Source: Malaciobacter pacificus
Lineage (GTDB): Bacteria; Campylobacterota; Campylobacteria; Campylobacterales; Arcobacteraceae
Direction of reading: 5' to 3'
Length of the DNA: 64,000 nt
Assembly (NCBI RefSeq): GCF_004214795.1
Contig: NZ_CP035928.1
Span: 186,001 to 250,000, forward strand
The translations under genes were made by a program, and so were the position numbers. Below, piece by piece: positions 1 through 64,000 of this stretch. Each line of letters starts with the position of its first letter. Position 1 is the stretch's first letter. The notes under the pieces are model-generated. The model was not told where the DNA came from. It made no database searches and saw nothing but the letters and a program-made list of their open reading frames with translations.

Positions 1-879
1 TCTTGTAACTTGAATTTTATTTAATCCAAGTCCATATCCTGCTTGTCTAATACTATCTGGAACGGCTCTTAATGCTGCTCTTGAAGATACAATAATAATT
101 GGTAATGTCATAAGTGCTAAAGTTAAACCACCTACTAGTGGTGAACTTCTTGGCATACCAAATAGGTTGATAAATATTGCTAAACCTAAAAGACCAAATA
201 AAATTGAAGGAATTGCAGCTAAGTTATTAATATTTACTTCAATAAATCTAGTAAATTTATTATCTCCTGCAAACTCTTCAAGATAAATTGCTGTCATAAC
301 TCCAATAGGGAATGCAACAAGCATTGTAATAATCAAAGTTAAAACAGAACCAACCATTGCTGAGAATAAACCAGCGTACTCAGGGATTTTTGAATCACCT
401 TGAGTGAAGAAGATTTTATTAAACTCCTGTTTTATATTCCCTTGTTCTTTTAATTTTTCAACTAAAGCTACTTCTTTGTCTTTCATGTTGTAGTGATGAC
501 CTTTTAAGTATTGGTCAACTTGATCATCTGCTAATGCCCAAAGCTCAGTTGTAGTGTTCATAAGTTCAGGTCTTTGTTCTGCTAAAACTCTAATATCTCT
601 TAACCATGCTCTTGAAACTACTGCTCTGTATTTTCTCTCAACTGCTTTGTTATAAATTTTAATTGTTTTTTCATTTATAGTTACAGGAACTTTTACATAT
701 GTGATTTTAAATGCAGGAACACCTTTTCCTACAATATCAATTAAAAAAAATGCTAAGAATGCAATTGAAAAAATTAGAGAAGTTAATGTAAACTTCTTAA
801 ATCTCTTTGCACTAGCATGTCTCTTTTTAAGAGATGGATCATAAAATGGATTATTTTTATTTTTGTTCTTTTTACCCAT
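1..879 (-). CDS. pstA: Phosphate ABC transporter permease PstA (3' end beyond window)
   Basis: Inner-membrane permease subunit of the high-affinity phosphate importer, expected to pair with PstC and be driven by PstB. The gene reads leftward from an ATG at 879 and is still open at base 1, so 293 N-terminal residues are visible and the C terminus is missing. One membrane segment lies near residues 28-48, followed by about 100 polar residues before the permease core (SVLTLIITMLVAFPIG), as in the long-N-terminus PstA variants. The permease loop DSIRQAGYGLGLNKIQVTR is reached at the window edge. It starts 8 bases after the pstC stop, so the two are surely co-transcribed. The symbol rests on homology pattern and on adjacency to pstC. 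Confidence 0.93.
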   Translation of the reverse strand, partial: MGKKNKNKNNPFYDPSLKKRHASAKRFKKFTLTSLIFSIAFLAFFLIDIVGKGVPAFKITYVKVPVTINEKTIKIYNKAVERKYRAVVSRAWLRDIRVLAEQRPELMNTTTELWALADDQVDQYLKGHHYNMKDKEVALVEKLKEQGNIKQEFNKIFFTQGDSKIPEYAGLFSAMVGSVLTLIITMLVAFPIGVMTAIYLEEFAGDNKFTRFIEVNINNLAAIPSILFGLLGLAIFINLFGMPRSSPLVGGLTLALMTLPIIIVSSRAALRAVPDSIRQAGYGLGLNKIQVTR

Positions 880-887
880 AATTTACC

Positions 888-1817
888 TTATAGTGTATTG
901 ATTTTGTATTTCTCTTTGAATTTTCTAATTAGTGAAAGAGAAATCATATTTAAAATTAAAGTTACAACAAATAGGATTAGTCCTAATGCAAATGCTGATA
1001 ATGTCTCAGGTGAATTAAATTCAAAGTCACCAACAAGTGAATTTACAATTGTAACAGTTACTGTTGTCATATCTTCAAGGGGATTCCATGATAGGTTTGG
1101 TCTAAGACCTGCTGCCATTACAACAATCATTGTCTCACCTAATGCTTTTGATAAACCAAGTAGTGATGCAGAAATAATACCAGGCATTGCAGAAGGTAAA
1201 ACAATATTTCTAATCACTTCTCCATGTGTTAATCCTAAGCCAAATGCAGCTTTTCTTTGTGAATCAGGAACTGATCTAATTACATCATCAGATAAAGATG
1301 AAATTACTGGAATAATCATAATACCCATTACAACTCCAGATGCTAAAGCACTATTAAATGTAGCTTCTAAACCAATTGCATTTGCAGCTTTTACAATTAG
1401 TGGAGCTACAGTAATTGCAGCAAAGAAACCATATACAACTGTTGGAATACCAGCAAGAACTTCTAGTATAGGTTTTAGATAGTCCCTAACTTTATTACTT
1501 GCATATTCACTCATATAAATGGCACTTCCAAGTCCTATAGGAATTGCAACAGCAAGTGCAATTATTGTAATCATAAAAGTTCCTGCAAAAATAGGAACTG
1601 CTCCAAATTTACTTCCTACAACACCAGGTGACCATTCAGTTCCTGTTATAAAGTACCAGAAACTTCTTAATTTGAAAAATTCTATTGCTTCAAAAAGGAT
1701 TGAAAATAAGATTCCAAATGTAGTTAGAATTGAAATTGTTGCTGCACTAATTAATGCTAGTTTAATTAGTTTTTCATTTAATTCTCTTCTTCTTTTATTT
1801 GATTCAAAAGTGCTCAA
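888..1817 (-). CDS. pstC: Phosphate ABC transporter permease PstC
   Basis: Integral-membrane permease of the phosphate importer, 309 residues, a normal length. A first membrane segment near residues 17-42 is followed by the binding-protein-dependent permease core, with the EAA-type loop around DSQRKAAFGLGLTHGEVIRN. The start is a TTG at 1817: no in-frame ATG lies upstream before a stop, and AAAGG sits about 8 bases before the TTG. A 17-base direct-repeat box (1865-1881) lies 48 bases upstream, between this gene and the EAL-GGDEF gene, so pstC-pstA may have its own phosphate-controlled promoter besides read-through from pstS. Confidence 0.95.
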   Translation of the reverse strand: MSTFESNKRRRELNEKLIKLALISAATISILTTFGILFSILFEAIEFFKLRSFWYFITGTEWSPGVVGSKFGAVPIFAGTFMITIIALAVAIPIGLGSAIYMSEYASNKVRDYLKPILEVLAGIPTVVYGFFAAITVAPLIVKAANAIGLEATFNSALASGVVMGIMIIPVISSLSDDVIRSVPDSQRKAAFGLGLTHGEVIRNIVLPSAMPGIISASLLGLSKALGETMIVVMAAGLRPNLSWNPLEDMTTVTVTIVNSLVGDFEFNSPETLSAFALGLILFVVTLILNMISLSLIRKFKEKYKINTL

Positions 1818-1864
1818 TACTTTTGCCTTTATGTGTAAATTTTAAACATATGGTATTTAAGAAC

Positions 1865-1881
1865 AATTACAAAATGGTTAC
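1865..1881 (-). promoter_or_regulatory. Pho-box-like direct repeat upstream of pstC
   Basis: On the minus strand the sequence is GTAACCATTTTGTAATT: two GTAAYY half-sites whose starts are 11 bases apart, the spacing expected for an OmpR/PhoB-type response regulator bound on one face of DNA. Nearly the same 17-mer (GTAACCAAAATGTAATC) lies before pstS. It occupies the gap between the EAL-GGDEF stop and the pstC start. The match between the two sites is seen directly; the regulator is inferred. Confidence 0.55.
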
Positions 1882-1885
1882 AATT

Positions 1886-3631
1886 TTATAAAGAGGCGTA
1901 AACAGGGCTTTTTGATGTTTTAGATAACTTTTTTAATTTCCCAATAATATAATCAAAACTAGATATATCTGAATGAGAATTTATCTCTAAAATAGCTGTT
2001 GATACTGTTAATAAATTAAATTTTCTTTCAATACCGAACCTATCTTTTGCAATTATAAATTGATTCTCTTTATCTTTATTGTTATATAAATTTTTAGTAG
2101 AGTTTGAAAACTCATTTTGAATTTCGCTAGTTAATTTATATATATCTTCAAAATTTTCACCTTGAATCCCCACAAAAAAATCATCTCCTCCAATGTGTGC
2201 TATAAATGATTTTTTTGAGTATCTTTTTTGTAAAAGTTCTGCAAAAATTAAAATTGCTCTATCACCTTGTCTAAATCCATATATATCATTAAAAGGTTTG
2301 AAATCATTAAAATCAAAATATATTATATGAGTAGTTTTCTTTTTTTGATCATTTATAGAATTGGAAATAAACTTTTCTATTTGATTATTCCCTGGTAGTT
2401 TAGTCAATGGATTTTGGTTAGTAGCTATTTCTATATTTCTTTTATAAGATAGTGTTAAAAGAGAATTAAGATTTATAAAGCCTAAATATTTATCTGATTG
2501 AGTAATAAAAATTCCTAAATCATTTGTAGCATTCATTTGATAAATCTCTAAAATTTTATCTATCCCCCAAGAGATTTCTACACTCAGTGCTGGTTTTAAA
2601 TACTTTTTTAATGAAGAGGAAAAAGTTTTATTTTGTGCTAAAGATAAACCATATTGTGAATATGATATTTTTTTTATATCTGGTTCAAATACCACACCTA
2701 AAAAATTACCATTTTTATCAACTATTGGAACAAAGTTATTTTGAGTTTCCTCTTTAAAGTGAATGAATAATTGATAAAGTGATGTATTAATTGATAAAGC
2801 TGGTATTTTTTTTATATATTTATTATCAAACCTTAGTGTACTATTGGTTCTTTTATCATTGTCAATTAAGTTAGTTACAATTTTATAGTTTTTTTTAATT
2901 TTAGTTATATCAACTTGTGGTTTTTGTATTAAATACCCTTGAACAAAATCTGCACCAATCTCTCTACATGTGTAAAACTCTTTTTTTGTTTCTATTCCTT
3001 CTGCAACAACTGTCATTCCCATAATATGTGCCATTTCAATAATAGAAGAGCAAAATAGTTTCTTTTTTTGGTCTTGATCTATATTTGATATAAAAAACCT
3101 ATCTAATTTTATAATATTAGCTTCACTAAAATATAATAGTTTCAAACCTGAAACACCTATGCCAAAATCATCAATTGCAATTGAATAACCTTTACTCTTA
3201 TATTTTTGAATCATTGTTGACATAGCATTTTGTTCAATTGATGTACCTTTTTCACTTAGTTCAAAGCATATATCATTTTTATTGATATTAAATTTATTCA
3301 TAAGAGTTTTTAAAGTTGGTGATTTTTCATCATTTTTAAAAGTATCATCATATATGATTCTATTATCTAAATTGTAAAAAAGTTTAAGATTATCATATCC
3401 AATATATGAGAATTTTCTTAAAGCAATTTCTCTTAAAGTTAAATCCAATTCATATAAATAATTGTCATTAAAAGCTTGATTAAATAAGTCATTTATACTA
3501 GTTAAACCATTATTACCAATTACATTACGTATTAAGGCTTCAACAGCATAGGTTTTTCCAGTGTGAATATGTACTATAGGTTGAAATGCATAATCAAGAT
3601 TTTTGATTATATTTTGCCAGTTATGTTGCAT
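1886..3631 (-). CDS. EAL-CBS-GGDEF cyclic-di-GMP signalling protein
   Basis: Cytoplasmic 581-residue protein with no membrane segment. Residues about 10-240 are an EAL phosphodiesterase domain with the expected catalytic positions: EAL at 31-33, Asn87, Glu124 (FELSE), DDFG at 154-157, Lys175 (IKLD), Glu211 (AEGIET) and Gln231. Residues about 275-400 look like a CBS pair (FVPIVDKNGNFLGVVF and a second copy near LGFINLNSLL). The C-terminal third is a GGDEF domain with GGDDF at 481-485, a permitted variant; I see no RxxD inhibitory site just before it. Either activity could dominate, but the complete EAL set favours c-di-GMP breakdown. It lies between pstS and pstC on the same strand, which suggests linkage of phosphate status to c-di-GMP; that link is inference. 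Confidence 0.9.
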   Translation of the reverse strand: MQHNWQNIIKNLDYAFQPIVHIHTGKTYAVEALIRNVIGNNGLTSINDLFNQAFNDNYLYELDLTLREIALRKFSYIGYDNLKLFYNLDNRIIYDDTFKNDEKSPTLKTLMNKFNINKNDICFELSEKGTSIEQNAMSTMIQKYKSKGYSIAIDDFGIGVSGLKLLYFSEANIIKLDRFFISNIDQDQKKKLFCSSIIEMAHIMGMTVVAEGIETKKEFYTCREIGADFVQGYLIQKPQVDITKIKKNYKIVTNLIDNDKRTNSTLRFDNKYIKKIPALSINTSLYQLFIHFKEETQNNFVPIVDKNGNFLGVVFEPDIKKISYSQYGLSLAQNKTFSSSLKKYLKPALSVEISWGIDKILEIYQMNATNDLGIFITQSDKYLGFINLNSLLTLSYKRNIEIATNQNPLTKLPGNNQIEKFISNSINDQKKKTTHIIYFDFNDFKPFNDIYGFRQGDRAILIFAELLQKRYSKKSFIAHIGGDDFFVGIQGENFEDIYKLTSEIQNEFSNSTKNLYNNKDKENQFIIAKDRFGIERKFNLLTVSTAILEINSHSDISSFDYIIGKLKKLSKTSKSPVYASL

Positions 3632-3658
3632 AAGTTTTCCAAATCTTATAAATAAGAT

Positions 3659-3686
3659 TTAAGAGGAGGAGGGCATCTCCTCTTAA
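3659..3686 (-). terminator. Hairpin between pstS and the EAL-GGDEF gene
   Basis: Ten-base perfect stem TTAAGAGGAG / CTCCTCTTAA with an 8-base loop, in the 72-base gap after the pstS stop. No long T tract follows on the minus strand, so it is more likely a partial terminator or mRNA-stabilising hairpin that keeps pstS expressed above the downstream genes. A second small hairpin (AAATCTTA / TAAGATTT) follows just before the next gene. Confidence 0.5.
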
Positions 3687-3703
3687 TAGATACTAGTTTT
3701 TAA

Positions 3704-4765
3704 TTAGTGTTTTTTGTTTAAGTCTTCTAAAGTTAATTTAGCTCTTTTTGTAACAGATGCTCTAATAGCTTCTCTTTGTGCATCAGGTAAAGCAATAAGA
3801 CCAATTTCTCCTAAGATTCCATCTGGTCCAATCATGTTTTCTGACATAAATAAGTTAACATAATCTTTGATTGCAGGTACTTCTTTTTCATGATCATTTT
3901 TGATGTAGAAGAATAATGATCTTGATACTGGGTATGCAGAAGAAGAGATTGTATCTGGAGTTGGTTTAACACCATTAATTGTTGCACCAGAAACTTTATC
4001 ATCATTTTCCATTAAGAAAGAGAATCCAAATACACCAAATGCAGCTTTGTTTTTATCTAATTTTTGAACGATTAAGTTATCATTTTCACCAGATTCAACA
4101 TAAACACCATCTGTTCTAACTACAGAGTACTTTTTATATTTTTTATTAGCTTTATTGTCAGCTTTGTAAAGGTCAGTATATACTGGCATTTTTTTGAATA
4201 CTTTTTGCATTACTAACTCTTCGAATGCATCTCTAGTACCAGACGATTTTGGTGGTCCATAAACAATGATTTCTCTATTTGGTAAAGAAGCATCAATATC
4301 TGACCATTTTTTATATGGGTTAGCAATTAAAGATTTACCATCTTTAGAAGGAACTTCTTTTGCAACTGCTAATGCTAATTGCTCTAAAGTTACATCAAAT
4401 GGTGCATTTGATTTTGCTTGTGCAAATGCAATACCATCATAACCAATTACAGCTTCAGTGATATTAGTAACACCATTTTGCTCACACATTTTGAACTCTT
4501 TTGCTTTCATTCTTCTTGAAGCATTAGTAATATCAGGAGTATCTAATCCAACACCTGAACAAAATAATTTAGCACCACCACCTGAACCAGTTGATTCAAC
4601 TACTGGAGTTGGGTATTTTGTTGTTGCACCTAACTCTTCAGCTACTGCAGATGAGAATGGGTATACAGTTGAAGAACCAACGATTTTTACTTGGTCTCTC
4701 GCAGATAAAGTTGTTGCTAATAATGCACTTGCACTTAAAGCTAATAATGATTTTTTAATTGTCAT
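3704..4765 (-). CDS. pstS: Phosphate-binding periplasmic protein PstS
   Basis: Periplasmic solute-binding protein that hands phosphate to PstC/PstA. A Sec signal peptide begins MTIKKSLLALSASALLATT and probably ends near LSA-RDQ; the mature protein opens with the phosphate-binding segment VKIVGSSTVYPFS and contains ESTGSGGGAKLF and GTRDAFEELV, as in the PstS family. The open frame reaches 4777, but the ATG at 4765 is preferred because GGAG lies 8 bases before it. About 353 residues. First gene of the pst locus here; a Pho-box-like repeat lies about 45 bases upstream (4810-4826). Confidence 0.95.
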   Translation of the reverse strand: MTIKKSLLALSASALLATTLSARDQVKIVGSSTVYPFSSAVAEELGATTKYPTPVVESTGSGGGAKLFCSGVGLDTPDITNASRRMKAKEFKMCEQNGVTNITEAVIGYDGIAFAQAKSNAPFDVTLEQLALAVAKEVPSKDGKSLIANPYKKWSDIDASLPNREIIVYGPPKSSGTRDAFEELVMQKVFKKMPVYTDLYKADNKANKKYKKYSVVRTDGVYVESGENDNLIVQKLDKNKAAFGVFGFSFLMENDDKVSGATINGVKPTPDTISSSAYPVSRSLFFYIKNDHEKEVPAIKDYVNLFMSENMIGPDGILGEIGLIALPDAQREAIRASVTKRAKLTLEDLNKKH

Positions 4766-4809
4766 TTTTTTCTCCATAAAATTAATATGGTGAAATTGTA
4801 TTAACAGTT

Positions 4810-4826
4810 GATTACATTTTGGTTAC
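4810..4826 (-). promoter_or_regulatory. Pho-box-like direct repeat upstream of pstS
   Basis: Minus-strand GTAACCAAAATGTAATC, two half-sites 11 bases apart, followed about 10 bases later by a third weaker copy (GTTAAT). It overlaps the stop codon of the preceding DUF1653 gene (4823-4825). It shares the layout GTAACC-N4-TGTAATY with the box before pstC, which makes chance less likely in this AT-rich sequence. A PhoB/PhosR-type activator is the obvious candidate binder, by inference. Confidence 0.55.
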
Positions 4827-5008
4827 TTAACTAATGAGAACTTTTCTTTAAACTCTTTATATGATCGTACAAATAGTTCTTCTGAATCTATTGGCTTATA
4901 AATTATAGCTTTGACCCAAGTGTCATTTTCTTGAATTTTACATGTATTTAAAGGGATATAAGATTGTTTATTTTTATAGTGAGTGTAAGTTTTATTTATT
5001 TCTATCAT
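4823..5008 (-). CDS. DUF1653 family small protein
   Basis: 61-residue soluble protein of unknown function. It matches the general shape of the DUF1653 family: an N-terminal YTHYKNKQSY segment, a central acidic KPID region with an aromatic (IIYKP), and a C-terminal FVRSYKEFKEKF that resembles the family's WVRP..mF.e motif. It starts 12 bases after the prfA stop, so it is probably the last gene of rpsT-prfA-DUF1653, and its stop codon lies within the pstS Pho-box-like repeat. No clear Shine-Dalgarno is seen. The family call is by eye and moderately secure. Confidence 0.7.
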   Translation of the reverse strand: MIEINKTYTHYKNKQSYIPLNTCKIQENDTWVKAIIYKPIDSEELFVRSYKEFKEKFSLVK

Positions 5009-5020
5009 TAAAGTAGTGGA

Positions 5021-6088
5021 TTATAATCCACTAGCTTCAATTAGTTTAGCTTGATTATCAGCGATAAGAGGATCAATCACTTCATCTAGTAAACCATCAT
5101 TCATGATAGCATCAAGTCTATAAAGAGTTAAGTTTATTCTATGGTCACTGATTCTACCTTGTGGATAATTATATGTTCTAATTCTTCCACTTCTATCACC
5201 AGTTCCTACTTGCTCTTTTCTATTAGCACCTTCAGCTTCCATTTTTTCTTGCATTTGAATGTCGTAAAGTCTAGCTTTTAAAACCTTCATAGCTTTATCT
5301 TTGTTTTTATGTTGAGACTTTTGATCTTGATTTGTAACTACAATACCTGTTGGAATGTGAGTGATTCTAACAGCCGAGTCTGTAGTATTTACAGATTGAC
5401 CACCGTTCCCACTGGCTCTCATTACATCAATTTTTAAATCATTAGGATCAATTTGAACATCAACATCATCAACTTCAGGCATTACTGCAACTGTGATAGC
5501 TGAAGTATGGACACGGCCTTGTGATTCTGTTGCTGGTACCCTTTGTACTCTATGTGTCCCACCTTCAAATTTTAGCTTTGAATATACGTGGTCACCTTTT
5601 ACTAAAAATACCATCTCTTTATAACCTCCAGCTTCACTTTCACTAGAGTTCATAATCTCAACTTTCCAACCATTGTTTTCTGCATATCTTAAGTAAGCTC
5701 TAAATAAGTCACTAACAAATAATGCAGCTTCATCTCCACCAGTTCCTGCTCTTAATTCTAAATAGATATTTTTATCATCATTAGGATCTTTTGGAAGCAT
5801 TAATACTTTAATCTCTTCTTCAAGCTCAGGTTTTCTAGTTTCTAATTCTTTTAATTCTTCTTTTGCTAGTTCTCCAAGTTCTGGATCATCTAACATAGAC
5901 TTATTTTCATCAATATCATTTATTAAAGTAATATATTCTTTTGCTTTTTGAACAATTGGTTCAATATTTGACTGTTCTTTAGAAAGTTCAGTCATTTTTT
6001 TTATATCACTAGTTATGTCTGGAGAAATAAGTAAATTGTTTATCTCTTCATATCTATTGATAAAAGGTTGTAGTCTATTTTTTAACAT
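5021..6088 (-). CDS. prfA: Peptide chain release factor 1
   Basis: RF1 releases finished peptides at UAA and UAG codons. 355 residues, normal for the family. The stop-codon recognition tripeptide PAT is present in [14 protein letters not shown] and the catalytic GGQ in [17 protein letters not shown], whose Gln is normally methylated by PrmC. The PxT-type tripeptide distinguishes it from RF2 (SPF). The N-terminal coiled-coil domain is intact. It lies 20 bases downstream of rpsT on the same strand, a pairing common in Campylobacterota. Confidence 0.97.
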
Positions 6089-6108
6089 ATATTATTTCTA
6101 ATTTCAAA

Positions 6109-6369
6109 TTATATAGCGTTAACTTTTGTTTGTAATCTAGAAACTTTTCTAGCTGCATTACCTTTTTTTAAGATACCTTTAGAAACACAGTGGTGTAAGT
6201 ATTTATTAGCAGTTTTCATTGCTTCTACAGCTTTAGTTTTATCCGCAGATTCGATTGCAGATGTTACATCTTTGATTACGTTTTTAATTCTAGTTTTGTA
6301 GAATCTATTTCTTTCTGTTCTTACTTTAGTTTGTCTAGCTCTTTTTTCGCAAGATTTGTGATTTGCCAT
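6109..6369 (-). CDS. rpsT: 30S ribosomal protein S20
   Basis: Small basic ribosomal protein binding 16S rRNA, 86 residues, the usual size. It opens [20 protein letters not shown], close to the family's MANhkSaeKRarqs start, and ends with the lysine-rich [17 protein letters not shown]. It is divergent from glmM, with an 84-base spacer that must carry both promoters, and it leads the rpsT-prfA-DUF1653 unit. Confidence 0.97.
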
Positions 6370-6453
6370 TATTTTTTAACCTCTTTATAAAATTTTTAAG
6401 GGTAGAATGTTATCTAAATCAACTTAAAAAAAGTTTAAATTTAGGAAATTTTA

Positions 6454-7788
6454 ATGAAACTATTCGGAACTGACGGTGTTAGAGGAAAAGCTGGTGAATT
6501 TTTAGATGCAATGACTGTTTTAAAACTTGCAAAGGCTGCAGGAATCTATTTTAGAAAGCATTCAACAACAAAAAAAATTCTAGTTGGAAAAGATACTAGA
6601 AGAAGTGGTTATATGATTGAAAATGCCCTTGTTAGTGGATTAACTGCAGTTGGATATGATGTTATTCAAATTGGTCCTATGCCAACTCCAGCTATTGCAT
6701 ATTTAACTGAATCAATGAGATGTGATGGTGGTATTATGATTAGTGCTTCTCATAATCCTTTTGAAGATAATGGAATTAAATTTTTTGATAATCATGGAAA
6801 TAAATTAAGTGTTGAATCAGAAAAAGCGATAGAAGATATTTTCAATGATAATAGTTTGATGATAGAAGAACAGGTTGTTGGGAAAAATATAGGTTCATCT
6901 AAAAGAATTGATGATGTAATTGGAAGATATATTGTTTCAATTAAAAGTTCTTTCCCTACAGATTTAACACTTGCAGGAATGAGAATAGTACTAGATTGCG
7001 CAAATGGTGCAGCATATAAAGTAGCACCAACAATTTTACATGAATTAGGTGCAGATGTAATTACAATCAATGATAAGCCTGATGGATTTAATATTAATGA
7101 AGATTGTGGAGCGATGCATCCAGAACATGTTGGAAAGTTAGTTAGAAAATATAGAGCTGATATAGGTCTTGCACTTGATGGTGATGCTGATAGATTAGTT
7201 GTAATTGATGAAAATGGTGAGATTGTTGATGGTGATAAACTAATAGGTGCTTTATGTAATTATTTACATGGAGAAAAACTATTAAAAGGAAATGCTTGTG
7301 TTGCTACTGTTATGTCAAATAAAGCACTTGAAGATTATTTAGCTACAAAAGGTTTAGTTTTACATAGATCTAATGTTGGTGATAAATATGTTTTAGAAGT
7401 AATGAAAGAAAAAGGCATTAATTTTGGTGGTGAACAAAGTGGACATATAATTTTCTTAGATGCAGCAAAAACAGGTGATGGACTAGCCTCAGCTTTACAA
7501 GTATTAGCATTAATATTAAAAACAGGTAAAAAAGCAAGTGAAGTTTTAAATCCATTTGAACTTTATCCTCAAATATTACATAATATGAAAGTTAGTGAAA
7601 AAAAACCACTTAATGAAATAGATGGTTTAGAAGACATTTTAGAACCTATTAGAAAAAAAGGTATGAGAGATTTAATTAGATACTCTGGAACTGAAAATAA
7701 AATAAGACTTTTAGTAGAGGGTAAAAATAGAAAAGATGTTGAAGATGCTATGGAAACTTTAAAGGCATTTTTTAAAAAGGCATTATAA
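6454..7788 (+). CDS. glmM: Phosphoglucosamine mutase
   Basis: Converts glucosamine-6-phosphate to glucosamine-1-phosphate for UDP-GlcNAc, and so for peptidoglycan and LPS. 444 residues, full length. It starts [19 protein letters not shown], has the phosphoserine loop [19 protein letters not shown], the metal-binding loop LDGDADRLV, the sugar loop GGEQSGHI and the phosphate-binding C-terminal [15 protein letters not shown]. The motif set is that of GlmM rather than phosphoglucomutase. lspA follows after 4 bases. Confidence 0.97.
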
Positions 7789-7792
7789 TTAA

Positions 7793-8263
7793 ATGAGTAA
7801 ACATTTTAAAACAGCTTTTATAATTTTTTTATCAATATTTATTATTGATCAAATAGTTAAATTTGGATTTGCAAATTTTGATTGGAATGTTGCAGGTCCA
7901 ATAATGTCTTTAGAATTAGCTTACAACTATGGTGTGGCTTTTTCTATGTTTTCTTTTTTGCAAGAGTATTTAAAATATATTCAATTAGCAATTGTTTTTG
8001 GTGCAACTATGTATTTGTATAAAAATCCTGATGTTTTCAAAGAATATTACATAAGTGTAGCTTTACTTTTTGCAGGGGGTCTATCTAACATTTTAGATAG
8101 GTTTACTTATGGCGCAGTGGTAGATTATTTTTATTGGCATTATGGATTTGAATTTGCTATTTTTAATATAGCCGATGTAATTATAAATTTAGGTGTAGCT
8201 ATAATTTTGTATAAACAATTTAAGCAAGCAAGAAAAGAAAAACAAAAAACTGAAAATAGCTAA
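7793..8263 (+). CDS. lspA: Lipoprotein signal peptidase
   Basis: Aspartic membrane protease that removes signal peptides from diacylated prolipoproteins. 156 residues with four hydrophobic segments. The catalytic aspartates are in the conserved segments NILDRFTYGAVVDYF and FNIADVIINLGV, and the substrate-site motif is near YNYGVAFSMF. It is directly downstream of glmM (4-base gap), so both probably come from the glmM promoter. Putative lipoproteins in this window (22125, 39291) would be its substrates. Confidence 0.96.
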   Translation: MSKHFKTAFIIFLSIFIIDQIVKFGFANFDWNVAGPIMSLELAYNYGVAFSMFSFLQEYLKYIQLAIVFGATMYLYKNPDVFKEYYISVALLFAGGLSNILDRFTYGAVVDYFYWHYGFEFAIFNIADVIINLGVAIILYKQFKQARKEKQKTENS

Positions 8264-8288
8264 TTTTGTAGCTTAACGTAAATTTAGC

Positions 8289-8294
8289 TATAAT
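8289..8294 (+). promoter_or_regulatory. -10 element upstream of leuC
   Basis: TATAAT preceded by GC and a T-rich stretch, 35 bases before the chosen leuC start. No good -35 is seen, as is usual for sigma-70 promoters in Campylobacterota. Confidence 0.5.
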
Positions 8295-8328
8295 CCAAAA
8301 AATTTTAGAAATGACAGGAAGATTTAAT

Positions 8329-9609
8329 ATGGGTCAAACTATAACAGAAAAAATATTTAGTGAGCATGTAGGAAGAGAAGTATATGCTGGAGAGATTGTA
8401 AGAAGTCCAATTGACATGGTAATTGGAAATGACATTACAACTCCAATTTCTATTAGAGCTTTTGAAGAGAGTGGTAGAGAAAAATTAGCAAACCCTGAAG
8501 GTTTTGCAATTGTATTAGATCACTTCATTCCAGCTAAGGATATTGCTTCAGCAAATCAAGCAAAAATCTCTAGAGATTTTGCTATGAAACATGATTTAAA
8601 ATACTTTTTTGATGAAAAAGATATGGGGATTGAGCATGCCTTATTACCAGAAAAAGGTTTAGTATTACCAGGTGATGTTATTATTGGAGCTGATTCACAT
8701 ACTTGTACTCACGGTGGATTAGGAGCATTTTCTACTGGTATGGGTTCAACAGATATTTCATTTGGTATGATTACAGGTGGTAACTGGTTTAAAGTTCCAG
8801 AATCAATAAAAGTAGTAATGACAGGAAAACCATCTCAATATGTTTCAGGAAAAGATATTATTCTTGAAGTAATTAGACAATTAGGTGTAGATGGTGCTTT
8901 ATATCAAGCATTAGAGTTTACAGGTGATACTGTTCAATACTTATCAATGGACGATAGATTCTCTATTTGTAATATGGCTATTGAAGCTGGTGCTAAAAAT
9001 GGTATCTTTGCATATGATGAAACAACTGAAGCATTCTTGAAAGAAGTATCTGAAAATAATGGTGGTTTAAGAGCAGAGCCAAAAATTCATTATTCTGATG
9101 AAGATGCAAAATATACAAGAATTATTGAAATTGATGTAGATAAATTAGAGCCAGTAATTGCATATCCATTCTTACCAGATAATGGACATTCAGTTTCTCA
9201 AGCAGTTGAAGATAATATCAGAGTTGACCAAGTATTTATAGGCTCTTGTACAAATGGTAGATTATCAGACTTTAAAGTAGCAGCTGAGATTTTAAAAGAT
9301 AAAAAAGTTGCTAGACATGTTAGACTTATCTTAACTCCTGGTACTCAAAAAATTCTTAGAGATGCAACAAAATTAGGATATATTGATACTTTAGTTGATG
9401 CTGGTGGGGTTGTATCAAACCCTACATGTGGAGCTTGTCTAGGTGGATATATGGGAATTTTAGGTGATAATGAAGTATGTATCTCTACAACAAATAGAAA
9501 CTTTGTAGGAAGAATGGGTTCTAGATCTTCTAAAATTTATTTAGCAAACTCTGCAGTTGCTGCAGCTTCTGCAATTTCAGGTTATATTACAGACCCAAGA
9601 AGTTTGTAA
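8329..9609 (+). CDS. leuC: 3-isopropylmalate dehydratase large subunit
   Basis: Aconitase-superfamily [4Fe-4S] enzyme of leucine synthesis that isomerises 2- and 3-isopropylmalate, acting with LeuD, which is not in this window. The frame extends to 8311 but the ATG at 8329 (MGQTITEKIFSEHVG) is preferred, with AGGAAG about 8 bases before it. Cluster ligands are visible at DSHTCTHGG, IGSCTNGR and NPTCGACLGG. About 426 residues, the shorter form shared with homoaconitase-like enzymes, so close relatives acting on other 2-oxoacids cannot be fully excluded. The last base overlaps the mobA-like start. Confidence 0.93.
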   Translation: MGQTITEKIFSEHVGREVYAGEIVRSPIDMVIGNDITTPISIRAFEESGREKLANPEGFAIVLDHFIPAKDIASANQAKISRDFAMKHDLKYFFDEKDMGIEHALLPEKGLVLPGDVIIGADSHTCTHGGLGAFSTGMGSTDISFGMITGGNWFKVPESIKVVMTGKPSQYVSGKDIILEVIRQLGVDGALYQALEFTGDTVQYLSMDDRFSICNMAIEAGAKNGIFAYDETTEAFLKEVSENNGGLRAEPKIHYSDEDAKYTRIIEIDVDKLEPVIAYPFLPDNGHSVSQAVEDNIRVDQVFIGSCTNGRLSDFKVAAEILKDKKVARHVRLILTPGTQKILRDATKLGYIDTLVDAGGVVSNPTCGACLGGYMGILGDNEVCISTTNRNFVGRMGSRSSKIYLANSAVAAASAISGYITDPRSL

Positions 9610-10184
9610 TGACTATTGCATCACATAAAATACCATGTGTTATTTTATGTGGTGGTAAAAGTTCTCGAATGGGAGAGGATAAATCTCTTCTTCCATTTGA
9701 CTCAAAAACTACACTAACACAATATCAATATGATAGATTAAAACCTTATTTTAAAAAAGTTTATATCTCTTCAAAAAATAACAAATTTGATTTTGACTGC
9801 AATTTAATATTTGATGATAATGAAATTTATTCTCCAATTGTCGCATTAAAATCAATTTTTGAAGCATTACAATCAGAAGATAAGATTTTTATTATTACGG
9901 TTGATACACCTTTAGTTAAAATTGATTCAATCAGTAAAATTATTGATAAATCAAAATCTTGGGATATTTGTGTTGCAAAAACTATAAAAACTCATAATTT
10001 ATGTGGTGTCTTTTCAAAAAAGACTAAAGAGACGCTAGATGAAATGATTGACAAAAATATCCACAAAGTTGGTTATTTACTTAATAATTTAAATACTCAA
10101 ACAGTTCAATTTGACAATGATGATGAATTCATAAATTTAAATAATATACAAGAGTATAAAAAATCACTAAAAATTATAAGTTAA
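9609..10184 (+). CDS. mobA: Molybdenum cofactor guanylyltransferase (MobA-like)
   Basis: Attaches GMP to molybdopterin to make the guanine-dinucleotide cofactor used by DMSO-reductase-family enzymes. 191 residues, normal. The nucleotide-binding start is CVILCGGKSSRMGEDKSLLPF, and the metal-binding aspartate is in IFIITVDTPLV. Its ATG overlaps the leuC stop by one base (TAATG), indicating translational coupling. No molybdoenzyme is encoded in this window. The nucleotidyltransferase fold is certain; MobA specificity is likely. Confidence 0.87.
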   Translation: MTIASHKIPCVILCGGKSSRMGEDKSLLPFDSKTTLTQYQYDRLKPYFKKVYISSKNNKFDFDCNLIFDDNEIYSPIVALKSIFEALQSEDKIFIITVDTPLVKIDSISKIIDKSKSWDICVAKTIKTHNLCGVFSKKTKETLDEMIDKNIHKVGYLLNNLNTQTVQFDNDDEFINLNNIQEYKKSLKIIS

Positions 10185-10282
10185 ACTAATATAACTTAAT
10201 GCAAATAAACTTATAATCATAAGCATACTATTATCATATTTTAGTTATCCTATATCATATATTATTGGGGATAAGGATAATT

Positions 10283-11749
10283 ATGGCTAAAAATGAATTA
10301 GATGAAGTTTTAGATTTAATAGATTCAGAAATTAAAAAAAGCGGGATTTCAAGAAGAGAAGCGTTTAAATTAGCAGGTCTTGGAGCAGCAGGTATGTTAG
10401 CTGGTTCTACTAGCGCAAATGCAGCAACAACTGCAAATGCTAGTGAGGCAAAAGGTAAAATTTTAATTATTGGAGGTGGTTTAGCTGGTATCTCAACAGC
10501 TGCAAGACTTACAAGTGCACTTTCAAATCCAGATATAACGATTGTAGAACCAAGTGAAAAATCAGTTTCTTATCAGCCAGGGAATACTTTAATAGCTGCT
10601 GGAATATATGAAAAATCAGATGTAATGTATGATACAAAAGATTTTATCCCAAGTGGCGTTAAAATGATAAAAGATAAAGCTGTTGAATTTAACCCAGAAC
10701 AAAACAAAGTTGTTTTAGCTAGTGGAGAAATACTAACTTATGATTATTTAATTGTTGCAGCTGGTTTAGTTTTAGATTTTGGAAAAATTAAAGGTCTAGA
10801 AGAAGTTGGAAATGCTTACAGTGTTGGAGATGCTTCAAAGATTTTAAAAGTGTTTGGAGATTCTGGTGCAACGTCAATATATAATATTGATAGTGCAGTT
10901 GCAACTTGGGAGCAAATGCAAAAGTTTATTGAAAAAGCAAAAAATGGCCAAAAAGTAGAAGGAGTTTTTTCTCATCCAAATACTTCAATTAAATGTGGTG
11001 GGGCTCCAAAAAAGATTATGTATCTTACTAATTCAAGATTAGAAGAAGCAGGAGCAAAGGCAAATGCTAATTTAACTTTTTATCCAAATGGCTCTACTAT
11101 GTTTGGGGTAAAAGAGTATCATGATGCAATTGTAAAGCAGTTTGAGCAAAGAGGATTTAAGTGGCATTATAATCATAATTTAACGGCAGTTGACTTAGAT
11201 AAAAAAATTGCGACATTTAATAAGCATTGGAAAGAAAAAGGTGAATGGGATCCTGATTTAGAAGAGTATGATGTAGTAACTAAAAATAGTGCAGTTGAAG
11301 TACCATTTGATTTCTTACATATTACACCTCCAATGAAAGCTCCAGATGAAATTGGTAATTCTGCAATTGGTTCAGGAAAAGGATGGGTTCCTGTTAATAA
11401 AGAGACTTTACAACATGTTAAATATCCAAATATTTTCTCAATAGGTGATATTGCAGCTGTTCCAATGGGTAAAACAGGTGGAAGTGTTAGAAAACAATAT
11501 AAAGTATTAGTTGAAAATCTAGTTGCATTAATGGAAGGTAAAGAGATGAAGGCTAAATATGATGGATATACAGTATGTCCTTTAATTACTGATATTGGAA
11601 AAGTTATGTTAGCTGAGTTTAATTGGACTAAAAAGCCAACTCCTTCATTCCCACTAGACCCAGCACAAGAGAGATATATTTGGTGGTTAATGAAAGTTTA
11701 CTTATTAAAACCAATGACTCAATATGGTATGTTAAGCGGAAAAGCTTAA
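10283..11749 (+). CDS. Tat-exported type II sulfide:quinone oxidoreductase, copy 1
   Basis: Flavoprotein expected to oxidise sulfide to sulfane sulfur and pass electrons to quinone. The start is the ATG at 10283 (AAGGAT 6-8 bases upstream), giving 488 residues. A Tat signal (SRREAFKLAG, then a hydrophobic stretch ending SANA) is followed by the FAD-binding loop ILIIGGGLAGISTAAR. The redox cysteines are Cys238 in SIKCGGAPKKIMYL and Cys432 in YDGYTVCPL; these surroundings, with TPPMKAPDEI and VNKETLQHVKYPNIFSIGD, closely recall the type II (mitochondrial SQOR-like) class. The C terminus is aromatic and amphipathic, fitting membrane attachment. Export to the periplasm is read from the signal; activity is inferred from the family. 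A close paralogue is at 12109. Confidence 0.88.
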   Translation: MAKNELDEVLDLIDSEIKKSGISRREAFKLAGLGAAGMLAGSTSANAATTANASEAKGKILIIGGGLAGISTAARLTSALSNPDITIVEPSEKSVSYQPGNTLIAAGIYEKSDVMYDTKDFIPSGVKMIKDKAVEFNPEQNKVVLASGEILTYDYLIVAAGLVLDFGKIKGLEEVGNAYSVGDASKILKVFGDSGATSIYNIDSAVATWEQMQKFIEKAKNGQKVEGVFSHPNTSIKCGGAPKKIMYLTNSRLEEAGAKANANLTFYPNGSTMFGVKEYHDAIVKQFEQRGFKWHYNHNLTAVDLDKKIATFNKHWKEKGEWDPDLEEYDVVTKNSAVEVPFDFLHITPPMKAPDEIGNSAIGSGKGWVPVNKETLQHVKYPNIFSIGDIAAVPMGKTGGSVRKQYKVLVENLVALMEGKEMKAKYDGYTVCPLITDIGKVMLAEFNWTKKPTPSFPLDPAQERYIWWLMKVYLLKPMTQYGMLSGKA

Positions 11750-11760
11750 TAGGATTTTTT

Positions 11761-11979
11761 TTGAAAAAAGAGTTATTAATTTACAGTTGTATTTTTATTA
11801 TTCTTTCAATTCTAATGCATTTTGATCAATGGGTATCTTATCCTGTTGATCATATGCTAAACTTAAAAACTTCAGGAGCTTATGGCTTAGGAGTTTATCA
11901 TCCTTTTGTATTTACTTTAATCTTATATATCCTTTTTTTAGTTCCAAGAGCTATTATTAAATTATTTAAAAAATATTAA
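11761..11979 (+). CDS. Two-TM small membrane protein between the SQR genes
   Basis: 72-residue protein with two hydrophobic segments (about residues 4-20 and 46-64) joined by a loop with FDQWVSYPVDHML, ending in basic RAIIKLFKKY. The start taken is a TTG at 11761 with AGGA 8 bases upstream, 11 bases after the first SQR gene ends; the frame is open further upstream but overlaps that gene. No family recognised. Its place between two SQR genes suggests a membrane anchor or partner for the Tat-exported flavoprotein, which is inference. Confidence 0.7.
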   Translation: MKKELLIYSCIFIILSILMHFDQWVSYPVDHMLNLKTSGAYGLGVYHPFVFTLILYILFLVPRAIIKLFKKY

Positions 11980-12026
11980 ACTATATAACTAGTTACTTTT
12001 TTACAAAATATGGTGAATCCTTATTC

Positions 12027-12051
12027 AATTTTACTTGAAAATTTTACTTGA
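12027..12051 (+). repeat. 12-base tandem direct repeat before the second SQR gene
   Basis: AATTTTACTTGA occurs twice exactly, at 12027-12038 and 12040-12051, a 13-base period. The copies straddle the -35 element of the promoter at 12035-12063. Nothing like it lies before the first SQR gene. This is the layout of a transcription-factor operator. Confidence 0.7.
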
Positions 12052-12063
12052 TAGTAATATAAT
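12035..12063 (+). promoter_or_regulatory. Sigma-70 promoter of the second SQR gene
   Basis: TTGAAA at 12035-12040, a 17-base spacer, then TATAAT at 12058-12063. This is a near-consensus promoter ending 46 bases before the start codon. A clear -35 is unusual for this phylum and coincides with the direct repeat, suggesting regulated expression separate from the first SQR copy. Confidence 0.65.
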
Positions 12064-12108
12064 TGTAATATATAAATAGTATATTAATAACTTTATAAGG
12101 AGAGAGTA

Positions 12109-13557
12109 ATGAATAAAGAGTTCCTAGATGAGTTTGAGTATCAATTAAAGAAAAACAACATATCAAGAAGAGAGGCTATAAAATTACTTGGTCTTGGTGG
12201 AGCAATGTTTTTAGCTTCAAATGAAGCAACTGGAACAAAAGCAAATGCAAGTGATGTAAAAGCAAAAATTGTTATTGTTGGTGGAGGTTTAGCAGGGATT
12301 TCAACGGCAGCTAGATTAATGAATTCATTATCAAATCCTGATGTAACAGTAATAGAACCAAGCAGTGATTCTGTTTCATATCAACCTGGGAATACTTTTA
12401 TAGGTGCTGGATTATATGAGAAAAAAGATGTAATGTATAAATTAGCAGACTTTTTACCAAGTGGGGTTAAATTAATCAAAGATAAAGCAGTAGAGTTTAA
12501 TCCTGAGAATAATGAACTTACAATTTCTAGTGGAGAGAAGGTTACATATGATTACTTGATTGTAGCAGCAGGTGTTACACTAGACTTTTCTAAAATAAAA
12601 GGTTTAGAAGAGATAGGAGATGCTTATACAATTGAAAGTAAAAAAGTAATGAATGACCTATTTAAAAATAGTGGGGCAAGTACAATTTATAATATGGATG
12701 GGGCAGTTATTACTTGGGAAAATATGCAAAAATCAATAGCGGAAGCAAAAGCTGGTAAAAAAGTTAAAGCAGTATTCTCTCATCCAAATACAGCTATTAA
12801 ATGTGGTGGTGCACCAATGAAAATCATGTATCTTATGAATGAAAGATTAAATGAAGCTGGTGCTAGAGATAATGTAACAATGACTCTTTATAAAAACAGT
12901 GCAAAAATGTTTGGGGTAAAAGAGTATGAAGATGCGATAAAAGAGCAATTTAGAGTAAGAGATATGAAATGGCATACATCTCATAATCTTGAAGAAGTTA
13001 AATTAAAAGAGAAAGTTGCAGTTATAAATCATCATTGGCAAGAAAAAGGTGCATGGGATCCAGATCTTGAAGATTACGATATAGTTAGAAAAAGTGAGAA
13101 AATAGAAGTGCCATATGATTTTTTACATATTGCACCACCTATGAAAGCACCAGATGAGATAGGAAAATCTGCAATTGGTTCAGCAAAAGGATGGATACCT
13201 GTTAATAAAGAGACACTTCAACATGTAAAATATAACAATATCTTTGCTTTAGGAGATATTGCAGCTATTCCTCTTGGTAAAACAGGTGGAACAGTTAGAA
13301 AGCAGTATAAAGTATTAGTAGATAATTTAATAGCGACTATGGAAGGTAAACCTATGCCTTCTAAATTTGATGGCTATACAGTATGTCCAATTATTACAAG
13401 TATTGGTACAGTTATGTTAGCTGAGTTTGATTGGAGTATGAAGCCAACACCTTCATTTCCATTAGATCCAACAAAAGAGAGATATATCTGGTGGCTTTTA
13501 AAAGCTTATATTTTAAAGCCAATGACACAGTATGGAATGCTTTCAGGTAGAGCATAA
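12109..13557 (+). CDS. Tat-exported type II sulfide:quinone oxidoreductase, copy 2
   Basis: Paralogue of the gene at 10283, collinear over its length (482 residues) and clearly similar in most blocks. Twin-arginine signal SRREAIKLLG, FAD loop IVIVGGGLAGISTAAR, redox cysteines in AIKCGGAPMKIMYLMNE and YDGYTVCPIIT, and the same APPMKAPDEI and aromatic C terminus. AAGGAGAG precedes the ATG. It has its own promoter with a tandem repeat and is followed after 22 bases by the triple-rhodanese gene, so the two are probably one unit. Having two copies could mean different sulfide affinity or conditions; the sequence does not say which. Confidence 0.88.
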   Translation: MNKEFLDEFEYQLKKNNISRREAIKLLGLGGAMFLASNEATGTKANASDVKAKIVIVGGGLAGISTAARLMNSLSNPDVTVIEPSSDSVSYQPGNTFIGAGLYEKKDVMYKLADFLPSGVKLIKDKAVEFNPENNELTISSGEKVTYDYLIVAAGVTLDFSKIKGLEEIGDAYTIESKKVMNDLFKNSGASTIYNMDGAVITWENMQKSIAEAKAGKKVKAVFSHPNTAIKCGGAPMKIMYLMNERLNEAGARDNVTMTLYKNSAKMFGVKEYEDAIKEQFRVRDMKWHTSHNLEEVKLKEKVAVINHHWQEKGAWDPDLEDYDIVRKSEKIEVPYDFLHIAPPMKAPDEIGKSAIGSAKGWIPVNKETLQHVKYNNIFALGDIAAIPLGKTGGTVRKQYKVLVDNLIATMEGKPMPSKFDGYTVCPIITSIGTVMLAEFDWSMKPTPSFPLDPTKERYIWWLLKAYILKPMTQYGMLSGRA

Positions 13558-13579
13558 AATTTAAATAGGAGAATTAATC

Positions 13580-14776
13580 ATGAAAAGTAAATTATTATCA
13601 TCAGTTTTAGTTAGTGGGCTATTGATTGTAGGAGCAGGAAATTTATTAGCAAATGAAAATGGTAATTTAACAAAACCAAGTGAAAAAGTTCAATTATTAA
13701 TTAATAAATATCAATTAAAAATAGTTGATTATGATTATGTAAAAAATAAAATTGGAAAAGGGACAATAAATACTTCCAAGATAATTTTAATTGATGCTAG
13801 ACCAAATAAAAAATTTAAGGCAGGTACAATACCTACTTCAATAAATATCCCTGATACTGAGTATGATAAATATAAAGATCAATTAAAAGATATATCAAAA
13901 GATAAAGAATTAATAGTTTACTGTGGTGGATGGAATTGTGGTAAATCACCTAAACTTGCTAATATGTTGAAAAAAGATGGTTTTAAAAATGTAAAACTTT
14001 ATCAAGCAGGTGAACCTGAATGGAATAAAAAAGATTATTTAGAAGTTGATATCGCAGTTGTAAAATCTGCACAAGAAAAAAACTCAGCTTTATTAGTTGA
14101 TGCAAGACCATATAAAAAATATTTAAGTGAAACAATTCCTGGAGCAATTTCAATACCAGATACAGAACTAGATAAATATATTGGTAGATTTCCAAGCAAT
14201 AAAGAAGAAAAAATCATAGTTTTTTGTGGAGGATATAAGTGTGTAAAATCACATGTAGTATCGGATAAATTAATATCTTTGGGATATAAAAATGTTTCAG
14301 TATTCGCTGGTGGTGAGCCATTATGGAAAGAAAAAGGTTATGGAACAACAAAAAGCACTTCAAGTGTAAAAAAAGAAGAAACAAATACATCTAATAAATT
14401 TAGTAAAAATGGAGCAAAATTAGGTGTTGATGAAGGAAGCATTGATGGGGAGTGGTTATATGAATTTATTAAAAAAGGAGAAGTTCCTGAATTTATTCAA
14501 ATAGTTGATGTAACTGCACCAGATGAGTTTAAATCAGGGCATATTAAAGGTGCTATAAATATTCATGCTGAAAAATTAAGTGCAAAAGAGTTAGTTGCAA
14601 AATTACCAAAAGGTAAAACTATAGTATTTAATTGTACTGCTGGGGGAAGATCTATTGATGCTTGGACGAAAATCAATAATGCAAAGATGGATGTATCTGA
14701 GATATTCTATTTTGATGCAAATATAGATTGTAAAGGGAATGATTGTAAAATTGAAGTTAATGAGCCAATTGGATAA
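13580..14776 (+). CDS. Exported protein with three rhodanese domains
   Basis: 398 residues. A Sec signal peptide (SSVLVSGLLIVGAGNLLA) is followed by three rhodanese domains. Domain 1 (about 45-155) has LIDARPNKKF and the cysteine loop CGGWNCGKS; domain 2 (about 158-255) has LLVDARPYKKY and CGGYKCVKS; domain 3 (about 290-385) has IVDVTAPDEFKSGHI and a CTAGGRS loop. Domains 1 and 2 resemble each other more than domain 3 and look like an internal duplication; a Ser/Lys-rich linker separates domain 3. All three keep a loop cysteine, so persulfide transfer is plausible. Following an SQR gene, it may accept sulfane sulfur made by the SQRs in the periplasm. Confidence 0.87.
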   Translation: MKSKLLSSVLVSGLLIVGAGNLLANENGNLTKPSEKVQLLINKYQLKIVDYDYVKNKIGKGTINTSKIILIDARPNKKFKAGTIPTSINIPDTEYDKYKDQLKDISKDKELIVYCGGWNCGKSPKLANMLKKDGFKNVKLYQAGEPEWNKKDYLEVDIAVVKSAQEKNSALLVDARPYKKYLSETIPGAISIPDTELDKYIGRFPSNKEEKIIVFCGGYKCVKSHVVSDKLISLGYKNVSVFAGGEPLWKEKGYGTTKSTSSVKKEETNTSNKFSKNGAKLGVDEGSIDGEWLYEFIKKGEVPEFIQIVDVTAPDEFKSGHIKGAINIHAEKLSAKELVAKLPKGKTIVFNCTAGGRSIDAWTKINNAKMDVSEIFYFDANIDCKGNDCKIEVNEPIG

Positions 14777-14804
14777 TTAACTCTTTTTATTGAAGATAAA
14801 AAAA

Positions 14805-14833
14805 GGCTAGAAGTTTAACTTCTAGCCTTTTTT
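14805..14833. terminator. Bidirectional intrinsic terminator
   Basis: Stem GGCTAGAAGTT / AACTTCTAGCC flanked by A-runs on the left and T-runs on the right. It lies between the convergent rhodanese and rplT genes and can serve both strands. Confidence 0.9.
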
Positions 14834-14850
14834 ATTTTTTTGCAAATTTA

Positions 14851-15207
14851 TTATTTAAGTGCAGATTTTGCTGAAGCAACTAATGAAGTGAATGCAGCAG
14901 CATCGTTCATAGCCATGTCAGCTAAGATTTTTCTATCTAATTCAATGTTAGCTAATTTTAAACCATTCATGAATCTTGAGTAGTTGATATCATTTAATCT
15001 ACAAGCTGCATTGATTCTTACAATCCAAAGCTTTCTAATATCTCTTTTCTTTTGTCTTCTATCTCTATAAGCATATACTAAAGAGTGCTCTAATTGCTCT
15101 TTTGCTTTTCTAAAGTGTTTTCTTCTACCAGAGAAAAATCCTCTAGCTTGTTTTAATACTTTCTTGTGTCTTCTTCTTCTAACTACACCAGTTTTTACTC
15201 TAGGCAT
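14851..15207 (-). CDS. rplT: 50S ribosomal protein L20
   Basis: 23S-rRNA-binding assembly protein, 118 residues, normal length. It begins [20 protein letters not shown] and contains [16 protein letters not shown] and the helical [14 protein letters not shown] region typical of L20. AAAGGAAAG precedes the ATG. It follows rpmI after a 112-base spacer that can fold (15241-15321). L20 represses rpmI-rplT in other bacteria by binding a leader, so that spacer deserves attention. Confidence 0.97.
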
Positions 15208-15240
15208 ATCTTTCCTTTCTTTACCTTAATTTAATAGGTG

Positions 15241-15321
15241 TCGACTAATCAACCATAAATGGGAGTCGAACTTGTCCACTTTGTGGAGGGACTACAAAAT
15301 TACTTAAATATTTAAGTAATT
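15241..15321 (-). other. Structured rpmI-rplT intergenic region with 24-base palindrome
   Basis: The 112-base space between rpmI and rplT holds a perfect 24-base palindrome at 15298-15321 (AATTACTTAAATATTTAAGTAATT in total; the half-site is AATTACTTAAAT), which overlaps the rpmI stop. Next to it are a short hairpin TCCAC-TTT-GTGGA (15275-15287) and GTCGA repeats. The stretch is richer in G+C than its surroundings. It could be an L20-responsive control element or a partial terminator; neither is proved by the sequence. Confidence 0.4.
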
Positions 15322-15517
15322 ACGCTTTACATAACATCGCGTTAACTCTACCAGTGTCAGAACTAGATACAGTTTGCGGGCTTCTTAAATTTCTTTTTCT
15401 CTTTTGAGATTTTTTTGTTAAGATGTGGCTTCTAAATGCAGAACCTCTTTTAATAGATCCGTTCTTTTTCACTTTAAATCTTTTTAAAGCGCCACTTTTT
15501 GATTTCATCTTTGGCAT
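15320..15517 (-). CDS. rpmI: 50S ribosomal protein L35
   Basis: Small basic ribosomal protein, 65 residues, as usual. It opens [20 protein letters not shown] and carries the conserved [15 protein letters not shown] segment. It lies upstream of rplT and downstream of infC in the classic infC-rpmI-rplT order, but the 156-base gap to infC contains a good hairpin (15624-15648), so it probably also has its own promoter. Confidence 0.96.
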
Positions 15518-15623
15518 TGAAAAATCCTTCCTTATAAATTTGCATTTTCATAAATATATGAAAAAGTTTTGGATTCTACTTAAAAAATGCTTAGTTTAAG
15601 TTTAAATATTAGTTTTTAGAAAG

Positions 15624-15648
15624 AAGAAGAGATATAAAATCTCTTCTT
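15624..15648 (-). terminator. Terminator or attenuator after infC
   Basis: Ten-base stem AAGAAGAGAT / ATCTCTTCTT with a 5-base loop, followed on the minus strand by a T-rich stretch. It lies 26 bases past the infC stop and would separate thrS-infC from rpmI-rplT expression. Confidence 0.7.
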
Positions 15649-15673
15649 TAAAAGTGAGTAGTATTTATTTAAA

Positions 15674-16201
15674 TTAGTCTTTCTTTGGTAGAACCATCAT
15701 GTTTACAAATCTTCCTTCTTGTTTTGGAAGACCATCTCTATCACCATACTCTTCTAGCATTGGCCATACTTTTTCTAGTACTTCAGCACCTGCTTCAGGA
15801 TGAGCCATTTCTCTACCTTTTAAGAATACTCTACATTTTACGTGGTAACCTTTTTGTAAGAATTCAATAGCGTGTTTAACTTTATAATTGATATCATTTT
15901 CTGCAATTTTAACAGAGAATTTAACCTCTTTTACTACGATAACTTTTTGGTTTTTCTTAGCTTCTTTTTTCTTCTTTTCTTGTTGGTATTTAAATTTACC
16001 ATAATCCATGATTTTTGCAACTGGTGGTTTTGCATCAGGTGCAATTAAAACTAAGTCTAATCCTAAATCATCTGCAGTTTGTTGTGCATCTCTTGTTGAA
16101 ATAATTCCATAATTTGTTCCATCATCACCTGTACATCTTACTTCAGGAACTCTAATATCCTCATTCATTATTGCTTCTGGTTTTTTACCTTGTCTACTCA
16201 A
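15674..16201 (-). CDS. infC: Translation initiation factor IF-3
   Basis: IF-3 keeps 30S subunits free and proofreads start codons. 175 residues. The N domain begins near [17 protein letters not shown] and the linker/C domain has [20 protein letters not shown], which is diagnostic. The start is taken as a TTG at 16201, giving [15 protein letters not shown]; it overlaps the thrS stop (TTGA). Rare start codons on infC are known to allow IF-3 to control itself (AUU in Escherichia coli). An internal ATG at residue 12 is possible but would cut the N terminus short. Confidence 0.95.
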
Positions 16202-18006
16202 ATTCTACTCCCTTTTTTAATTTCATTTAACATTGAAATAAATTCATCTTTAGTCATGTTTGATTGCTCTCTTTTTCTTCTATCTCTAAGAGCTACAGTT
16301 TGTTTCTCTACTTCTTCATCTCCAATTACAACAATCATAGGAACTCTTTGTTTTTCAGCCATTCTAATTCTTTTGTTTAATGACTCATTCATATCAAAGA
16401 TTTTAGAATCCATATCTTCTTCTAATAATTCTCTTTGTAATTGTTTTGCATATGCAACGTGAGAATCAGCAATAGGTACAAAAATTACTTGAGTTGGTGC
16501 AATAACAAATGGGAATTCTCCCGCGCAGTGTTCTGTTAAAATACCAATAAATCGCTCAAATGAACCAAGAATTGCTCTGTGAATCATAACTGGCTGGTCT
16601 TTATGACCTTCATCATTAATAAATTCAACATTGAATCTCTCAGGTAAGTTCATATCAACTTGAACTGTACCACATTGCCATTTTCTTCCAATTGCATCAG
16701 TGATTTTAATATCAATTTTTGGTCCGTAGAATGCTCCACCACCTTCATCAATACCATATTCTAATCCTTCAGAATCAAGTGCATCCATGATACCCTTAGT
16801 TGTAGTTTCCCAGAATTTATCATCACCAATTGCTTTTTTAGGTTTAGTTGAAACTTCCATTTCATATTTGAAGTCAAATAGTTTCATTAATGAATCAACA
16901 AATTCTAATACATCAATAATTACATCTTTTACTTGTGATTGCATACAGAAAATATGTGCATCATCTTGTGTAAATTCTCTAACTCTAAATAAACCATGCA
17001 TTGCTCCAGACATCTCATGTCTATGAACAACTCCATATTCAAATAGTTTAAGAGGTAAGTCTTTGTATGATACTAAATCGTTTTTGAAAATTTGAATATG
17101 ACCAACACAGTTCATTGGTTTAATACCATACTCTTGCTCATCAATAATAGTAAAGTACATATTTTCTTTATAGTTTTGGTAGTGACCAGAAATTTTCCAC
17201 ATATCAGACTTTAACATCTCTGGACCTCTTACTGGCTCATATCCTCTAACTCTGTGGGCTTTATATAAAATATGTTCTAATTTAGATCTAAGTCTTGCAC
17301 CATTTGGTAACCATAGTGGTAACCCAGCACCTACATCATCATTAAATGTAAATAGTTCTAATTCTGTTCCAAGTTTTCTATGATCTCTTTTTTTAGCTTC
17401 TTCTAACATTCTAACGTAATCGTTTAATTCACCTTTGTCAAAGAAAGCAATACCATAGATTCTAGTAATCATTTCATTTGCTTCATCACCACCAAGATAA
17501 GCTCCTGCTACTCTTGTTAGTTTAAATGCTCTGATCATTCTAGTATTTGGTAAGTGTGGACCTCTACATAAGTCTTCGAAGTCACCTTGTTTATACATAG
17601 TTAATGTATCATCTTTGATGTTTGATAAAACAGCTTGTTTTAGTTCATCATTTGAAAACTTATTAATGATTTCTTCTCTTGTTGTTTCATATCTTTCAAT
17701 AGGAAGTTTTCTATTTGCAATCTCTTTCATTTTCTTCTCAATAGTTGGAAGATCATCATCTGAGATTTTTGATTCAACTTTAAAGTCGTAATAGAATCCT
17801 TCTTTTACGACAGGTCCTACAAAGAATTTTGCTTCTGGATAAAGTTCTTTGATAGCTTGAGCCATCATGTGAGCACAAGAGTGTCTTAAGATTTCTAAAG
17901 ATTCACTTGAGTTGTCTGCTTTTATGTCAGTCCCATCAATACCTAAAGCTTCCGCAGTCTGAAGGTCATATATTTGACCATCATTTAATTTACCAATTAA
18001 TTCCAA
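16198..18006 (-). CDS. thrS: Threonyl-tRNA synthetase
   Basis: Class II aminoacyl-tRNA synthetase, 602 residues. A shortened N-terminal TGS-like region is followed by the second additional (editing) domain with [16 protein letters not shown], the catalytic core ([53 protein letters not shown]) and the anticodon domain. The start is TTG at 18006 with AAGGA 5 bases before it; no in-frame ATG fits better. The gene overlaps infC by 4 bases. A GATAAAAT -10-like element lies about 45 bases upstream. Confidence 0.97.
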
Positions 18007-18114
18007 TAATTTCCTTTTTCAAATTATTTTTATAGTTTTGCTTTATTTTATCGCAAAGCGCCTTAAATTAAATTAGATATAACTTAATTTAACAAAATTT
18101 AGTTACAATAAAGA

Positions 18115-18630
18115 ATGATTTTAAACTTATCAAAAATAAAAACAGAAGCTTTATTATTGTTTTGTAAAGACTTAATTAACTCATATAAAGATAAAGAAGA
18201 CTTAAAAAGTTATGGTGTTGATAAAGAGATAATGATTAATTTTAATAATATTGGAAATGATATGTTAAAAGAGATTTTAAAAGTTACTTATGAAGATAAG
18301 TTTTACTTAAATAACAGAAAACACTATAAAATAAAAGCAATTTTAGATGCATATAATTTTATCAATCAAGAAGTATCAAAACTTTTAAAACAAGGTGATG
18401 CTTTTAATCCTTCGATGTTATATTTTTCTATGTTAGCTGTTTGGTTTAAGGAATTAAATAAAGAATCAAGAAGTAAAGAGTATATCTATTTCTTATTATA
18501 TCCTTATGGTCATGTTTATGATAAGTTATTAGTAGAAATAAAAAATGAAGATTTTAAAAAATTAAATATAAAAATGATTGAATTAGCTGAGAAAATAGTT
18601 TATAGACTTGATTCTTACTCGTTTAGGTAA
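18115..18630 (+). CDS. Hypothetical protein, 171 residues
   Basis: Not recognised. A soluble, charged, mostly helical protein with no signal peptide, membrane segment or obvious motif; it is rich in Lys, Leu, Asn and Tyr like its neighbours, so base use gives no hint of recent transfer. It starts 108 bases from thrS on the opposite strand and stands alone: the next gene is convergent, behind a shared terminator. A TATAAC element near 18070 could be its -10. Good codon structure over the full length supports it being real. Confidence 0.75.
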   Translation: MILNLSKIKTEALLLFCKDLINSYKDKEDLKSYGVDKEIMINFNNIGNDMLKEILKVTYEDKFYLNNRKHYKIKAILDAYNFINQEVSKLLKQGDAFNPSMLYFSMLAVWFKELNKESRSKEYIYFLLYPYGHVYDKLLVEIKNEDFKKLNIKMIELAEKIVYRLDSYSFR

Positions 18631-18631
18631 G

Positions 18632-18659
18632 TAATAAAAGAGGAAATCCTCTTTTATTA
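18632..18659. terminator. Bidirectional terminator
   Basis: Thirteen-base perfect stem TAATAAAAGAGGA / TCCTCTTTTATTA with an AA loop, between the convergent hypothetical gene and the porin gene. Its right end includes the porin stop codon. Confidence 0.9.
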
Positions 18660-20213
18660 AAATTTATATCTCATGTATGCTTTGATATCTTGGGCTTCAG
18701 TTATAGCACCTGCAGTTGTGTTAACATCTTGTGGTGTTCCTTCTGCTCCAAAGAAAGAGTTAGAACCTGTAAAGTCATAATCCATTAATACATAACTTAA
18801 TCCAAAGCTTAATGCTTTTGTTAATTGTTGGTTTCTATATACTTCCCAAGCTTGACCTCTTGTTGCAATTTTACTTCCTGCATAAGTATCTTCACCATAT
18901 GTCATAGATCTCCAGTATTTACTACCTTTATTCCATTCAAATCCAATTCTTGAATCATCTGGGCTAATAGGACAAGGTGCATTTACACCTAACCAGATAG
19001 AGTGGCCAGTTTGCGAGTCAGTTGAACCTAGCATTCCTATAGAATTAGGTCTTGTTTTTGACATAGCAAATGAAGCAAATAGTGTAGTATCATCTAAGAA
19101 GTCAGAAATTCCATCACCAATACCTTCTGTTTTAAATAAAACTGTTGCAAAATCCATATCACCAACATCATTAAATGCAGGCATTGCCATTTGAAGAGCA
19201 GCACCTATAGTATTATTTGGATTTATTATGTAGTTTTGGTAAGCCGTCATAAATGTAGAACCAGGGGCAATATCAGCTCCATTGTAGCCAATTAAATTCC
19301 AAGCTCTGGCATAATTTATATGAACAGAGTATTGACCATCATCATATGGTGCAGCGATAAATCCTAGCATATCAACATCAACATTTTTTGATTCATCTCT
19401 TGCATAATCAGTTCCATCAAATTGGAATCTAGGTTTTGCATTTGTTAAGCCTCTACCACCGCAAATTTTAAACCAAGAACCTGTTGCTCCTGTAACTTTC
19501 TCTAAATCAAATTTTGCAGAAAAACCATCAAACTCTACATCAACTACATGAGATAGAGGTGAATTGGCTTTTTGATTATTTCTGAGATTTATAGGTAGTC
19601 CATCTGTTGAAGGTCTTCTTCCAACTGAAAAAGTCCAAGGAACATTTGTTCCTAAGAAAGTATTGTTTTTATATAACCAATAAGCTTCTTTTAGTTTTAT
19701 AGTATTATCAGTTGCATTTTCATTTGTTAACCAATCAAAATTTGCATATCCTGGGTTTGTATTTGATTGTTGGTGATTAGCTGTATCACCAAAAGCTTTG
19801 TTATAAGATAATTTTCCTTTAAAAATTGTATTATCATCAGGTGAAAAAGCTGCACCTAACCATAATCTATTAGTCATTAAAGCATTATTCTTAGCATCTT
19901 TCATACCATTTCGTTTATACTGAATATTATCAACTTGTGTTCTAAAATCAATATCCCATTTAATATTATCTCCAGCACTTTGCATTTTTGCTGATCTTGC
20001 AGTTTTATCAACTAATGCTAGTTTTTTTTCGATTTTTTGAATTCTACCTTCATTTACAACAGTAGTTTTTTGTTCATTCATCTTTTTTTCTAAAGCTTCA
20101 ATTTGAGCTTTTAAAGCTTGAATTTGCTCATACATAGCAGAATTTACGTCATTTGCAAAAGTTGCTGTGCTAAGTGAAGCAAATAAAGAAAGAGTTATAA
20201 TCCCTTTTTTCAT
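18657..20213 (-). CDS. DUF3373-family outer-membrane porin
   Basis: 518-residue exported protein. Signal peptide MKKGIITLSLFASLSTATFA, then a short coiled coil (YEQIQALKAQIEALEKKMNE), then a long stretch of alternating polar/aromatic strands (for example WDIDFRTQVDNIQY, LWLGAAFSPDDNTIFKGKL) ending DIKAYMRYKF; a C-terminal Phe is typical of outer-membrane barrels. The coiled coil plus barrel and the SVGRRPSTDGLP block recall the DUF3373 family common in Campylobacterota. The substrate is unknown. It shares its strand with the cytochrome-like gene upstream, but a strong hairpin separates them. Confidence 0.82.
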   Translation of the reverse strand: MKKGIITLSLFASLSTATFANDVNSAMYEQIQALKAQIEALEKKMNEQKTTVVNEGRIQKIEKKLALVDKTARSAKMQSAGDNIKWDIDFRTQVDNIQYKRNGMKDAKNNALMTNRLWLGAAFSPDDNTIFKGKLSYNKAFGDTANHQQSNTNPGYANFDWLTNENATDNTIKLKEAYWLYKNNTFLGTNVPWTFSVGRRPSTDGLPINLRNNQKANSPLSHVVDVEFDGFSAKFDLEKVTGATGSWFKICGGRGLTNAKPRFQFDGTDYARDESKNVDVDMLGFIAAPYDDGQYSVHINYARAWNLIGYNGADIAPGSTFMTAYQNYIINPNNTIGAALQMAMPAFNDVGDMDFATVLFKTEGIGDGISDFLDDTTLFASFAMSKTRPNSIGMLGSTDSQTGHSIWLGVNAPCPISPDDSRIGFEWNKGSKYWRSMTYGEDTYAGSKIATRGQAWEVYRNQQLTKALSFGLSYVLMDYDFTGSNSFFGAEGTPQDVNTTAGAITEAQDIKAYMRYKF

Positions 20214-20270
20214 AATTTTTCCTTGTGTTTTTAAGTAAGTTAAATAGTGTAATTTATAGAGTAAAAATAG

Positions 20271-20300
20271 TAACTAAAAGTACAAAGGTACTTTTAGTTA
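20271..20300 (-). terminator. Terminator after the cytochrome-like gene
   Basis: Thirteen-base perfect stem TAACTAAAAGTAC / GTACTTTTAGTTA with a 4-base loop, 20 bases past the stop at 20320; on the minus strand it is followed by CTATTTTT. Confidence 0.85.
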
Positions 20301-20319
20301 TTAAAAAGTTATTTTATGA

Positions 20320-20640
20320 TTAGCAAGAAGGAACATTTCCTGAATCAACTGCAAATTCATATGAAAAATCATATAAGTGCTGAATCCAATTATCTTTTAT
20401 ATCACCTTCTTTTAAATTTGGACAAATTTTAATCATTTCTTCTTTAAATTTTCCATCATTCATAATTTGTTCCCACTCTGCTTGAGTGTGGTTTGAAGCA
20501 AATTTTGCACCATTAAATCCACAAGCTTCTTTATACTTTTTAATAAAAATCTTTTGACCTTTAGCAGCATCTGCACTAACAGTTGTTGCAGCAATTCCTA
20601 AAGCTAATGAACCAGCAAGTAAAACCTTTAATAATCTCAT
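20320..20640 (-). CDS. Small periplasmic cytochrome-c-like protein lacking the haem motif
   Basis: Signal peptide MRLLKVLLAGSLALGIAATTVSA then about 84 mature residues. The arrangement KGQKIFIKKYKEACGFNGAK-F-HTQAEWEQIM looks like the start of a small c-type cytochrome (KGxxIFxxK then CxxCH), but the haem-binding CXXCH is replaced by ACGFNGA. Two further Cys occur (KICPN and the terminal PSC), so three in all. The ATG at 20640 is preferred to the one at 20646 because AGGAGA lies at proper spacing before it. A cytochrome-derived periplasmic protein with another job is likely. Confidence 0.75.
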   Translation of the reverse strand: MRLLKVLLAGSLALGIAATTVSADAAKGQKIFIKKYKEACGFNGAKFASNHTQAEWEQIMNDGKFKEEMIKICPNLKEGDIKDNWIQHLYDFSYEFAVDSGNVPSC

Positions 20641-20727
20641 AATCATTCTCCTATATTATCTTTGATATAATTATATCTATGTCTAAATAAAGATATACTA
20701 AATTTATACAAAAAAAGTGAAACAAAA

Positions 20728-22056
20728 GTGAAATATTTCTTACTGAAACAAATAGTTGCATACCTTAGTGGAAATGCCCAAACTATAAAGCATATCAAAA
20801 GATTGGACAATAATTTAATTATAATTGAATTTAATAATAAAAACATAATATATATTGATATTACAAAAGGTAATAGTACAATCTTTAAAAGTGAGAATCA
20901 ATTAAATGCAAAAAAAGATTTTAATGCACCTTTTGATGTAACATTACAAAAAAGATTTATAAACTCTAAAATTGAAAAAATAGAATTATATAATGATGAT
21001 AAAATTATTAATATAAAAGTAAACTCTTCATCTTCTTATAAAAAACTAACAACAATTTTACAATTAGAGTTTACAGGTAAACATACAAATATTATTATAT
21101 TAGATGAAAATAGAGTTATTTTAGAAGCTTTAAGACATATTGATGAATTTTCCTCAAGTAGAGTTGTAAAAGTTGGTTTGAAATTAGATGAGATACCAAA
21201 ACAAAGTTTTGCATTTAAAGAAGATAGAGTTGAAGATATTGAAAGTTATTTATTTGAGATTTATAAGCAAAAAGAGCTTAAAAATTTAGAAAATGTGCAA
21301 AAACAAAAGATTCAACAACTTGATAAAAAAGTAAAGAAACTTTTAAAAACTATTAACTCTTTACCCAAAAAAGAGGAATTAGAACAAGAGTCTATTGATT
21401 TATATGAAAAAGCAAATTTAATACTTATGAATTTACATACAATTAAACCTTATCAAAAGATTTTGAAAACCTTTGATTATGGAGGAAAAGAGATTGAAGT
21501 TGATTTACAAGGGGCAGCTTCTGCTTCAAAATATTCAAATGATTTATTTAAAAAAGCAAAAAGAGCCAAGCAAAAAGCTTCAAATATAGGTCTTGAAAAA
21601 GATAATCTAAATGAAAAATTAGATTTTTTAAATAGAATGATTGTAAATTTAAAAAATGCAAATTCTATTGAAGAGTGTGAGTTTTTATATCCTAAAAAAG
21701 AGAGAAATCAAACTAAAACTAAAAAAGCTCAACAGTATGAAAGTTTCTTTTTTGAAGGATATAAAATCATGCTAGGAACTAGTGAGAGAGAAAATATCTA
21801 TTTATTAAAAAATTCAAAAGCAAGTGATTTTTGGTTTCACTTAAAAGATAGACCATCATCACATGTGATTGTACAAAATAGTAAAAAAGCAATTCCAGAT
21901 AGTGTGATTGAACAAGCAGCTCTTATTTGTGCTAAGTTTTCAGTTGATTTTACAGGTAATATTGAAGTTGATTTTACCCAAAGAAGAAATGTAAAAATTC
22001 AATCAGGTGCAAATGTTTTATATAATCCTTACACTACTATTGTGGTAAAAATTTAA
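20728..22056 (+). CDS. NFACT (RqcH/FbpA-like) ribosome quality-control protein
   Basis: 442 residues. N-terminal NFACT-N-type domain (IVAYLSGNAQTIKHIKR, LQLEFTGKHTNIIILD, EALRHIDEF), a long charged coiled-coil middle (about 190-330, with QKQKIQQLDKKVKKLLKTI), and a C-terminal NFACT-R domain with WFHLKDRPSSHVIVQNSK and VDFTQRRNVKIQSGANVLYN. RqcH proteins bind stalled 50S-peptidyl-tRNA complexes and recruit tRNA-Ala for C-terminal tailing; this one is shorter than Bacillus RqcH (about 570). The GTG start at 20728 has little Shine-Dalgarno support. It is divergent from the cytochrome-like gene. Confidence 0.85.
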   Translation: MKYFLLKQIVAYLSGNAQTIKHIKRLDNNLIIIEFNNKNIIYIDITKGNSTIFKSENQLNAKKDFNAPFDVTLQKRFINSKIEKIELYNDDKIINIKVNSSSSYKKLTTILQLEFTGKHTNIIILDENRVILEALRHIDEFSSSRVVKVGLKLDEIPKQSFAFKEDRVEDIESYLFEIYKQKELKNLENVQKQKIQQLDKKVKKLLKTINSLPKKEELEQESIDLYEKANLILMNLHTIKPYQKILKTFDYGGKEIEVDLQGAASASKYSNDLFKKAKRAKQKASNIGLEKDNLNEKLDFLNRMIVNLKNANSIEECEFLYPKKERNQTKTKKAQQYESFFFEGYKIMLGTSERENIYLLKNSKASDFWFHLKDRPSSHVIVQNSKKAIPDSVIEQAALICAKFSVDFTGNIEVDFTQRRNVKIQSGANVLYNPYTTIVVKI

Positions 22057-22070
22057 CAATTAATTAAAAT

Positions 22071-22090
22071 TGAGTCATTTATGAGTCATT
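22071..22090 (+). repeat. TGAGTCATT direct repeat, 11-base period, upstream of a lipoprotein gene
   Basis: TGAGTCATT at 22071-22079 and again at 22082-22090. It ends just before a TTGATAAAATAG stretch that could be a -10, so it sits where a -35 activator would bind. The next gene starts at 22125. Confidence 0.5.
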
Positions 22091-22124
22091 CATTTGATAA
22101 AATAGTTTCAAAGAAGGAGAAAAA

Positions 22125-22466
22125 ATGAATTTAAAGACATTGGTTGTATTAATTATTTTTGTATTTTTTACTGGATGTGCTGTGAAAGACCCTTTTGGTA
22201 GCAAAAGAGACGGTGAAATTCGTTCAATTGAATATAAAAAAGTAGCTGGTATGGATGTTACTAAAACTCAAATAGTTTACAAAACGTCACTACTTAGAGG
22301 ATTCGCTTTTGATGAAAAACCAAAAGGTTTTGATGCAGAAGTTGGAGACTTTGTTTCATTTGATTCTAAAGAAAATACTATAAAACTAATTAAAAGAAAT
22401 GGTTTAAAAAAGTTATATTATTTTGATGAAAATGATAATGTTATTGATATCAAGGAACTTAACTAA
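22125..22466 (+). CDS. Small putative lipoprotein
   Basis: 113 residues. Lipoprotein signal MNLKTLVVLIIFVFFTGCAV with a plausible lipobox (FTGC). The mature part has an IEYKKVAGMDVTKTQIVYK segment and a repeated beta pattern (VGDFVSFDSKENTIKLI, LYYFDENDNVIDI). No family recognised. AAGGAGA precedes the ATG. It opens the long plus-strand train leading to cdsA. Confidence 0.8.
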   Translation: MNLKTLVVLIIFVFFTGCAVKDPFGSKRDGEIRSIEYKKVAGMDVTKTQIVYKTSLLRGFAFDEKPKGFDAEVGDFVSFDSKENTIKLIKRNGLKKLYYFDENDNVIDIKELN

Positions 22467-22529
22467 ATTATAAAAACTATTCAAAGCCAACCTTGTGTAT
22501 AATATATCAATTTATACATAAGGTTGTCT

Positions 22530-23288
22530 ATGTCTAACGTTATCTCAGAGAGTTCTACTAGAATAAAAACGGGTGTTGTATTAATTCTTGCAATGCTAAT
22601 TATTGGTTTCATTGATTCATATTTTGTGTTTTGGCTTCTGTTTGGAATTATGCTTATGATTTCAATTAGTGAGTCTAAAAAACTATTTGGTTTAAAAAGT
22701 GATAGTATTTATGTATACACTGCTCTTTTATGGTTTGCTGCATATTTTTATCCAACACCTGAAGATTTAATCTTTATTGTTGCTATTGGTTATGCTTCTC
22801 AATTAGCATATAAAAAATCAATAGATACAAAGATGTTTTTACCTCTATTTTATCCAACTGCATCTTTTCTTTTTTTACTCTCTTTATATAGTGAATATGG
22901 AGTATCAACACTATTATGGTTATTAGTTGTTGTTGCAGGTGCTGATACGGGAGCTTATTTTGTGGGTAAAAGTATTGGTAAAACTAAGTTTTGTGAAACA
23001 AGTCCAAATAAAACAATTGAAGGTGTTGTAGGTGGCGTTATAATAGCTGCAATCTTAGGAACATACTTTGCAGATGAACATATAGGAATCTTTTCTGCTT
23101 TCTTAATCTCAGTTATTGTTGCTTTTGCTTCTGTATTTGGTGATTTATTTGAATCATACTTAAAAAGGGAAGCTGGAGTAAAAGATAGTGGAAGTATATT
23201 ACCAGGGCATGGTGGAGTATTAGATAGAACAGATGGATATTTATTTGGTGCAATAGTTATGTTAGTTTTACTTAGGATTCTAGCGTGA
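22530..23288 (+). CDS. cdsA: Phosphatidate cytidylyltransferase
   Basis: Makes CDP-diacylglycerol from CTP and phosphatidic acid, the branch point of phospholipid synthesis. About 252 residues with several membrane segments and the CDS signature near the C terminus: YLKREAGVKDSGSILPGHGG followed by VLDRTDGYLFG. The ATG at 22530 has AAGG at good spacing and is preferred to the TTG at 22524. It overlaps dxr by 4 bases; cdsA-dxr neighbourhood is common in bacteria. Confidence 0.96.
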   Translation: MSNVISESSTRIKTGVVLILAMLIIGFIDSYFVFWLLFGIMLMISISESKKLFGLKSDSIYVYTALLWFAAYFYPTPEDLIFIVAIGYASQLAYKKSIDTKMFLPLFYPTASFLFLLSLYSEYGVSTLLWLLVVVAGADTGAYFVGKSIGKTKFCETSPNKTIEGVVGGVIIAAILGTYFADEHIGIFSAFLISVIVAFASVFGDLFESYLKREAGVKDSGSILPGHGGVLDRTDGYLFGAIVMLVLLRILA

Positions 23289-24352
23289 TTGTACTTGGAA
23301 GTACGGGCTCTATAGGGGTAAATACCTTAAATATAGCTAGAAAATTTAACTTAAATATTGAGGTTTTAGTAGCTGGGACAAATATAAAAGTTTTAAATGA
23401 GCAAATAAAAGAGTTTAATCCTAAAAAAGTAGTAATTGCAAATAAAGAGAATTTAAAAGATGTAAACCATAATGATGTTTCATTTGGTGAAGATGCTATT
23501 TTAGAAGCTATTGAAAATAGCACATCAAAGACTGTTGTAAACGCACTTGTTGGTTTTTTAGGTTTAAAACCAACACTAAAAGCTATACAGTGTGGTAAAA
23601 AAATAGCTTTAGCAAACAAAGAATCACTTGTGGTTGCTGGAAAATTTATAGACCAAACTAAATTAAATCCAATTGACTCAGAGCATTTTGGATTATGGTA
23701 TTTATTACAAGATAAAAAAATCAATTCTATGTTAGTAACTGCAAGTGGTGGTTCATTTAGAGACTATCCACTTGAAAGTCTTGCAAATGTAACTATAAAA
23801 GAAGCATTAAACCACCCAAACTGGTCAATGGGAAGTAAAATTACAATTGATAGTGCAACTATGACAAATAAGATGTTTGAACTAATGGAAGCAGCTTGGC
23901 TTTTTGATATTAGAAAACTTGATGCAATAATTGAGACAAAATCACTTATTCATGCACTTATAAATTTCTGTGATGGAAGTACAACTGCACATATTGCTAA
24001 TGCTTCTATGCAACTTCCAATAGCCTATGCAATACTTGGAAAATGTGATGAAGAGATTTTAAAGCCTGTTGATTTAGTAGAAGTTTCATCTTTAGAGTTT
24101 AGAAAAATTGAGACTCAAAGGTATCCTATTTGGGAATTAAAAGATGAAATTTTAAATAATCTTGATTTAGGAGTTGTTTTAAATGCAGCAAATGAAGTTG
24201 CTGTTTCAAAGTTTTTAAATGGTGAAATAGGTTTTTTAGATATTTCTAAAATGAGTTTAGATGCAATAAATAAATACAACAATGTAAAACCTAAAACTAT
24301 AGAAGATATATTTGAAATTGATAAAGAAGTGAGAATTTACTGTGAGTCTTGA
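23285..24352 (+). CDS. dxr: 1-deoxy-D-xylulose 5-phosphate reductoisomerase
   Basis: Second enzyme of the MEP isoprenoid pathway, NADPH dependent. 355 residues, slightly short because the N terminus begins directly at the nucleotide-binding strand MIVLGSTGSIGVNTLNIA. Other landmarks: KKIALANKESLVVAG, DSEHFGLWYLLQ, TASGGSFRDYPLE, HPNWSMGSKITIDSATMTNK. The start is GTG at 23285, overlapping the cdsA stop (GTGA). dxs lies at 56720 in the same window, so the pathway's first two genes are both present. Confidence 0.97.
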   Translation: MIVLGSTGSIGVNTLNIARKFNLNIEVLVAGTNIKVLNEQIKEFNPKKVVIANKENLKDVNHNDVSFGEDAILEAIENSTSKTVVNALVGFLGLKPTLKAIQCGKKIALANKESLVVAGKFIDQTKLNPIDSEHFGLWYLLQDKKINSMLVTASGGSFRDYPLESLANVTIKEALNHPNWSMGSKITIDSATMTNKMFELMEAAWLFDIRKLDAIIETKSLIHALINFCDGSTTAHIANASMQLPIAYAILGKCDEEILKPVDLVEVSSLEFRKIETQRYPIWELKDEILNNLDLGVVLNAANEVAVSKFLNGEIGFLDISKMSLDAINKYNNVKPKTIEDIFEIDKEVRIYCES

Positions 24353-24626
24353 TATGTTAATTCCTTTTGGAATTTTACTTGTTTTAGTAATATATTTAAT
24401 TTACACTAGAGGTAAATTTGAAAAAAGTACCGTTGAGATATATGAAAAAAAATTTGATGAATGGAAAAAACATAGTAAAATAGAAGAAACAAAAGAATCA
24501 AATAAACAGTTAGTAGGTTTAGTTTTTAAAAAAGATTATAAAGTAACAATAGAACTACTTGATGAAAGTGCAAGAAATTCACTAGAAAAAGGAAAGTTCA
24601 AGGTTGAAAATCTAAAGGATAACTAA
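24342..24626 (+). CDS. Small membrane-anchored hypothetical protein
   Basis: 94 residues (90 if the ATG at 24354 is used). One N-terminal membrane segment, LIPFGILLVLVIYLIYT, then a charged cytoplasmic-looking region with two Lys/Glu-rich stretches (EKKFDEWKKHSKIEETKESN) and a short beta-like LVGLVFKKDYKVTIELLD. Not recognised. The GTG at 24342 overlaps dxr by 11 bases and its stop overlaps the next start by one base, so it is tightly coupled within the operon. Confidence 0.7.
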   Translation: MSLDMLIPFGILLVLVIYLIYTRGKFEKSTVEIYEKKFDEWKKHSKIEETKESNKQLVGLVFKKDYKVTIELLDESARNSLEKGKFKVENLKDN

Positions 24627-25048
24627 TGAAATATTTATTCATATTTCTACTTTTTTTATCATTACTTGATGCAAAAATTTATAGAGACAGTAAAAATCCT
24701 GTAGTTTTAGATGATGCTAGAAATATTTTATGGCAAGATGATGTTGATAATATTAAATTATTATTGACTCATGAAGAAGCCACAAAATATTGTGAAGAGT
24801 TAAGTTTAGCAGGATTTAATGATTGGAGACTTCCTGATATTGAAGAGTATGAGTCAATTGTTTATAAAAAAAATACAAAAACAAATATTAATTTTGCATT
24901 TAGATACAATTTAAGAGATGGATATTGGGCTTCAAAAGCTCATTGGAGAACATTATGGTTTTACGCAGATTATATGCATTTTGTAAGTGGAACTGCATAT
25001 TATGATAGTAGACATAAAAAGAAATATGTAAGATGTGTGAGAGGTTAA
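24626..25048 (+). CDS. Exported DUF1566-domain protein
   Basis: 140 residues. Signal peptide MKYLFIFLLFLSLLDA, then a single DUF1566 (Lcl C-terminal) domain with the family landmarks ARNILWQDD, EEATKYCEELSLAGFNDWRL, PDIEEYESIV, YWASKAHWR and a closing RHKKKYVRCVRG. A Cys pair (YCEEL and VRCVRG) may form a disulfide outside the cytoplasm. Function unknown; such domains are often cell-surface or periplasmic. It overlaps the preceding gene by one base. Confidence 0.82.
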   Translation: MKYLFIFLLFLSLLDAKIYRDSKNPVVLDDARNILWQDDVDNIKLLLTHEEATKYCEELSLAGFNDWRLPDIEEYESIVYKKNTKTNINFAFRYNLRDGYWASKAHWRTLWFYADYMHFVSGTAYYDSRHKKKYVRCVRG

Positions 25049-25050
25049 AA

Positions 25051-25614
25051 TTGAACAAAAGAGTATTAATAATTCACGGTTTAGGTGGAAGTGATTATCC
25101 CCATTGGCAATCACAATTAGCAATGGATTTAATAAAACAAAATGATGTAGTATCATTTCCAGCATTTCCAAACAGAGATAATCCAGATTTAAATGAGTGG
25201 AAAGAGACTTTAAAAAAGGAAATTGAACATTTTAAACCAAATATGGTTGTATGTCACTCTTTGGGAAATGTTTTATGGTTTCATACTTGTGATGAACTTG
25301 ATATAAAACTTGATAAACTGATGTTAGTAGCACCTGTTTCTATGAATAGAAGTATTGAAGAGGCTAAAACTTTCTATCCTTATCCAATTGCAAAAGATTT
25401 AAAAGCAAAAGAGGTAATTATGGCTGCATCAACAAATGATCCATATATGACAGTTGAAGAAGCTATTAGATTACAATCAAAATTAAATGTTGGAATGAAA
25501 ATTATGGAAGATGCTGGACATATAAATGCAGCTTCTGGATTTGGAAAACTTGATTGTGCTCTTGATTGGTTAAATCGAGAAGAAGAGTGCGAAATTAATA
25601 GTGAAGAAGAGTAA
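25051..25614 (+). CDS. RBBP9/YdeN-family serine hydrolase
   Basis: Small alpha/beta hydrolase, about 187 residues. The oxyanion region is [20 protein letters not shown], the nucleophile is the Ser of [13 protein letters not shown], the acid is likely the Asp of AASTNDPYM and the catalytic His is in [12 protein letters not shown]; this set is typical of the RBBP9/YdeN family. The chosen start is the TTG at 25051 with AGAGG 6 bases before; an ATG at 25033 would overlap the DUF1566 gene. The substrate is unknown. The last base overlaps tsaD. Confidence 0.85.
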
Positions 25615-26615
25615 TGATTTTAAGTATAGAGTCAAGTTGTGATGATAGCTCAATAGCTATTACAAAAATTGAAACTAATGAATTAGTTTACCACAAAAAA
25701 ATATCTCAAGAAATACAACATAGCGTATATGGTGGAGTAGTTCCAGAACTAGCTGCAAGACTGCATGTTGAAGCACTTCCAAAAATATTGCAAGAGTGTG
25801 AAGAATATTTCCCACACCTAAAAGCAATAGCAGTTACAAACGCCCCTGGACTTAGTGTTACACTTATGGAAGGTGTAACTATGGCAAAAGCTTTAGCTAT
25901 AAGTTTAAATCTACCATTGATTGCAGTAAATCATTTAAAAGGTCATATCTATTCACTTTTCATTGAAAAAGAAGAAGTATTACCAATGACAGTTTTATTG
26001 GTTTCAGGTGGCCATACGCAAATTATTGAAGCAAACAGTTTAAGTGATATGAAAGTAGTTGCAACAACTATTGATGATAGTTTTGGTGAGAGTTTTGATA
26101 AAGTTGCAAAGATGATGGGCTTAGGATATCCAGGTGGCCCAGTTGTGCAAGAGTATGGATTAAAAGGTGATGAAAATAGATTTGATTTACCAATTCCACT
26201 TAGACAAAGTCCAAAGATTGAGTTTAGTTATAGTGGTCTTAAAAATGCAGTTAGAATGCAAATCCAAAAACTTGAAGAGTCTGAAGAGGGATTAACTGAA
26301 CAAGATAAATATGATATTTGTGCCTCTTTTCAAAAAACAGCAGTTGCGCATATTATGCAAAAGTTAAAAAAACAGTTTAAAATAAATGTGTCTAAAAACT
26401 TAGCCATTGTAGGTGGAGCTAGTGCAAATATTCACTTAAGAGGTCAAATCGAAGAGTTATGTAAAAAGCATAAAACTAGTTTGTATCTAAGTGAACTTAA
26501 ATATTGTTCTGATAATGCAGCTATGATTGGAAGAGTTGCCGTTGAACAATATAAATTAAACGATTTTGTATCAGTTGATGAAATTGATATTCAAACTAGA
26601 ATAAAGGAGTTTTAA
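25614..26615 (+). CDS. tsaD: tRNA N6-threonylcarbamoyladenosine transferase TsaD
   Basis: Transfers the threonylcarbamoyl group to A37 of ANN-decoding tRNAs together with TsaB and TsaE, using threonylcarbamoyl-AMP. 333 residues. It starts [18 protein letters not shown]; the metal-binding histidines are in [10 protein letters not shown] and NHLKGHIYS; further landmarks are [27 protein letters not shown] and [13 protein letters not shown]. Coupled to the genes before and after by one-base overlaps (TAATG). Confidence 0.97.
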
Positions 26616-26956
26616 TGGGTGGCTTAGCAGATATGTTAGCAAATAGTATGAACTCTTCTTTAGATGGAGATAAGTTTGATACAAGTAAAGAGGATAAAAA
26701 GAAAAAGTCTTCAAATGAAATTATTCCTAAAAATCAACATCAATTAGTATTCACTTACGAAAAAAGAAAAGGTAAGCCTGTAACATTAGTTGGAAGATTT
26801 TATCTAAGTGATAGCGATAAAAAAGATGTTCTTAAACTATTGAAAAAGAAACTTGCTTGTGGTGGAAGTATAAAAGAAGAATGGATTGAAATCCAAGGTG
26901 ATGTAAAAGATAAAATAAAAACAATTTTATCATCACAAGGTTGGAAATTTAAATAA
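26615..26956 (+). CDS. SUI1/YciH-family translation factor
   Basis: 113 residues. A low-complexity charged N terminus (about 1-40) is followed by a SUI1 domain: VTLVGRFYLSDSDKKDVLKLLKKKLACGGSIKEEWIEIQGD, read in pieces, matches the family's beta-alpha-beta core with the CGG loop and the EIQGD strand. Bacterial YciH-type proteins resemble eukaryotic eIF1 and may influence start-codon fidelity. It overlaps the tsaD stop by one base, so it is translationally coupled to it. Confidence 0.85.
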   Translation: MGGLADMLANSMNSSLDGDKFDTSKEDKKKKSSNEIIPKNQHQLVFTYEKRKGKPVTLVGRFYLSDSDKKDVLKLLKKKLACGGSIKEEWIEIQGDVKDKIKTILSSQGWKFK

Positions 26957-26987
26957 TAAGTAAGAAGAATTATTTTGAGGAGTATTT

Positions 26988-28373
26988 ATGCAAAAACTAT
27001 TTGATGAGGTAAATTCTTTAGATAAAAGATGTTACGAAGAGTTTTCTCTAAGTGAAGATATTTTAATGGAACACGCTGCAAATGGTATGTGTGAATATAT
27101 TCAAGATAATTTTGAAGATAAGAAATCAGTACTTATTGTTTGTGGAAGTGGAAATAATGGAGCAGATGGAATAGCATTAGCTAGACTTTTGTATAGTAAA
27201 TATAATGTTAGTTTATATCTTGCAAGTAAACCAAAATCTGATATGGCAAAACTTCAATATAAAAGAGCAAAAGCTCTAGGTGTAAAAGAAACAAATGAAG
27301 TTTTTGAAGCTGATATTATAGTTGATTCTCTTTTTGGAACAGGATTAAATAAAGAGTTAAAAGATGATGCAATTAAATTAATTGATACATTAAATGAGTT
27401 TGAAAGTTTTAAAATTTCATGTGATATCCCAAGTGGAGTTAATAACACAGGTCATGTAAGTACAACTGCTTTTTATGCAGATTTAACTTTAACAATGGGT
27501 GCTTTAAAAACATTTTTATATACTGATAATGCCAAAGATTACCTAGGAAAAGTAAAAGTAATTAATCTTGGTGTTCAAAGAGATGTATATGAAGTTAATA
27601 CTACAAAATTTCTATTACAAAAGAAAGATATAAGGTTACCACATAGAAAGCAAAAAAACTCTCATAAAGGTACATATGGTCACTTAAATGTATTTGCAGG
27701 TTGTAAAAAAGGTGCAGGTATAATTGCTGCAAAAGCTGCCTTTGGATTTGGAACAGGGTTAGTAAGTGTAGTTTGTCATGAGAGTCTTGATTTACCCTAT
27801 CATATTATGCAAACACACTTTTTGACAAAAAACTGTACAGCTATTGCAATAGGTATGGGGCTTGGAAAGTATGAGACAGCTGAAGTTAGAGAAATACTAA
27901 GAAATGATATTCCTAAAATTATTGATGCTGATTTGTTTTATGATGAAATAGTAATTGAAAGTTTTGAAAAAGATGTTGTATTAACTCCTCATCCTAAAGA
28001 GTTTGTATCTTTACTAAAAATTTGTAATATTGCAGATATAACAATTGATGAGCTTCAAGCTGATAGATTTTTTTATGTAGAAAAGTTTTGTAAAAAGTAT
28101 CCAAAAGTAGTTTTATTATTAAAAGGTGCAAACGTAATAATAGCTCAAGATGAATATATTTATGTAAATAGATATGGAAGTGCAGTATTGAGTAAAGGTG
28201 GAAGTGGTGATGTTTTAGCAGGACTTGTAGCTTCTTTATTAGCTCAAAATTATACACCACTAGATGCAGCTATTAGTGCAAGCTTAGCACATACCTTAGC
28301 AGCAGCAAATTATAAGAAAAATAATTACTCTTTAATTCCATCTGATTTAGTTGAAGAGGTTAGAAAATTATGA
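26988..28373 (+). CDS. nnrD: Bifunctional NAD(P)H-hydrate epimerase / ADP-dependent dehydratase
   Basis: Repairs hydrated NADH/NADPH. 461 residues. The N-terminal epimerase (YjeF-N) has VLIVCGSGNNGADGIALARL and CDIPSGVNNTGHV; the C-terminal ribokinase-like dehydratase has HKGTYGHLNVFAGCKKGAG, VVLTPHPKEF and the catalytic GSAVLSKGGSGDVLAGLVAS. AGGAG precedes the ATG at 26988. It overlaps cutA by 4 bases. Slightly short for the fused enzyme (about 500) but all key loops are present. Confidence 0.93.
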   Translation: MQKLFDEVNSLDKRCYEEFSLSEDILMEHAANGMCEYIQDNFEDKKSVLIVCGSGNNGADGIALARLLYSKYNVSLYLASKPKSDMAKLQYKRAKALGVKETNEVFEADIIVDSLFGTGLNKELKDDAIKLIDTLNEFESFKISCDIPSGVNNTGHVSTTAFYADLTLTMGALKTFLYTDNAKDYLGKVKVINLGVQRDVYEVNTTKFLLQKKDIRLPHRKQKNSHKGTYGHLNVFAGCKKGAGIIAAKAAFGFGTGLVSVVCHESLDLPYHIMQTHFLTKNCTAIAIGMGLGKYETAEVREILRNDIPKIIDADLFYDEIVIESFEKDVVLTPHPKEFVSLLKICNIADITIDELQADRFFYVEKFCKKYPKVVLLLKGANVIIAQDEYIYVNRYGSAVLSKGGSGDVLAGLVASLLAQNYTPLDAAISASLAHTLAAANYKKNNYSLIPSDLVEEVRKL

Positions 28374-28696
28374 AAGCAGTAATTATACAAACAACTTGTT
28401 CTTCTAAAAGTGAAGGGCAAAAAATAGCAAGAGTATTGATTGATGAAAAGCTAGCAGCTTGCATACAAATGAATGAAATAGAATCACATTATAGTTGGAA
28501 TGATGAATTTTGTAGTGATAATGAAACGATTTTATCCATTAAAACAGTAAAAGAAAATTTCAAAAAGATAAAAAGCAAAATAAAAGAATTACATAGTTAT
28601 GATGTGCCTGAAATTATTCAAATAGATATTACTGATGCAAGTAAAGAGTATTTAGAGTTTATAATAAAAAATTGCAATCATAAAAGTGATATTTAA
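28370..28696 (+). CDS. cutA: CutA-family divalent-ion tolerance protein
   Basis: 108-residue trimeric ferredoxin-like protein. It shows the family pattern: [20 protein letters not shown], the [17 protein letters not shown] segment and [11 protein letters not shown] near the end. CutA was linked to copper tolerance genetically but its true role remains unsettled. ATG at 28370 overlaps the nnrD stop (ATGA). thiG follows after 16 bases. Confidence 0.92.
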
Positions 28697-28712
28697 AATA
28701 ATAGGAGAAAAT

Positions 28713-29492
28713 ATGAATGAAATTTTAAAAGTTGGTAAATATGAATTTAATAGTAGATTAATAGTTGGAAGTGGTAAATATAAAGACTTTCAAACTACTA
28801 AAGATGCAACATTAGCAAGTGGTAGTGAACTAATCACAGTTGCAATTAGAAGAGTAAATATTACTAATCCAAATGAAGAAAACCTACTAGATTATTTTAA
28901 GGATACAAACGTAAAATTATTACCAAATAGTGCAGGGTGTTTTACAGCAGATGAAGCTATTACAACATTTAGACTTATGAGAGAAGCAACTGGAATTGAT
29001 ATCATTAAATTAGAAGTTATTGGGGATGCTCAAAAAACTTTATATCCAGATGTGATTGAGACAATTACAGCTTGTGAAGTTTTAAAAAAAGAGGGCTTTA
29101 CTATTATGGCTTATACTAGTGATGATCCAATCGTTGCTAAAAGATTAGAAGATGCAGGAGCTGATGCAATTATGCCTTTAGCTGCTCCAATTGGTTCAGG
29201 ACTTGGTATTCAAAATCCATATAATATTACATTTATTAGAGATGCTGTATCTGTTCCAGTTTTAGTTGATGCTGGACTTGGATGTGCAAGTGATGCAGCA
29301 GCTGCAATGGAATTAGGTGCAGATGGAATTTTAGCAAATACTGCAATTGCACAAGCTCAAAATCCATTGGCTATGGCAGAAGCATTTAAACATGCAACAA
29401 TTGCTGGAAGATTAAGTTATTTAGCTGGAAGAATCCCTAAAAAGCCTTATGCAACGGCTAGTTCTCCAGTTGATGGGTTAATTCAATTTTAA
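28713..29492 (+). CDS. thiG: Thiazole synthase ThiG
   Basis: Forms the thiazole phosphate of thiamine from deoxyxylulose phosphate, dehydroglycine and ThiS-thiocarboxylate. About 259 residues. The imine-forming Lys is in [13 protein letters not shown]; other landmarks are [28 protein letters not shown] and [20 protein letters not shown]. The ATG at 28713 has AGGAGA before it and is preferred to an upstream in-frame start at 28686 that lies inside cutA. Its ThiS, ThiF and ThiH partners are not in this window. It ends the long operon; a terminator follows. Confidence 0.96.
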
Positions 29493-29497
29493 TAGAA

Positions 29498-29533
29498 AAA
29501 AGAGAATTTTGAGATTTTTCAAGATTTTCTTTT
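29498..29533 (+). terminator. Intrinsic terminator after thiG
   Basis: Fifteen-base stem AAAAGAGAATTTTGA / TCAAGATTTTCTTTT with two G-T pairs and a 6-base loop, ending in a T tract, just after the thiG stop. Confidence 0.75.
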
Positions 29534-29541
29534 AAATACTC

Positions 29542-29570
29542 TTGACAAACTTTAAAAAAGTTTGTATAAT
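29542..29570 (+). promoter_or_regulatory. Consensus sigma-70 promoter of the tRNA array
   Basis: TTGACA (29542-29547), exactly 17 bases, then TATAAT (29565-29570): both hexamers are perfect matches to the bacterial consensus. The first tRNA begins 32 bases after the -10. Full -35 elements are rare in this phylum, so this is probably one of the strongest promoters in the window. Confidence 0.9.
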
Positions 29571-29601
29571 TCCGTCCACTTTTTGATAAAGTGAACATTG
29601 T

Positions 29602-29679
29602 CGGGGCGTAGCGCAGTCTGGTTAGCGCACCTGGTTTGGGACCAGGGGGCCGGAGGTTCGAATCCTCTCGCCCCGACCA
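29602..29679 (+). tRNA. tRNA-Pro (anticodon TGG)
   Basis: Acceptor CGGGGCG pairs with CGCCCCG; the anticodon loop is TTTGGGA and the T-loop is GTTCGAATC. The CCA end is encoded. First tRNA of the array. Confidence 0.97.
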
Positions 29680-29693
29680 TTTATTTTTTTGAC

Positions 29694-29771
29694 GGTAGGT
29701 ATAGCTCAGTTGGTTAGAGCATCTGGTTGTGGTTCAGAGGGTCGTGGGTTCGAATCCCATTACTTACCCCA
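29694..29771 (+). tRNA. tRNA-His (anticodon GTG)
   Basis: Eight-base acceptor with the extra G-1 opposite C73 (GGTAGGTA with TACTTACC), as expected for tRNA-His; anticodon GTG in TTGTGGT; CCA encoded. Confidence 0.97.
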
Positions 29772-29787
29772 TTTTTTATTTTAGAGT

Positions 29788-29864
<77 letters not shown>

Positions 29865-29868
29865 CCTT

Positions 29869-29953
29869 GCGGATGTGGTGAAATTGGTAGACACGCCAGA
29901 CTTAGGATCTGGTGCCTCACGGTGTGGAGGTTCGAGTCCTCTCATCCGCACCA
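29869..29953 (+). tRNA. tRNA-Leu (anticodon TAG)
   Basis: Acceptor GCGGATG / CATCCGC, anticodon loop CTTAGGA, long variable arm (TGCCTCACGGTGT) as in class II tRNAs, encoded CCA. Only 4 bases separate it from tRNA-Arg. Confidence 0.97.
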
Positions 29954-29997
29954 CTTTTATTGATTTTAAGTTTAAAATCGATAAAATTCATTTACAA

Positions 29998-30074
29998 GCG
30001 GGAGTAGCTCAGTTGGCTAGAGCTTCTGCCTTCCAAGCAGATTGTCGCGAGTTCGAGTCTCGTCTCCCGCTCCA
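29998..30074 (+). tRNA. tRNA-Gly (anticodon TCC), copy 1
   Basis: Acceptor GCGGGAG / CTCCCGC, anticodon loop CTTCCAA, T-loop GTTCGAGTC, encoded CCA. An identical copy is at 30240. Confidence 0.97.
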
Positions 30075-30076
30075 TT

Positions 30077-30130
30077 AAAAAAGCCTTATATAAGAAGTTT
30101 CATTTTTAACTTTTTGTGTAAGGCTTTTTT
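30077..30130 (+). terminator. Terminator inside the tRNA array
   Basis: Stem AAAAAAGCCTTA / TAAGGCTTTTTT (12 bases) closing a loop of about 30 bases that itself can pair, ending in a run of seven T. It separates the first five tRNAs from the repeated Arg/Gly pair. Confidence 0.8.
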
Positions 30131-30149
30131 TAGCCTTATTTTTTCAAAT

Positions 30150-30226
<77 letters not shown>

Positions 30227-30239
30227 CTTAAAAGTATAA

Positions 30240-30316
30240 GCGGGAGTAGCTCAGTTGGCTAGAGCTTCTGCCTTCCAAGCAGATTGTCGCGAGTTCGAGT
30301 CTCGTCTCCCGCTCCA
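30240..30316 (+). tRNA. tRNA-Gly (anticodon TCC), copy 2
   Basis: Identical to the tRNA at 29998 over 77 bases. It follows tRNA-Arg copy 2 after 13 bases, without the tRNA-Leu that sits between the first copies. Confidence 0.97.
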
Positions 30317-30330
30317 CTTTTTATAAAAAA

Positions 30331-31035
30331 TCAAATTTCTTTTAACCATCTTTTTAAAAAATCAATTCTAGAATATTGTTTTGCACCTAAATCAAATTTA
30401 TATTGCATGTATGGTTGACCTAAATTCCAAAAAGAGTAATTGTTTTTTTGTAAATATAAACCTAATAGTACTAATTGAAGTTTTCCCCAGTTTTTATATG
30501 CTTTTTCTTTTGAACTAAATCCTGTAAGAGATGTAAATGTTTTTCCAATTTTATATCCTACTTCCCCTGCAACTAGTTGATTATTTTCCTTATCATAAAG
30601 CTCAACACTTATAATTTCAAAACCATTTTCAAAGTTTTCATTATATAAGTCAATAATTAAATCTCTGTATTTATTTGTTAACCAGTTGTTTTCATGATAT
30701 AAATCTAAATTATCTAAAACTAAATCAATATTAGTATTTATACAAAAGTTATATTGATTTTTGTTTATCAATTTTCTTACGGATTTACTAATGTATAAAT
30801 CATCAAAATCTAATAAAGCGTACTCAAACTGTATTTCAGGGAGCAAATAAAATGTGTCATTAAGAGTTATACTTGTGGCAATAAAGCCACAAGATGCGAG
30901 GTATACATAAAACTCTTTTGAAAAATCATCACTTAAGTAGTAATTCATTTTCTCATTTAAGTAGATATGATTATATAAAATATCTCTATTTTTTAAATCA
31001 TCATATGTTATTTGGTATATAATTTCATTTTCCAT
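30331..31035 (-). CDS. Leucyl/phenylalanyl-tRNA-protein transferase-like protein
   Basis: 234 residues. The C-terminal half follows the Aat plan: LVAGEVGYKIGKTFTSLTGF, then WGKLQLVLLGLYLQKNNYSFW, then the signature-like YKFDLGAKQYSRIDFLKRW (family: H..SLGA..isR..F). The N-terminal half has YISKSVRKLINKNQYNF matching the family's ISRSLRKTLR region. Aat adds Leu/Phe to N-terminal Lys/Arg for ClpS/ClpAP degradation. It is divergent: the family FPWY/WWSP segment is not clearly seen. It could therefore be a relative with another acyl acceptor. It converges on the tRNA array and stands alone. Confidence 0.7.
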   Translation of the reverse strand: MENEIIYQITYDDLKNRDILYNHIYLNEKMNYYLSDDFSKEFYVYLASCGFIATSITLNDTFYLLPEIQFEYALLDFDDLYISKSVRKLINKNQYNFCINTNIDLVLDNLDLYHENNWLTNKYRDLIIDLYNENFENGFEIISVELYDKENNQLVAGEVGYKIGKTFTSLTGFSSKEKAYKNWGKLQLVLLGLYLQKNNYSFWNLGQPYMQYKFDLGAKQYSRIDFLKRWLKEI

Positions 31036-31070
31036 ATATATCTTTTTCTTTAAATATGAAAAATTATACC

Positions 31071-31553
31071 TTATCTTCTATGATGATAATCTGACTTACT
31101 TTTTCTATGTTTATAATACCTAGTTTTGTTTTTTTCATAATAGTGCCCATAAATAGGTCTATTTAAATCTCTATATTTATGTATTTTATTCCAGTTATTT
31201 ATTTTATGATGTTTATATGGTCTATAGTGTGCATGGTTTGGTCTAAAATAACCTCTTTTATGTAATCTATCATGATAAGTATATCTACTATCAAACAAGA
31301 AGAAGATATTATTAAAAAAATATCCTTTTCTATCAAAATATCCAAAGTAATATCCATAATCATCATAATAAGCATTTTTTCTATAGTTGAAATTCTTGTA
31401 TCTATTATTATATCTATGGTCATCAGATCTTGCCCCTAATTCAATAACACCATTATTGCCAATAGGAGCAGTTATTCTAACTCCAATAGAACTATCAGAA
31501 TATAATGACATAGAAGATAAAAACATTATAGTTGCTAATATTGTCTTTTTCAT
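31071..31553 (-). CDS. Exported Tyr/His/Arg-rich low-complexity protein
   Basis: 160 residues. Signal peptide MKKTILATIMFLSSMSLYS, then a short ordered part (SIGVRITAPIGNNGVIELGA) reminiscent of a beta strand pair, then about 110 residues dominated by Tyr, His, Arg, Lys, Asn and Phe (for example YYDDYGYYFGYFDRKGYFF and HYRPYKHHKINNWNKIHKY), ending SDYHHRR. Not recognised as a family. The bias suggests a metal- or polyanion-binding exported protein; this is inference. It is divergent from the helicase gene, 99 bases apart. Confidence 0.7.
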   Translation of the reverse strand: MKKTILATIMFLSSMSLYSDSSIGVRITAPIGNNGVIELGARSDDHRYNNRYKNFNYRKNAYYDDYGYYFGYFDRKGYFFNNIFFLFDSRYTYHDRLHKRGYFRPNHAHYRPYKHHKINNWNKIHKYRDLNRPIYGHYYEKNKTRYYKHRKSKSDYHHRR

Positions 31554-31620
31554 AATTAATCCTTTTTTATAGTATATACTTGAATTATAAGTCTTCAGTG
31601 TGGATAAATTGTGATTTAAT

Positions 31621-31626
31621 TATAAT
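31621..31626 (+). promoter_or_regulatory. -10 element upstream of the helicase gene
   Basis: TATAAT 26 bases before the TTG start at 31653, inside the divergent gap shared with the Tyr/His-rich gene. Confidence 0.45.
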
Positions 31627-31652
31627 CTCAAAGATAGAAAAAAGGTCTTTTT

Positions 31653-34427
31653 TTGAATAGTTTAATTACAAACAACCATACATCAAACTTTTATAATCAT
31701 TTAATTGAACAACTGAGTAATTGTGATAGCTTTATCTTTAATGTAGCTTTTATCAACTATAGTGGTGTTCAATTACTTATTGATAGTTTAGAAAAATGTA
31801 AAAATAAAAATATAAAAGGAAAAATACTAACATCAACTTATCTTGGATTTACTCAACCAAAAGCATTAGAGAAGTTAAAAGAGTTTGAAAATATTGAACT
31901 TAAAATATTTGACTGTGATGAACAAAAGCTTGGTTTTCATGTAAAATCTTATATCTTTGAATATAAAGATGAATATAAAATACTATTAGGCTCTTCAAAT
32001 ATAACAGCAAGTGCTTTTAAAACAAATATAGAGTGGAATATACAAACTATAAATAAAAAAGATGATAGTTTTGTAAAAACTGTTCTAAATGAATTTTATA
32101 TACTTTGGGAAAAGTCTATTAATGTAAATAAAGAGTTTTTAGAAAGTTATTACTTTTTTTATAATGAGATTAAAAATAGCAGTAAAAAGTTTATTTTTGA
32201 TAATAAAATCACAACTAACTATATGCAAGAAAAGGCATTAAAAAATCTAGAGAATCTAAGAAGTAAAGGTGAAAATAAAGCCTTAGTAATTGCAGCAACA
32301 GGAAGTGGTAAAACATATCTTAGTGCCTTTGATGTGAAACAATACAATGCCAATAGGGTTTTATTTTTGGTTCATAGAGAAAATATTTTATTGAGTGCTA
32401 AAAAGAGTTTTGAATCAGTAATAAAAAATAAAACAATGGGTTTATACACTGGGAATAAAAAAGAGTTAGAAGCTGATTATTTATTTTCAACAATCCAAAC
32501 TATGAGTTTAAATTATCAAGAATTTAATAAAAATGAGTTTGATTATATAATTATAGATGAAGCACATCATGTATCAAGTCCATCATATAAGAAGGTGATA
32601 AATCACTTTAGGTCAAAATTTTTATTAGGACTTACTGCAACTTCGAATAGAACTGATGGGCAAAATATTTACGAAGTTTTTGATGATAATATAGCTTGTG
32701 ATATTAGATTAAATGATGCTTTAAAACATAATCTTGTAGTACCTTTTCACTATTTTGGAATAAATGATATTAGTGTTGATATGCAAAATTTGGATTTAAC
32801 AAAAATTGATGAGATTGCAAGGATTTTACAAGTTAATAGAAGAGTTGATTTTGTTATTGAAAAAATGAATTTTTATTCTTATACTGGAAGCAAAAGAAAA
32901 GCCTTAGGATTTTGTGTATCAAAAGAGCATGCAAAATATATGAGTGAAGAGTTTAACAAAAGAGGAATAGATTCAATATATTTGACTAGTAATGATAGTG
33001 TTGATAAAAGAGAAAAAGTTATAAAGCAACTTGAAGATGATAAACATAGTTTAGAAATCATTTTTAGTGTAGATATTTTTAATGAAGGAGTAGATATCCC
33101 TTCTATTAATACTGTATTGATGTTAAGACCTACAAATTCACCGGTTGTATTTGCTCAACAACTAGGGCGAGGTTTGAGAAGATATAAGAATAAAGAGTTT
33201 TTAACGGTTTTAGATTTTATTGGAAATCATAAAAAAGCTTATTTAGTAGTCTTATCTTTACTTGGAGATAAAAAAATTGATAAAGAGAGTATGAAAATCT
33301 CTATTTTAAATAACTTTGCAAATATTGATAACGCTTTTATAAGTATGGATGAAATTAGTAAAAAAAGAGTTTTAGAACAAATTAATTCTGAGAATTTTAA
33401 TGCAATAAAATATTTAAAAGAACAATATTTAGAGTTTAAACTATTTTTAGGAAATAAGATTCCAAGTATGGTGGATTTTTTTAAATATGATGAATTTATT
33501 GACCCAATAGATTTTATTAATCACTCAAAATCATATATTGAATTTTTACAAAAAGTTGAAAAGTCTGATAAATTAAACAAAATAGTATTTGATGAGTTAT
33601 TTATAAAAGCAATTAGATTTATTGATTATATGCTTCCTATAAAAAGAGTGTATGAATTTGTTGTTTTAAAAGAGCTGTTAGATAAAAATAGTATTGATAT
33701 AAAAATAGCAAGTAATTTATTAAAAAAATATCTTGATGAAATTAATGAAAATACAATAAATCACTCTTTTAAGTATCTCTCTCATGAGTTTTTTGATAGT
33801 GCTCAGAAGAAAAGATATTTAAAACTAGTTGAGTTTGAAAATGATAAATTAATTAGATCTAAAGAGTTTGAACTATTATTAGAAAATAGTAAATACAAAA
33901 AGATATTAAAAGATAGTATTAACTATGGACTTCTTCATTATGAACAAAAGTTCTCAACAAAGAATTATGGAATGCCATTTTTAAAACTTTATGAAAAATA
34001 TAATATGTTAAATATTGCTCAACTATGTAATTTTCCTAAAATTCACAGCTCTTTTAGGGGAAGTGGATTTTTGAAATATGAAAATGACTTCTTTTTATTT
34101 ATAAATTTAGAAAAGAAAAAATTTTCAAAATCATCTCACTATGAAAATGCTTTTATTTCAAAAGATACATTTACTTATCAAAGTAAACCTAGTATGAGTA
34201 GTGATAAAGGTGATGGTCAAAGACTAGTTGAAAATAAAAAATATGGAGTAAAACTTCATATTTTTGTTAGAAAATTTGCTCAAGTTGATAAACAAACACA
34301 AGCTTTTATATATTTAGGGCTTGCTAATACTATAAAATACTGGGATGAAAAACCTATCTTTACACATTTAAAACTAGAGAAAATATTGAGTGATGACTTG
34401 TATGAAGAATTTACAAAAGTAATATAA
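31653..34427 (+). CDS. PLD-nuclease / SF2 helicase / DUF3427 protein
   Basis: 924 residues. Residues 1-150 form a phospholipase-D-like domain with HVK at 96-98 and GSSN at 113-116, a half HKD site as used by some DNases. Residues about 190-540 are a superfamily 2 helicase: Walker A AATGSGKT (214-221), DEAH at 302-305, GLTATSNRTDG, and motif VI QQLGRGLRR. The last 200 residues (YENDFFLFINLEKKKFSKSSHY to the end) resemble DUF3427. This fusion occurs in restriction-like and suspected phage-defence proteins; no methylase is nearby, so that role is inference. TTG start with AAAAGG upstream; single-gene unit. Confidence 0.85.
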   Translation: MNSLITNNHTSNFYNHLIEQLSNCDSFIFNVAFINYSGVQLLIDSLEKCKNKNIKGKILTSTYLGFTQPKALEKLKEFENIELKIFDCDEQKLGFHVKSYIFEYKDEYKILLGSSNITASAFKTNIEWNIQTINKKDDSFVKTVLNEFYILWEKSINVNKEFLESYYFFYNEIKNSSKKFIFDNKITTNYMQEKALKNLENLRSKGENKALVIAATGSGKTYLSAFDVKQYNANRVLFLVHRENILLSAKKSFESVIKNKTMGLYTGNKKELEADYLFSTIQTMSLNYQEFNKNEFDYIIIDEAHHVSSPSYKKVINHFRSKFLLGLTATSNRTDGQNIYEVFDDNIACDIRLNDALKHNLVVPFHYFGINDISVDMQNLDLTKIDEIARILQVNRRVDFVIEKMNFYSYTGSKRKALGFCVSKEHAKYMSEEFNKRGIDSIYLTSNDSVDKREKVIKQLEDDKHSLEIIFSVDIFNEGVDIPSINTVLMLRPTNSPVVFAQQLGRGLRRYKNKEFLTVLDFIGNHKKAYLVVLSLLGDKKIDKESMKISILNNFANIDNAFISMDEISKKRVLEQINSENFNAIKYLKEQYLEFKLFLGNKIPSMVDFFKYDEFIDPIDFINHSKSYIEFLQKVEKSDKLNKIVFDELFIKAIRFIDYMLPIKRVYEFVVLKELLDKNSIDIKIASNLLKKYLDEINENTINHSFKYLSHEFFDSAQKKRYLKLVEFENDKLIRSKEFELLLENSKYKKILKDSINYGLLHYEQKFSTKNYGMPFLKLYEKYNMLNIAQLCNFPKIHSSFRGSGFLKYENDFFLFINLEKKKFSKSSHYENAFISKDTFTYQSKPSMSSDKGDGQRLVENKKYGVKLHIFVRKFAQVDKQTQAFIYLGLANTIKYWDEKPIFTHLKLEKILSDDLYEEFTKVI

Positions 34428-34434
34428 ATTTAGA

Positions 34435-34626
34435 TTATCTTTTTAAGATTATATTATTATCTTTATCAATTAAAAATGGGATTTCATTTTTTTCTAAAAG
34501 ATTAGTCATTGTTAATAACTCTTTTGATAAGTAGAAGTCTGAAATATTATTTTTTTTATAAAAAGTATTTTTTTTAGCATCATAACGAAAGTAAAGTAGT
34601 TTAATATTTTTTAAATCAATTGACAT
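34435..34626 (-). CDS. Small hypothetical protein, 63 residues
   Basis: The ATG at 34626 (MSIDLKNIKLLYFRYDAKKN) has AAGGAG at good spacing and is preferred to the ATG at 34653. Soluble, charged; the end FLIDKDNNIILKR looks like a small beta hairpin. Not recognised. It converges on the helicase gene and lies 35 bases downstream of the ABC operon on the same strand as it does; the Shine-Dalgarno supports translation. Confidence 0.6.
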   Translation of the reverse strand: MSIDLKNIKLLYFRYDAKKNTFYKKNNISDFYLSKELLTMTNLLEKNEIPFLIDKDNNIILKR

Positions 34627-34687
34627 AAAATCTCCTTTGTGAAATAATAACACAAGAATGTCTCAAAAAGTGCTCATTTTTTTATTT

Positions 34688-35668
34688 TTATAAAATAACA
34701 CCATTTATTACATAGTATTTAATAAAGTAAAATGAGCATAAAACTGTAAATAAAACAATAAAAATAGAAGAAAGTTTGAATAAATAGTCTAACTCTTTTT
34801 TTATAAAAAAAGTCATAAAAAGATTACTTATTGAAAAAAAGACACCTAAAAATAGTGAAAACCATATAAAGTAACCAATATAGTTATACTCTTTTTGAAG
34901 CATACAAAATGGACATTGATGGGTTGGAAGTTCATAAATATATGTAGAAAAAAAGTAGGTTACCGCATAGTATGAAATATAAAAAAATAGTAATGATGTA
35001 AAGAAATTAAGTAAAACTTTTTTTTGTATATTTAAAAATATAACTAGAACAGATAATAAATAAAATAAAATAAGTAATGATGGAATAGATAAATTAAATG
35101 GTATTTTGCTTCCAGTGTTATTTACCCCAAAGATAATAGAACAACACATTACAGGTTCTTGGGTTGGAATATTTGTTAAATATAATACATCAAGTATAGT
35201 TTCAAGTACTATTAATATAAATAAAAAGATAAAAAAAAGATATTTTTGCTTGGTATATGGATATGTTTTTTCTATTAAATCTAAAGAGTTTATTATAAGC
35301 CATACACCAATAAGAAATAAAATAAAAACTTTTAAGGCTAAGTTAATTTCACCATACTCATTTGCACCCACAATCCCTGCAGCGCACATAGCCCCTGGAA
35401 CTATGTTTGATAAATTATCTAAACTATATGTAAAATAAGGAAATAGAATTAATTTTATTATTAGTACAAAAGAGATTATTAGGATTACTAGGTATGATTT
35501 TTTTTCTAGTTTATATTGTAAAGACGTAGTTTTATTAAAATCCCAATTTTTTAGAATAATAATCGAATTATAAAAAGCAATACATAAAAGTATAAACAAA
35601 ATCGCTTGAGAAAATAGATAAATAATAATATCATTTGATAATAATATACTACTCACAAATTTTTCCAT
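34688..35668 (-). CDS. Polytopic membrane protein with DsbB-like Cys motif, ABC operon
   Basis: 326 residues with about eight membrane segments. Cysteines occur in three loop positions: PGAMCAAGIVGANEYG (about 95), EPVMCCSIIFG (about 170) and THQCPFCMLQKEYNYIGYF (about 250). CPFCMLQ in a loop before a membrane helix recalls DsbB/VKOR-type quinone-linked disulfide enzymes, but the overall layout differs. It overlaps the ABC ATPase gene by 20 bases, so it surely belongs to the transporter operon. A role in thiol/disulfide or metal handling for the transported substrate is inference. Confidence 0.7.
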   Translation of the reverse strand: MEKFVSSILLSNDIIIYLFSQAILFILLCIAFYNSIIILKNWDFNKTTSLQYKLEKKSYLVILIISFVLIIKLILFPYFTYSLDNLSNIVPGAMCAAGIVGANEYGEINLALKVFILFLIGVWLIINSLDLIEKTYPYTKQKYLFFIFLFILIVLETILDVLYLTNIPTQEPVMCCSIIFGVNNTGSKIPFNLSIPSLLILFYLLSVLVIFLNIQKKVLLNFFTSLLFFYISYYAVTYFFSTYIYELPTHQCPFCMLQKEYNYIGYFIWFSLFLGVFFSISNLFMTFFIKKELDYLFKLSSIFIVLFTVLCSFYFIKYYVINGVIL

Positions 35669-36320
35669 CCGCTATATTTATAACTTCATCAACAAAATCT
35701 AAATCATCAAAAATAGGATCATGAGTTGCTACAATAATTGTTTTATTTAGTTTTTTCAAACTCCTTAAAGCTTCAATAAATTTTTTTGAGTTTTCTAAAT
35801 CTAAGTTTGCCGTTGGTTCATCACATAAAATAATATCAGGATTATTTACAAGGGCTCTTGCTATTGCACATCTTTGTTTTTCCCCACCTGATAGGTTATA
35901 TACTAACTCATCTTTTTTATGGGAGATATTAGCTATTTTTAAAGCTTTTGAAGTTTTTTCATCAAGCTGTTTATTTGATAAATTTAAGGGTACTAAAGGA
36001 ATACTAACATTTTGATAGACATTTAGTTCATTAAATAGATTATATGATTGGAAAATAAATCCAATTTTATTTGCTCTAAAATTTGAAGCGTGAATATCAG
36101 GAAGTTTTGCAATTGATTCACCATCAATTATAATTTCACCATTTGTTGGTTTACTAAGTGTTGCTAAAATAGAAAGTAGTGTTGATTTTCCACTTCCACT
36201 AATTCCTTTTAAAATTACACAAGAGTTTGAGTTAATTTTTAAATTAATATCTTTTAATGCATGAAATTGGTTCTTTTTATCTTCATTAAATATCTTATTT
36301 AAATTTTTAATTTCTATCAT
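35649..36320 (-). CDS. ABC transporter ATP-binding protein (LolD/MacB type)
   Basis: 223-residue ATPase. Walker A GISGSGKST, Q-loop GFIFQSYNLFNELNVYQN, signature LSGGEKQRCAIARAL, Walker B IILCDEPTANLD and switch His in IVATHDPIF. The NLFNELNVYQNV segment and the length place it with the ATPases that serve FtsX-like permeases (LolD, MacB, FtsE), which act by mechanotransmission rather than as ordinary importers. Its start overlaps the permease stop by 4 bases (ATGA). Confidence 0.93.
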   Translation of the reverse strand: MIEIKNLNKIFNEDKKNQFHALKDINLKINSNSCVILKGISGSGKSTLLSILATLSKPTNGEIIIDGESIAKLPDIHASNFRANKIGFIFQSYNLFNELNVYQNVSIPLVPLNLSNKQLDEKTSKALKIANISHKKDELVYNLSGGEKQRCAIARALVNNPDIILCDEPTANLDLENSKKFIEALRSLKKLNKTIIVATHDPIFDDLDFVDEVINIADGKICE

Positions 36321-37495
36321 CTCATACTCTCACTTGCATCAATAACACTTATTTTCCAAACAGGAATTAATACTGCACTTATAAATGGAATAATAAAAAA
36401 TAAAAACAGCATTGTAATAGTTGTAAAATCAATATTTGGTATAAAATCTACATCATTTTGTATATTTTGAAAACCTAAAAAAATATTACTTAAAAGTGGT
36501 GCATTTAAAATAAAAACAAATATAAAGGCTAAAATCACACCAATTAAAAATGCAAAAATACCAACAGTTAAGTTCTCTAACATTTTAAGTTTTATAATAT
36601 CTTTTATACTCCATCCAACAGCTTTTAATATTCCAATCTCTTTTTTATCACTTGAATTAATCATAGAGTATCTTTGATATAAAATCAAAATAAATGTAAA
36701 CATTACACTAATAAACAAAGTTAAAAAGAAACCACCTTTGTAGTTAAACATATTTTCATAGGCTTTTTTAATATCCTCTTTTGGTATAATTCTAATATTT
36801 GCTTCTTTTAAAATTAGCTCAGTCTTTATATTTTGATGCTCTAATTCATTTGGTACATTTAAAACTATATCAGTTGCTTCATCTTCGTTTATATTTAATA
36901 TCTCTTTTGCTAAATTAATATCCATAATGATAATATCATTTGCTATTAGATTAAACTCTTTTGGTAAATCTTTAAAGATTTTTACTCTTTTTGTCTCTAA
37001 ATTTTCAAGTCTAAAAACAAACTCATCTTTATAATGATATTTATCAAATATTTGTTTTACACCATTTCCAATTATCATAGAATCAGTTTCAAAAAAAGAT
37101 GAAATATCTAAATGATTTAAAAGTTTTTGTAAATCTTTATTTGTGTTTTTTTCAAATAAATCAATTCCAACAATCATAAAATTAACATCTGCAAATTTAA
37201 AATGGTATTGTCCATAAACTCTTTGTTGAACTTTTGTAACTCCATTGATTGAAGAGAATTTATCTAACCAAGAAGTGGGTAGATTTACAACTTTTCCTGC
37301 ATTTAATTTTTGAATTACAAAATCAGCTTGTGAATTAAGTGTTGTAAAAATCTCTTTTTTTAAACTATTTGATATAAACATAACTGAACTAATTAAAAAA
37401 ACAATAATAATAGATATAAAAAATATAGCTAGATGTTTTGATTTATGTTTACTAAGTAATAAAAATAAAAAATTTAAAAATATACTATTTTTCAT
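36317..37495 (-). CDS. FtsX/MacB-type ABC permease
   Basis: About 392 residues. One N-terminal membrane segment (AIFFISIIIVFLISSVMFIS), a large extracytoplasmic domain (about 45-255), then three C-terminal membrane segments around KKEIGILKAVGWSIKDIIKLK, which is the FtsX-domain hallmark. The last residues are WKISVIDASESMR. The ATG at 37495 is preferred to the TTG at 37501. It overlaps the preceding small gene by 11 bases. With the ATPase and the DsbB-like protein it forms a four-gene operon; no separate periplasmic adaptor is present. Confidence 0.88.
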   Translation of the reverse strand: MKNSIFLNFLFLLLSKHKSKHLAIFFISIIIVFLISSVMFISNSLKKEIFTTLNSQADFVIQKLNAGKVVNLPTSWLDKFSSINGVTKVQQRVYGQYHFKFADVNFMIVGIDLFEKNTNKDLQKLLNHLDISSFFETDSMIIGNGVKQIFDKYHYKDEFVFRLENLETKRVKIFKDLPKEFNLIANDIIIMDINLAKEILNINEDEATDIVLNVPNELEHQNIKTELILKEANIRIIPKEDIKKAYENMFNYKGGFFLTLFISVMFTFILILYQRYSMINSSDKKEIGILKAVGWSIKDIIKLKMLENLTVGIFAFLIGVILAFIFVFILNAPLLSNIFLGFQNIQNDVDFIPNIDFTTITMLFLFFIIPFISAVLIPVWKISVIDASESMR

Positions 37496-37733
37496 AGACA
37501 AAATCCATATAACTAATATTTTTTTGATTTATAAAAATTATTGATGAAAAATCTTTATACTCTTTAACTCTTGGTTCCCAAAATGATGTTGAGTATGAGA
37601 TATTAGGAAGTTTTGTTAAATCACTTATTAAAGATATATTACTTTTTTGTTTTGTATAAAAAAACATAAAAAAACAAAATATTAGTAATAGTAGAATAAA
37701 AGTTGATAAAAATATTTTTGATAAACTTGTGAT
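37485..37733 (-). CDS. Small membrane-anchored protein with no canonical start, first gene of ABC operon
   Basis: The frame reads ITSLSKIFLSTFILLLLIF, a clear N-terminal membrane segment, then about 50 extracytoplasmic residues (LPNISYSTSFWEPRVKEYKD ... IIFINQKNISYMDFVYEK). An AGGAG lies at 37740-37744, yet the in-frame codons at proper spacing are ATT (37736) and ATC (37733); the first in-frame ATG (37667) would delete the membrane segment's first half. Either a rare ATC/ATT start is used or the 5' end is damaged. About 82 residues. Overlap with the permease gene supports co-translation. Confidence 0.5.
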   Translation of the reverse strand: MTSLSKIFLSTFILLLLIFCFFMFFYTKQKSNISLISDLTKLPNISYSTSFWEPRVKEYKDFSSIIFINQKNISYMDFVYEK

Positions 37734-37919
37734 AATAAACTCCTACTTTTTATAAACGTATTTTATCTAGCAACTATTAATTTTTAGTTAATTAGTTTTT
37801 TATATTTTGTTATGCTATGTCTCTGCTAGTTATTAGTCATATAATACGATTATTTTAAAGGCTCTAATATATAATATATAATAAAAATTATATAATTGCC
37901 AAATTTCAAGGAGCATGTC

Positions 37920-38279
37920 ATGCCAAATAAAAGCCAAATATTAGAATTAAAAGAGACTTTACTTCAAAGAAGAGAGAGCATTCTATCTAACATCAATAAT
38001 AGTAGGAATAGTATTGATGAGATTAAAAATCAAGAAATTAATGATGAGTTAGACTATGCAGAATTAGTTAGTGATTCTTTTACTCAAGGGATGATTGCTA
38101 ATCATCAAATTGCTGAATTAAAGCAAATTGATGAAGCAATAAAAAAAATAAAAGATGATACATATGGAAAGTGTGATATGTGTGGAGTTAATATTCCTAT
38201 TGGAAGACTAAAAGCTAAGCCATTCGCAAAATTTTGTACTGAGTGTAGAGAAGTTTATGAAAAAGAGAATAAAAATTGA
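37920..38279 (+). CDS. DksA/TraR-family zinc-finger protein
   Basis: About 119 residues. Coiled-coil N-terminal half (ILELKETLLQRRESILSNIN) and a C-terminal four-cysteine zinc finger, CDMCGVNIPIGRLKAKPFAK followed by FCTEC. DksA proteins insert into the RNA-polymerase secondary channel and work with ppGpp. The acidic loop tip here is NDELDYAELVSD rather than the E. coli DxxDxA form, though DELDYAEL is close. The ATG at 37920 has AAGGAG upstream and is preferred to 37896. It overlaps truD by 4 bases. Confidence 0.88.
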   Translation: MPNKSQILELKETLLQRRESILSNINNSRNSIDEIKNQEINDELDYAELVSDSFTQGMIANHQIAELKQIDEAIKKIKDDTYGKCDMCGVNIPIGRLKAKPFAKFCTECREVYEKENKN

Positions 38280-39274
38280 TAGAGAGAATTTATCCAAATA
38301 AAAAGAAGCTATATTTTAAATTTGAACAAAATGAAGATGATTTCTTTGTTGAAGAGCAGCCTATTACTTTCTCAAAAAAAGGTAGTTTTTTAGTTTTAAA
38401 AATAAAAAAGAAAAACTGTGATACATGGGAATTAATTGACAGAGTTGCAAAATATTTAAGAATCTATACAAATGAGATAGGTTATGCAGGTTTAAAAGAT
38501 AAAAATGCAACAACTATTCAATATATTTCAATTCCAAAAAAATACTCTAAAGAGATAAGAAATTTTAGGAATAAAAAGATTGAAGTTTTAGACTCTTATT
38601 TACATTCTAGTAAATTAAATATTGGAGATTTAAAAGGAAATAGATTTAAAATTAATCTTTATAATGTAGGCTTTGAAGAATTAAATCATATTCAAAAATT
38701 AATAAAACAAATTTCTAAAAAAGGTATGCCAAATTATTTTGGATATCAAAGGTTTGGTAAAGACTCAAGTGATAATATAGAAAAAGCTAAAGAGCTTATC
38801 CATGATGATAGATTAATGAAAGATAGAAAAGTAGAAAAGATGTTAATTTCTGCTTATCAAAGTACATTTTTTAATGAGTGGTTAGTTGAGAGATTAAATT
38901 TAGACATGGAAAACTTTAAACTTTTAGATGGAGATATTTTCTATGATATCAAAAATGATAAGATTTTTACTCCTAAATCTTTAAATGCAAAATTGATACA
39001 AGATTTTGAAAATAAATATATTACTCCTACAGGACTTCTTCCTGGAAGAAAAGTATTTAAAGCTACAAGTGAAGCTGGAAAGATTGAAAGTAAGTTTGAT
39101 GATGCTTATATTAAAGAAAAAGGTTATAGAAGAGAAGCTATAGTTTTTCCATCTGATATTAATTGTAGTTATGATAAAGAAAATAAAAAATGTACTTTAG
39201 ATTTTATTTTACCAAAAGGCTCTTACGCAACGGTTCTAATTGAATATTTAGCAAATAAGAATTTTAATAGCTAA
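38276..39274 (+). CDS. truD: tRNA pseudouridine synthase D
   Basis: Makes pseudouridine 13 in tRNA-Glu. 332 residues. The catalytic Asp is in GYAGLKDKNATTIQYISI; the TRUD-domain motif FGYQRFGKDSSDNIEKA (family NYFG.QRFG) and the closing GSYATVLIEYL are also present. TTG start at 38276 overlapping the dksA-like stop (TTGA), so translation is coupled. TruD proteins are well represented in Campylobacterota. Confidence 0.95.
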   Translation: MIERIYPNKKKLYFKFEQNEDDFFVEEQPITFSKKGSFLVLKIKKKNCDTWELIDRVAKYLRIYTNEIGYAGLKDKNATTIQYISIPKKYSKEIRNFRNKKIEVLDSYLHSSKLNIGDLKGNRFKINLYNVGFEELNHIQKLIKQISKKGMPNYFGYQRFGKDSSDNIEKAKELIHDDRLMKDRKVEKMLISAYQSTFFNEWLVERLNLDMENFKLLDGDIFYDIKNDKIFTPKSLNAKLIQDFENKYITPTGLLPGRKVFKATSEAGKIESKFDDAYIKEKGYRREAIVFPSDINCSYDKENKKCTLDFILPKGSYATVLIEYLANKNFNS

Positions 39275-39289
39275 ATAGCTATTAAAATT
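39260..39289. terminator. Bidirectional terminator between truD and the bamB-like gene
   Basis: Stem AATTTTAATAGCT / AGCTATTAAAATT (13 bases) with loop AAAT, overlapping the truD stop region; T-rich on both exits. Confidence 0.75.
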
Positions 39290-39290
39290 T

Positions 39291-40271
39291 TTAAGGTAAA
39301 GTTATGATTTTATTATTGTAAACTTTATTACCTAATACAATTAATCTCTCTTCATTATCAAAATCAAAATCATAAACTTTTTTACTTGTAAAGTCATCAC
39401 TTATATTTATAATGTATCCTTGAGATTCAATTGCATATAAAGAGTTTGTATAAGCTAAAGAGTGAATTTTTGAGTATTTATATTTACTTTTTGATACTTC
39501 TTCTAGGTATGGAGATAATTTTATTATCTGTCCATCAATTGTTGCTATAAAAACATCTTCTTTATTAACTAAAATATCTCTTAGTTCATAATCTTTTGCC
39601 AAAATTTCTTTTGGAGAAATAGATACTATTTTATTAGGTGTTGCAACAATAAGTGTTTGAAGACTTTGAATTACATCTAGAAAGATAATATTATTGAATT
39701 TTCCATCTGGGTCAACAGATATATTCTTTACAGCTTCATTTGAAGCTTTTGAAACAATAATTACTTTTCCATTTAGTGTAGGAAATAGTACAAGATTACC
39801 CATGAAGTGTGGATTTGTAACTCTTGTATCATTTGCTAAAGAGATAGGTTGATACTCTTTGAATAAAGTTTTATTATTTACCATATCAATTAATTCAATT
39901 GTATTATTAGAGTAAATAAGTGCTAGTCTATCATCTTTTAAAGAAGCTGCAATAACAACATCTCCAATAGTTAATTCTTCTTCACCTATCAAAATTTTGT
40001 CTTTATTATTTGTTGCAATTACTTTACCATCTTCACTAACATTTAAAAAGTCAAAATTCTCTGGTAGTTTAAATTCAGATAAACCATCTTTTGTAATCAC
40101 TTGCCCATTTTCTAATGTAGCACCAACTCTATTCATTGATTTAATATCATAAGGAATAGATTCAGTTTGAACTTTTAAGTCACCTTCTGTATCTTCTGGC
40201 TCAAAATATTTTTTACTAGAACAACCAGTTAAAACTAAAATAAATGAAAGAGCAAATAATAAATATTTCAT
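39291..40271 (-). CDS. BamB-like beta-propeller lipoprotein
   Basis: 326 residues. Lipoprotein signal MKYLLFALSFILVLTGCSSK with lipobox LTGC. The mature part is a repeated pattern of short beta blades (VIATNNKDKILIGEEELTIG, ALIYSNNTIELIDMVNNKTL, VLFPTLNGKVIIVSK), as in PQQ/BamB propellers. In E. coli, BamB is an accessory of the outer-membrane barrel assembly machine and lies next to yfgM, the same neighbour as here, which strengthens the call. It starts 9 bases after the yfgM-like stop. Confidence 0.8.
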   Translation of the reverse strand: MKYLLFALSFILVLTGCSSKKYFEPEDTEGDLKVQTESIPYDIKSMNRVGATLENGQVITKDGLSEFKLPENFDFLNVSEDGKVIATNNKDKILIGEEELTIGDVVIAASLKDDRLALIYSNNTIELIDMVNNKTLFKEYQPISLANDTRVTNPHFMGNLVLFPTLNGKVIIVSKASNEAVKNISVDPDGKFNNIIFLDVIQSLQTLIVATPNKIVSISPKEILAKDYELRDILVNKEDVFIATIDGQIIKLSPYLEEVSKSKYKYSKIHSLAYTNSLYAIESQGYIINISDDFTSKKVYDFDFDNEERLIVLGNKVYNNKIITLP

Positions 40272-40280
40272 AGGGTTTCC

Positions 40281-40862
40281 TTATTTTGTTACTAAATAAT
40301 GATTTAATAAATTAGCTAAGTCATTTGCTTTAGATGTATTTGGTATTAAATTTAAAGCAGCTTTTGCTTCTTCAAATTTCCCTTCATTTGCTAAAAGTAA
40401 TGCTTTATTAAAAATTGCAAACTCTTTTAATAAAAAGTTATTCTCCATTGATACATTATTTAACTCTGAAATGCTATTATTTTTTACTGCTTCTTGGTAA
40501 GTTGTTAACTCTTTTAAGTAAGGAACATTTACTTTTACTATTTCACCTTTATCTTTTGCAACTAAATAAGTAGCAATATTGTAAAGATTAGTATTTGTTT
40601 CTTTTAACTTTGCCATTGCATCTTTATCTTCAGGGTTTTTTAGTATTTTCTCAAATGCTAAATTTGCTTCAAGCTTATTTGATTCATCAATGTTACTTTT
40701 AACAACTAGTGCTATTCCTGCGATAATTAATATTGCAATAAGTCCTAAAATTAATGTTTTATATTTCTTGTAAAATCTTTCTACTTTAACAAAGCCTTCA
40801 AGAAACTTTTCTTCACTATTAAGCTCTTGTTTTACGTAGTCAACATTCTCTTTTAAACTCAT
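40281..40862 (-). CDS. YfgM-like membrane-anchored TPR protein
   Basis: 193 residues. Cytoplasmic N terminus (about 1-35), one membrane segment TLILGLIAILIIAGIALVV, then a helical, TPR-like periplasmic domain ending KALLLANEGKFEEAKAALNL. YfgM in E. coli associates with the Sec translocon and periplasmic chaperones. The pairing with a BamB-like gene downstream matches the enterobacterial yfgM-bamB order. The similarity is of architecture rather than strong sequence. Confidence 0.75.
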   Translation of the reverse strand: MSLKENVDYVKQELNSEEKFLEGFVKVERFYKKYKTLILGLIAILIIAGIALVVKSNIDESNKLEANLAFEKILKNPEDKDAMAKLKETNTNLYNIATYLVAKDKGEIVKVNVPYLKELTTYQEAVKNNSISELNNVSMENNFLLKEFAIFNKALLLANEGKFEEAKAALNLIPNTSKANDLANLLNHYLVTK

Positions 40863-40976
40863 AATTTTTTACCTTATATTAAATTAGATGATATGTTACA
40901 AAAATTTTTATAAAACCTTACTTTTATGAATTTTTTAGTAGAATATATCTTTATAAATTTAAGAGGTTATTATTTC

Positions 40977-42269
40977 ATGAAAAAACTATTATTAGCATCT
41001 TCAGTAGCATTATTATTAACTCAATCATTATTTGCAAAAGAAGAAATACAAGAAGAACAAACAAGATTTGAATCATTATCAAAATTAACAAAAGTTATCG
41101 GCACAGTTGAAAAGTACTACGTTGATGATATTAAGTTACAAGAGATTGTAGATAAAGCATTAAAGGGTTTAATGCAAGAGCTTGATGCTCACTCAAGTTT
41201 TTTAGATAAGAAATCATCAAAAGAGATGAGCATACAAACAAAGGGTGAATTTGGAGGTTTAGGAATCACAGTAGGAATGAGAGATGGGGCTTTAACAGTT
41301 ATTTCTCCTATTGATGACACTCCAGCATTTAAAGCAGGAATTAAATCATCAGATATTATCTTAAAAATCGATGACCAAGCAACTTTAAATATGACTTTAG
41401 ACGAAGCTGTATCTTTAATGAGAGGGAAACCTAAAACAGATATAACTTTGACAATTGTTAGAAAAGGTACTAATGAACCTTTAAAAATAAAAATTACAAG
41501 AGATATAATAAAAATTCAATCTGTATTCACTAAAAAGATTGAAGATGAGAATTTATTATATTTAAGAGTTTCTAGTTTTGATACTAAAGTAACAGATGGA
41601 CTTGAGAAAGCTATAGAAGAAAACCCAAAAGTTGATGGGATTATTTTAGATTTAAGAAATAATCCAGGTGGTTTATTATCTCAAGCTATAGGAGTTGTAG
41701 ATTTATTTGTTGATAAGGGTGTAATCGTTTCTCAAAAAGGAAAAGATGAAGATAGTGAAGAGAAATTTGAAGCTACTTCAAGATCAACAATGACTAAAAA
41801 ACCATTAGTTGTTTTAGTAAATGGTGGTTCAGCTTCAGCTTCAGAAATTGTAAGTGGTGCCCTTCAAGATCACAAAAGAGCAATTGTTATAGGTCAAAAA
41901 ACATTTGGTAAAGGTTCAGTTCAAGCTGTACTTCCAATAGATAATGATAGAACAGAAAATATCAAATTAACAATTGCAAAATACTATTTACCAAGTGGTA
42001 GAACTATCCAAGCAACGGGGGTTACTCCTGATATTATAGCAGCTGCTGGAAAAGTTACAGTTGAAGAAAATAATGAATTTAAAATAAAAGAAGCAGATCT
42101 TAAAAAGCATTTAGAAGGTGAACTTGAAAAAGTTGATCATACGAAAAATGAAGAAAAAGAAGTAAAAAACGAAAGTAAAAAAATAATAAGTAAAGATGAA
42201 ATTTTAGAAGATAATCAATTAAATACTTCAATTGCAATCTTAAAAAGTTTGATTATAATGAGTAAATAA
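40977..42269 (+). CDS. ctpA: Carboxy-terminal processing protease (S41, CtpA)
   Basis: Periplasmic serine protease that trims or degrades proteins from the C terminus. About 430 residues. Signal peptide MKKLLLASSVALLLTQSLFA; PDZ domain near FGGLGITVGMRDGALTVISP; catalytic Ser in NGGSASASEIVSGALQDH and Lys in GQKTFGKGSVQ. A charged low-complexity tail (EKVDHTKNEEKEVKNESKK) precedes the end. The ATG at 40977 with AAGAGG upstream is preferred to 40926, which would mask the signal peptide. purC follows after 11 bases. Confidence 0.94.
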   Translation: MKKLLLASSVALLLTQSLFAKEEIQEEQTRFESLSKLTKVIGTVEKYYVDDIKLQEIVDKALKGLMQELDAHSSFLDKKSSKEMSIQTKGEFGGLGITVGMRDGALTVISPIDDTPAFKAGIKSSDIILKIDDQATLNMTLDEAVSLMRGKPKTDITLTIVRKGTNEPLKIKITRDIIKIQSVFTKKIEDENLLYLRVSSFDTKVTDGLEKAIEENPKVDGIILDLRNNPGGLLSQAIGVVDLFVDKGVIVSQKGKDEDSEEKFEATSRSTMTKKPLVVLVNGGSASASEIVSGALQDHKRAIVIGQKTFGKGSVQAVLPIDNDRTENIKLTIAKYYLPSGRTIQATGVTPDIIAAAGKVTVEENNEFKIKEADLKKHLEGELEKVDHTKNEEKEVKNESKKIISKDEILEDNQLNTSIAILKSLIIMSK

Positions 42270-42280
42270 CAGGAGACTTA

Positions 42281-43234
42281 ATGAATATAGAAAAAATTGT
42301 TGAACTTGGATTATGGCCAGAATCTAAAAAAACAACTACTAAAAAGGGTGTTTCAGAACTTGAAGATTTGGGTTATAATCTTTTTTATATAGGAAAAAAT
42401 GCAGATCTTTACACTTGTCCTGGAGATGAGCCAAAAATTTTATTAGTTAGAAGTGATAGATGTTCTGTTTTTGATATTCCGTTAAATTTAGAAATTGAAG
42501 GAAAGGGTGTTTCTCAAACAGCAATTTCAAATAATGGAGCTAAATTTGCAAAAGATGCTGGGATTAAAACAGCTATATTGGATGAGACTATTGATTCATC
42601 TTTAAGTATTGCTCCAAGATGTCAGTTTATGGAATTATGTAAGCCTTTAGAAGCTGAAATTGATGGTGATTTAGTTCAATTTGAGTTTATATTTAGAAAC
42701 TATTTAACGGGTTCATTATTTGATGCTTGTCAAAATGGAAATGATCCTTATGGATTAGAATTAGGTTCTGATTTAAGACAATGGCATAAATTTGATAATC
42801 CAATATTTACACCAACAACTAAAGGTGTAAAAGATATACCTCTAAATTCTCAAAGTGTAAGAGAAAAATTTCCTGAAGTAATTTCAAGTATGGAAAAGCT
42901 ATTTAAAGATTTCTCTTCTTTTGCTTTAGAAAATGGAATAATTGTAGTTGATACTAAATTTGAAATTTTTGTTAATTCAAAGGGTGAATGGGTATTAGGA
43001 GATGAAGTTTTAACTCCTGAAAGTTCAAGATTTATTTCAAAAGAGGATTTTGAAGCTCAAAACTACATCTCTATGGATAAACAAATTTTAAGGGACTTTG
43101 GTAAAGAACAAAACTGGAAAGAGCAAGCTAAATCTTTAGCACCAGGTCAAAAGTTAGAGGTAAATGTACCACAAGAGATTAAAGATAAAATTTTAAGTGG
43201 TTACACAACAATTTTAAATAGATTAAGTAAATAA
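42281..43234 (+). CDS. purC: Phosphoribosylaminoimidazole-succinocarboxamide synthase
   Basis: Purine pathway step adding aspartate to CAIR. 317 residues, the longer form of the enzyme. Landmarks: YNLFYIGKNADLYTC, LLVRSDRCSVFDIPL, FRNYLTGSLFDACQ and IIVVDTKFEIFVNSKGEWVLGDEVLTPESSRF read in parts. AGGAG precedes the ATG. Next come purS and purQ, giving a small purine cluster, although a promoter before purS suggests partly separate control. Confidence 0.95.
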   Translation: MNIEKIVELGLWPESKKTTTKKGVSELEDLGYNLFYIGKNADLYTCPGDEPKILLVRSDRCSVFDIPLNLEIEGKGVSQTAISNNGAKFAKDAGIKTAILDETIDSSLSIAPRCQFMELCKPLEAEIDGDLVQFEFIFRNYLTGSLFDACQNGNDPYGLELGSDLRQWHKFDNPIFTPTTKGVKDIPLNSQSVREKFPEVISSMEKLFKDFSSFALENGIIVVDTKFEIFVNSKGEWVLGDEVLTPESSRFISKEDFEAQNYISMDKQILRDFGKEQNWKEQAKSLAPGQKLEVNVPQEIKDKILSGYTTILNRLSK

Positions 43235-43268
43235 AACTCATTATCTAAAGTGCTAAGGCATTTTTAGA

Positions 43269-43274
43269 TATAAT
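43269..43274 (+). promoter_or_regulatory. -10 element upstream of purS
   Basis: TATAAT in TTTTTAGATATAATCGC, 28 bases before the purS ATG; the preceding T-run is typical of sigma-70 promoters in this phylum. Confidence 0.5.
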
Positions 43275-43301
43275 CGCAAAAATATTAATTGAAGGTAATA
43301 A

Positions 43302-43547
43302 ATGAAAGCAATAGTAAATGTAGCATTAAAACAAGGTGTTCTTGATGATCAAGGTAAAGCAACTCATCATGCTTTAGATACTTTAGGTTTTAAAGATGTA
43401 GTTAAAGATGTAAGAATCGGTAAACAAATTATCTTAGAACTTAACTCAACTACTGAATCAGAAGCAAGAGAAGAAGTTGTAAAAATGTGCGAAAAGTTAT
43501 TAGCTAATACAGTTATCGAAGATTACGATATAGAAATAGTAGGTTAA
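43302..43547 (+). CDS. purS: FGAM synthase small subunit PurS
   Basis: 81-residue subunit of the three-part formylglycinamidine ribonucleotide synthase (PurS-PurQ-PurL), probably passing ammonia between PurQ and PurL. It shows the family pattern VALKQGVLDDQGKATHHALD and GFKDVVKDVRIGKQIILEL, ending VIEDYDIEIVG. It is followed one base later by purQ. PurL is not in this window. Confidence 0.96.
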   Translation: MKAIVNVALKQGVLDDQGKATHHALDTLGFKDVVKDVRIGKQIILELNSTTESEAREEVVKMCEKLLANTVIEDYDIEIVG

Positions 43548-43548
43548 T

Positions 43549-44220
43549 ATGAAAATTTCAGTATTACAATTTCCTGGAACAAACTGTGAATATGATACAA
43601 AGTATGCATTTGAAAAAATTGGTGCTGATGTTGAAATAATTTGGCATAAAGATAAAAGTATTCCAGCAGATACTGACCTTTTAGTAATTCCTGGTGGATT
43701 TTCATACGGAGATTATTTAAGAAGTGGTGCAATTGCAAGGTTTGCAAATGTTATGAATTCTGTTCAAGAATATGCTGCTAATGGTGGTAAGGTTCTAGGT
43801 ATTTGTAATGGATTTCAGATTTTGTTAGAAGCAGGTTTATTACCTGGTGCCATGAAAAGAAATGATTCTTTACATTTTATATCTAAATATAATCACTTAA
43901 AAGTAATTTCAAATGATAATACATTTTTATCTTTAATGAAAAAAGATGAAGTTGTTAATATTCCAGTTGCACACCACGATGGAAACTACTTTATAGATAA
44001 TAAAGGATTAAGAGAGTTAGAAGAAAATGATCAAATTCTTTTAAAATATTGTGATGAAAATGGAGAGTTAGAGAACTTAAATGGTTCAGTTGCAAATATT
44101 GCAGGTATTTGTAATAGTGAACGAAATGTTTTTGGTTTAATGCCTCATCCAGAAAGAGCAATGGAAGAACTTTTAGGTTGTGATGATGGTGTTAGAATGC
44201 TTAAAGGTTTTTTACAATAA
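43549..44220 (+). CDS. purQ: FGAM synthase glutaminase subunit PurQ
   Basis: Class I glutamine amidotransferase releasing ammonia for PurL. 223 residues. The nucleophile Cys is in VLGICNGFQILLEAGLLPGA and the catalytic His/Glu pair in GLMPHPERAMEE; the start is MKISVLQFPGTNCEYD. It starts one base after the purS stop. A strong terminator overlaps its stop codon. Confidence 0.97.
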   Translation: MKISVLQFPGTNCEYDTKYAFEKIGADVEIIWHKDKSIPADTDLLVIPGGFSYGDYLRSGAIARFANVMNSVQEYAANGGKVLGICNGFQILLEAGLLPGAMKRNDSLHFISKYNHLKVISNDNTFLSLMKKDEVVNIPVAHHDGNYFIDNKGLRELEENDQILLKYCDENGELENLNGSVANIAGICNSERNVFGLMPHPERAMEELLGCDDGVRMLKGFLQ

Positions 44221-44242
44221 AGAGATAGATTACTATCTCTTT
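44219..44242 (+). terminator. Terminator of the purine cluster
   Basis: Ten-base stem AAAGAGATAG / CTATCTCTTT with loop ATTA, starting within the purQ stop codon and ending in T. Confidence 0.85.
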
Positions 44243-44255
44243 TAAAAGTTTATTT

Positions 44256-45326
44256 ATGAAAAAACTACTTATATCAATAGTCTTACTTAATCTTTTTTTA
44301 TCAGTTAATTTATTTGCTGCTAAAAATTTGTATCTTTCTTATAAAAGTATTCCTAAAAAAGTTTATAAAAATCAAAGATTTGAAGTTGTTGTTAAAGCTT
44401 TAATTACTACAAATAACTTTGATTCCTTATCAAGTTCATTTTCAACTGGAAAAAATATTAAATTATTAAACCCTAATAGTTCATGGACAAAAGTATCAAA
44501 TGATATATATGAAAATAGGTATATATTCAAAATAAATGAGGGTGATTTCACTTTACCAAAAATTACAACTAAGTTACTAAAAGGTTCAACAACAATTGAT
44601 ATAAGTAGTTTAGGTGTTCCTAATATTGCTTATTCTGATATCGCCGTAGGTGATAGCAGATTTTCTGGTATTATTGCAGATGAATTGGTTTTAAAAGCTT
44701 ACAAGACGAAACAATATAATAACAATGATGCTCTAACAATTGTAGATATTGAAGGAATCAATTCAAACTTAGAAAACTTTAAAATTGATGGTGCCCTAGA
44801 ACAAGGTATCTCAGATCTTAAAGATAATTATACTAACCAAAACTTAGTATACTATTTTGTTACACCAGTTCATGAAAAAAAAGTTGTAATAACATATCAT
44901 AATACAAAACTAAAAAGTTTTAAAGAGATAACTATTCCTTTAGTTTTACAAAATGAACTTGTAAGTACTCAAACAGATTTAAATCCAAATGATTCAAGTT
45001 TTGAGAAATATAAAAAGATTGCAGTAGCACTCTTATTTTTAATCGCTTTAGCACTTTATATTTGGAAGCGAAAGAAGTTCTTATTAGTAATTACAATAAT
45101 CTTATTTATAATTAGTGCAATTTATTTAATGCCAAATCAAACAGGTACAGTAAAAAAAGACTCTTATATTTATATATTACCGACAAAAAACTCTACAATT
45201 TTCTTTAAATTAGATAGTGCTCAAAAAGTTGAAAAACTACAAAAAAGAAATGGTTTTATAAAGGTTATAGGAATTGATAATAAATTTATTGGTTGGGTAA
45301 AGGAAGAAAGTTTTGGCAAGAATTAG
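44256..45326 (+). CDS. Exported protein with two membrane segments, BatD-like layout
   Basis: 356 residues. Signal peptide MKKLLISIVLLNLFLSVNLFA, a large beta-rich extracytoplasmic region (IPKKVYKNQRFEVVVKALIT, FKINEGDFTLPKITTKLL) that resembles the Bat/oxygen-tolerance proteins, two adjacent membrane segments (about 257-272 and 277-293), then a C-terminal SH3-like tail with YILPTKNSTIFFKL and FIKVIGIDNKFIGWVKEE. The family call is tentative; the layout is clear. It overlaps the plsC start by 14 bases and so leads a plsC-crcB unit. Confidence 0.7.
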   Translation: MKKLLISIVLLNLFLSVNLFAAKNLYLSYKSIPKKVYKNQRFEVVVKALITTNNFDSLSSSFSTGKNIKLLNPNSSWTKVSNDIYENRYIFKINEGDFTLPKITTKLLKGSTTIDISSLGVPNIAYSDIAVGDSRFSGIIADELVLKAYKTKQYNNNDALTIVDIEGINSNLENFKIDGALEQGISDLKDNYTNQNLVYYFVTPVHEKKVVITYHNTKLKSFKEITIPLVLQNELVSTQTDLNPNDSSFEKYKKIAVALLFLIALALYIWKRKKFLLVITIILFIISAIYLMPNQTGTVKKDSYIYILPTKNSTIFFKLDSAQKVEKLQKRNGFIKVIGIDNKFIGWVKEESFGKN

Positions 45327-45999
45327 AGGAATTATACTTTTCATACAATTTTCAATTACTGTTGCAATTACAGTAGTTGCAATGTATTTATTTAGAAATC
45401 ATACACATAAAGTAATAAAACTTTGGATGAAATTTCAAATGAAAGTTTTGGGAATTGATCTTCAAATCGAGGGTAAATTAGATGAGTCATGTGATATGGT
45501 TATAATGAATCATCAATCTTTATTAGATATTATTGTTATGGAGTATATTCACTCAAGAGATTTAGCTTGGGTTGCAAAAAAAGAGATAACAGACTTATTC
45601 TTTTTTGGTCATATTATTAAAGCCCCAAGAATGATTAGTATTGATAGAGAAAATAAAGCTGGAATTATTACACTTTTAAAAGAGACTAAGGATAGATTAG
45701 ACAAAGGTAGACCAATTGCAATGTTCCCTGAAGGAACGAGAAGTGATGGTACAAAGATGCTAAGCTTTAAAGCAGGGGCAAAAATGGTTGCAAATAAGCA
45801 TAAACTAAAAGTACAACCAGCAATTTTATTTAATACTAGGAATATTGTTGATTCAAAAGCACTAAAAGCAAGTCCTGGTGTTGTAAAAGTTGTATTTTTA
45901 GACCCTGTTCAAGCTGATAAATCAACAGATTGGTTTGAGCAAACAGAGATTAAAATGAACGAAGCTTTTAATAAAGAATATAAAAACTATGTCTCTTAG
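45313..45999 (+). CDS. plsC: 1-acyl-sn-glycerol-3-phosphate acyltransferase
   Basis: Adds the second acyl chain to make phosphatidic acid, the substrate of CdsA. 228 residues. N-terminal membrane segment, then the acyltransferase motifs: NHQSLLDI (HX4D), the MISIDREN block and FPEGTRSDG. TTG start at 45313 with AGGAAGAAAG just upstream. Overlaps both neighbours (14 and 11 bases), indicating translational coupling. Confidence 0.94.
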   Translation: MARIRGIILFIQFSITVAITVVAMYLFRNHTHKVIKLWMKFQMKVLGIDLQIEGKLDESCDMVIMNHQSLLDIIVMEYIHSRDLAWVAKKEITDLFFFGHIIKAPRMISIDRENKAGIITLLKETKDRLDKGRPIAMFPEGTRSDGTKMLSFKAGAKMVANKHKLKVQPAILFNTRNIVDSKALKASPGVVKVVFLDPVQADKSTDWFEQTEIKMNEAFNKEYKNYVS

Positions 46000-46375
46000 C
46001 TGGCAAACTATTCTAGCAATTGGTCTTGGAGGATTTTTAGGAGCAATTGCAAGAGCATATAGTGTTCATATTACAAATAAATATATCCCATTAGAATTTC
46101 CAATAGGTATTTTATTAGTAAATGTTATAGGTTCATTTATTATTGGTATGTTGTTTGCTTATTTTTCTCATGTTAGTGTGGAAGATACTACAAAAGCTTT
46201 TTTAACTACAGGTTTTTTAGGTGCACTAACAACTTACTCAACTTTTGCAATAGAGTCATATCTATTATTTGGAACTTCTATTTATTTAGCAATTTCAAAT
46301 ATGGCTTTAAATCTATTTGGTACAGTATTAGCAGCTGGCACTGGATATAAACTTATTCAATTTTTTATAAGATAA
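45989..46375 (+). CDS. crcB: Fluoride exporter CrcB
   Basis: Dual-topology fluoride channel (Fluc), 128 residues and four membrane segments. Landmarks are GGFLGAIARAYSVHIT, the GILLVNVIGSFIIGML segment with the channel Asn, and GFLGALTTYSTFAIES. It overlaps plsC by 11 bases. I do not see a fluoride riboswitch before it, consistent with its embedding in an operon. Confidence 0.95.
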   Translation: MSLSWQTILAIGLGGFLGAIARAYSVHITNKYIPLEFPIGILLVNVIGSFIIGMLFAYFSHVSVEDTTKAFLTTGFLGALTTYSTFAIESYLLFGTSIYLAISNMALNLFGTVLAAGTGYKLIQFFIR

Positions 46376-46406
46376 CTCACAAAAAAAATTTTAAGCATTA
46401 AGTAGT

Positions 46407-46412
46407 TATAAT
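46407..46412 (+). promoter_or_regulatory. -10 element upstream of tatA
   Basis: TATAAT in GTTATAATAATTAC, 32 bases before the tatA ATG, in a 68-base gap after crcB. Confidence 0.45.
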
Positions 46413-46443
46413 AATTACTAAAAATTAAACTTAAGGATGACTC

Positions 46444-46674
46444 ATGGGTATGCCAGGTGGTATGGAATGGATTTTAATTGCATTAGTGGTGTTATTACTA
46501 TTTGGTGGTAAGAAAATACCAGAATTAGCAAAAGGTTTAGGTTCTGGAATCAAGAACTTTAAAAAAGCAGTTAAAGATGATGAAGATGAAGTTGCAGAAA
46601 ACAAAAAAGCTGAAGAGTTAGATAAAAAAACTGAAGCTACAACTTCTGAAAAAAACGATACAAAAACAGTATAA
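46444..46674 (+). CDS. tatA: Sec-independent protein translocase subunit TatA
   Basis: Pore-forming component of the Tat pathway, 76 residues. One membrane segment ([20 protein letters not shown]) with the conserved Phe-Gly hinge, an amphipathic helix [20 protein letters not shown] and an acidic tail. TatC is not in this window. It would export, among others, the two twin-arginine SQR proteins encoded at 10283 and 12109. AAGGATG precedes the ATG. argS follows 9 bases later. Confidence 0.95.
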
Positions 46675-46683
46675 GAGATAATA

Positions 46684-48273
46684 TTGCAAAATTTAGTTAA
46701 AAATTATATTGAAAAAATATTAGAAACTAGTGTAGTTTTAGAAAAACCAAAAGATGTATCTTTAGGACACTACGCGACTCCTATTGCTTTTTCACTTGCA
46801 AAAGAGTTTAGAAAATCTCCAATGGTTATTGCTGAAGAATTAGCAAAAAAATTTGAAGAGTCATCAATGTTTGAAAAAGTTGAAGCTGTAAAAGGGTTCA
46901 TTAATTTTAAACTATCAAATAAGTTTTTAGAAGAATTAGTTGATGAGTCTTTAAAAAATGAAGCTGATTTTGCAAAAGGTGAAACAAAAGAAGAAAAAAT
47001 TCTTTTAGAGTATGTTTCAGCTAATCCTACAGGTCCTTTACATATTGGACATGCAAGAGGTGCAATCAATGGTGATGCAATAGCTAGAGTTGGTAGACAT
47101 TTAGGTTTTGATATTACAACTGAGTATTATATTAATGATGCTGGTGCTCAAATGGATTTACTAGGACTTTCTGTATCACTTGCTGCAAGAGAGTTTATTT
47201 TAGGTGAAGATGTACAATATCCAGAAACTTATTATAGAGGTGAATATTTAATTGATATTGCTAAAGTGGTAATTGATAAGTTTGGTAAAGAAATTATCTA
47301 TGATGAATCAAAATTTAAAGAGATAGCATTTTTTGCAAAAGATATTGTTATGGATATCATTGTAAAAGATTTAAAAGATTTAGGTGTAGAGTTTGATAAC
47401 TTTGTGTCTGAAAAGTCTTTATATGATAAATGGGATGAAATCAGAACTATTTTAGAAGAAAATGGTTCTTTATATGAAAAAGATGATAAGGTTTATCTAA
47501 AATCTACTCAGTATGGAGATGATTCTGATAGAGTTGTTGTAAGAGATAATGGAATCCCAACTTATTTAGCAGGTGATATTATATATCACAAAAATAAATA
47601 TGATAGACCATATGATAAATATATAAATATTTGGGGTGCAGACCACCATGGATATATTGCAAGAGTTAAAGCTGCAATTAAATTTTGTGGAAATGATTCA
47701 GGTAAATTAGAAGTTCTTTTATCTCAGATGGTACAACTACTAAAAGGTGGTGAACCATATAAAATGAGTAAAAGAGCTGGTAATGTTATTTTAATGTCAG
47801 ATATTACAGAAGAAATAGGTGCAGATGCATTAAGATTTATTTTCTTAACAAGAAAGAGTGATACTCACTTAGAATTTGATATTGATATGTTAAAAAATCA
47901 AGACTCTTCAAATCCAATATTTTATATTAATTATGCACATGCAAGAATTAATCAAGTATTTAATAAAGCTGAATTATCTCAAAATGATGTATTAAATGAA
48001 AGTTTTGAAAACTTAAATCAAGATGGTTTAAACTTAGTATATGAATCATTATTATTACAATCAGTTTTAAATGAAGCATTTACAAAAAGAGAGATGCAAA
48101 AAATTACTGACTATTTATATTCATTAGCATCATCAGTTCATAAATTCTACAATGAATATAAAATCATTGGAAGTGATGAACAAAATAGACATCTAAAAGT
48201 TTTAAGTATGGCTGCACTTAGTATTAGAACAGGATTAAATATTTTAGGAATAAAAGCTAAGGAGGTAATGTAA
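46684..48273 (+). CDS. argS: Arginyl-tRNA synthetase
   Basis: Class I synthetase, 529 residues. N-terminal tRNA-recognition domain, HIGH motif in ANPTGPLHIGHARGAING, KMSK motif in PYKMSKRAGNVILMSD and the DALR anticodon-binding end (FYNEYKIIGSD). TTG start at 46684 (MQNLVKNYIEK) with AGAGATAAT upstream. Its stop TAA overlaps the ATG of a 39-residue membrane-protein gene. Confidence 0.97.
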   Translation: MQNLVKNYIEKILETSVVLEKPKDVSLGHYATPIAFSLAKEFRKSPMVIAEELAKKFEESSMFEKVEAVKGFINFKLSNKFLEELVDESLKNEADFAKGETKEEKILLEYVSANPTGPLHIGHARGAINGDAIARVGRHLGFDITTEYYINDAGAQMDLLGLSVSLAAREFILGEDVQYPETYYRGEYLIDIAKVVIDKFGKEIIYDESKFKEIAFFAKDIVMDIIVKDLKDLGVEFDNFVSEKSLYDKWDEIRTILEENGSLYEKDDKVYLKSTQYGDDSDRVVVRDNGIPTYLAGDIIYHKNKYDRPYDKYINIWGADHHGYIARVKAAIKFCGNDSGKLEVLLSQMVQLLKGGEPYKMSKRAGNVILMSDITEEIGADALRFIFLTRKSDTHLEFDIDMLKNQDSSNPIFYINYAHARINQVFNKAELSQNDVLNESFENLNQDGLNLVYESLLLQSVLNEAFTKREMQKITDYLYSLASSVHKFYNEYKIIGSDEQNRHLKVLSMAALSIRTGLNILGIKAKEVM

Positions 48274-48392
48274 TGAAATGGGCAATAATTGTATTAGCAC
48301 TAATTGTTGGTTACGCTATTTGGACAGGTAATATGGGTGGTGCAAAAGATGCAGCATCTAATTACAATAAAGTTTTAAGACCAGGGCAATAA
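48273..48392 (+). CDS. 39-residue single-TM small protein
   Basis: The frame reads MKWAIIVLALIVGYAIWTGN then MGGAKDAASNYNKVLRPGQ. It has one membrane segment and a short soluble tail. A full GGAGG lies at 48261-48265 inside the argS end, 7 bases before the ATG, and the ATG overlaps the argS stop codon (TAATG), so translation is expected. Too short for most gene finders. Not recognised; function unknown. Confidence 0.7.
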   Translation: MKWAIIVLALIVGYAIWTGNMGGAKDAASNYNKVLRPGQ

Positions 48393-48406
48393 AGTTTAAA
48401 CTTTAT
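48389..48406. terminator. 18-base palindrome between convergent genes
   Basis: ATAAAGTTTAAACTTTAT, a perfect palindrome covering the stop codons of the 39-residue gene and of rsfS. It could act as a compact terminator on both strands, though it lacks G+C in the stem. Confidence 0.45.
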
Positions 48407-48726
48407 GCTCTGTTATCTAACTCACTTAAGAACTCTTCTAGTGAGTATTTTTCTCTATGACCTTCACTCATTAAGTGAATAAATACATCACCTAAATCAC
48501 AAATTGTCCAGTTATCATCTTCTTCAACTCTAATAAACTCTTCACCAAGTGGTTTTAAATCGTTTTTTAAATAAGTTAAAAGTGCAATACCATGTTTTGC
48601 GTTTAATGTTGTAGCAATAACTACATAATCAACAATATAGTCTTTTTCTTTTAAATCAATTATCTCAATATTCTCTGCTTTTTTTTCATCTAGAATATCT
48701 CTAATTTTTTCTATTCTTTTATCCAA
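48403..48726 (-). CDS. rsfS: Ribosomal silencing factor RsfS
   Basis: Binds L14 on the 50S subunit and blocks subunit joining in stationary phase. 107 residues, with the Iojap pattern AENIEIIDLKEKDYIVDYVV, FIRVEEDDNWTICDLGDVFI and HLMSEGHREKYSLEEF. TTG start at 48726. It is 18 bases downstream of nadD on the same strand, the classic nadD-rsfS pairing. Confidence 0.95.
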   Translation of the reverse strand: MDKRIEKIRDILDEKKAENIEIIDLKEKDYIVDYVVIATTLNAKHGIALLTYLKNDLKPLGEEFIRVEEDDNWTICDLGDVFIHLMSEGHREKYSLEEFLSELDNRA

Positions 48727-48744
48727 AAGTTTTTACCTTTATTT

Positions 48745-49281
48745 TTAGTTTTCAAGATCTAAAATCTCTTTTTTTATCTCATTTGGAATATAGTTTAAAT
48801 CTAGTTTTTCCCTTAATTGAGAAGAACTAATATTTATATCTATATTGAGTGTTTGATATTCACTACATTTTTGTAAATCATAACCACTTCTAGTTGCAAC
48901 AACAAACTCAACTAATGATTTAAGCTCCTCAATACTATGCCACTTATCTAAAGATTCTATATTATCTGCACCTATAATAAAATATATTTTTGATGCCTTA
49001 TATTTCTCTTTTAGATATTTAACTGTCTCAATAGAGTACGTTGGTCTATTTTTGTTGATTTCATAGTCGCATATTTGAACATTTGAAAAATTTTTAAAAA
49101 CTTTTTTTAAAAGTTCATATCTAGTTTTTGGTTCAATTTTAAAACTATTTTTAAAAGGGTTTAAGTATGTAGGAACTACAAAAAATTTATCAATTTTTAG
49201 TTTTTCTAGTGCATTATTTACAATAGCAACATGTGCTAAATGAATAGGGTCAAAACTGCCACCAAATATCGCTATATGCAC
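48745..49281 (-). CDS. nadD: Nicotinate-nucleotide adenylyltransferase
   Basis: Makes nicotinate adenine dinucleotide, the precursor of NAD. 178 residues. ATP-binding start MHIAIFGGSFDPIHLAHVAI, substrate region VVPTYLNPFK, and the ISSSQLREK motif near the C terminus. GTG start at 49281. It is divergent from gap with a 91-base spacer. Confidence 0.95.
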   Translation of the reverse strand: MHIAIFGGSFDPIHLAHVAIVNNALEKLKIDKFFVVPTYLNPFKNSFKIEPKTRYELLKKVFKNFSNVQICDYEINKNRPTYSIETVKYLKEKYKASKIYFIIGADNIESLDKWHSIEELKSLVEFVVATRSGYDLQKCSEYQTLNIDINISSSQLREKLDLNYIPNEIKKEILDLEN

Positions 49282-49372
49282 TTACTTAAAACCTTTTCAA
49301 ATATACTTAAATAATATTATAGCAATTTTTCGATAAAATATCTACCATTAGATTTACAATAAAGGGAAAAGT

Positions 49373-50368
49373 ATGGCTGTAAAAGTTGCAATAAACGGTT
49401 TAGGAAGAATTGGAAGATGTGTTGCAAGAATTGTTGCAAGTAGAGAGGATGTAGAATTAGTTGCAGTAAATGCAAGTGGAAGTGATGAAATGCTTCAATA
49501 CAACCTAAGATATGACACAGTACATGGACCTAAACAAGATATTAAAGTTGAAGACGGATATCTTTATATTGGAAATAATAAAGCTAAGATTTTAAGCGAA
49601 AGAGAAACTTCTAAAATTGATTTTGCTAGTTATGGTGCAGAGGTTGTTTATGAATGTACAGGAGCATTTTTAACAACTGAATCAGTTCAACCATATATTG
49701 ACAATGGTATTAAAAAAGTAGTAATGAGTGCACCTGCAAAAGATGATACTCCAACATTTGTAATTGGTGCAAATGAAGATACATATGCAGGTGAAGCTAT
49801 TGTATCAAACGCTTCTTGTACAACAAATGGTTTAGCGCCAGTTGCAAGAGTTCTTGATGATGCTTTTGGAATTGAAAAAGGTTTAATGACTACAATTCAC
49901 TCATATACAAGTTCTCAACCAATCTTAGATGGTAAAGATAAAAAAGACCCAAGAAAGGGTAGAGCAGGTGCTACAAACTTAACTCCAGCAAGTACGGGTG
50001 CAGCTAAGGCTATTGGTAAAGTAATGCCTCATTTAAATGGAAAATTAAATGGTCAAGCAATTAGAGTTCCAACTCCAAATGTTTCTTTAGTTGATTTAAC
50101 TGTAACACTTAAAAATGATGTAACTTTAGAAGAAGTAATTTCTGCTTTTAAAACTGCTGCTGAAGGTAATTTAAAAGGTATTTTAGGTGTTGATGAAGAG
50201 TATAGAGTAAGTTCTGACTTTATTGGTGAGTCATTATCAACTGTAGTTCCTGTTGATACTATTCAAGTAATTGAAGGAAATATGGTAAAAGTTTTATCTT
50301 GGTATGACAACGAATGGGGATACTCTACAAGACTTGTAGAAATGGGTATTCACGTAGCAACTAAATAA
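49373..50368 (+). CDS. gap: Glyceraldehyde-3-phosphate dehydrogenase
   Basis: Interconverts glyceraldehyde-3-phosphate and 1,3-bisphosphoglycerate. 331 residues. NAD-binding start VAINGLGRIGRCVARIV, catalytic Cys in SNASCTTNGLAPVARVL, catalytic His in MTTIHSYTSSQ, and WYDNEWGYSTRLVEM near the end. AAAGGGAAA precedes the ATG. It leads gap-pgk-tpiA-fabI, so the triose-phosphate enzymes are expressed with a fatty-acid-synthesis gene. Confidence 0.97.
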   Translation: MAVKVAINGLGRIGRCVARIVASREDVELVAVNASGSDEMLQYNLRYDTVHGPKQDIKVEDGYLYIGNNKAKILSERETSKIDFASYGAEVVYECTGAFLTTESVQPYIDNGIKKVVMSAPAKDDTPTFVIGANEDTYAGEAIVSNASCTTNGLAPVARVLDDAFGIEKGLMTTIHSYTSSQPILDGKDKKDPRKGRAGATNLTPASTGAAKAIGKVMPHLNGKLNGQAIRVPTPNVSLVDLTVTLKNDVTLEEVISAFKTAAEGNLKGILGVDEEYRVSSDFIGESLSTVVPVDTIQVIEGNMVKVLSWYDNEWGYSTRLVEMGIHVATK

Positions 50369-50389
50369 TTCTAGGTTTAAGGAAACAAT

Positions 50390-51586
50390 TTGAAATTACA
50401 AGAAATTAAAAATATCGATATTAGTGGTAAAAAAGTATTTATTAGATGTGACTTTAATGTACCAATGGATGAATATAGAAATATCACTGATGATAGAAGA
50501 ATTAGAAGTGCATTAAATACAATTAGATATTGTATTGATAATGATTGTTCAATTATTTTAGCATCGCACTTTGGTAGACCAAAAAATGGTTTTGAAGAGG
50601 AGTTTTCACTACAACCAATTGCAAAAAGATTACATACTTTATTAAAACAAGAGATTCAAATGGCTCCTGGAATTGTTGATGATGAAACAATGAAAATGGC
50701 TAATGAATTAAAATCTGGTGAGATTTTATTATTAGAAAATATGAGATTTGATGCAGGTGAAACAAAAAATAATGAAGAATTAAGTGCAAAACTAGCTTCA
50801 ATGGCAGAAATTTATGTAAATGATGCATTTGGTGTTTCTCATAGAGCTCACTCTTCAGTTGAAGGTATTGCACAACATTTTGATATTGAGCATAAAGCAG
50901 CAGGATTCTTACTAGCAAAAGAGATTAAATTCTTTCACCATATTGTTCATAATCCAAAAAGACCATTTGTATCAATTGTTGGTGGTTCTAAAGTTTCTGG
51001 AAAATTAGAAGCTCTTTATAATCTTGTACCAAAAGTTGATAAAATCTTAATTGGTGGAGGAATGGCATTTACATTCTTAAAAGCATTAGGACATGAAATT
51101 GGTAATTCATTAGTTGAAGATGATTTAATTCCTGAAGCAATTAAAATTATGGATGAAGCAAAAGAATTGGGTGTAAAACTTTATTTACCTGTTGATGTTG
51201 TTGCAGCAGAAGCTTTTGATGCTGAAGCTATTGCAAAACATGTAACAGTTCAAGAGATTCCTAAAAATTGGATGGGATTAGATATTGGTCCAGCTTCAGC
51301 TCAACTTTTCTCTCTTGCCCTTAGAGATGCAAATACTATTTTATGGAACGGACCAATGGGTGTTTATGAAATGGATAAGTTTGCAAAAGGAAGTACAAAA
51401 ATTTCTCATGCAGTTGCAAGTTCATTTGCTACAACAGTAGTTGGTGGTGGAGATACGGCAGATTTAGTTAGAGTAACTGGTGATGAAGATGAAATGACAT
51501 TTATCTCTACTGGTGGTGGAGCTTCTTTAGAGTTAATTGAAGGAAAAGTTTTACCAGGTGTAAAAGCCTTAGTAATTGAGGAATAA
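50390..51586 (+). CDS. pgk: Phosphoglycerate kinase
   Basis: Transfers phosphate between 1,3-bisphosphoglycerate and ADP. 398 residues. It has [19 protein letters not shown], the substrate-binding [41 protein letters not shown] and the closing [11 protein letters not shown] ... [18 protein letters not shown] start at 50390 with AAGGAAA 6 bases before it. It lies 21 bases after gap and 3 bases before tpiA. Confidence 0.97.
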
Positions 51587-51589
51587 TTA

Positions 51590-53165
<1,576 letters not shown>

Positions 53166-53204
53166 GAGATGATGGTTGTAACGAATGTGAAGCCATCATG
53201 TCTG
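53166..53204 (+). ncRNA. GC-rich hairpin between fabI and lysA, possible structured RNA
   Basis: Right after the nested terminator, GATGATGG (53168-53175) pairs with CCATCAT (53193-53199), extended by GA / TC outside one mismatch, with a 17-base loop. The stretch 53155-53210 is markedly richer in G+C than any other spacer here. Together with the nested terminator it makes a multi-stem fold of about 100 bases; no known RNA family is recognised. The remaining spacer to lysA (53211-53288) is AT-rich and presumably carries the lysA promoter. Confidence 0.4.
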
Positions 53205-53288
53205 AGACTGATAAATAATTCTATCAAAAACTTTAATTTAGAATTTATGGAATTTTAAATTAAAATTTTAAAATATTATAGGAAAGAA

Positions 53289-54497
53289 ATGAGTATTAAT
53301 TTTAAAGAATTAGCAAATAAATATCAAACACCATATTATGTATATGATTTTGACCATATAACAGCACAATACAACGAGTTAAAGGGTGCCTTTAAAGCAA
53401 GAAAATCTCTTGTTGCATATGCAGTTAAAGCAAACTCGAACTTATCAGTAATTAAGCATTTAGCATCATTAGGTGCAGGAGCTGATTGTGTAAGTATTGG
53501 TGAAGTAAAAAGAGCATTAAAAGTTGGAATTGCTCCATATAAAATCATTTTCTCAGGTGTTGGGAAAATTGATTCTGAAATAAAAGAAGCATTAGAACTT
53601 GGTATTTTAATGATTAATGTTGAATCAGATGCAGAATTACAAAGAGTAGAAGCAATTGCAAAAGAGTTAGATGTTGTTGCAAGAATTTCAATTAGAGTTA
53701 ATCCAAATATTGACCCAAAAACTCATCCTTATATTTCAACAGGATTACATGAGAATAAATTTGGAGTGGATATTGATACAGCAAAAAGAATGTATATCCA
53801 ATGTAAAAACTCTGAAAACTTAGATCCTCAAGGTATTCACTGTCATATTGGTTCTCAGCTAACTGAACTTGAACCAATTAAAGAATCAGTAAAGATTGTT
53901 GCTGATTTAGTTAGAAACTTAAAAGCAATAAAAATTGAACTATCTTTTATGGATATTGGTGGTGGATTAGGTATTGTTTATGATGATGAAAAATTAATTG
54001 ATACAAATGAATATGCACAATCAGTTTTAGAAACAATGTTTGGTTTAGATATTACAATTATTTGTGAACCAGGTAGATTCTTAGTAGGAAACTGTGGTAC
54101 TTTTGTAACTAAAGTTTTATATGAAAAAGTAAATGGGAATAAAAGATTTGTTATTGTTGATGGTGCTATGAATGACTTAATTAGACCAAGTTTATACAAC
54201 GCATATCATAAAATTGAAGTTTTAAATGATAATAAAGAGTTTAGTGATTGTAATTTAGTGGGTCCTGTTTGTGAAAGTGGTGACTTCTTTGCTAAAAATA
54301 TAGATTTACCAAAAACAGAACATAATGACTTAATTGCAATTTATTCTGCTGGGGCTTATGGATTTACAATGGCAAGTAACTATAACACAAGAGGGAAAGT
54401 TGCGGAAATTGCAGTAGAAAATGGTGTAGATAGATTAATTAGAAAAAGAGAAACTTTTGAAGATTTAATTGCTTTAGAAGAAGAGTTTTTAAAATAA
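53289..54497 (+). CDS. lysA: Diaminopimelate decarboxylase
   Basis: PLP enzyme making lysine from meso-diaminopimelate. 402 residues. The PLP Lys is in SLVAYAVKANSNLSVIKHLA; GIHCHIGSQL, MDIGGGLGIVY, EPGRFLVGNCG and the dimer-partner Cys in LVGPVCESGDFFA are all present. AGGAAAGAA precedes the ATG. It leads lysA-pheA-hisC-dxs, all on the plus strand with small gaps. Confidence 0.96.
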   Translation: MSINFKELANKYQTPYYVYDFDHITAQYNELKGAFKARKSLVAYAVKANSNLSVIKHLASLGAGADCVSIGEVKRALKVGIAPYKIIFSGVGKIDSEIKEALELGILMINVESDAELQRVEAIAKELDVVARISIRVNPNIDPKTHPYISTGLHENKFGVDIDTAKRMYIQCKNSENLDPQGIHCHIGSQLTELEPIKESVKIVADLVRNLKAIKIELSFMDIGGGLGIVYDDEKLIDTNEYAQSVLETMFGLDITIICEPGRFLVGNCGTFVTKVLYEKVNGNKRFVIVDGAMNDLIRPSLYNAYHKIEVLNDNKEFSDCNLVGPVCESGDFFAKNIDLPKTEHNDLIAIYSAGAYGFTMASNYNTRGKVAEIAVENGVDRLIRKRETFEDLIALEEEFLK

Positions 54498-54512
54498 ATT
54501 AGAAGGTCTTTT

Positions 54513-55589
54513 ATGAATGAAGATGGATTATTAGAACTTAGAAATAAACTTGATAGTATTGATAATGAGCTTTTAGCTTTAATTAATGAGAGAATGAAAA
54601 TTGTTCATCAAGTTGGTGCTTTAAAAGCAAAAAGTGGTGGAGCTATTTATAGACCTGAAAGAGAAAAAGCTATTATAGATAGACTTGAAAAACTAAATAA
54701 AGAATCAAATGGTTCTTTGAATAGAGCAGCTATTGAAGCACTATTTTTAGAAATATTTGCAATTTCAAGAAATATAGAACTTCCTGAAAATGTAGCATAT
54801 CTTGGACCTGAAGGAAGCTTTACACACCAAGCTGCTGAAGGTAGATTTGGTGCTATGAGTTCATATATTTCTATTAGTTCTATTAAGGGTATTTTTAGGG
54901 AAGTTAGTACAAAGAAAGCAAGGTTTGGTGTTGTTCCTATTGAAAACTCATCAAATGGAATAGTTACTGATACAATTAATTGTTTAAAACAATATGATTT
55001 AAAAATTATTGCAGAAGTAGTATTAGATATTCATCATACACTAGCAACTAATTGCGATAAAATCAAAGATATTAAAAGAATCTATTCAAAAGATATCGCC
55101 TTTGATCAATGTAGAAAATTCTTGGCAAATGTAGGGCTTGATGAAGTAGAACAAATACCTATTGAATCAACAACAAAAGCTGCGAAAATTGCAGTAGAAG
55201 AAGAAGGAAGTGCGGCTATTTGTCCACATGTTGGAGCAAAACTACACAATCTTCCTATTTTATTTGAAAATATTGAAGATACAGACAATAATAAAACAAG
55301 GTTTTTTATAATTAGTGACTTTGAAAATGCAAGTTCAGGAAATGATAAAACATCAATTTTAGTAAAATTTGCTGATAGACAGGGAGCTTTATTTGAATTT
55401 TTAAAAGATTTTAATGAAGCTGGAATTAATTTAACAAAGATTAAATCTCATATAGTAGAGGGAAATTCAATCTTCTTTATTGATTTTGATGGTCATAAAG
55501 ATGATGAAAATGTTAAAAATGTCCTATTAAAACACAGTGAAAATGTTAAAGTATTAGGATCATATGTAAAAGAAATAAACGATATTTAA
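54513..55589 (+). CDS. pheA: Bifunctional chorismate mutase / prephenate dehydratase
   Basis: Two steps of phenylalanine synthesis. 358 residues. N-terminal chorismate mutase (about 1-90: LRNKLDSIDNELLALINERM), prephenate dehydratase (about 96-270: VAYLGPEGSFTHQAAEGRFG, GVVPIENSSNGIVTDTINCL) and a C-terminal ACT domain (SILVKFADRQGALFEFLKDF, then ESR-like KIKSHIVEGNSIFFIDF) that should give feedback control by phenylalanine. It lies 15 bases after lysA and 14 before hisC. Confidence 0.95.
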   Translation: MNEDGLLELRNKLDSIDNELLALINERMKIVHQVGALKAKSGGAIYRPEREKAIIDRLEKLNKESNGSLNRAAIEALFLEIFAISRNIELPENVAYLGPEGSFTHQAAEGRFGAMSSYISISSIKGIFREVSTKKARFGVVPIENSSNGIVTDTINCLKQYDLKIIAEVVLDIHHTLATNCDKIKDIKRIYSKDIAFDQCRKFLANVGLDEVEQIPIESTTKAAKIAVEEEGSAAICPHVGAKLHNLPILFENIEDTDNNKTRFFIISDFENASSGNDKTSILVKFADRQGALFEFLKDFNEAGINLTKIKSHIVEGNSIFFIDFDGHKDDENVKNVLLKHSENVKVLGSYVKEINDI

Positions 55590-55603
55590 TATTAGGAAAA
55601 TAG

Positions 55604-56710
55604 ATGCAATTTAATAGTGTATTAGAAAACGTTACAACTTATGAAGCTGGTAAACCAATAGAGCTTGTAGTAAGAGAGTTTGGAGTTAATCCAAAAGATG
55701 TAATCAAATTAGCTTCAAATGAAAACCCATATGGAACAAGTCCAAAAGTAGTAGATAAGATTCAAGAATTAGCTAAAAATATGTTTATATATCCTGATGA
55801 TTCTATGTTTGAATTAAAAGAAGCACTAGCAAATAAATTTGATGTAACTAGTTCAAATGTAGTTATTGGTTCAGGTAGTGATCAAATATTAGAGTTTTGT
55901 GTTCATGCAAAATGTAATGAAAATTCAAAAATTTTAATGGCAAAAACAACATTTGCAATGTATGAAATTTATGGAAAACAAACAGGTTCTACTATTATTA
56001 AAACAGAGTCTGATACTCATAATTTAGAGCAATTTTCAAAACTTTATAAAGAGCATGGCGCAGATATAATTTTCTTATGTTTACCAAATAATCCATTAGG
56101 TGAATGTTTAGATAAAGATGATGTATATGAGTTTTTAGAAACAATTGATAGTGAAACATTAGTTGTAATTGATGGTGCTTATCAAGAGTATGCTTCTTTT
56201 AAAGATGAGAAAAAAAGAATAGTTCCAAAAAATTTAATTGAAACTTTCCCAAATTGTATCTATTTAGGAACTTTCTCTAAGGCATATGCTTTAGGTGGTA
56301 TGAGAGTTGGATATGGTATTGCTCAACCTGATATTATACAAACTTTATATAAATTAAGAGCTCCTTTTAATATTACAACTTTAACATTAGCAGCAGCTAT
56401 TGAAGCTTTAAAAGATGAAGAGTTTGTAAATGATTGCATTGCAAAAAACTTTGAAGAGATGCAAAGATATGAAGAGTATGCAAAAGCAAAAGGCTTTGAA
56501 TATATTGATTCATACACTAACTTTATTACTTTAAAGTTTGGGGATAAATATATCTCAAAACAAGTTGCACAAGAGTTATTACAAAAAGGTGTAATTGTAA
56601 GAGATTTAACTGGATATGGTGTAAATGCAATTAGAATAACTATCGGTACACAAGAACAAAATAGTAAAGTATTTGCTCAATTAGATGAAGTTTTAGAAAA
56701 ATTAAAATAA
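55604..56710 (+). CDS. hisC: Histidinol-phosphate aminotransferase
   Basis: PLP aminotransferase, 368 residues. [47 protein letters not shown] and the PLP Lys in [19 protein letters not shown] are diagnostic of the HisC subgroup. Placed after pheA, it may also transaminate aromatic precursors, a known side role of HisC-type enzymes in some bacteria. AGGAAAATAG precedes the ATG. Confidence 0.93.
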
Positions 56711-56719
56711 AGATTGATT

Positions 56720-58528
56720 ATGAATATAGATGTAAAAGGAAAATCACAAAAAGAGTTAAAACAACTATCACAAGATATTAGAGATAGAATAATAGATGTT
56801 GTCTCAAGAAAAGGTGGACACTTTTCTTCAACACTTGGAGCAGTTGAATTAACTATAGGTATGCATTATGTCTTTGATGCATACAGTGATCCTTTTATAT
56901 TTGATGTTTCTCATCAATGTTATCCCCATAAATTATTGACTGATAGATGGGATGATTTTGAAACTATTAGACAATTTGGTGGATTAAGTGGATTTACAAA
57001 ACCAAATGAATCAGTTGCTGATTACTTTGTAGCTGGACATAGTTCTACTTCAATTTCACTTGCCGTAGGTGCAGCAAAATCTATAAAACTTAAAAATGAA
57101 TCTAGAGTTCCAGTTGTTATGATTGGTGATGGTTCTATGACAGCAGGTATGGTTTATGAAGCATTAAATGAGCTAGGTGATATTAAACTTCCTGTAGTAA
57201 TTATTTTAAATGATAATGAAATGTCAATTGCAAAACCTATTGGAGCAATTTCAAAATATTTATCAAAGATACTTGCTGGTAAATCATATCAAAGATTTAA
57301 AGGGAAGGTTGATAGTTTTATAAAGAAAAATATGCCAGAAGGAACTACATACATAGCAAAAAGAATGGAAGAAGCTATGAAGTTAATTACACCTGGAATT
57401 TTATTTGAAGAGATGGGTGTTGATTATATAGGACCAATAGATGGACACGATTTAGAAGAAGTTATTGATACATTACAAATTGCAAAAGATATGAATAAAC
57501 CTGTAATTGTTCATGCAAGAACAGTTAAAGGAAAAGGTTATAAAGTTGCAGAAGGTCAGCATGAACATTGGCATGGGGTGGGTCCATTTAATGTTGAAGA
57601 TGGTGCTTTTGTAAAAAAAGAGGCACCAAAAGCAGCAACTGCAGTTTTTGCTGATGCTTTAATTAATTTAGCTTCAAAACATGAAAATGTTGTTGGCGTA
57701 ACAGCTGCTATGCCAAGTGGAACAGGTATAAATAAACTAATGGATAAATTTCCTGATAGATTTTGGGATGTAGCAATTGCAGAACAACATGCAGTTACTT
57801 CAATGGCAGCAATGGCAAAAGAGGGTTTTAAGCCATTTATTACAATTTATTCAACTTTTTTACAAAGAGGCTTTGATCAAATAATTCATGATGTATGTCT
57901 AATGGATTTACCAGTAGTATTTGCAATGGATAGAGCTGGAATTGTAGGAAATGATGGTGAAACACACCAAGGGGCTTTTGATATTTCTTATTTAAGATTT
58001 ATTCCAAATATGATTCTGTTTGCTCCAAGAGATAATAAAACTTTAGAGTTAGGTTTAGATTTTGCTTATAAGTTAAAAAGCCCAAGTGCTATTAGATATC
58101 CAAGAGGTGCATTTAGTGAACTTGAGTATCCTTCAACTGCTTTTGAGCTTGGAAAGGCAGAAATTTTAAAAGAGGGTAGTTCTAAAAAACTATTTATTGG
58201 TTATGGTGCGGGGGTTAGTAGAGCAATAAATACAGAAGCTTTACATAGTGAAGATATTACTATTTTAGATCTAAGATTCGTAAAACCAATAGATAAAAAA
58301 ACTTTAGTTGAGTTATCTTCTAAATATGATGATTGGTATGTATTTAGTGATTCTCAAAAACAAGGTGGAGTAGGAAGTGCCATATTAGAAGTTTTAAATG
58401 AAGAAAATGTTAAAAATGTTAATTTAAAATCTTTTGAATATGAAGATATTTTTATTGATCATGGTGATACAAAAAAGGTTGAAGAGTCACTAGGTTTACT
58501 TCCTGAACAATTAGTAAAAGCTATCTAA
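56720..58528 (+). CDS. dxs: 1-deoxy-D-xylulose-5-phosphate synthase
   Basis: Thiamine-diphosphate enzyme condensing pyruvate and glyceraldehyde-3-phosphate; it feeds isoprenoid, thiamine and pyridoxal synthesis. About 602 residues. HFSSTLGAVELTIGMHYVFD, the ThDP motif GDGSMTAGMVYEALNELGD closing with NDNEMSIAKP, HARTVKGKGYKVAE and DIAEQHAVTSMAAMA-type VAIAEQHAVTSMAAMAKEGF are present. The ATG at 56720 is preferred to the TTG at 56714. It is the last gene of the lysA unit. Confidence 0.96.
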   Translation: MNIDVKGKSQKELKQLSQDIRDRIIDVVSRKGGHFSSTLGAVELTIGMHYVFDAYSDPFIFDVSHQCYPHKLLTDRWDDFETIRQFGGLSGFTKPNESVADYFVAGHSSTSISLAVGAAKSIKLKNESRVPVVMIGDGSMTAGMVYEALNELGDIKLPVVIILNDNEMSIAKPIGAISKYLSKILAGKSYQRFKGKVDSFIKKNMPEGTTYIAKRMEEAMKLITPGILFEEMGVDYIGPIDGHDLEEVIDTLQIAKDMNKPVIVHARTVKGKGYKVAEGQHEHWHGVGPFNVEDGAFVKKEAPKAATAVFADALINLASKHENVVGVTAAMPSGTGINKLMDKFPDRFWDVAIAEQHAVTSMAAMAKEGFKPFITIYSTFLQRGFDQIIHDVCLMDLPVVFAMDRAGIVGNDGETHQGAFDISYLRFIPNMILFAPRDNKTLELGLDFAYKLKSPSAIRYPRGAFSELEYPSTAFELGKAEILKEGSSKKLFIGYGAGVSRAINTEALHSEDITILDLRFVKPIDKKTLVELSSKYDDWYVFSDSQKQGGVGSAILEVLNEENVKNVNLKSFEYEDIFIDHGDTKKVEESLGLLPEQLVKAI

Positions 58529-58580
58529 ATCTTAATTAAATAATTTTCTAAAAAATCAATTCTAATTTTTACTTATAAAT

Positions 58581-58607
58581 ATAATAGGATATTTTTTATC
58601 CTATTAT
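58581..58607 (+). terminator. Hairpin after dxs
   Basis: Eleven-base stem ATAATAGGATA / TATCCTATTAT with loop TTTTT, 52 bases past dxs. There is no T-run after it, so termination strength is uncertain. Confidence 0.55.
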
Positions 58608-58612
58608 ATTCC

Positions 58613-58630
58613 CTTAAATACGTATTTAAG
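58613..58630. promoter_or_regulatory. 18-base perfect palindrome upstream of the peroxidase gene
   Basis: CTTAAATACGTATTTAAG, centred about 130 bases before the cytochrome c peroxidase ATG, in a 224-base spacer that otherwise is almost pure A+T. Shape and size fit a dimeric regulator such as a CRP/FNR-family or Fur/PerR-type protein; the sequence matches none of their standard boxes that I know. A partial echo (CTTAAATAT) follows at 58642. Confidence 0.5.
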
Positions 58631-58752
58631 ATATTTTTACTCTTAAATATTATAACTTATGCTTATAATAAAATAAAAAATATTAAAGAAAATTAATTTT
58701 TATTTAATAATTATTATCCTAAAATATTTATATAACACAAAAAGGAGATCAT

Positions 58753-59778
58753 ATGAAATTAGTAGTTTCATTAGCAGTATGTTTAATAAGTGCCGGTTCT
58801 GTTTTCGCAAGTTCTTCATTAATTCAAAAAGCAAAAAATAGTAGATTAGAAGCAATTCCAGCTACGCAAGAAGCTTTAATGAAGTTAATTGATGATAAAA
58901 ATGACCCAATTACAAAAGAGAAAGTTGAATTAGGTAAAAAACTTTATTTTGACCCAAGAATGTCAAAAAGCGGACTTATATCTTGTAATACTTGTCATAA
59001 CTTAGGATTAGGTGGAGCAGATGGAATTCCTGCTGCTATTGGACATGGTTGGACAGCAAATCCTCATCATTTAAACTCACCAACAGTTTATAACTCAGTA
59101 TTTTTCAAAGCACAGTTTTGGGATGGTAGAAGTCCTCACTTAGCAGACCAAGCTCAAGGTCCAGTTCAAGCAGGTCCAGAAATGGCTGCACCTCCAAAAC
59201 TTGTAGAAGATAGAATTAATTCAATTGCTGAGTATGTACAAGAGTTTAAAGGTGCATATGGTGATGATGTAAAAATTGATTTTGAAAAAATTACTGCAAC
59301 TATTGCAACATTTGAAAAAACTTTAGTGACTCCATCAAAATTTGATGACTTTTTAAATGGAGATGAAAATGCATTAAATAAAGAAGAGAAAGAGGGATTA
59401 GTAACGTTTATTGATAAAGGTTGTACTTCATGTCACTCAGGAATTGCTTTAGGTGGAACTATGCAACCATTCCAAATTGCTGCTAAATATAAGTTTACAA
59501 ATGTAGGTGATTTTAAAGGTGATGAAAATGGTATGGTAAAAACACCAACACTTAGAAATATCACTGAAACAGCACCATACTTCCATAATGGACAAATCTG
59601 GTCATTAAGTGAAGCAGTTAAAGAGATGGGTTCTACTCAATTAGGTATTAAAATAGATGATAATGATGCAGCTAAGATTGTAACATTCTTAAAAGCATTA
59701 AAAGGTGATAAACCTGAAATCATTTATCCACAATTACCAGAGTCTTCTATAAATACTCCAAAACCATCAGCAAACTAA
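58753..59778 (+). CDS. Di-haem cytochrome c peroxidase (CcpA/MauG family)
   Basis: Periplasmic enzyme reducing hydrogen peroxide with electrons from small c-type cytochromes. 341 residues. Signal peptide MKLVVSLAVCLISAGSVFA; high-spin haem site SCNTCH in SKSGLISCNTCHNLGLGG and second haem site GCTSCHSG; MVKTPTLRNITETAPYFHNG supplies the distal methionine region. Length and motif spacing match bacterial CCPs. AAAAGGAGAT precedes the ATG. Single-gene unit with its own long spacer and palindrome, so independent regulation by oxygen or peroxide is likely. Confidence 0.93.
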   Translation: MKLVVSLAVCLISAGSVFASSSLIQKAKNSRLEAIPATQEALMKLIDDKNDPITKEKVELGKKLYFDPRMSKSGLISCNTCHNLGLGGADGIPAAIGHGWTANPHHLNSPTVYNSVFFKAQFWDGRSPHLADQAQGPVQAGPEMAAPPKLVEDRINSIAEYVQEFKGAYGDDVKIDFEKITATIATFEKTLVTPSKFDDFLNGDENALNKEEKEGLVTFIDKGCTSCHSGIALGGTMQPFQIAAKYKFTNVGDFKGDENGMVKTPTLRNITETAPYFHNGQIWSLSEAVKEMGSTQLGIKIDDNDAAKIVTFLKALKGDKPEIIYPQLPESSINTPKPSAN

Positions 59779-59806
59779 TAATCTAAGAGCTTAGTCTCTT
59801 AGATTA
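59779..59806. terminator. Bidirectional terminator between peroxidase and maf
   Basis: Stem TAATCTAAGAG / CTCTTAGATTA with loop CTTAGT, immediately after the peroxidase stop and 5 bases before the convergent maf stop. Confidence 0.85.
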
Positions 59807-59810
59807 AATG

Positions 59811-60359
59811 TTATTTAAGTATCATTTTAAGTTTTTCTACACATAATCCCATAGCAGTACTTTCATATCCTTTTACACTTTTTATATATGGTTTGCAAAA
59901 GCCTTCAACCATTATAGCTCCTGCTTTTCCCATACATTCACCACTAGATATATACTCATCCATATGTGTCTTGTCAAATGGTACAAATTTGTAAGTAGTA
60001 ATAGAAATATCAATATATTCCATTTTTTTTGATTTATAAATCATACAAGTTATAACTGATGTTTTATTACCACTTTGTAACTCTAACATTCTTCTTGCAT
60101 CATCTAAATCTTTTGCTTTTCTAAGTAGTTCACCATTACAAGTTACTACTGAATCAGCTACCAATAGGGGCATATCTTCTACGCCATATTTTTTATATAA
60201 TTCTTCAAATTTACCTTTTGTAGCTTCATAGCAAAAAGATTTAGGATTTGTTGTTTTAATTGAGTCTTCATCAAAGTTTCCACCATTTTGAATAAACTCT
60301 ATTCCATTGTCTTTTAATATCTTTGCCCGAGTTGGGGAGTTCGAACCAAGTCTAATCAA
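59811..60359 (-). CDS. maf: Maf-family nucleotide pyrophosphatase
   Basis: Hydrolyses non-canonical or modified nucleoside triphosphates, a house-cleaning role. 182 residues. It starts MIRLGSNSPTRAKILKDNGI (family S.SPRR..LL...G), with the catalytic Asp in LLVADSVVTCNGELLRKAKD and the closing GKAGAIMVEGFCKPYI segment (family YkdKAGgYgIQG). The YhdE/YceF/YhdE subgroup cannot be decided here. Divergent from panE. Confidence 0.88.
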   Translation of the reverse strand: MIRLGSNSPTRAKILKDNGIEFIQNGGNFDEDSIKTTNPKSFCYEATKGKFEELYKKYGVEDMPLLVADSVVTCNGELLRKAKDLDDARRMLELQSGNKTSVITCMIYKSKKMEYIDISITTYKFVPFDKTHMDEYISSGECMGKAGAIMVEGFCKPYIKSVKGYESTAMGLCVEKLKMILK

Positions 60360-60396
60360 TAAAAGTCCTTTTTATTTGAATTATACTCAATTTGTA

Positions 60397-60402
60397 TATA
60401 AT
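60397..60402 (+). promoter_or_regulatory. -10 element upstream of panE
   Basis: TATAAT in TTTGTATATAATACGCC, 41 bases before the panE ATG, with TTGAAT 15 bases further upstream as a poor -35. Confidence 0.45.
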
Positions 60403-60443
60403 ACGCCTTTTAAAAGATTTAATAAGATTTTAGGATAGATAAA

Positions 60444-61400
60444 ATGAATATAGTAGTAATAGGCGCAGGTGGAATAGGTGCTTTTTATGGAATGATTTTA
60501 CATAGTGTTGGATGTAATGTTAAATTTATAGCAAGAAATGAAAACTTAAAATATTTAAAACAAAATGCTATGAAGGTAACTCATCCAAATTATGTTATTG
60601 AAGATAAAATAGATACATATAGTATAGAAGAGTTCGTGGATAATTTTAAGCCTGATGATATTGATGCAGTTATAATTGCTACAAAATCAATGAGCACAAA
60701 GTCAATAAGCGAAGTTCTTGCAAACTGGACTAAGGATGTAAAAAAGATACCTTATTTTATATCACTACAAAATGGTGTTGAAAATGAAGATGTGATGGAA
60801 AAGTATTACAATAAAGATTATGTAATAGGTGGATTAACTAGACTTATAGTTTCTCATACAGTTTCTTTAGGTCATGTTCACTGCTCAGGAGAAGTGCAGA
60901 CTTTAATTGGAGCACTTTATCCAAATGAGAAGAATAGTGCATTTTTAGAAAAGTTAAAAAGCTATTTAGACAAAACGCAAACAACAACTATAATATGTGA
61001 AAATATTAGATTAGAGTTATGGAATAAGTTAATTATAAATAATGGTGTAAATCCTATTTGTGCATTATTACTAGAAGAATCAGGTCCTTTAATAAGACAT
61101 CAAAAAACTTCAAAGATAATTGAAGGTCTTATGAAAGAAGCAGCACTTGCTTCAAATGCAGTTGGAGTAAATTTAACACAAGACGATGCACAAAAGATGT
61201 TTGAACTTATGACAAACTTTCAATCAGTTAAACCATCTATGTGGGTTGATTTAGAAAACAGTAGGGATTTAGAACTTGAAGATATTTGTGGTGTAGTTAT
61301 AAAAAACTGTGAAAAGCAAGGTTTCGATGCACCATATACAAGAAGTGTATCAACTATATTAGAGTTTTTATACAATAGAAAAAGAGGAATAGAAAACTAA
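60444..61400 (+). CDS. panE: 2-dehydropantoate 2-reductase
   Basis: NADPH-dependent ketopantoate reductase of pantothenate/CoA synthesis, 318 residues. Rossmann start MNIVVIGAGGIGAFYGMILH, IIATKSMSTKSI, SLQNGVENEDV, and the C-terminal ELWNKLIINNGVNPICALLL where the catalytic Lys and Asn lie. The panE/ketopantoate reductase family also contains enzymes with other substrates, so specificity is probable, not certain. It is followed directly by the EamA transporter gene. Confidence 0.9.
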   Translation: MNIVVIGAGGIGAFYGMILHSVGCNVKFIARNENLKYLKQNAMKVTHPNYVIEDKIDTYSIEEFVDNFKPDDIDAVIIATKSMSTKSISEVLANWTKDVKKIPYFISLQNGVENEDVMEKYYNKDYVIGGLTRLIVSHTVSLGHVHCSGEVQTLIGALYPNEKNSAFLEKLKSYLDKTQTTTIICENIRLELWNKLIINNGVNPICALLLEESGPLIRHQKTSKIIEGLMKEAALASNAVGVNLTQDDAQKMFELMTNFQSVKPSMWVDLENSRDLELEDICGVVIKNCEKQGFDAPYTRSVSTILEFLYNRKRGIEN

Positions 61401-62288
61401 ATGCAATATTATGTTTTATTACTTCTTACAGTACTTTTTTGGTCGGGAAATTTTATTGTAGGGAGATATATTTCAAGTGAAATATCTCCTATGGAGTTAT
61501 CTTTTTATAGATGGTTTATAGTATTAGTTATACTATTACCTTTTTTTATATTCCATTTTAAAAATATTATGCAGGTATTTAAAAAACAGTATTTAAATAT
61601 CATACTATTAGGTGCATTAAGTGTTACAGGGTTTAATACTTTTTTATACTATGGATTGCAAACAACCACTGCTACAAATGCATTGTTGATTAATTCCTCA
61701 ACACCAATATTTATAATACTATTTTCAGCCCTAATTTTAAAAACAACTATGAGTAAAGTTCAATGGCTAGGAATTGTACTTTCTACTTTTGGTGTAGTTT
61801 ATTTAATATTAAAAGGTGAAATTGACCATTTTTTTGACTTAACATTTACAAGTGGAGATTTATGGATAATAGCTGCTTGTATTGATTGGGCTTTATATTC
61901 AGTATTATTGAAATTTAAACCAAAAGAGTTAAATGCCTTTGAGTTTTTAACTGTTACGACTATTATTGGTGTTGTAATTATATATGGAGTATTTTTATAT
62001 CAAGGATATAGTTTCTCTTTTGATTTTGTAAAAAATGATGATGTCTTATACTCAATGATTTATATAGTTATATTCCCTTCACTATTATCATTTTATTTTT
62101 GGAATATTTCAACACCTCAAGTTGGGGCAAATAAAGCAGGGCAATTTGCTCATATAATGCCAATTTCAGGTGCAGCACTTGCATATATTTTTCTTGATGA
62201 GGTATTATATTTTTATCATTTAATTGGACTTATATTAATTTTTCTTGGTATTTATTTATCAATTTTTTATAAAAGAAAAGTATTTTAA
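61401..62288 (+). CDS. EamA/DMT-family transporter
   Basis: 295 residues with ten hydrophobic segments in two EamA repeats; the first repeat begins LLLTVLFWSGNFIVGRYIS, the second GDLWIIAACIDWALYSVLL, each ending with the family's GIxLIxxGV-like segment (WLGIVLSTFGVVYLILKG and LIGLILIFLGIYLSIFYK). Drug/metabolite transporters usually export small metabolites; the substrate is unknown. The ATG at 61401 is one base after panE ends, so the two are co-translated; the next, broken gene follows at once. Confidence 0.9.
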   Translation: MQYYVLLLLTVLFWSGNFIVGRYISSEISPMELSFYRWFIVLVILLPFFIFHFKNIMQVFKKQYLNIILLGALSVTGFNTFLYYGLQTTTATNALLINSSTPIFIILFSALILKTTMSKVQWLGIVLSTFGVVYLILKGEIDHFFDLTFTSGDLWIIAACIDWALYSVLLKFKPKELNAFEFLTVTTIIGVVIIYGVFLYQGYSFSFDFVKNDDVLYSMIYIVIFPSLLSFYFWNISTPQVGANKAGQFAHIMPISGAALAYIFLDEVLYFYHLIGLILIFLGIYLSIFYKRKVF

Positions 62289-63571
62289 ATGCAAAAAATC
62301 TCTGGGGTTTTAATATTTTTATCTTTTATAACAACTTTATATTTTTATTTTTTCCAAAATGATTTTTTAATCATTTCTGGAATATTAGCTTGGAGTGCAT
62401 TTATAATACTTTTTACTTCACTAAAAAGTAAAAAACTACTCTTGTTATTCTTTTTTTATTAAGTATAGTTGCTTTAATTTATTCATATATAAATAGCTAT
62501 GAAATAAACTTTATCAAGCTTTTTACAGTAAATCAATATTTATTAACTCTTTTAATTGGTGTTGGTTTTTTAAGATTGATTGCCACACCAAAAAATGAAA
62601 ATTTAAAAGATTTACCAAAGGGAAAAGGTTCATTTATTAGAACATATATGGGGGTTCATTTCTTTGGTTCGGTTATAAATATGTCATCATTACTATTGGT
62701 TGCTGATAAAATGTATAAAAAAGCAAAACTTAGTGATGCACAGATTGTTTTATTAACTAGAGCTTTCTCTTCAGATGCTTATTGGTCACCATTTTTTGTT
62801 GCTTTTGCAGCAGCTATTACTTATGCTCCAAATTTAGATACACATATAATCATCATAAATGGTCTTTTCTTAGTATTGATTGGTTTTATGTTCACTTTCT
62901 ATGAAATTACAAAAAATGATAGATTTGAGTTAGAAAACTTTAGAGGATATCCCATTGCTTTAGAGACATTAGTTCTTCCTTTTTCTTTAGCTTTTTTAGT
63001 TTTACTTACAAACTATTTTGTTAAAGATTTAAAGGTAATTGTGTTAATTGCTCTATTTTCCCTTATCTTAGCTTTTTTTGTTTTACCAATTAAAAAAGGA
63101 ATAAATAAATCAATTAATATATTTAAAAGTCATATTTTAGAAGAGTTACCAAAAATGAAAGTGGAGATGTCACTATTTTTGATTGCTGGAATGTTTGGTA
63201 TTTCAATTAGTTCAATTTTATTTGGAATAGGAATAGAATTACCCTTTGAGAAATTTGATTGGATCATTGCTTCAATATTTTTAGCTCTTTTTATAATTTT
63301 AGGTTTTGTTGGAATTCATCCAATAATATCTATTGCAATTGTAGGAGAGTTTTTAAGTGGAGTTAATCATACTCTTTTAGCGGTTGCTTTTTTAATGTCT
63401 TGGGCAACAACAGTTTCAACTTCACCATTTAGTGGTTTAAATTTAACAATAGTTTCAAGGTATACTTTAGATTCTAAAAGAGTATTTAAATTAAATATTA
63501 TTTATGCAATAAAAATGTATTTTGTTTCAGTATTTTGTTTATATTGTTTATCAAAATATTTAGGGATTTAA
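62289..63571 (+). pseudogene. Polytopic membrane transporter gene broken by a T7-tract frameshift
   Basis: The frame opens at the ATG at 62289 (MQKISGVLIFLSFITTLYFY) but stops at 62462 after KKLLLLFFFY. From the T-run at 62451-62457 onward another frame continues without a stop through SIVALIYSY and IGVGFLRLIATPKN to 63571. One extra T in the run of seven would join both into one protein of about 427 residues with ten or more membrane segments, including GKGSFIRTYMGVHFFGSVIN, SSDAYWSPFFVAFAAAITYA and a closing SWATTVSTSPFSGLNLTI, a discontinuous helix pattern as in ion-coupled carriers. The family is not recognised. It could be a true pseudogene, a slippery-tract on/off gene, or a sequencing error. 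It follows the EamA gene directly. Confidence 0.8.
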
Positions 63572-63692
63572 AAAATCATATAAATTTCATACGATTAAAT
63601 TATAATTACATTAATAGGTAGATGCATGTCTCATTTATATCCTTTCTGCTTCCTAATTTTGAATAAGATAAGCTGCATTTACCTTTTGTAAT

Positions 63693-64000
63693 CTAATCTA
63701 AAATTCTTCTAGATGTCCAATATGCTTTTTTATAAAAAGGTTTATTTAATTTTGTGAATTTTATACCTTTGATTGATGCATGCATAAAATTTCCATCACC
63801 CATATAAACTCCAACATGTCTATCATATTTTCCTGTTTTAAAGAAAACTAAATCTCCTAATTGAAGTTGAGATTTTTTTATACCTTCTCCTGATTTAACT
63901 TGTGTTCTAGTACTTCTTGGTATTTTTACATTGAATTTCTCTTTAAAAATTCTTTGAGTAAATGCTGAACAATCAATACCTTTTTTAGAATTGCCACCAA
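63693..64000 (-). CDS. NlpC/P60 family peptidase, 3' part
   Basis: The C-terminal 102 codons of a gene that enters from beyond the window. The NlpC/P60 catalytic Cys is in SKKGIDCSAFTQRIF and the catalytic His in YDRHVGVYMGDGNFMHAS; LQLGDLVFFKTG lies between them, as in the family. The visible part covers nearly the whole domain, ending YWTSRRILD. Such enzymes cut gamma-D-Glu-diaminopimelate links in peptidoglycan stem peptides. The 121-base space to the broken transporter gene is AT-rich, with no feature I can name. Confidence 0.9.
   Translation of the reverse strand, partial: GGNSKKGIDCSAFTQRIFKEKFNVKIPRSTRTQVKSGEGIKKSQLQLGDLVFFKTGKYDRHVGVYMGDGNFMHASIKGIKFTKLNKPFYKKAYWTSRRILD

Follow-up and report, generated by a model that had tools for sequence, protein, structure and literature searches.

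Campylobacterota are major sulfide oxidisers, and the role of their type II sulfide:quinone oxidoreductases (SQRs) bears on extracellular sulfur formation. The closest described systems are type II SQRs of the same phylum and class, sometimes in multiple copies: Han & Perner 2015 (PMC4584964) state that, in Sulfurimonas and in the other Epsilonproteobacteria of their table, every type II SQR has a TAT motif; the available portions of that paper describe no two-transmembrane (2-TM) partner, rhodanese linkage or ancient A/B pair. Catalytic activity of bacterial type II SQR has been demonstrated (Han & Perner 2016; Shen et al. 2016; both cited in PMC6382920), and the affinity is said to be low. 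A type I SQR has been reported as periplasmic in Rhodobacter capsulatus, according to the title of Schutz et al. 1999. In heterotrophs, the product of SQR is likewise passed to a rhodanese, but that pathway, as described in PMC13047784, uses glutathione persulfide and a persulfide dioxygenase, whereas the cassette described below has no dioxygenase and is predicted to be periplasmic. FccAB resembles what is predicted for the present SQRs in combining a Tat-exported FAD disulfide reductase fold with periplasmic sulfide oxidation. Sud of Wolinella succinogenes is a periplasmic polysulfide-sulfur transferase that serves as a sulfane-sulfur carrier. It has been named in PMC4288042 as a possible periplasmic enhancer of Psr.

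The window, by which we mean the whole 64,000-nucleotide stretch analysed here, lies on a complete genome of 2.66 Mb, and its nearest named relatives are Arcobacteraceae. An earlier note on this DNA had claimed a four-gene cassette, and all four genes were confirmed as a co-directional set on the plus strand at 10283-14776, in the order SQR-a, 2-TM protein, SQR-b and triple rhodanese, with intergenic gaps of 11, 129 and 22 bases. The features are as follows.

10283-11749, plus strand: SQR-a, 488 aa, type II sulfide:quinone oxidoreductase with a Tat signal; copy A, next to the 2-TM gene; ATG start at 10283 (human SQOR match, SRREAF, C238/C432, tree clade A)
11761-11979, plus strand: two-TM protein, 72 aa, TTG start at 11761, SQR-linked family (alignment, adjacency tallies, hydropathy)
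12035-12063, plus strand: possible internal sigma-70-like promoter, TTGAAA-17-TATAAT, upstream of SQR-b (11/12 match, weak evidence)
12109-13557, plus strand: SQR-b, 482 aa, type II sulfide:quinone oxidoreductase with a Tat signal; copy B, next to the rhodanese gene (AlphaFold/Foldseek, tree clade B)
13580-14776, plus strand: triple-rhodanese protein with signal, 398 aa (three Pfam Rhodanese stretches; loops kept in 29 relatives)
14799-14833, plus strand: intrinsic terminator-like hairpin 3' of the cassette, convergent with an rplT-like gene (16-pair stem and T tract)

Judged by its stem and T tract, the hairpin is a strong terminator-like element, and a promoter scan of the cassette region gave no excess of promoter-like sites over shuffled sequence. 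Elsewhere in the window, the minus strand at 18657-20213 encodes a large beta-barrel-like secreted protein of 518 aa, probably a porin.

SQR-a carries an SRREAF signal and the motifs IKCGGAP (C238) and YTVCP (C432), these being its only cysteines; SQR-b has an SRREAI signal, the same cysteine motifs and likewise only the two catalytic cysteines. Among solved structures, phmmer matched SQR-a to human SQOR (6oi6, with CoQ) at E 8.6e-79, far ahead of FccB structures (about 1e-17 to 1e-18) and type I SQRs (1e-10 to 1e-14). With an AlphaFold model of SQR-b (pLDDT 86, pTM 0.82), the eight best Foldseek matches were all human SQOR, 6oi6 aligning with a TM of 0.91 by target and an E of 6e-44. Human SQOR (PDB 6oi6, 6mo6) shares the fold, the two catalytic cysteines and about 34% identity in the structural alignment, but it is mitochondrial, is not exported by Tat and has no such operon partners. 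Both cysteines, in KC(A/G)GAP and YT.CP contexts, are invariant across the 87 distinct homologs compared (87/87), 85 of which are from Campylobacterota. A quick tree with SH-aLRT support and without bootstraps, which included human SQOR and FccB-like proteins and from which SQR types III-VI were absent, put the Campylobacterota SQRs in one group with human SQOR and the two bacterial homologs that have no Tat signal, apart from the genome's FccB-like proteins. On sequence and modelled fold, SQR-a and SQR-b are type II SQRs, as had been claimed from their cysteine surroundings, and are predicted to reduce quinone. The lack of a C-terminal membrane helix was considered as a feature peculiar to the Tat enzymes, but the Bacteroidetes homolog, which has no Tat signal, terminates at the same place, and the idea was dropped.

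Another reading makes the exported SQRs flavocytochrome c-like sulfide dehydrogenases, whose electrons would pass to a periplasmic c-type cytochrome and not to quinone. In those relatives that have cytochrome c genes downstream of SQR, the acceptor could be cytochrome c: SQR has a CxxCH cytochrome gene as its immediate neighbour on one side or the other (clusters c1 and c3), and one Arcobacteraceae operon continues from SQR into two CxxCH proteins and a cytochrome b561/dihaem protein. The cassette, however, has no cytochrome gene or subunit, its SQRs carry KCGGAP and lack the CPPGPYE motif of FccB, SQOR is much the closer match, and the genome encodes FccB-like proteins separately. The latter are two further Tat-signal flavoproteins with the motif RCPPGPYER (G000 C1:827955-828992, L116, and C1:2653795-2654241, L117), the first of which matches FccB at 4e-127; these two RCPPGPYE proteins are the strongest non-SQR matches to SQR-b within the genome, and a search with SQR-b at a cut-off of E 0.1 yielded no further SQR there. 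Membership of SQR-a and SQR-b in the flavocytochrome c group was accordingly rejected, and electron transfer to a cytochrome appears quite improbable; the quinone-reducing reading is the one followed below. Beside L117 lies a gene for a lipoprotein-like product with a Ca-binding-like acidic stretch and a CxxCH haem motif.

Export of both SQRs, predicted in the earlier note, gains support from several sides. Each protein has Tat-substrate features (SRREAF or SRREAI, a hydrophobic stretch and a cleavage-like site) from which export is predicted, and TatC is encoded in the genome. A twin arginine stands ahead of the FAD motif in 85 of 85 Campylobacterota homologs, 84 of them with S/T-RR and one with NRR; the leader and RR are absent from both homologs outside the phylum (one Bacteroidetes, one cyanobacterial). 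A lipobox-like (A/T)TGC follows the Tat stretch in three SQR relatives, and triple rhodaneses from two other families bear clear lipoboxes (LTGC, LSGC), which fits a periplasmic, membrane-tethered location. What did not survive is the premise that type II SQRs elsewhere act at the inner membrane face: for Campylobacterota it is outdated, because Han & Perner 2015 (PMC4584964) had already reported the TAT motif there. A Tat-signal type II SQR in this phylum is thus published and not new. In some Sulfurovum-like type II SQRs (L057, L058 and L064, 5983-7458), the cysteine in a lipobox-like ATGC or TTGC behind the Tat stretch suggests a Tat lipoprotein SQR.

SQR-a and SQR-b are 68% identical and fall into separate, starred clades, A (SH-aLRT 96) and B (SH-aLRT 100), each with several genera. 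Because these clades are separate, supported and span genera, the duplication is old, and a recent tandem duplication was rejected; by their sequences, the two are old paralogs retained side by side. The pair is split in one genome (G035), with SQR and the 2-TM gene on one contig and SQR and the rhodanese on the other. At another locus (L153, 2072-5198), two Tat type II SQRs form a second tandem pair that is more divergent, and a divergently oriented 2-TM gene lies beside it.

The gene neighbourhood was surveyed in 104 genomes of the window's family, 85 of which have an SQR and 59 a full-length-type triple rhodanese. In 43 of these 59 the rhodanese gene begins no more than 600 bases past SQR on its strand, and in 11 the distance downstream is 5.5-7.3 kb. 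Of these 11, two were examined throughout (L114, and L051 by gene clusters); in both, the intervening stretch holds cytochrome c genes, the 2-TM gene and PsrABC, to which L114 adds a cytochrome b561/dihaem gene. In G100 the SQR and rhodanese genes are divergent and 124 bases apart. In another family (f3), the rhodanese is directly downstream of SQR in five genomes, with gaps of 70-165, and in a further one (f10) all four inspected triple-rhodanese copies end PsrABC clusters. SQR is therefore linked to both the rhodanese gene and the 2-TM gene inside and outside the window's family, so that the co-occurrence proposed for survey was found and a chance neighbourhood was rejected. That the cassette as a whole is no chance reading is supported by the strength of the human SQOR match, the invariant cysteines, the RR motif and the gene order kept in dozens of genomes.

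The last gene of the cassette encodes, as anticipated, a protein with three rhodanese domains that is predicted to be secreted: it has a Sec-type N-terminus and three Pfam Rhodanese (PF00581) stretches, with a total E of 2.7e-46 and a score of 156.6 bits against a gathering cut-off of 22.2. Its loops read CGGWNCGKS, CGGYKCVKS and CTAGGRS, and its C-terminus is DANIDCKGNDCK. Among 29 relatives, the loop C(G/A/S)GxxCxK(S) of domains 1 and 2, with its second cysteine, is conserved, domain 3 mostly has a classical CxxxxR loop, and most share a two-cysteine motif at the C-terminus. A structure model of low confidence (pTM 0.36) retrieved the rhodanese fold and nothing beyond, and no solved structure named Sud occurred among the rhodanese sequence matches or the top fold matches. 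Since the protein stands beside SQR in some genomes and ends PsrABC operons in others, analogy suggests a carrier of sulfane sulfur between producer and consumer. Such a carrier would be Sud-like in being a periplasmic rhodanese-type protein that also accompanies PsrABC, but it differs from Sud in having three domains instead of one, two-cysteine loops and linkage to SQR, with no detectable match to solved Sud.

We consider it probable that the cassette serves sulfide oxidation on the periplasmic side and feeds this Sud-like carrier, its biochemistry being predicted from the genes. In a simpler scheme, the SQRs would serve local sulfide detoxification or metal tolerance without a dedicated relay, the rhodanese would independently make thiosulfate or scavenge cyanide, and the linkage would reflect co-regulation only. 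According to PMC4584964, type II SQRs frequently have a low affinity and act in detoxification, assimilation or metal tolerance, and the standard CTAGGRS loop of domain 3 would suit an ordinary rhodanese activity of this kind. The linkage, however, is retained in more than one family and despite rearrangement, the genes being divergent in G100 and joined to Psr elsewhere, and the two-cysteine loop of domains 1 and 2 is conserved in the 29 relatives, which makes this scheme rather unlikely. Somewhat less likely still is that the rhodanese acts mainly in polysulfide reduction, in the Sud-Psr direction, and that its linkage to SQR here is what remained of an SQR-cytochrome-PsrABC-rhodanese operon after psr loss. 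Operons running from SQR through PsrABC to the triple rhodanese do occur in relatives, PsrABC is joined to the triple rhodanese in another family, and no PsrA ortholog was found in the window's genome (the best match was a 30% partial one); against this, the rhodanese directly follows SQR, with no psr gene between, in 43 genomes of the family and five of another, so that the short form is widespread and maintained.

The best start of the 2-TM protein is TTG at 11761, with AGGA 6 nt upstream. Two stretches of the protein are hydrophobic, their mean hydropathy being near 2; it has no match in Pfam or NCBIfam, and across an alignment of fifteen relatives H20 and H47-P48 are invariant. Its positively charged ends suggest cytoplasmic N- and C-termini, and the two invariant histidines, at the membrane boundary, would then lie near the periplasmic side. 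A convincing 2-TM gene is present in 75 of the 104 family genomes, and 68 of the 75 have a type II SQR no more than 5 kb away: in 56 genomes it is at most 143 bases downstream of SQR and in 12 more at most 1.4 kb. In all ten genomes with tandem SQRs it lies between the two, and in 11 SQR-bearing genomes of the family no 2-TM gene was detected. Outside the family, 50 of 82 copies lie within that distance of a type II SQR, spread over several families and both orientations; the other 32 are far from any listed SQR, partly through contig breaks. The gene also occurs alone in other lineages, notably family f7. Because some copies are far from SQR, the protein need not be an SQR subunit, and it is possibly an anchor or a binder of quinone or haem. 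That it is a dedicated membrane subunit of the periplasmic SQR, a haem- or quinone-binding anchor forming a membrane-bound sulfide-oxidation and persulfide-relay complex with the triple rhodanese, seems doubtful; if true, this would be an assembly not yet described. In L146-L149 and L152, a two-histidine 2-TM gene stands with no SQR nearby, and several of these copies neighbour housekeeping genes or the gene of a conserved secreted protein.

In the module that we favour, the SQRs would fold with FAD in the cytoplasm, be exported by Tat and reside at the inner membrane on its outer face, where the 2-TM protein possibly holds or assists them. There they would oxidise H2S, passing electrons to menaquinone and releasing sulfane sulfur, which the triple rhodanese would accept as a persulfide and deliver to a consumer in the periplasm, much like Sud in Wolinella. 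The two paralogs would be maintained in parallel, one by the 2-TM gene and the other by the rhodanese. No description of the conserved SQR/2-TM/triple-rhodanese association or of the old paralog pair was found in the open-licence literature searched. The view that no system of this composition had been described accordingly holds for that association, which appears undescribed in the literature searched, and fails for the exported type II SQR.

The consumer would probably be Psr where SQR-cytochrome-PsrABC-rhodanese operons occur, and in the window's genome it is likely Sox, since SoxY and neighbouring sox-like genes are present and a PsrA ortholog was not found. SoxY was found twice in this genome, and one locus (L159) contains genes resembling SoxD, SoxX, SoxY, SoxZ and SoxA, named from a reading of their sequences, and a single-rhodanese protein with a signal-like N-terminus. 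In another lineage (L061, L065, L074 and similar loci), a Tat SQR lies inside a SoxCD-SoxY2Z2 cluster with a small cytochrome c. That cluster also contains two conserved, unannotated genes without a Pfam match, clusters c4 and c20, which encode proteins of about 150 and 122 aa.
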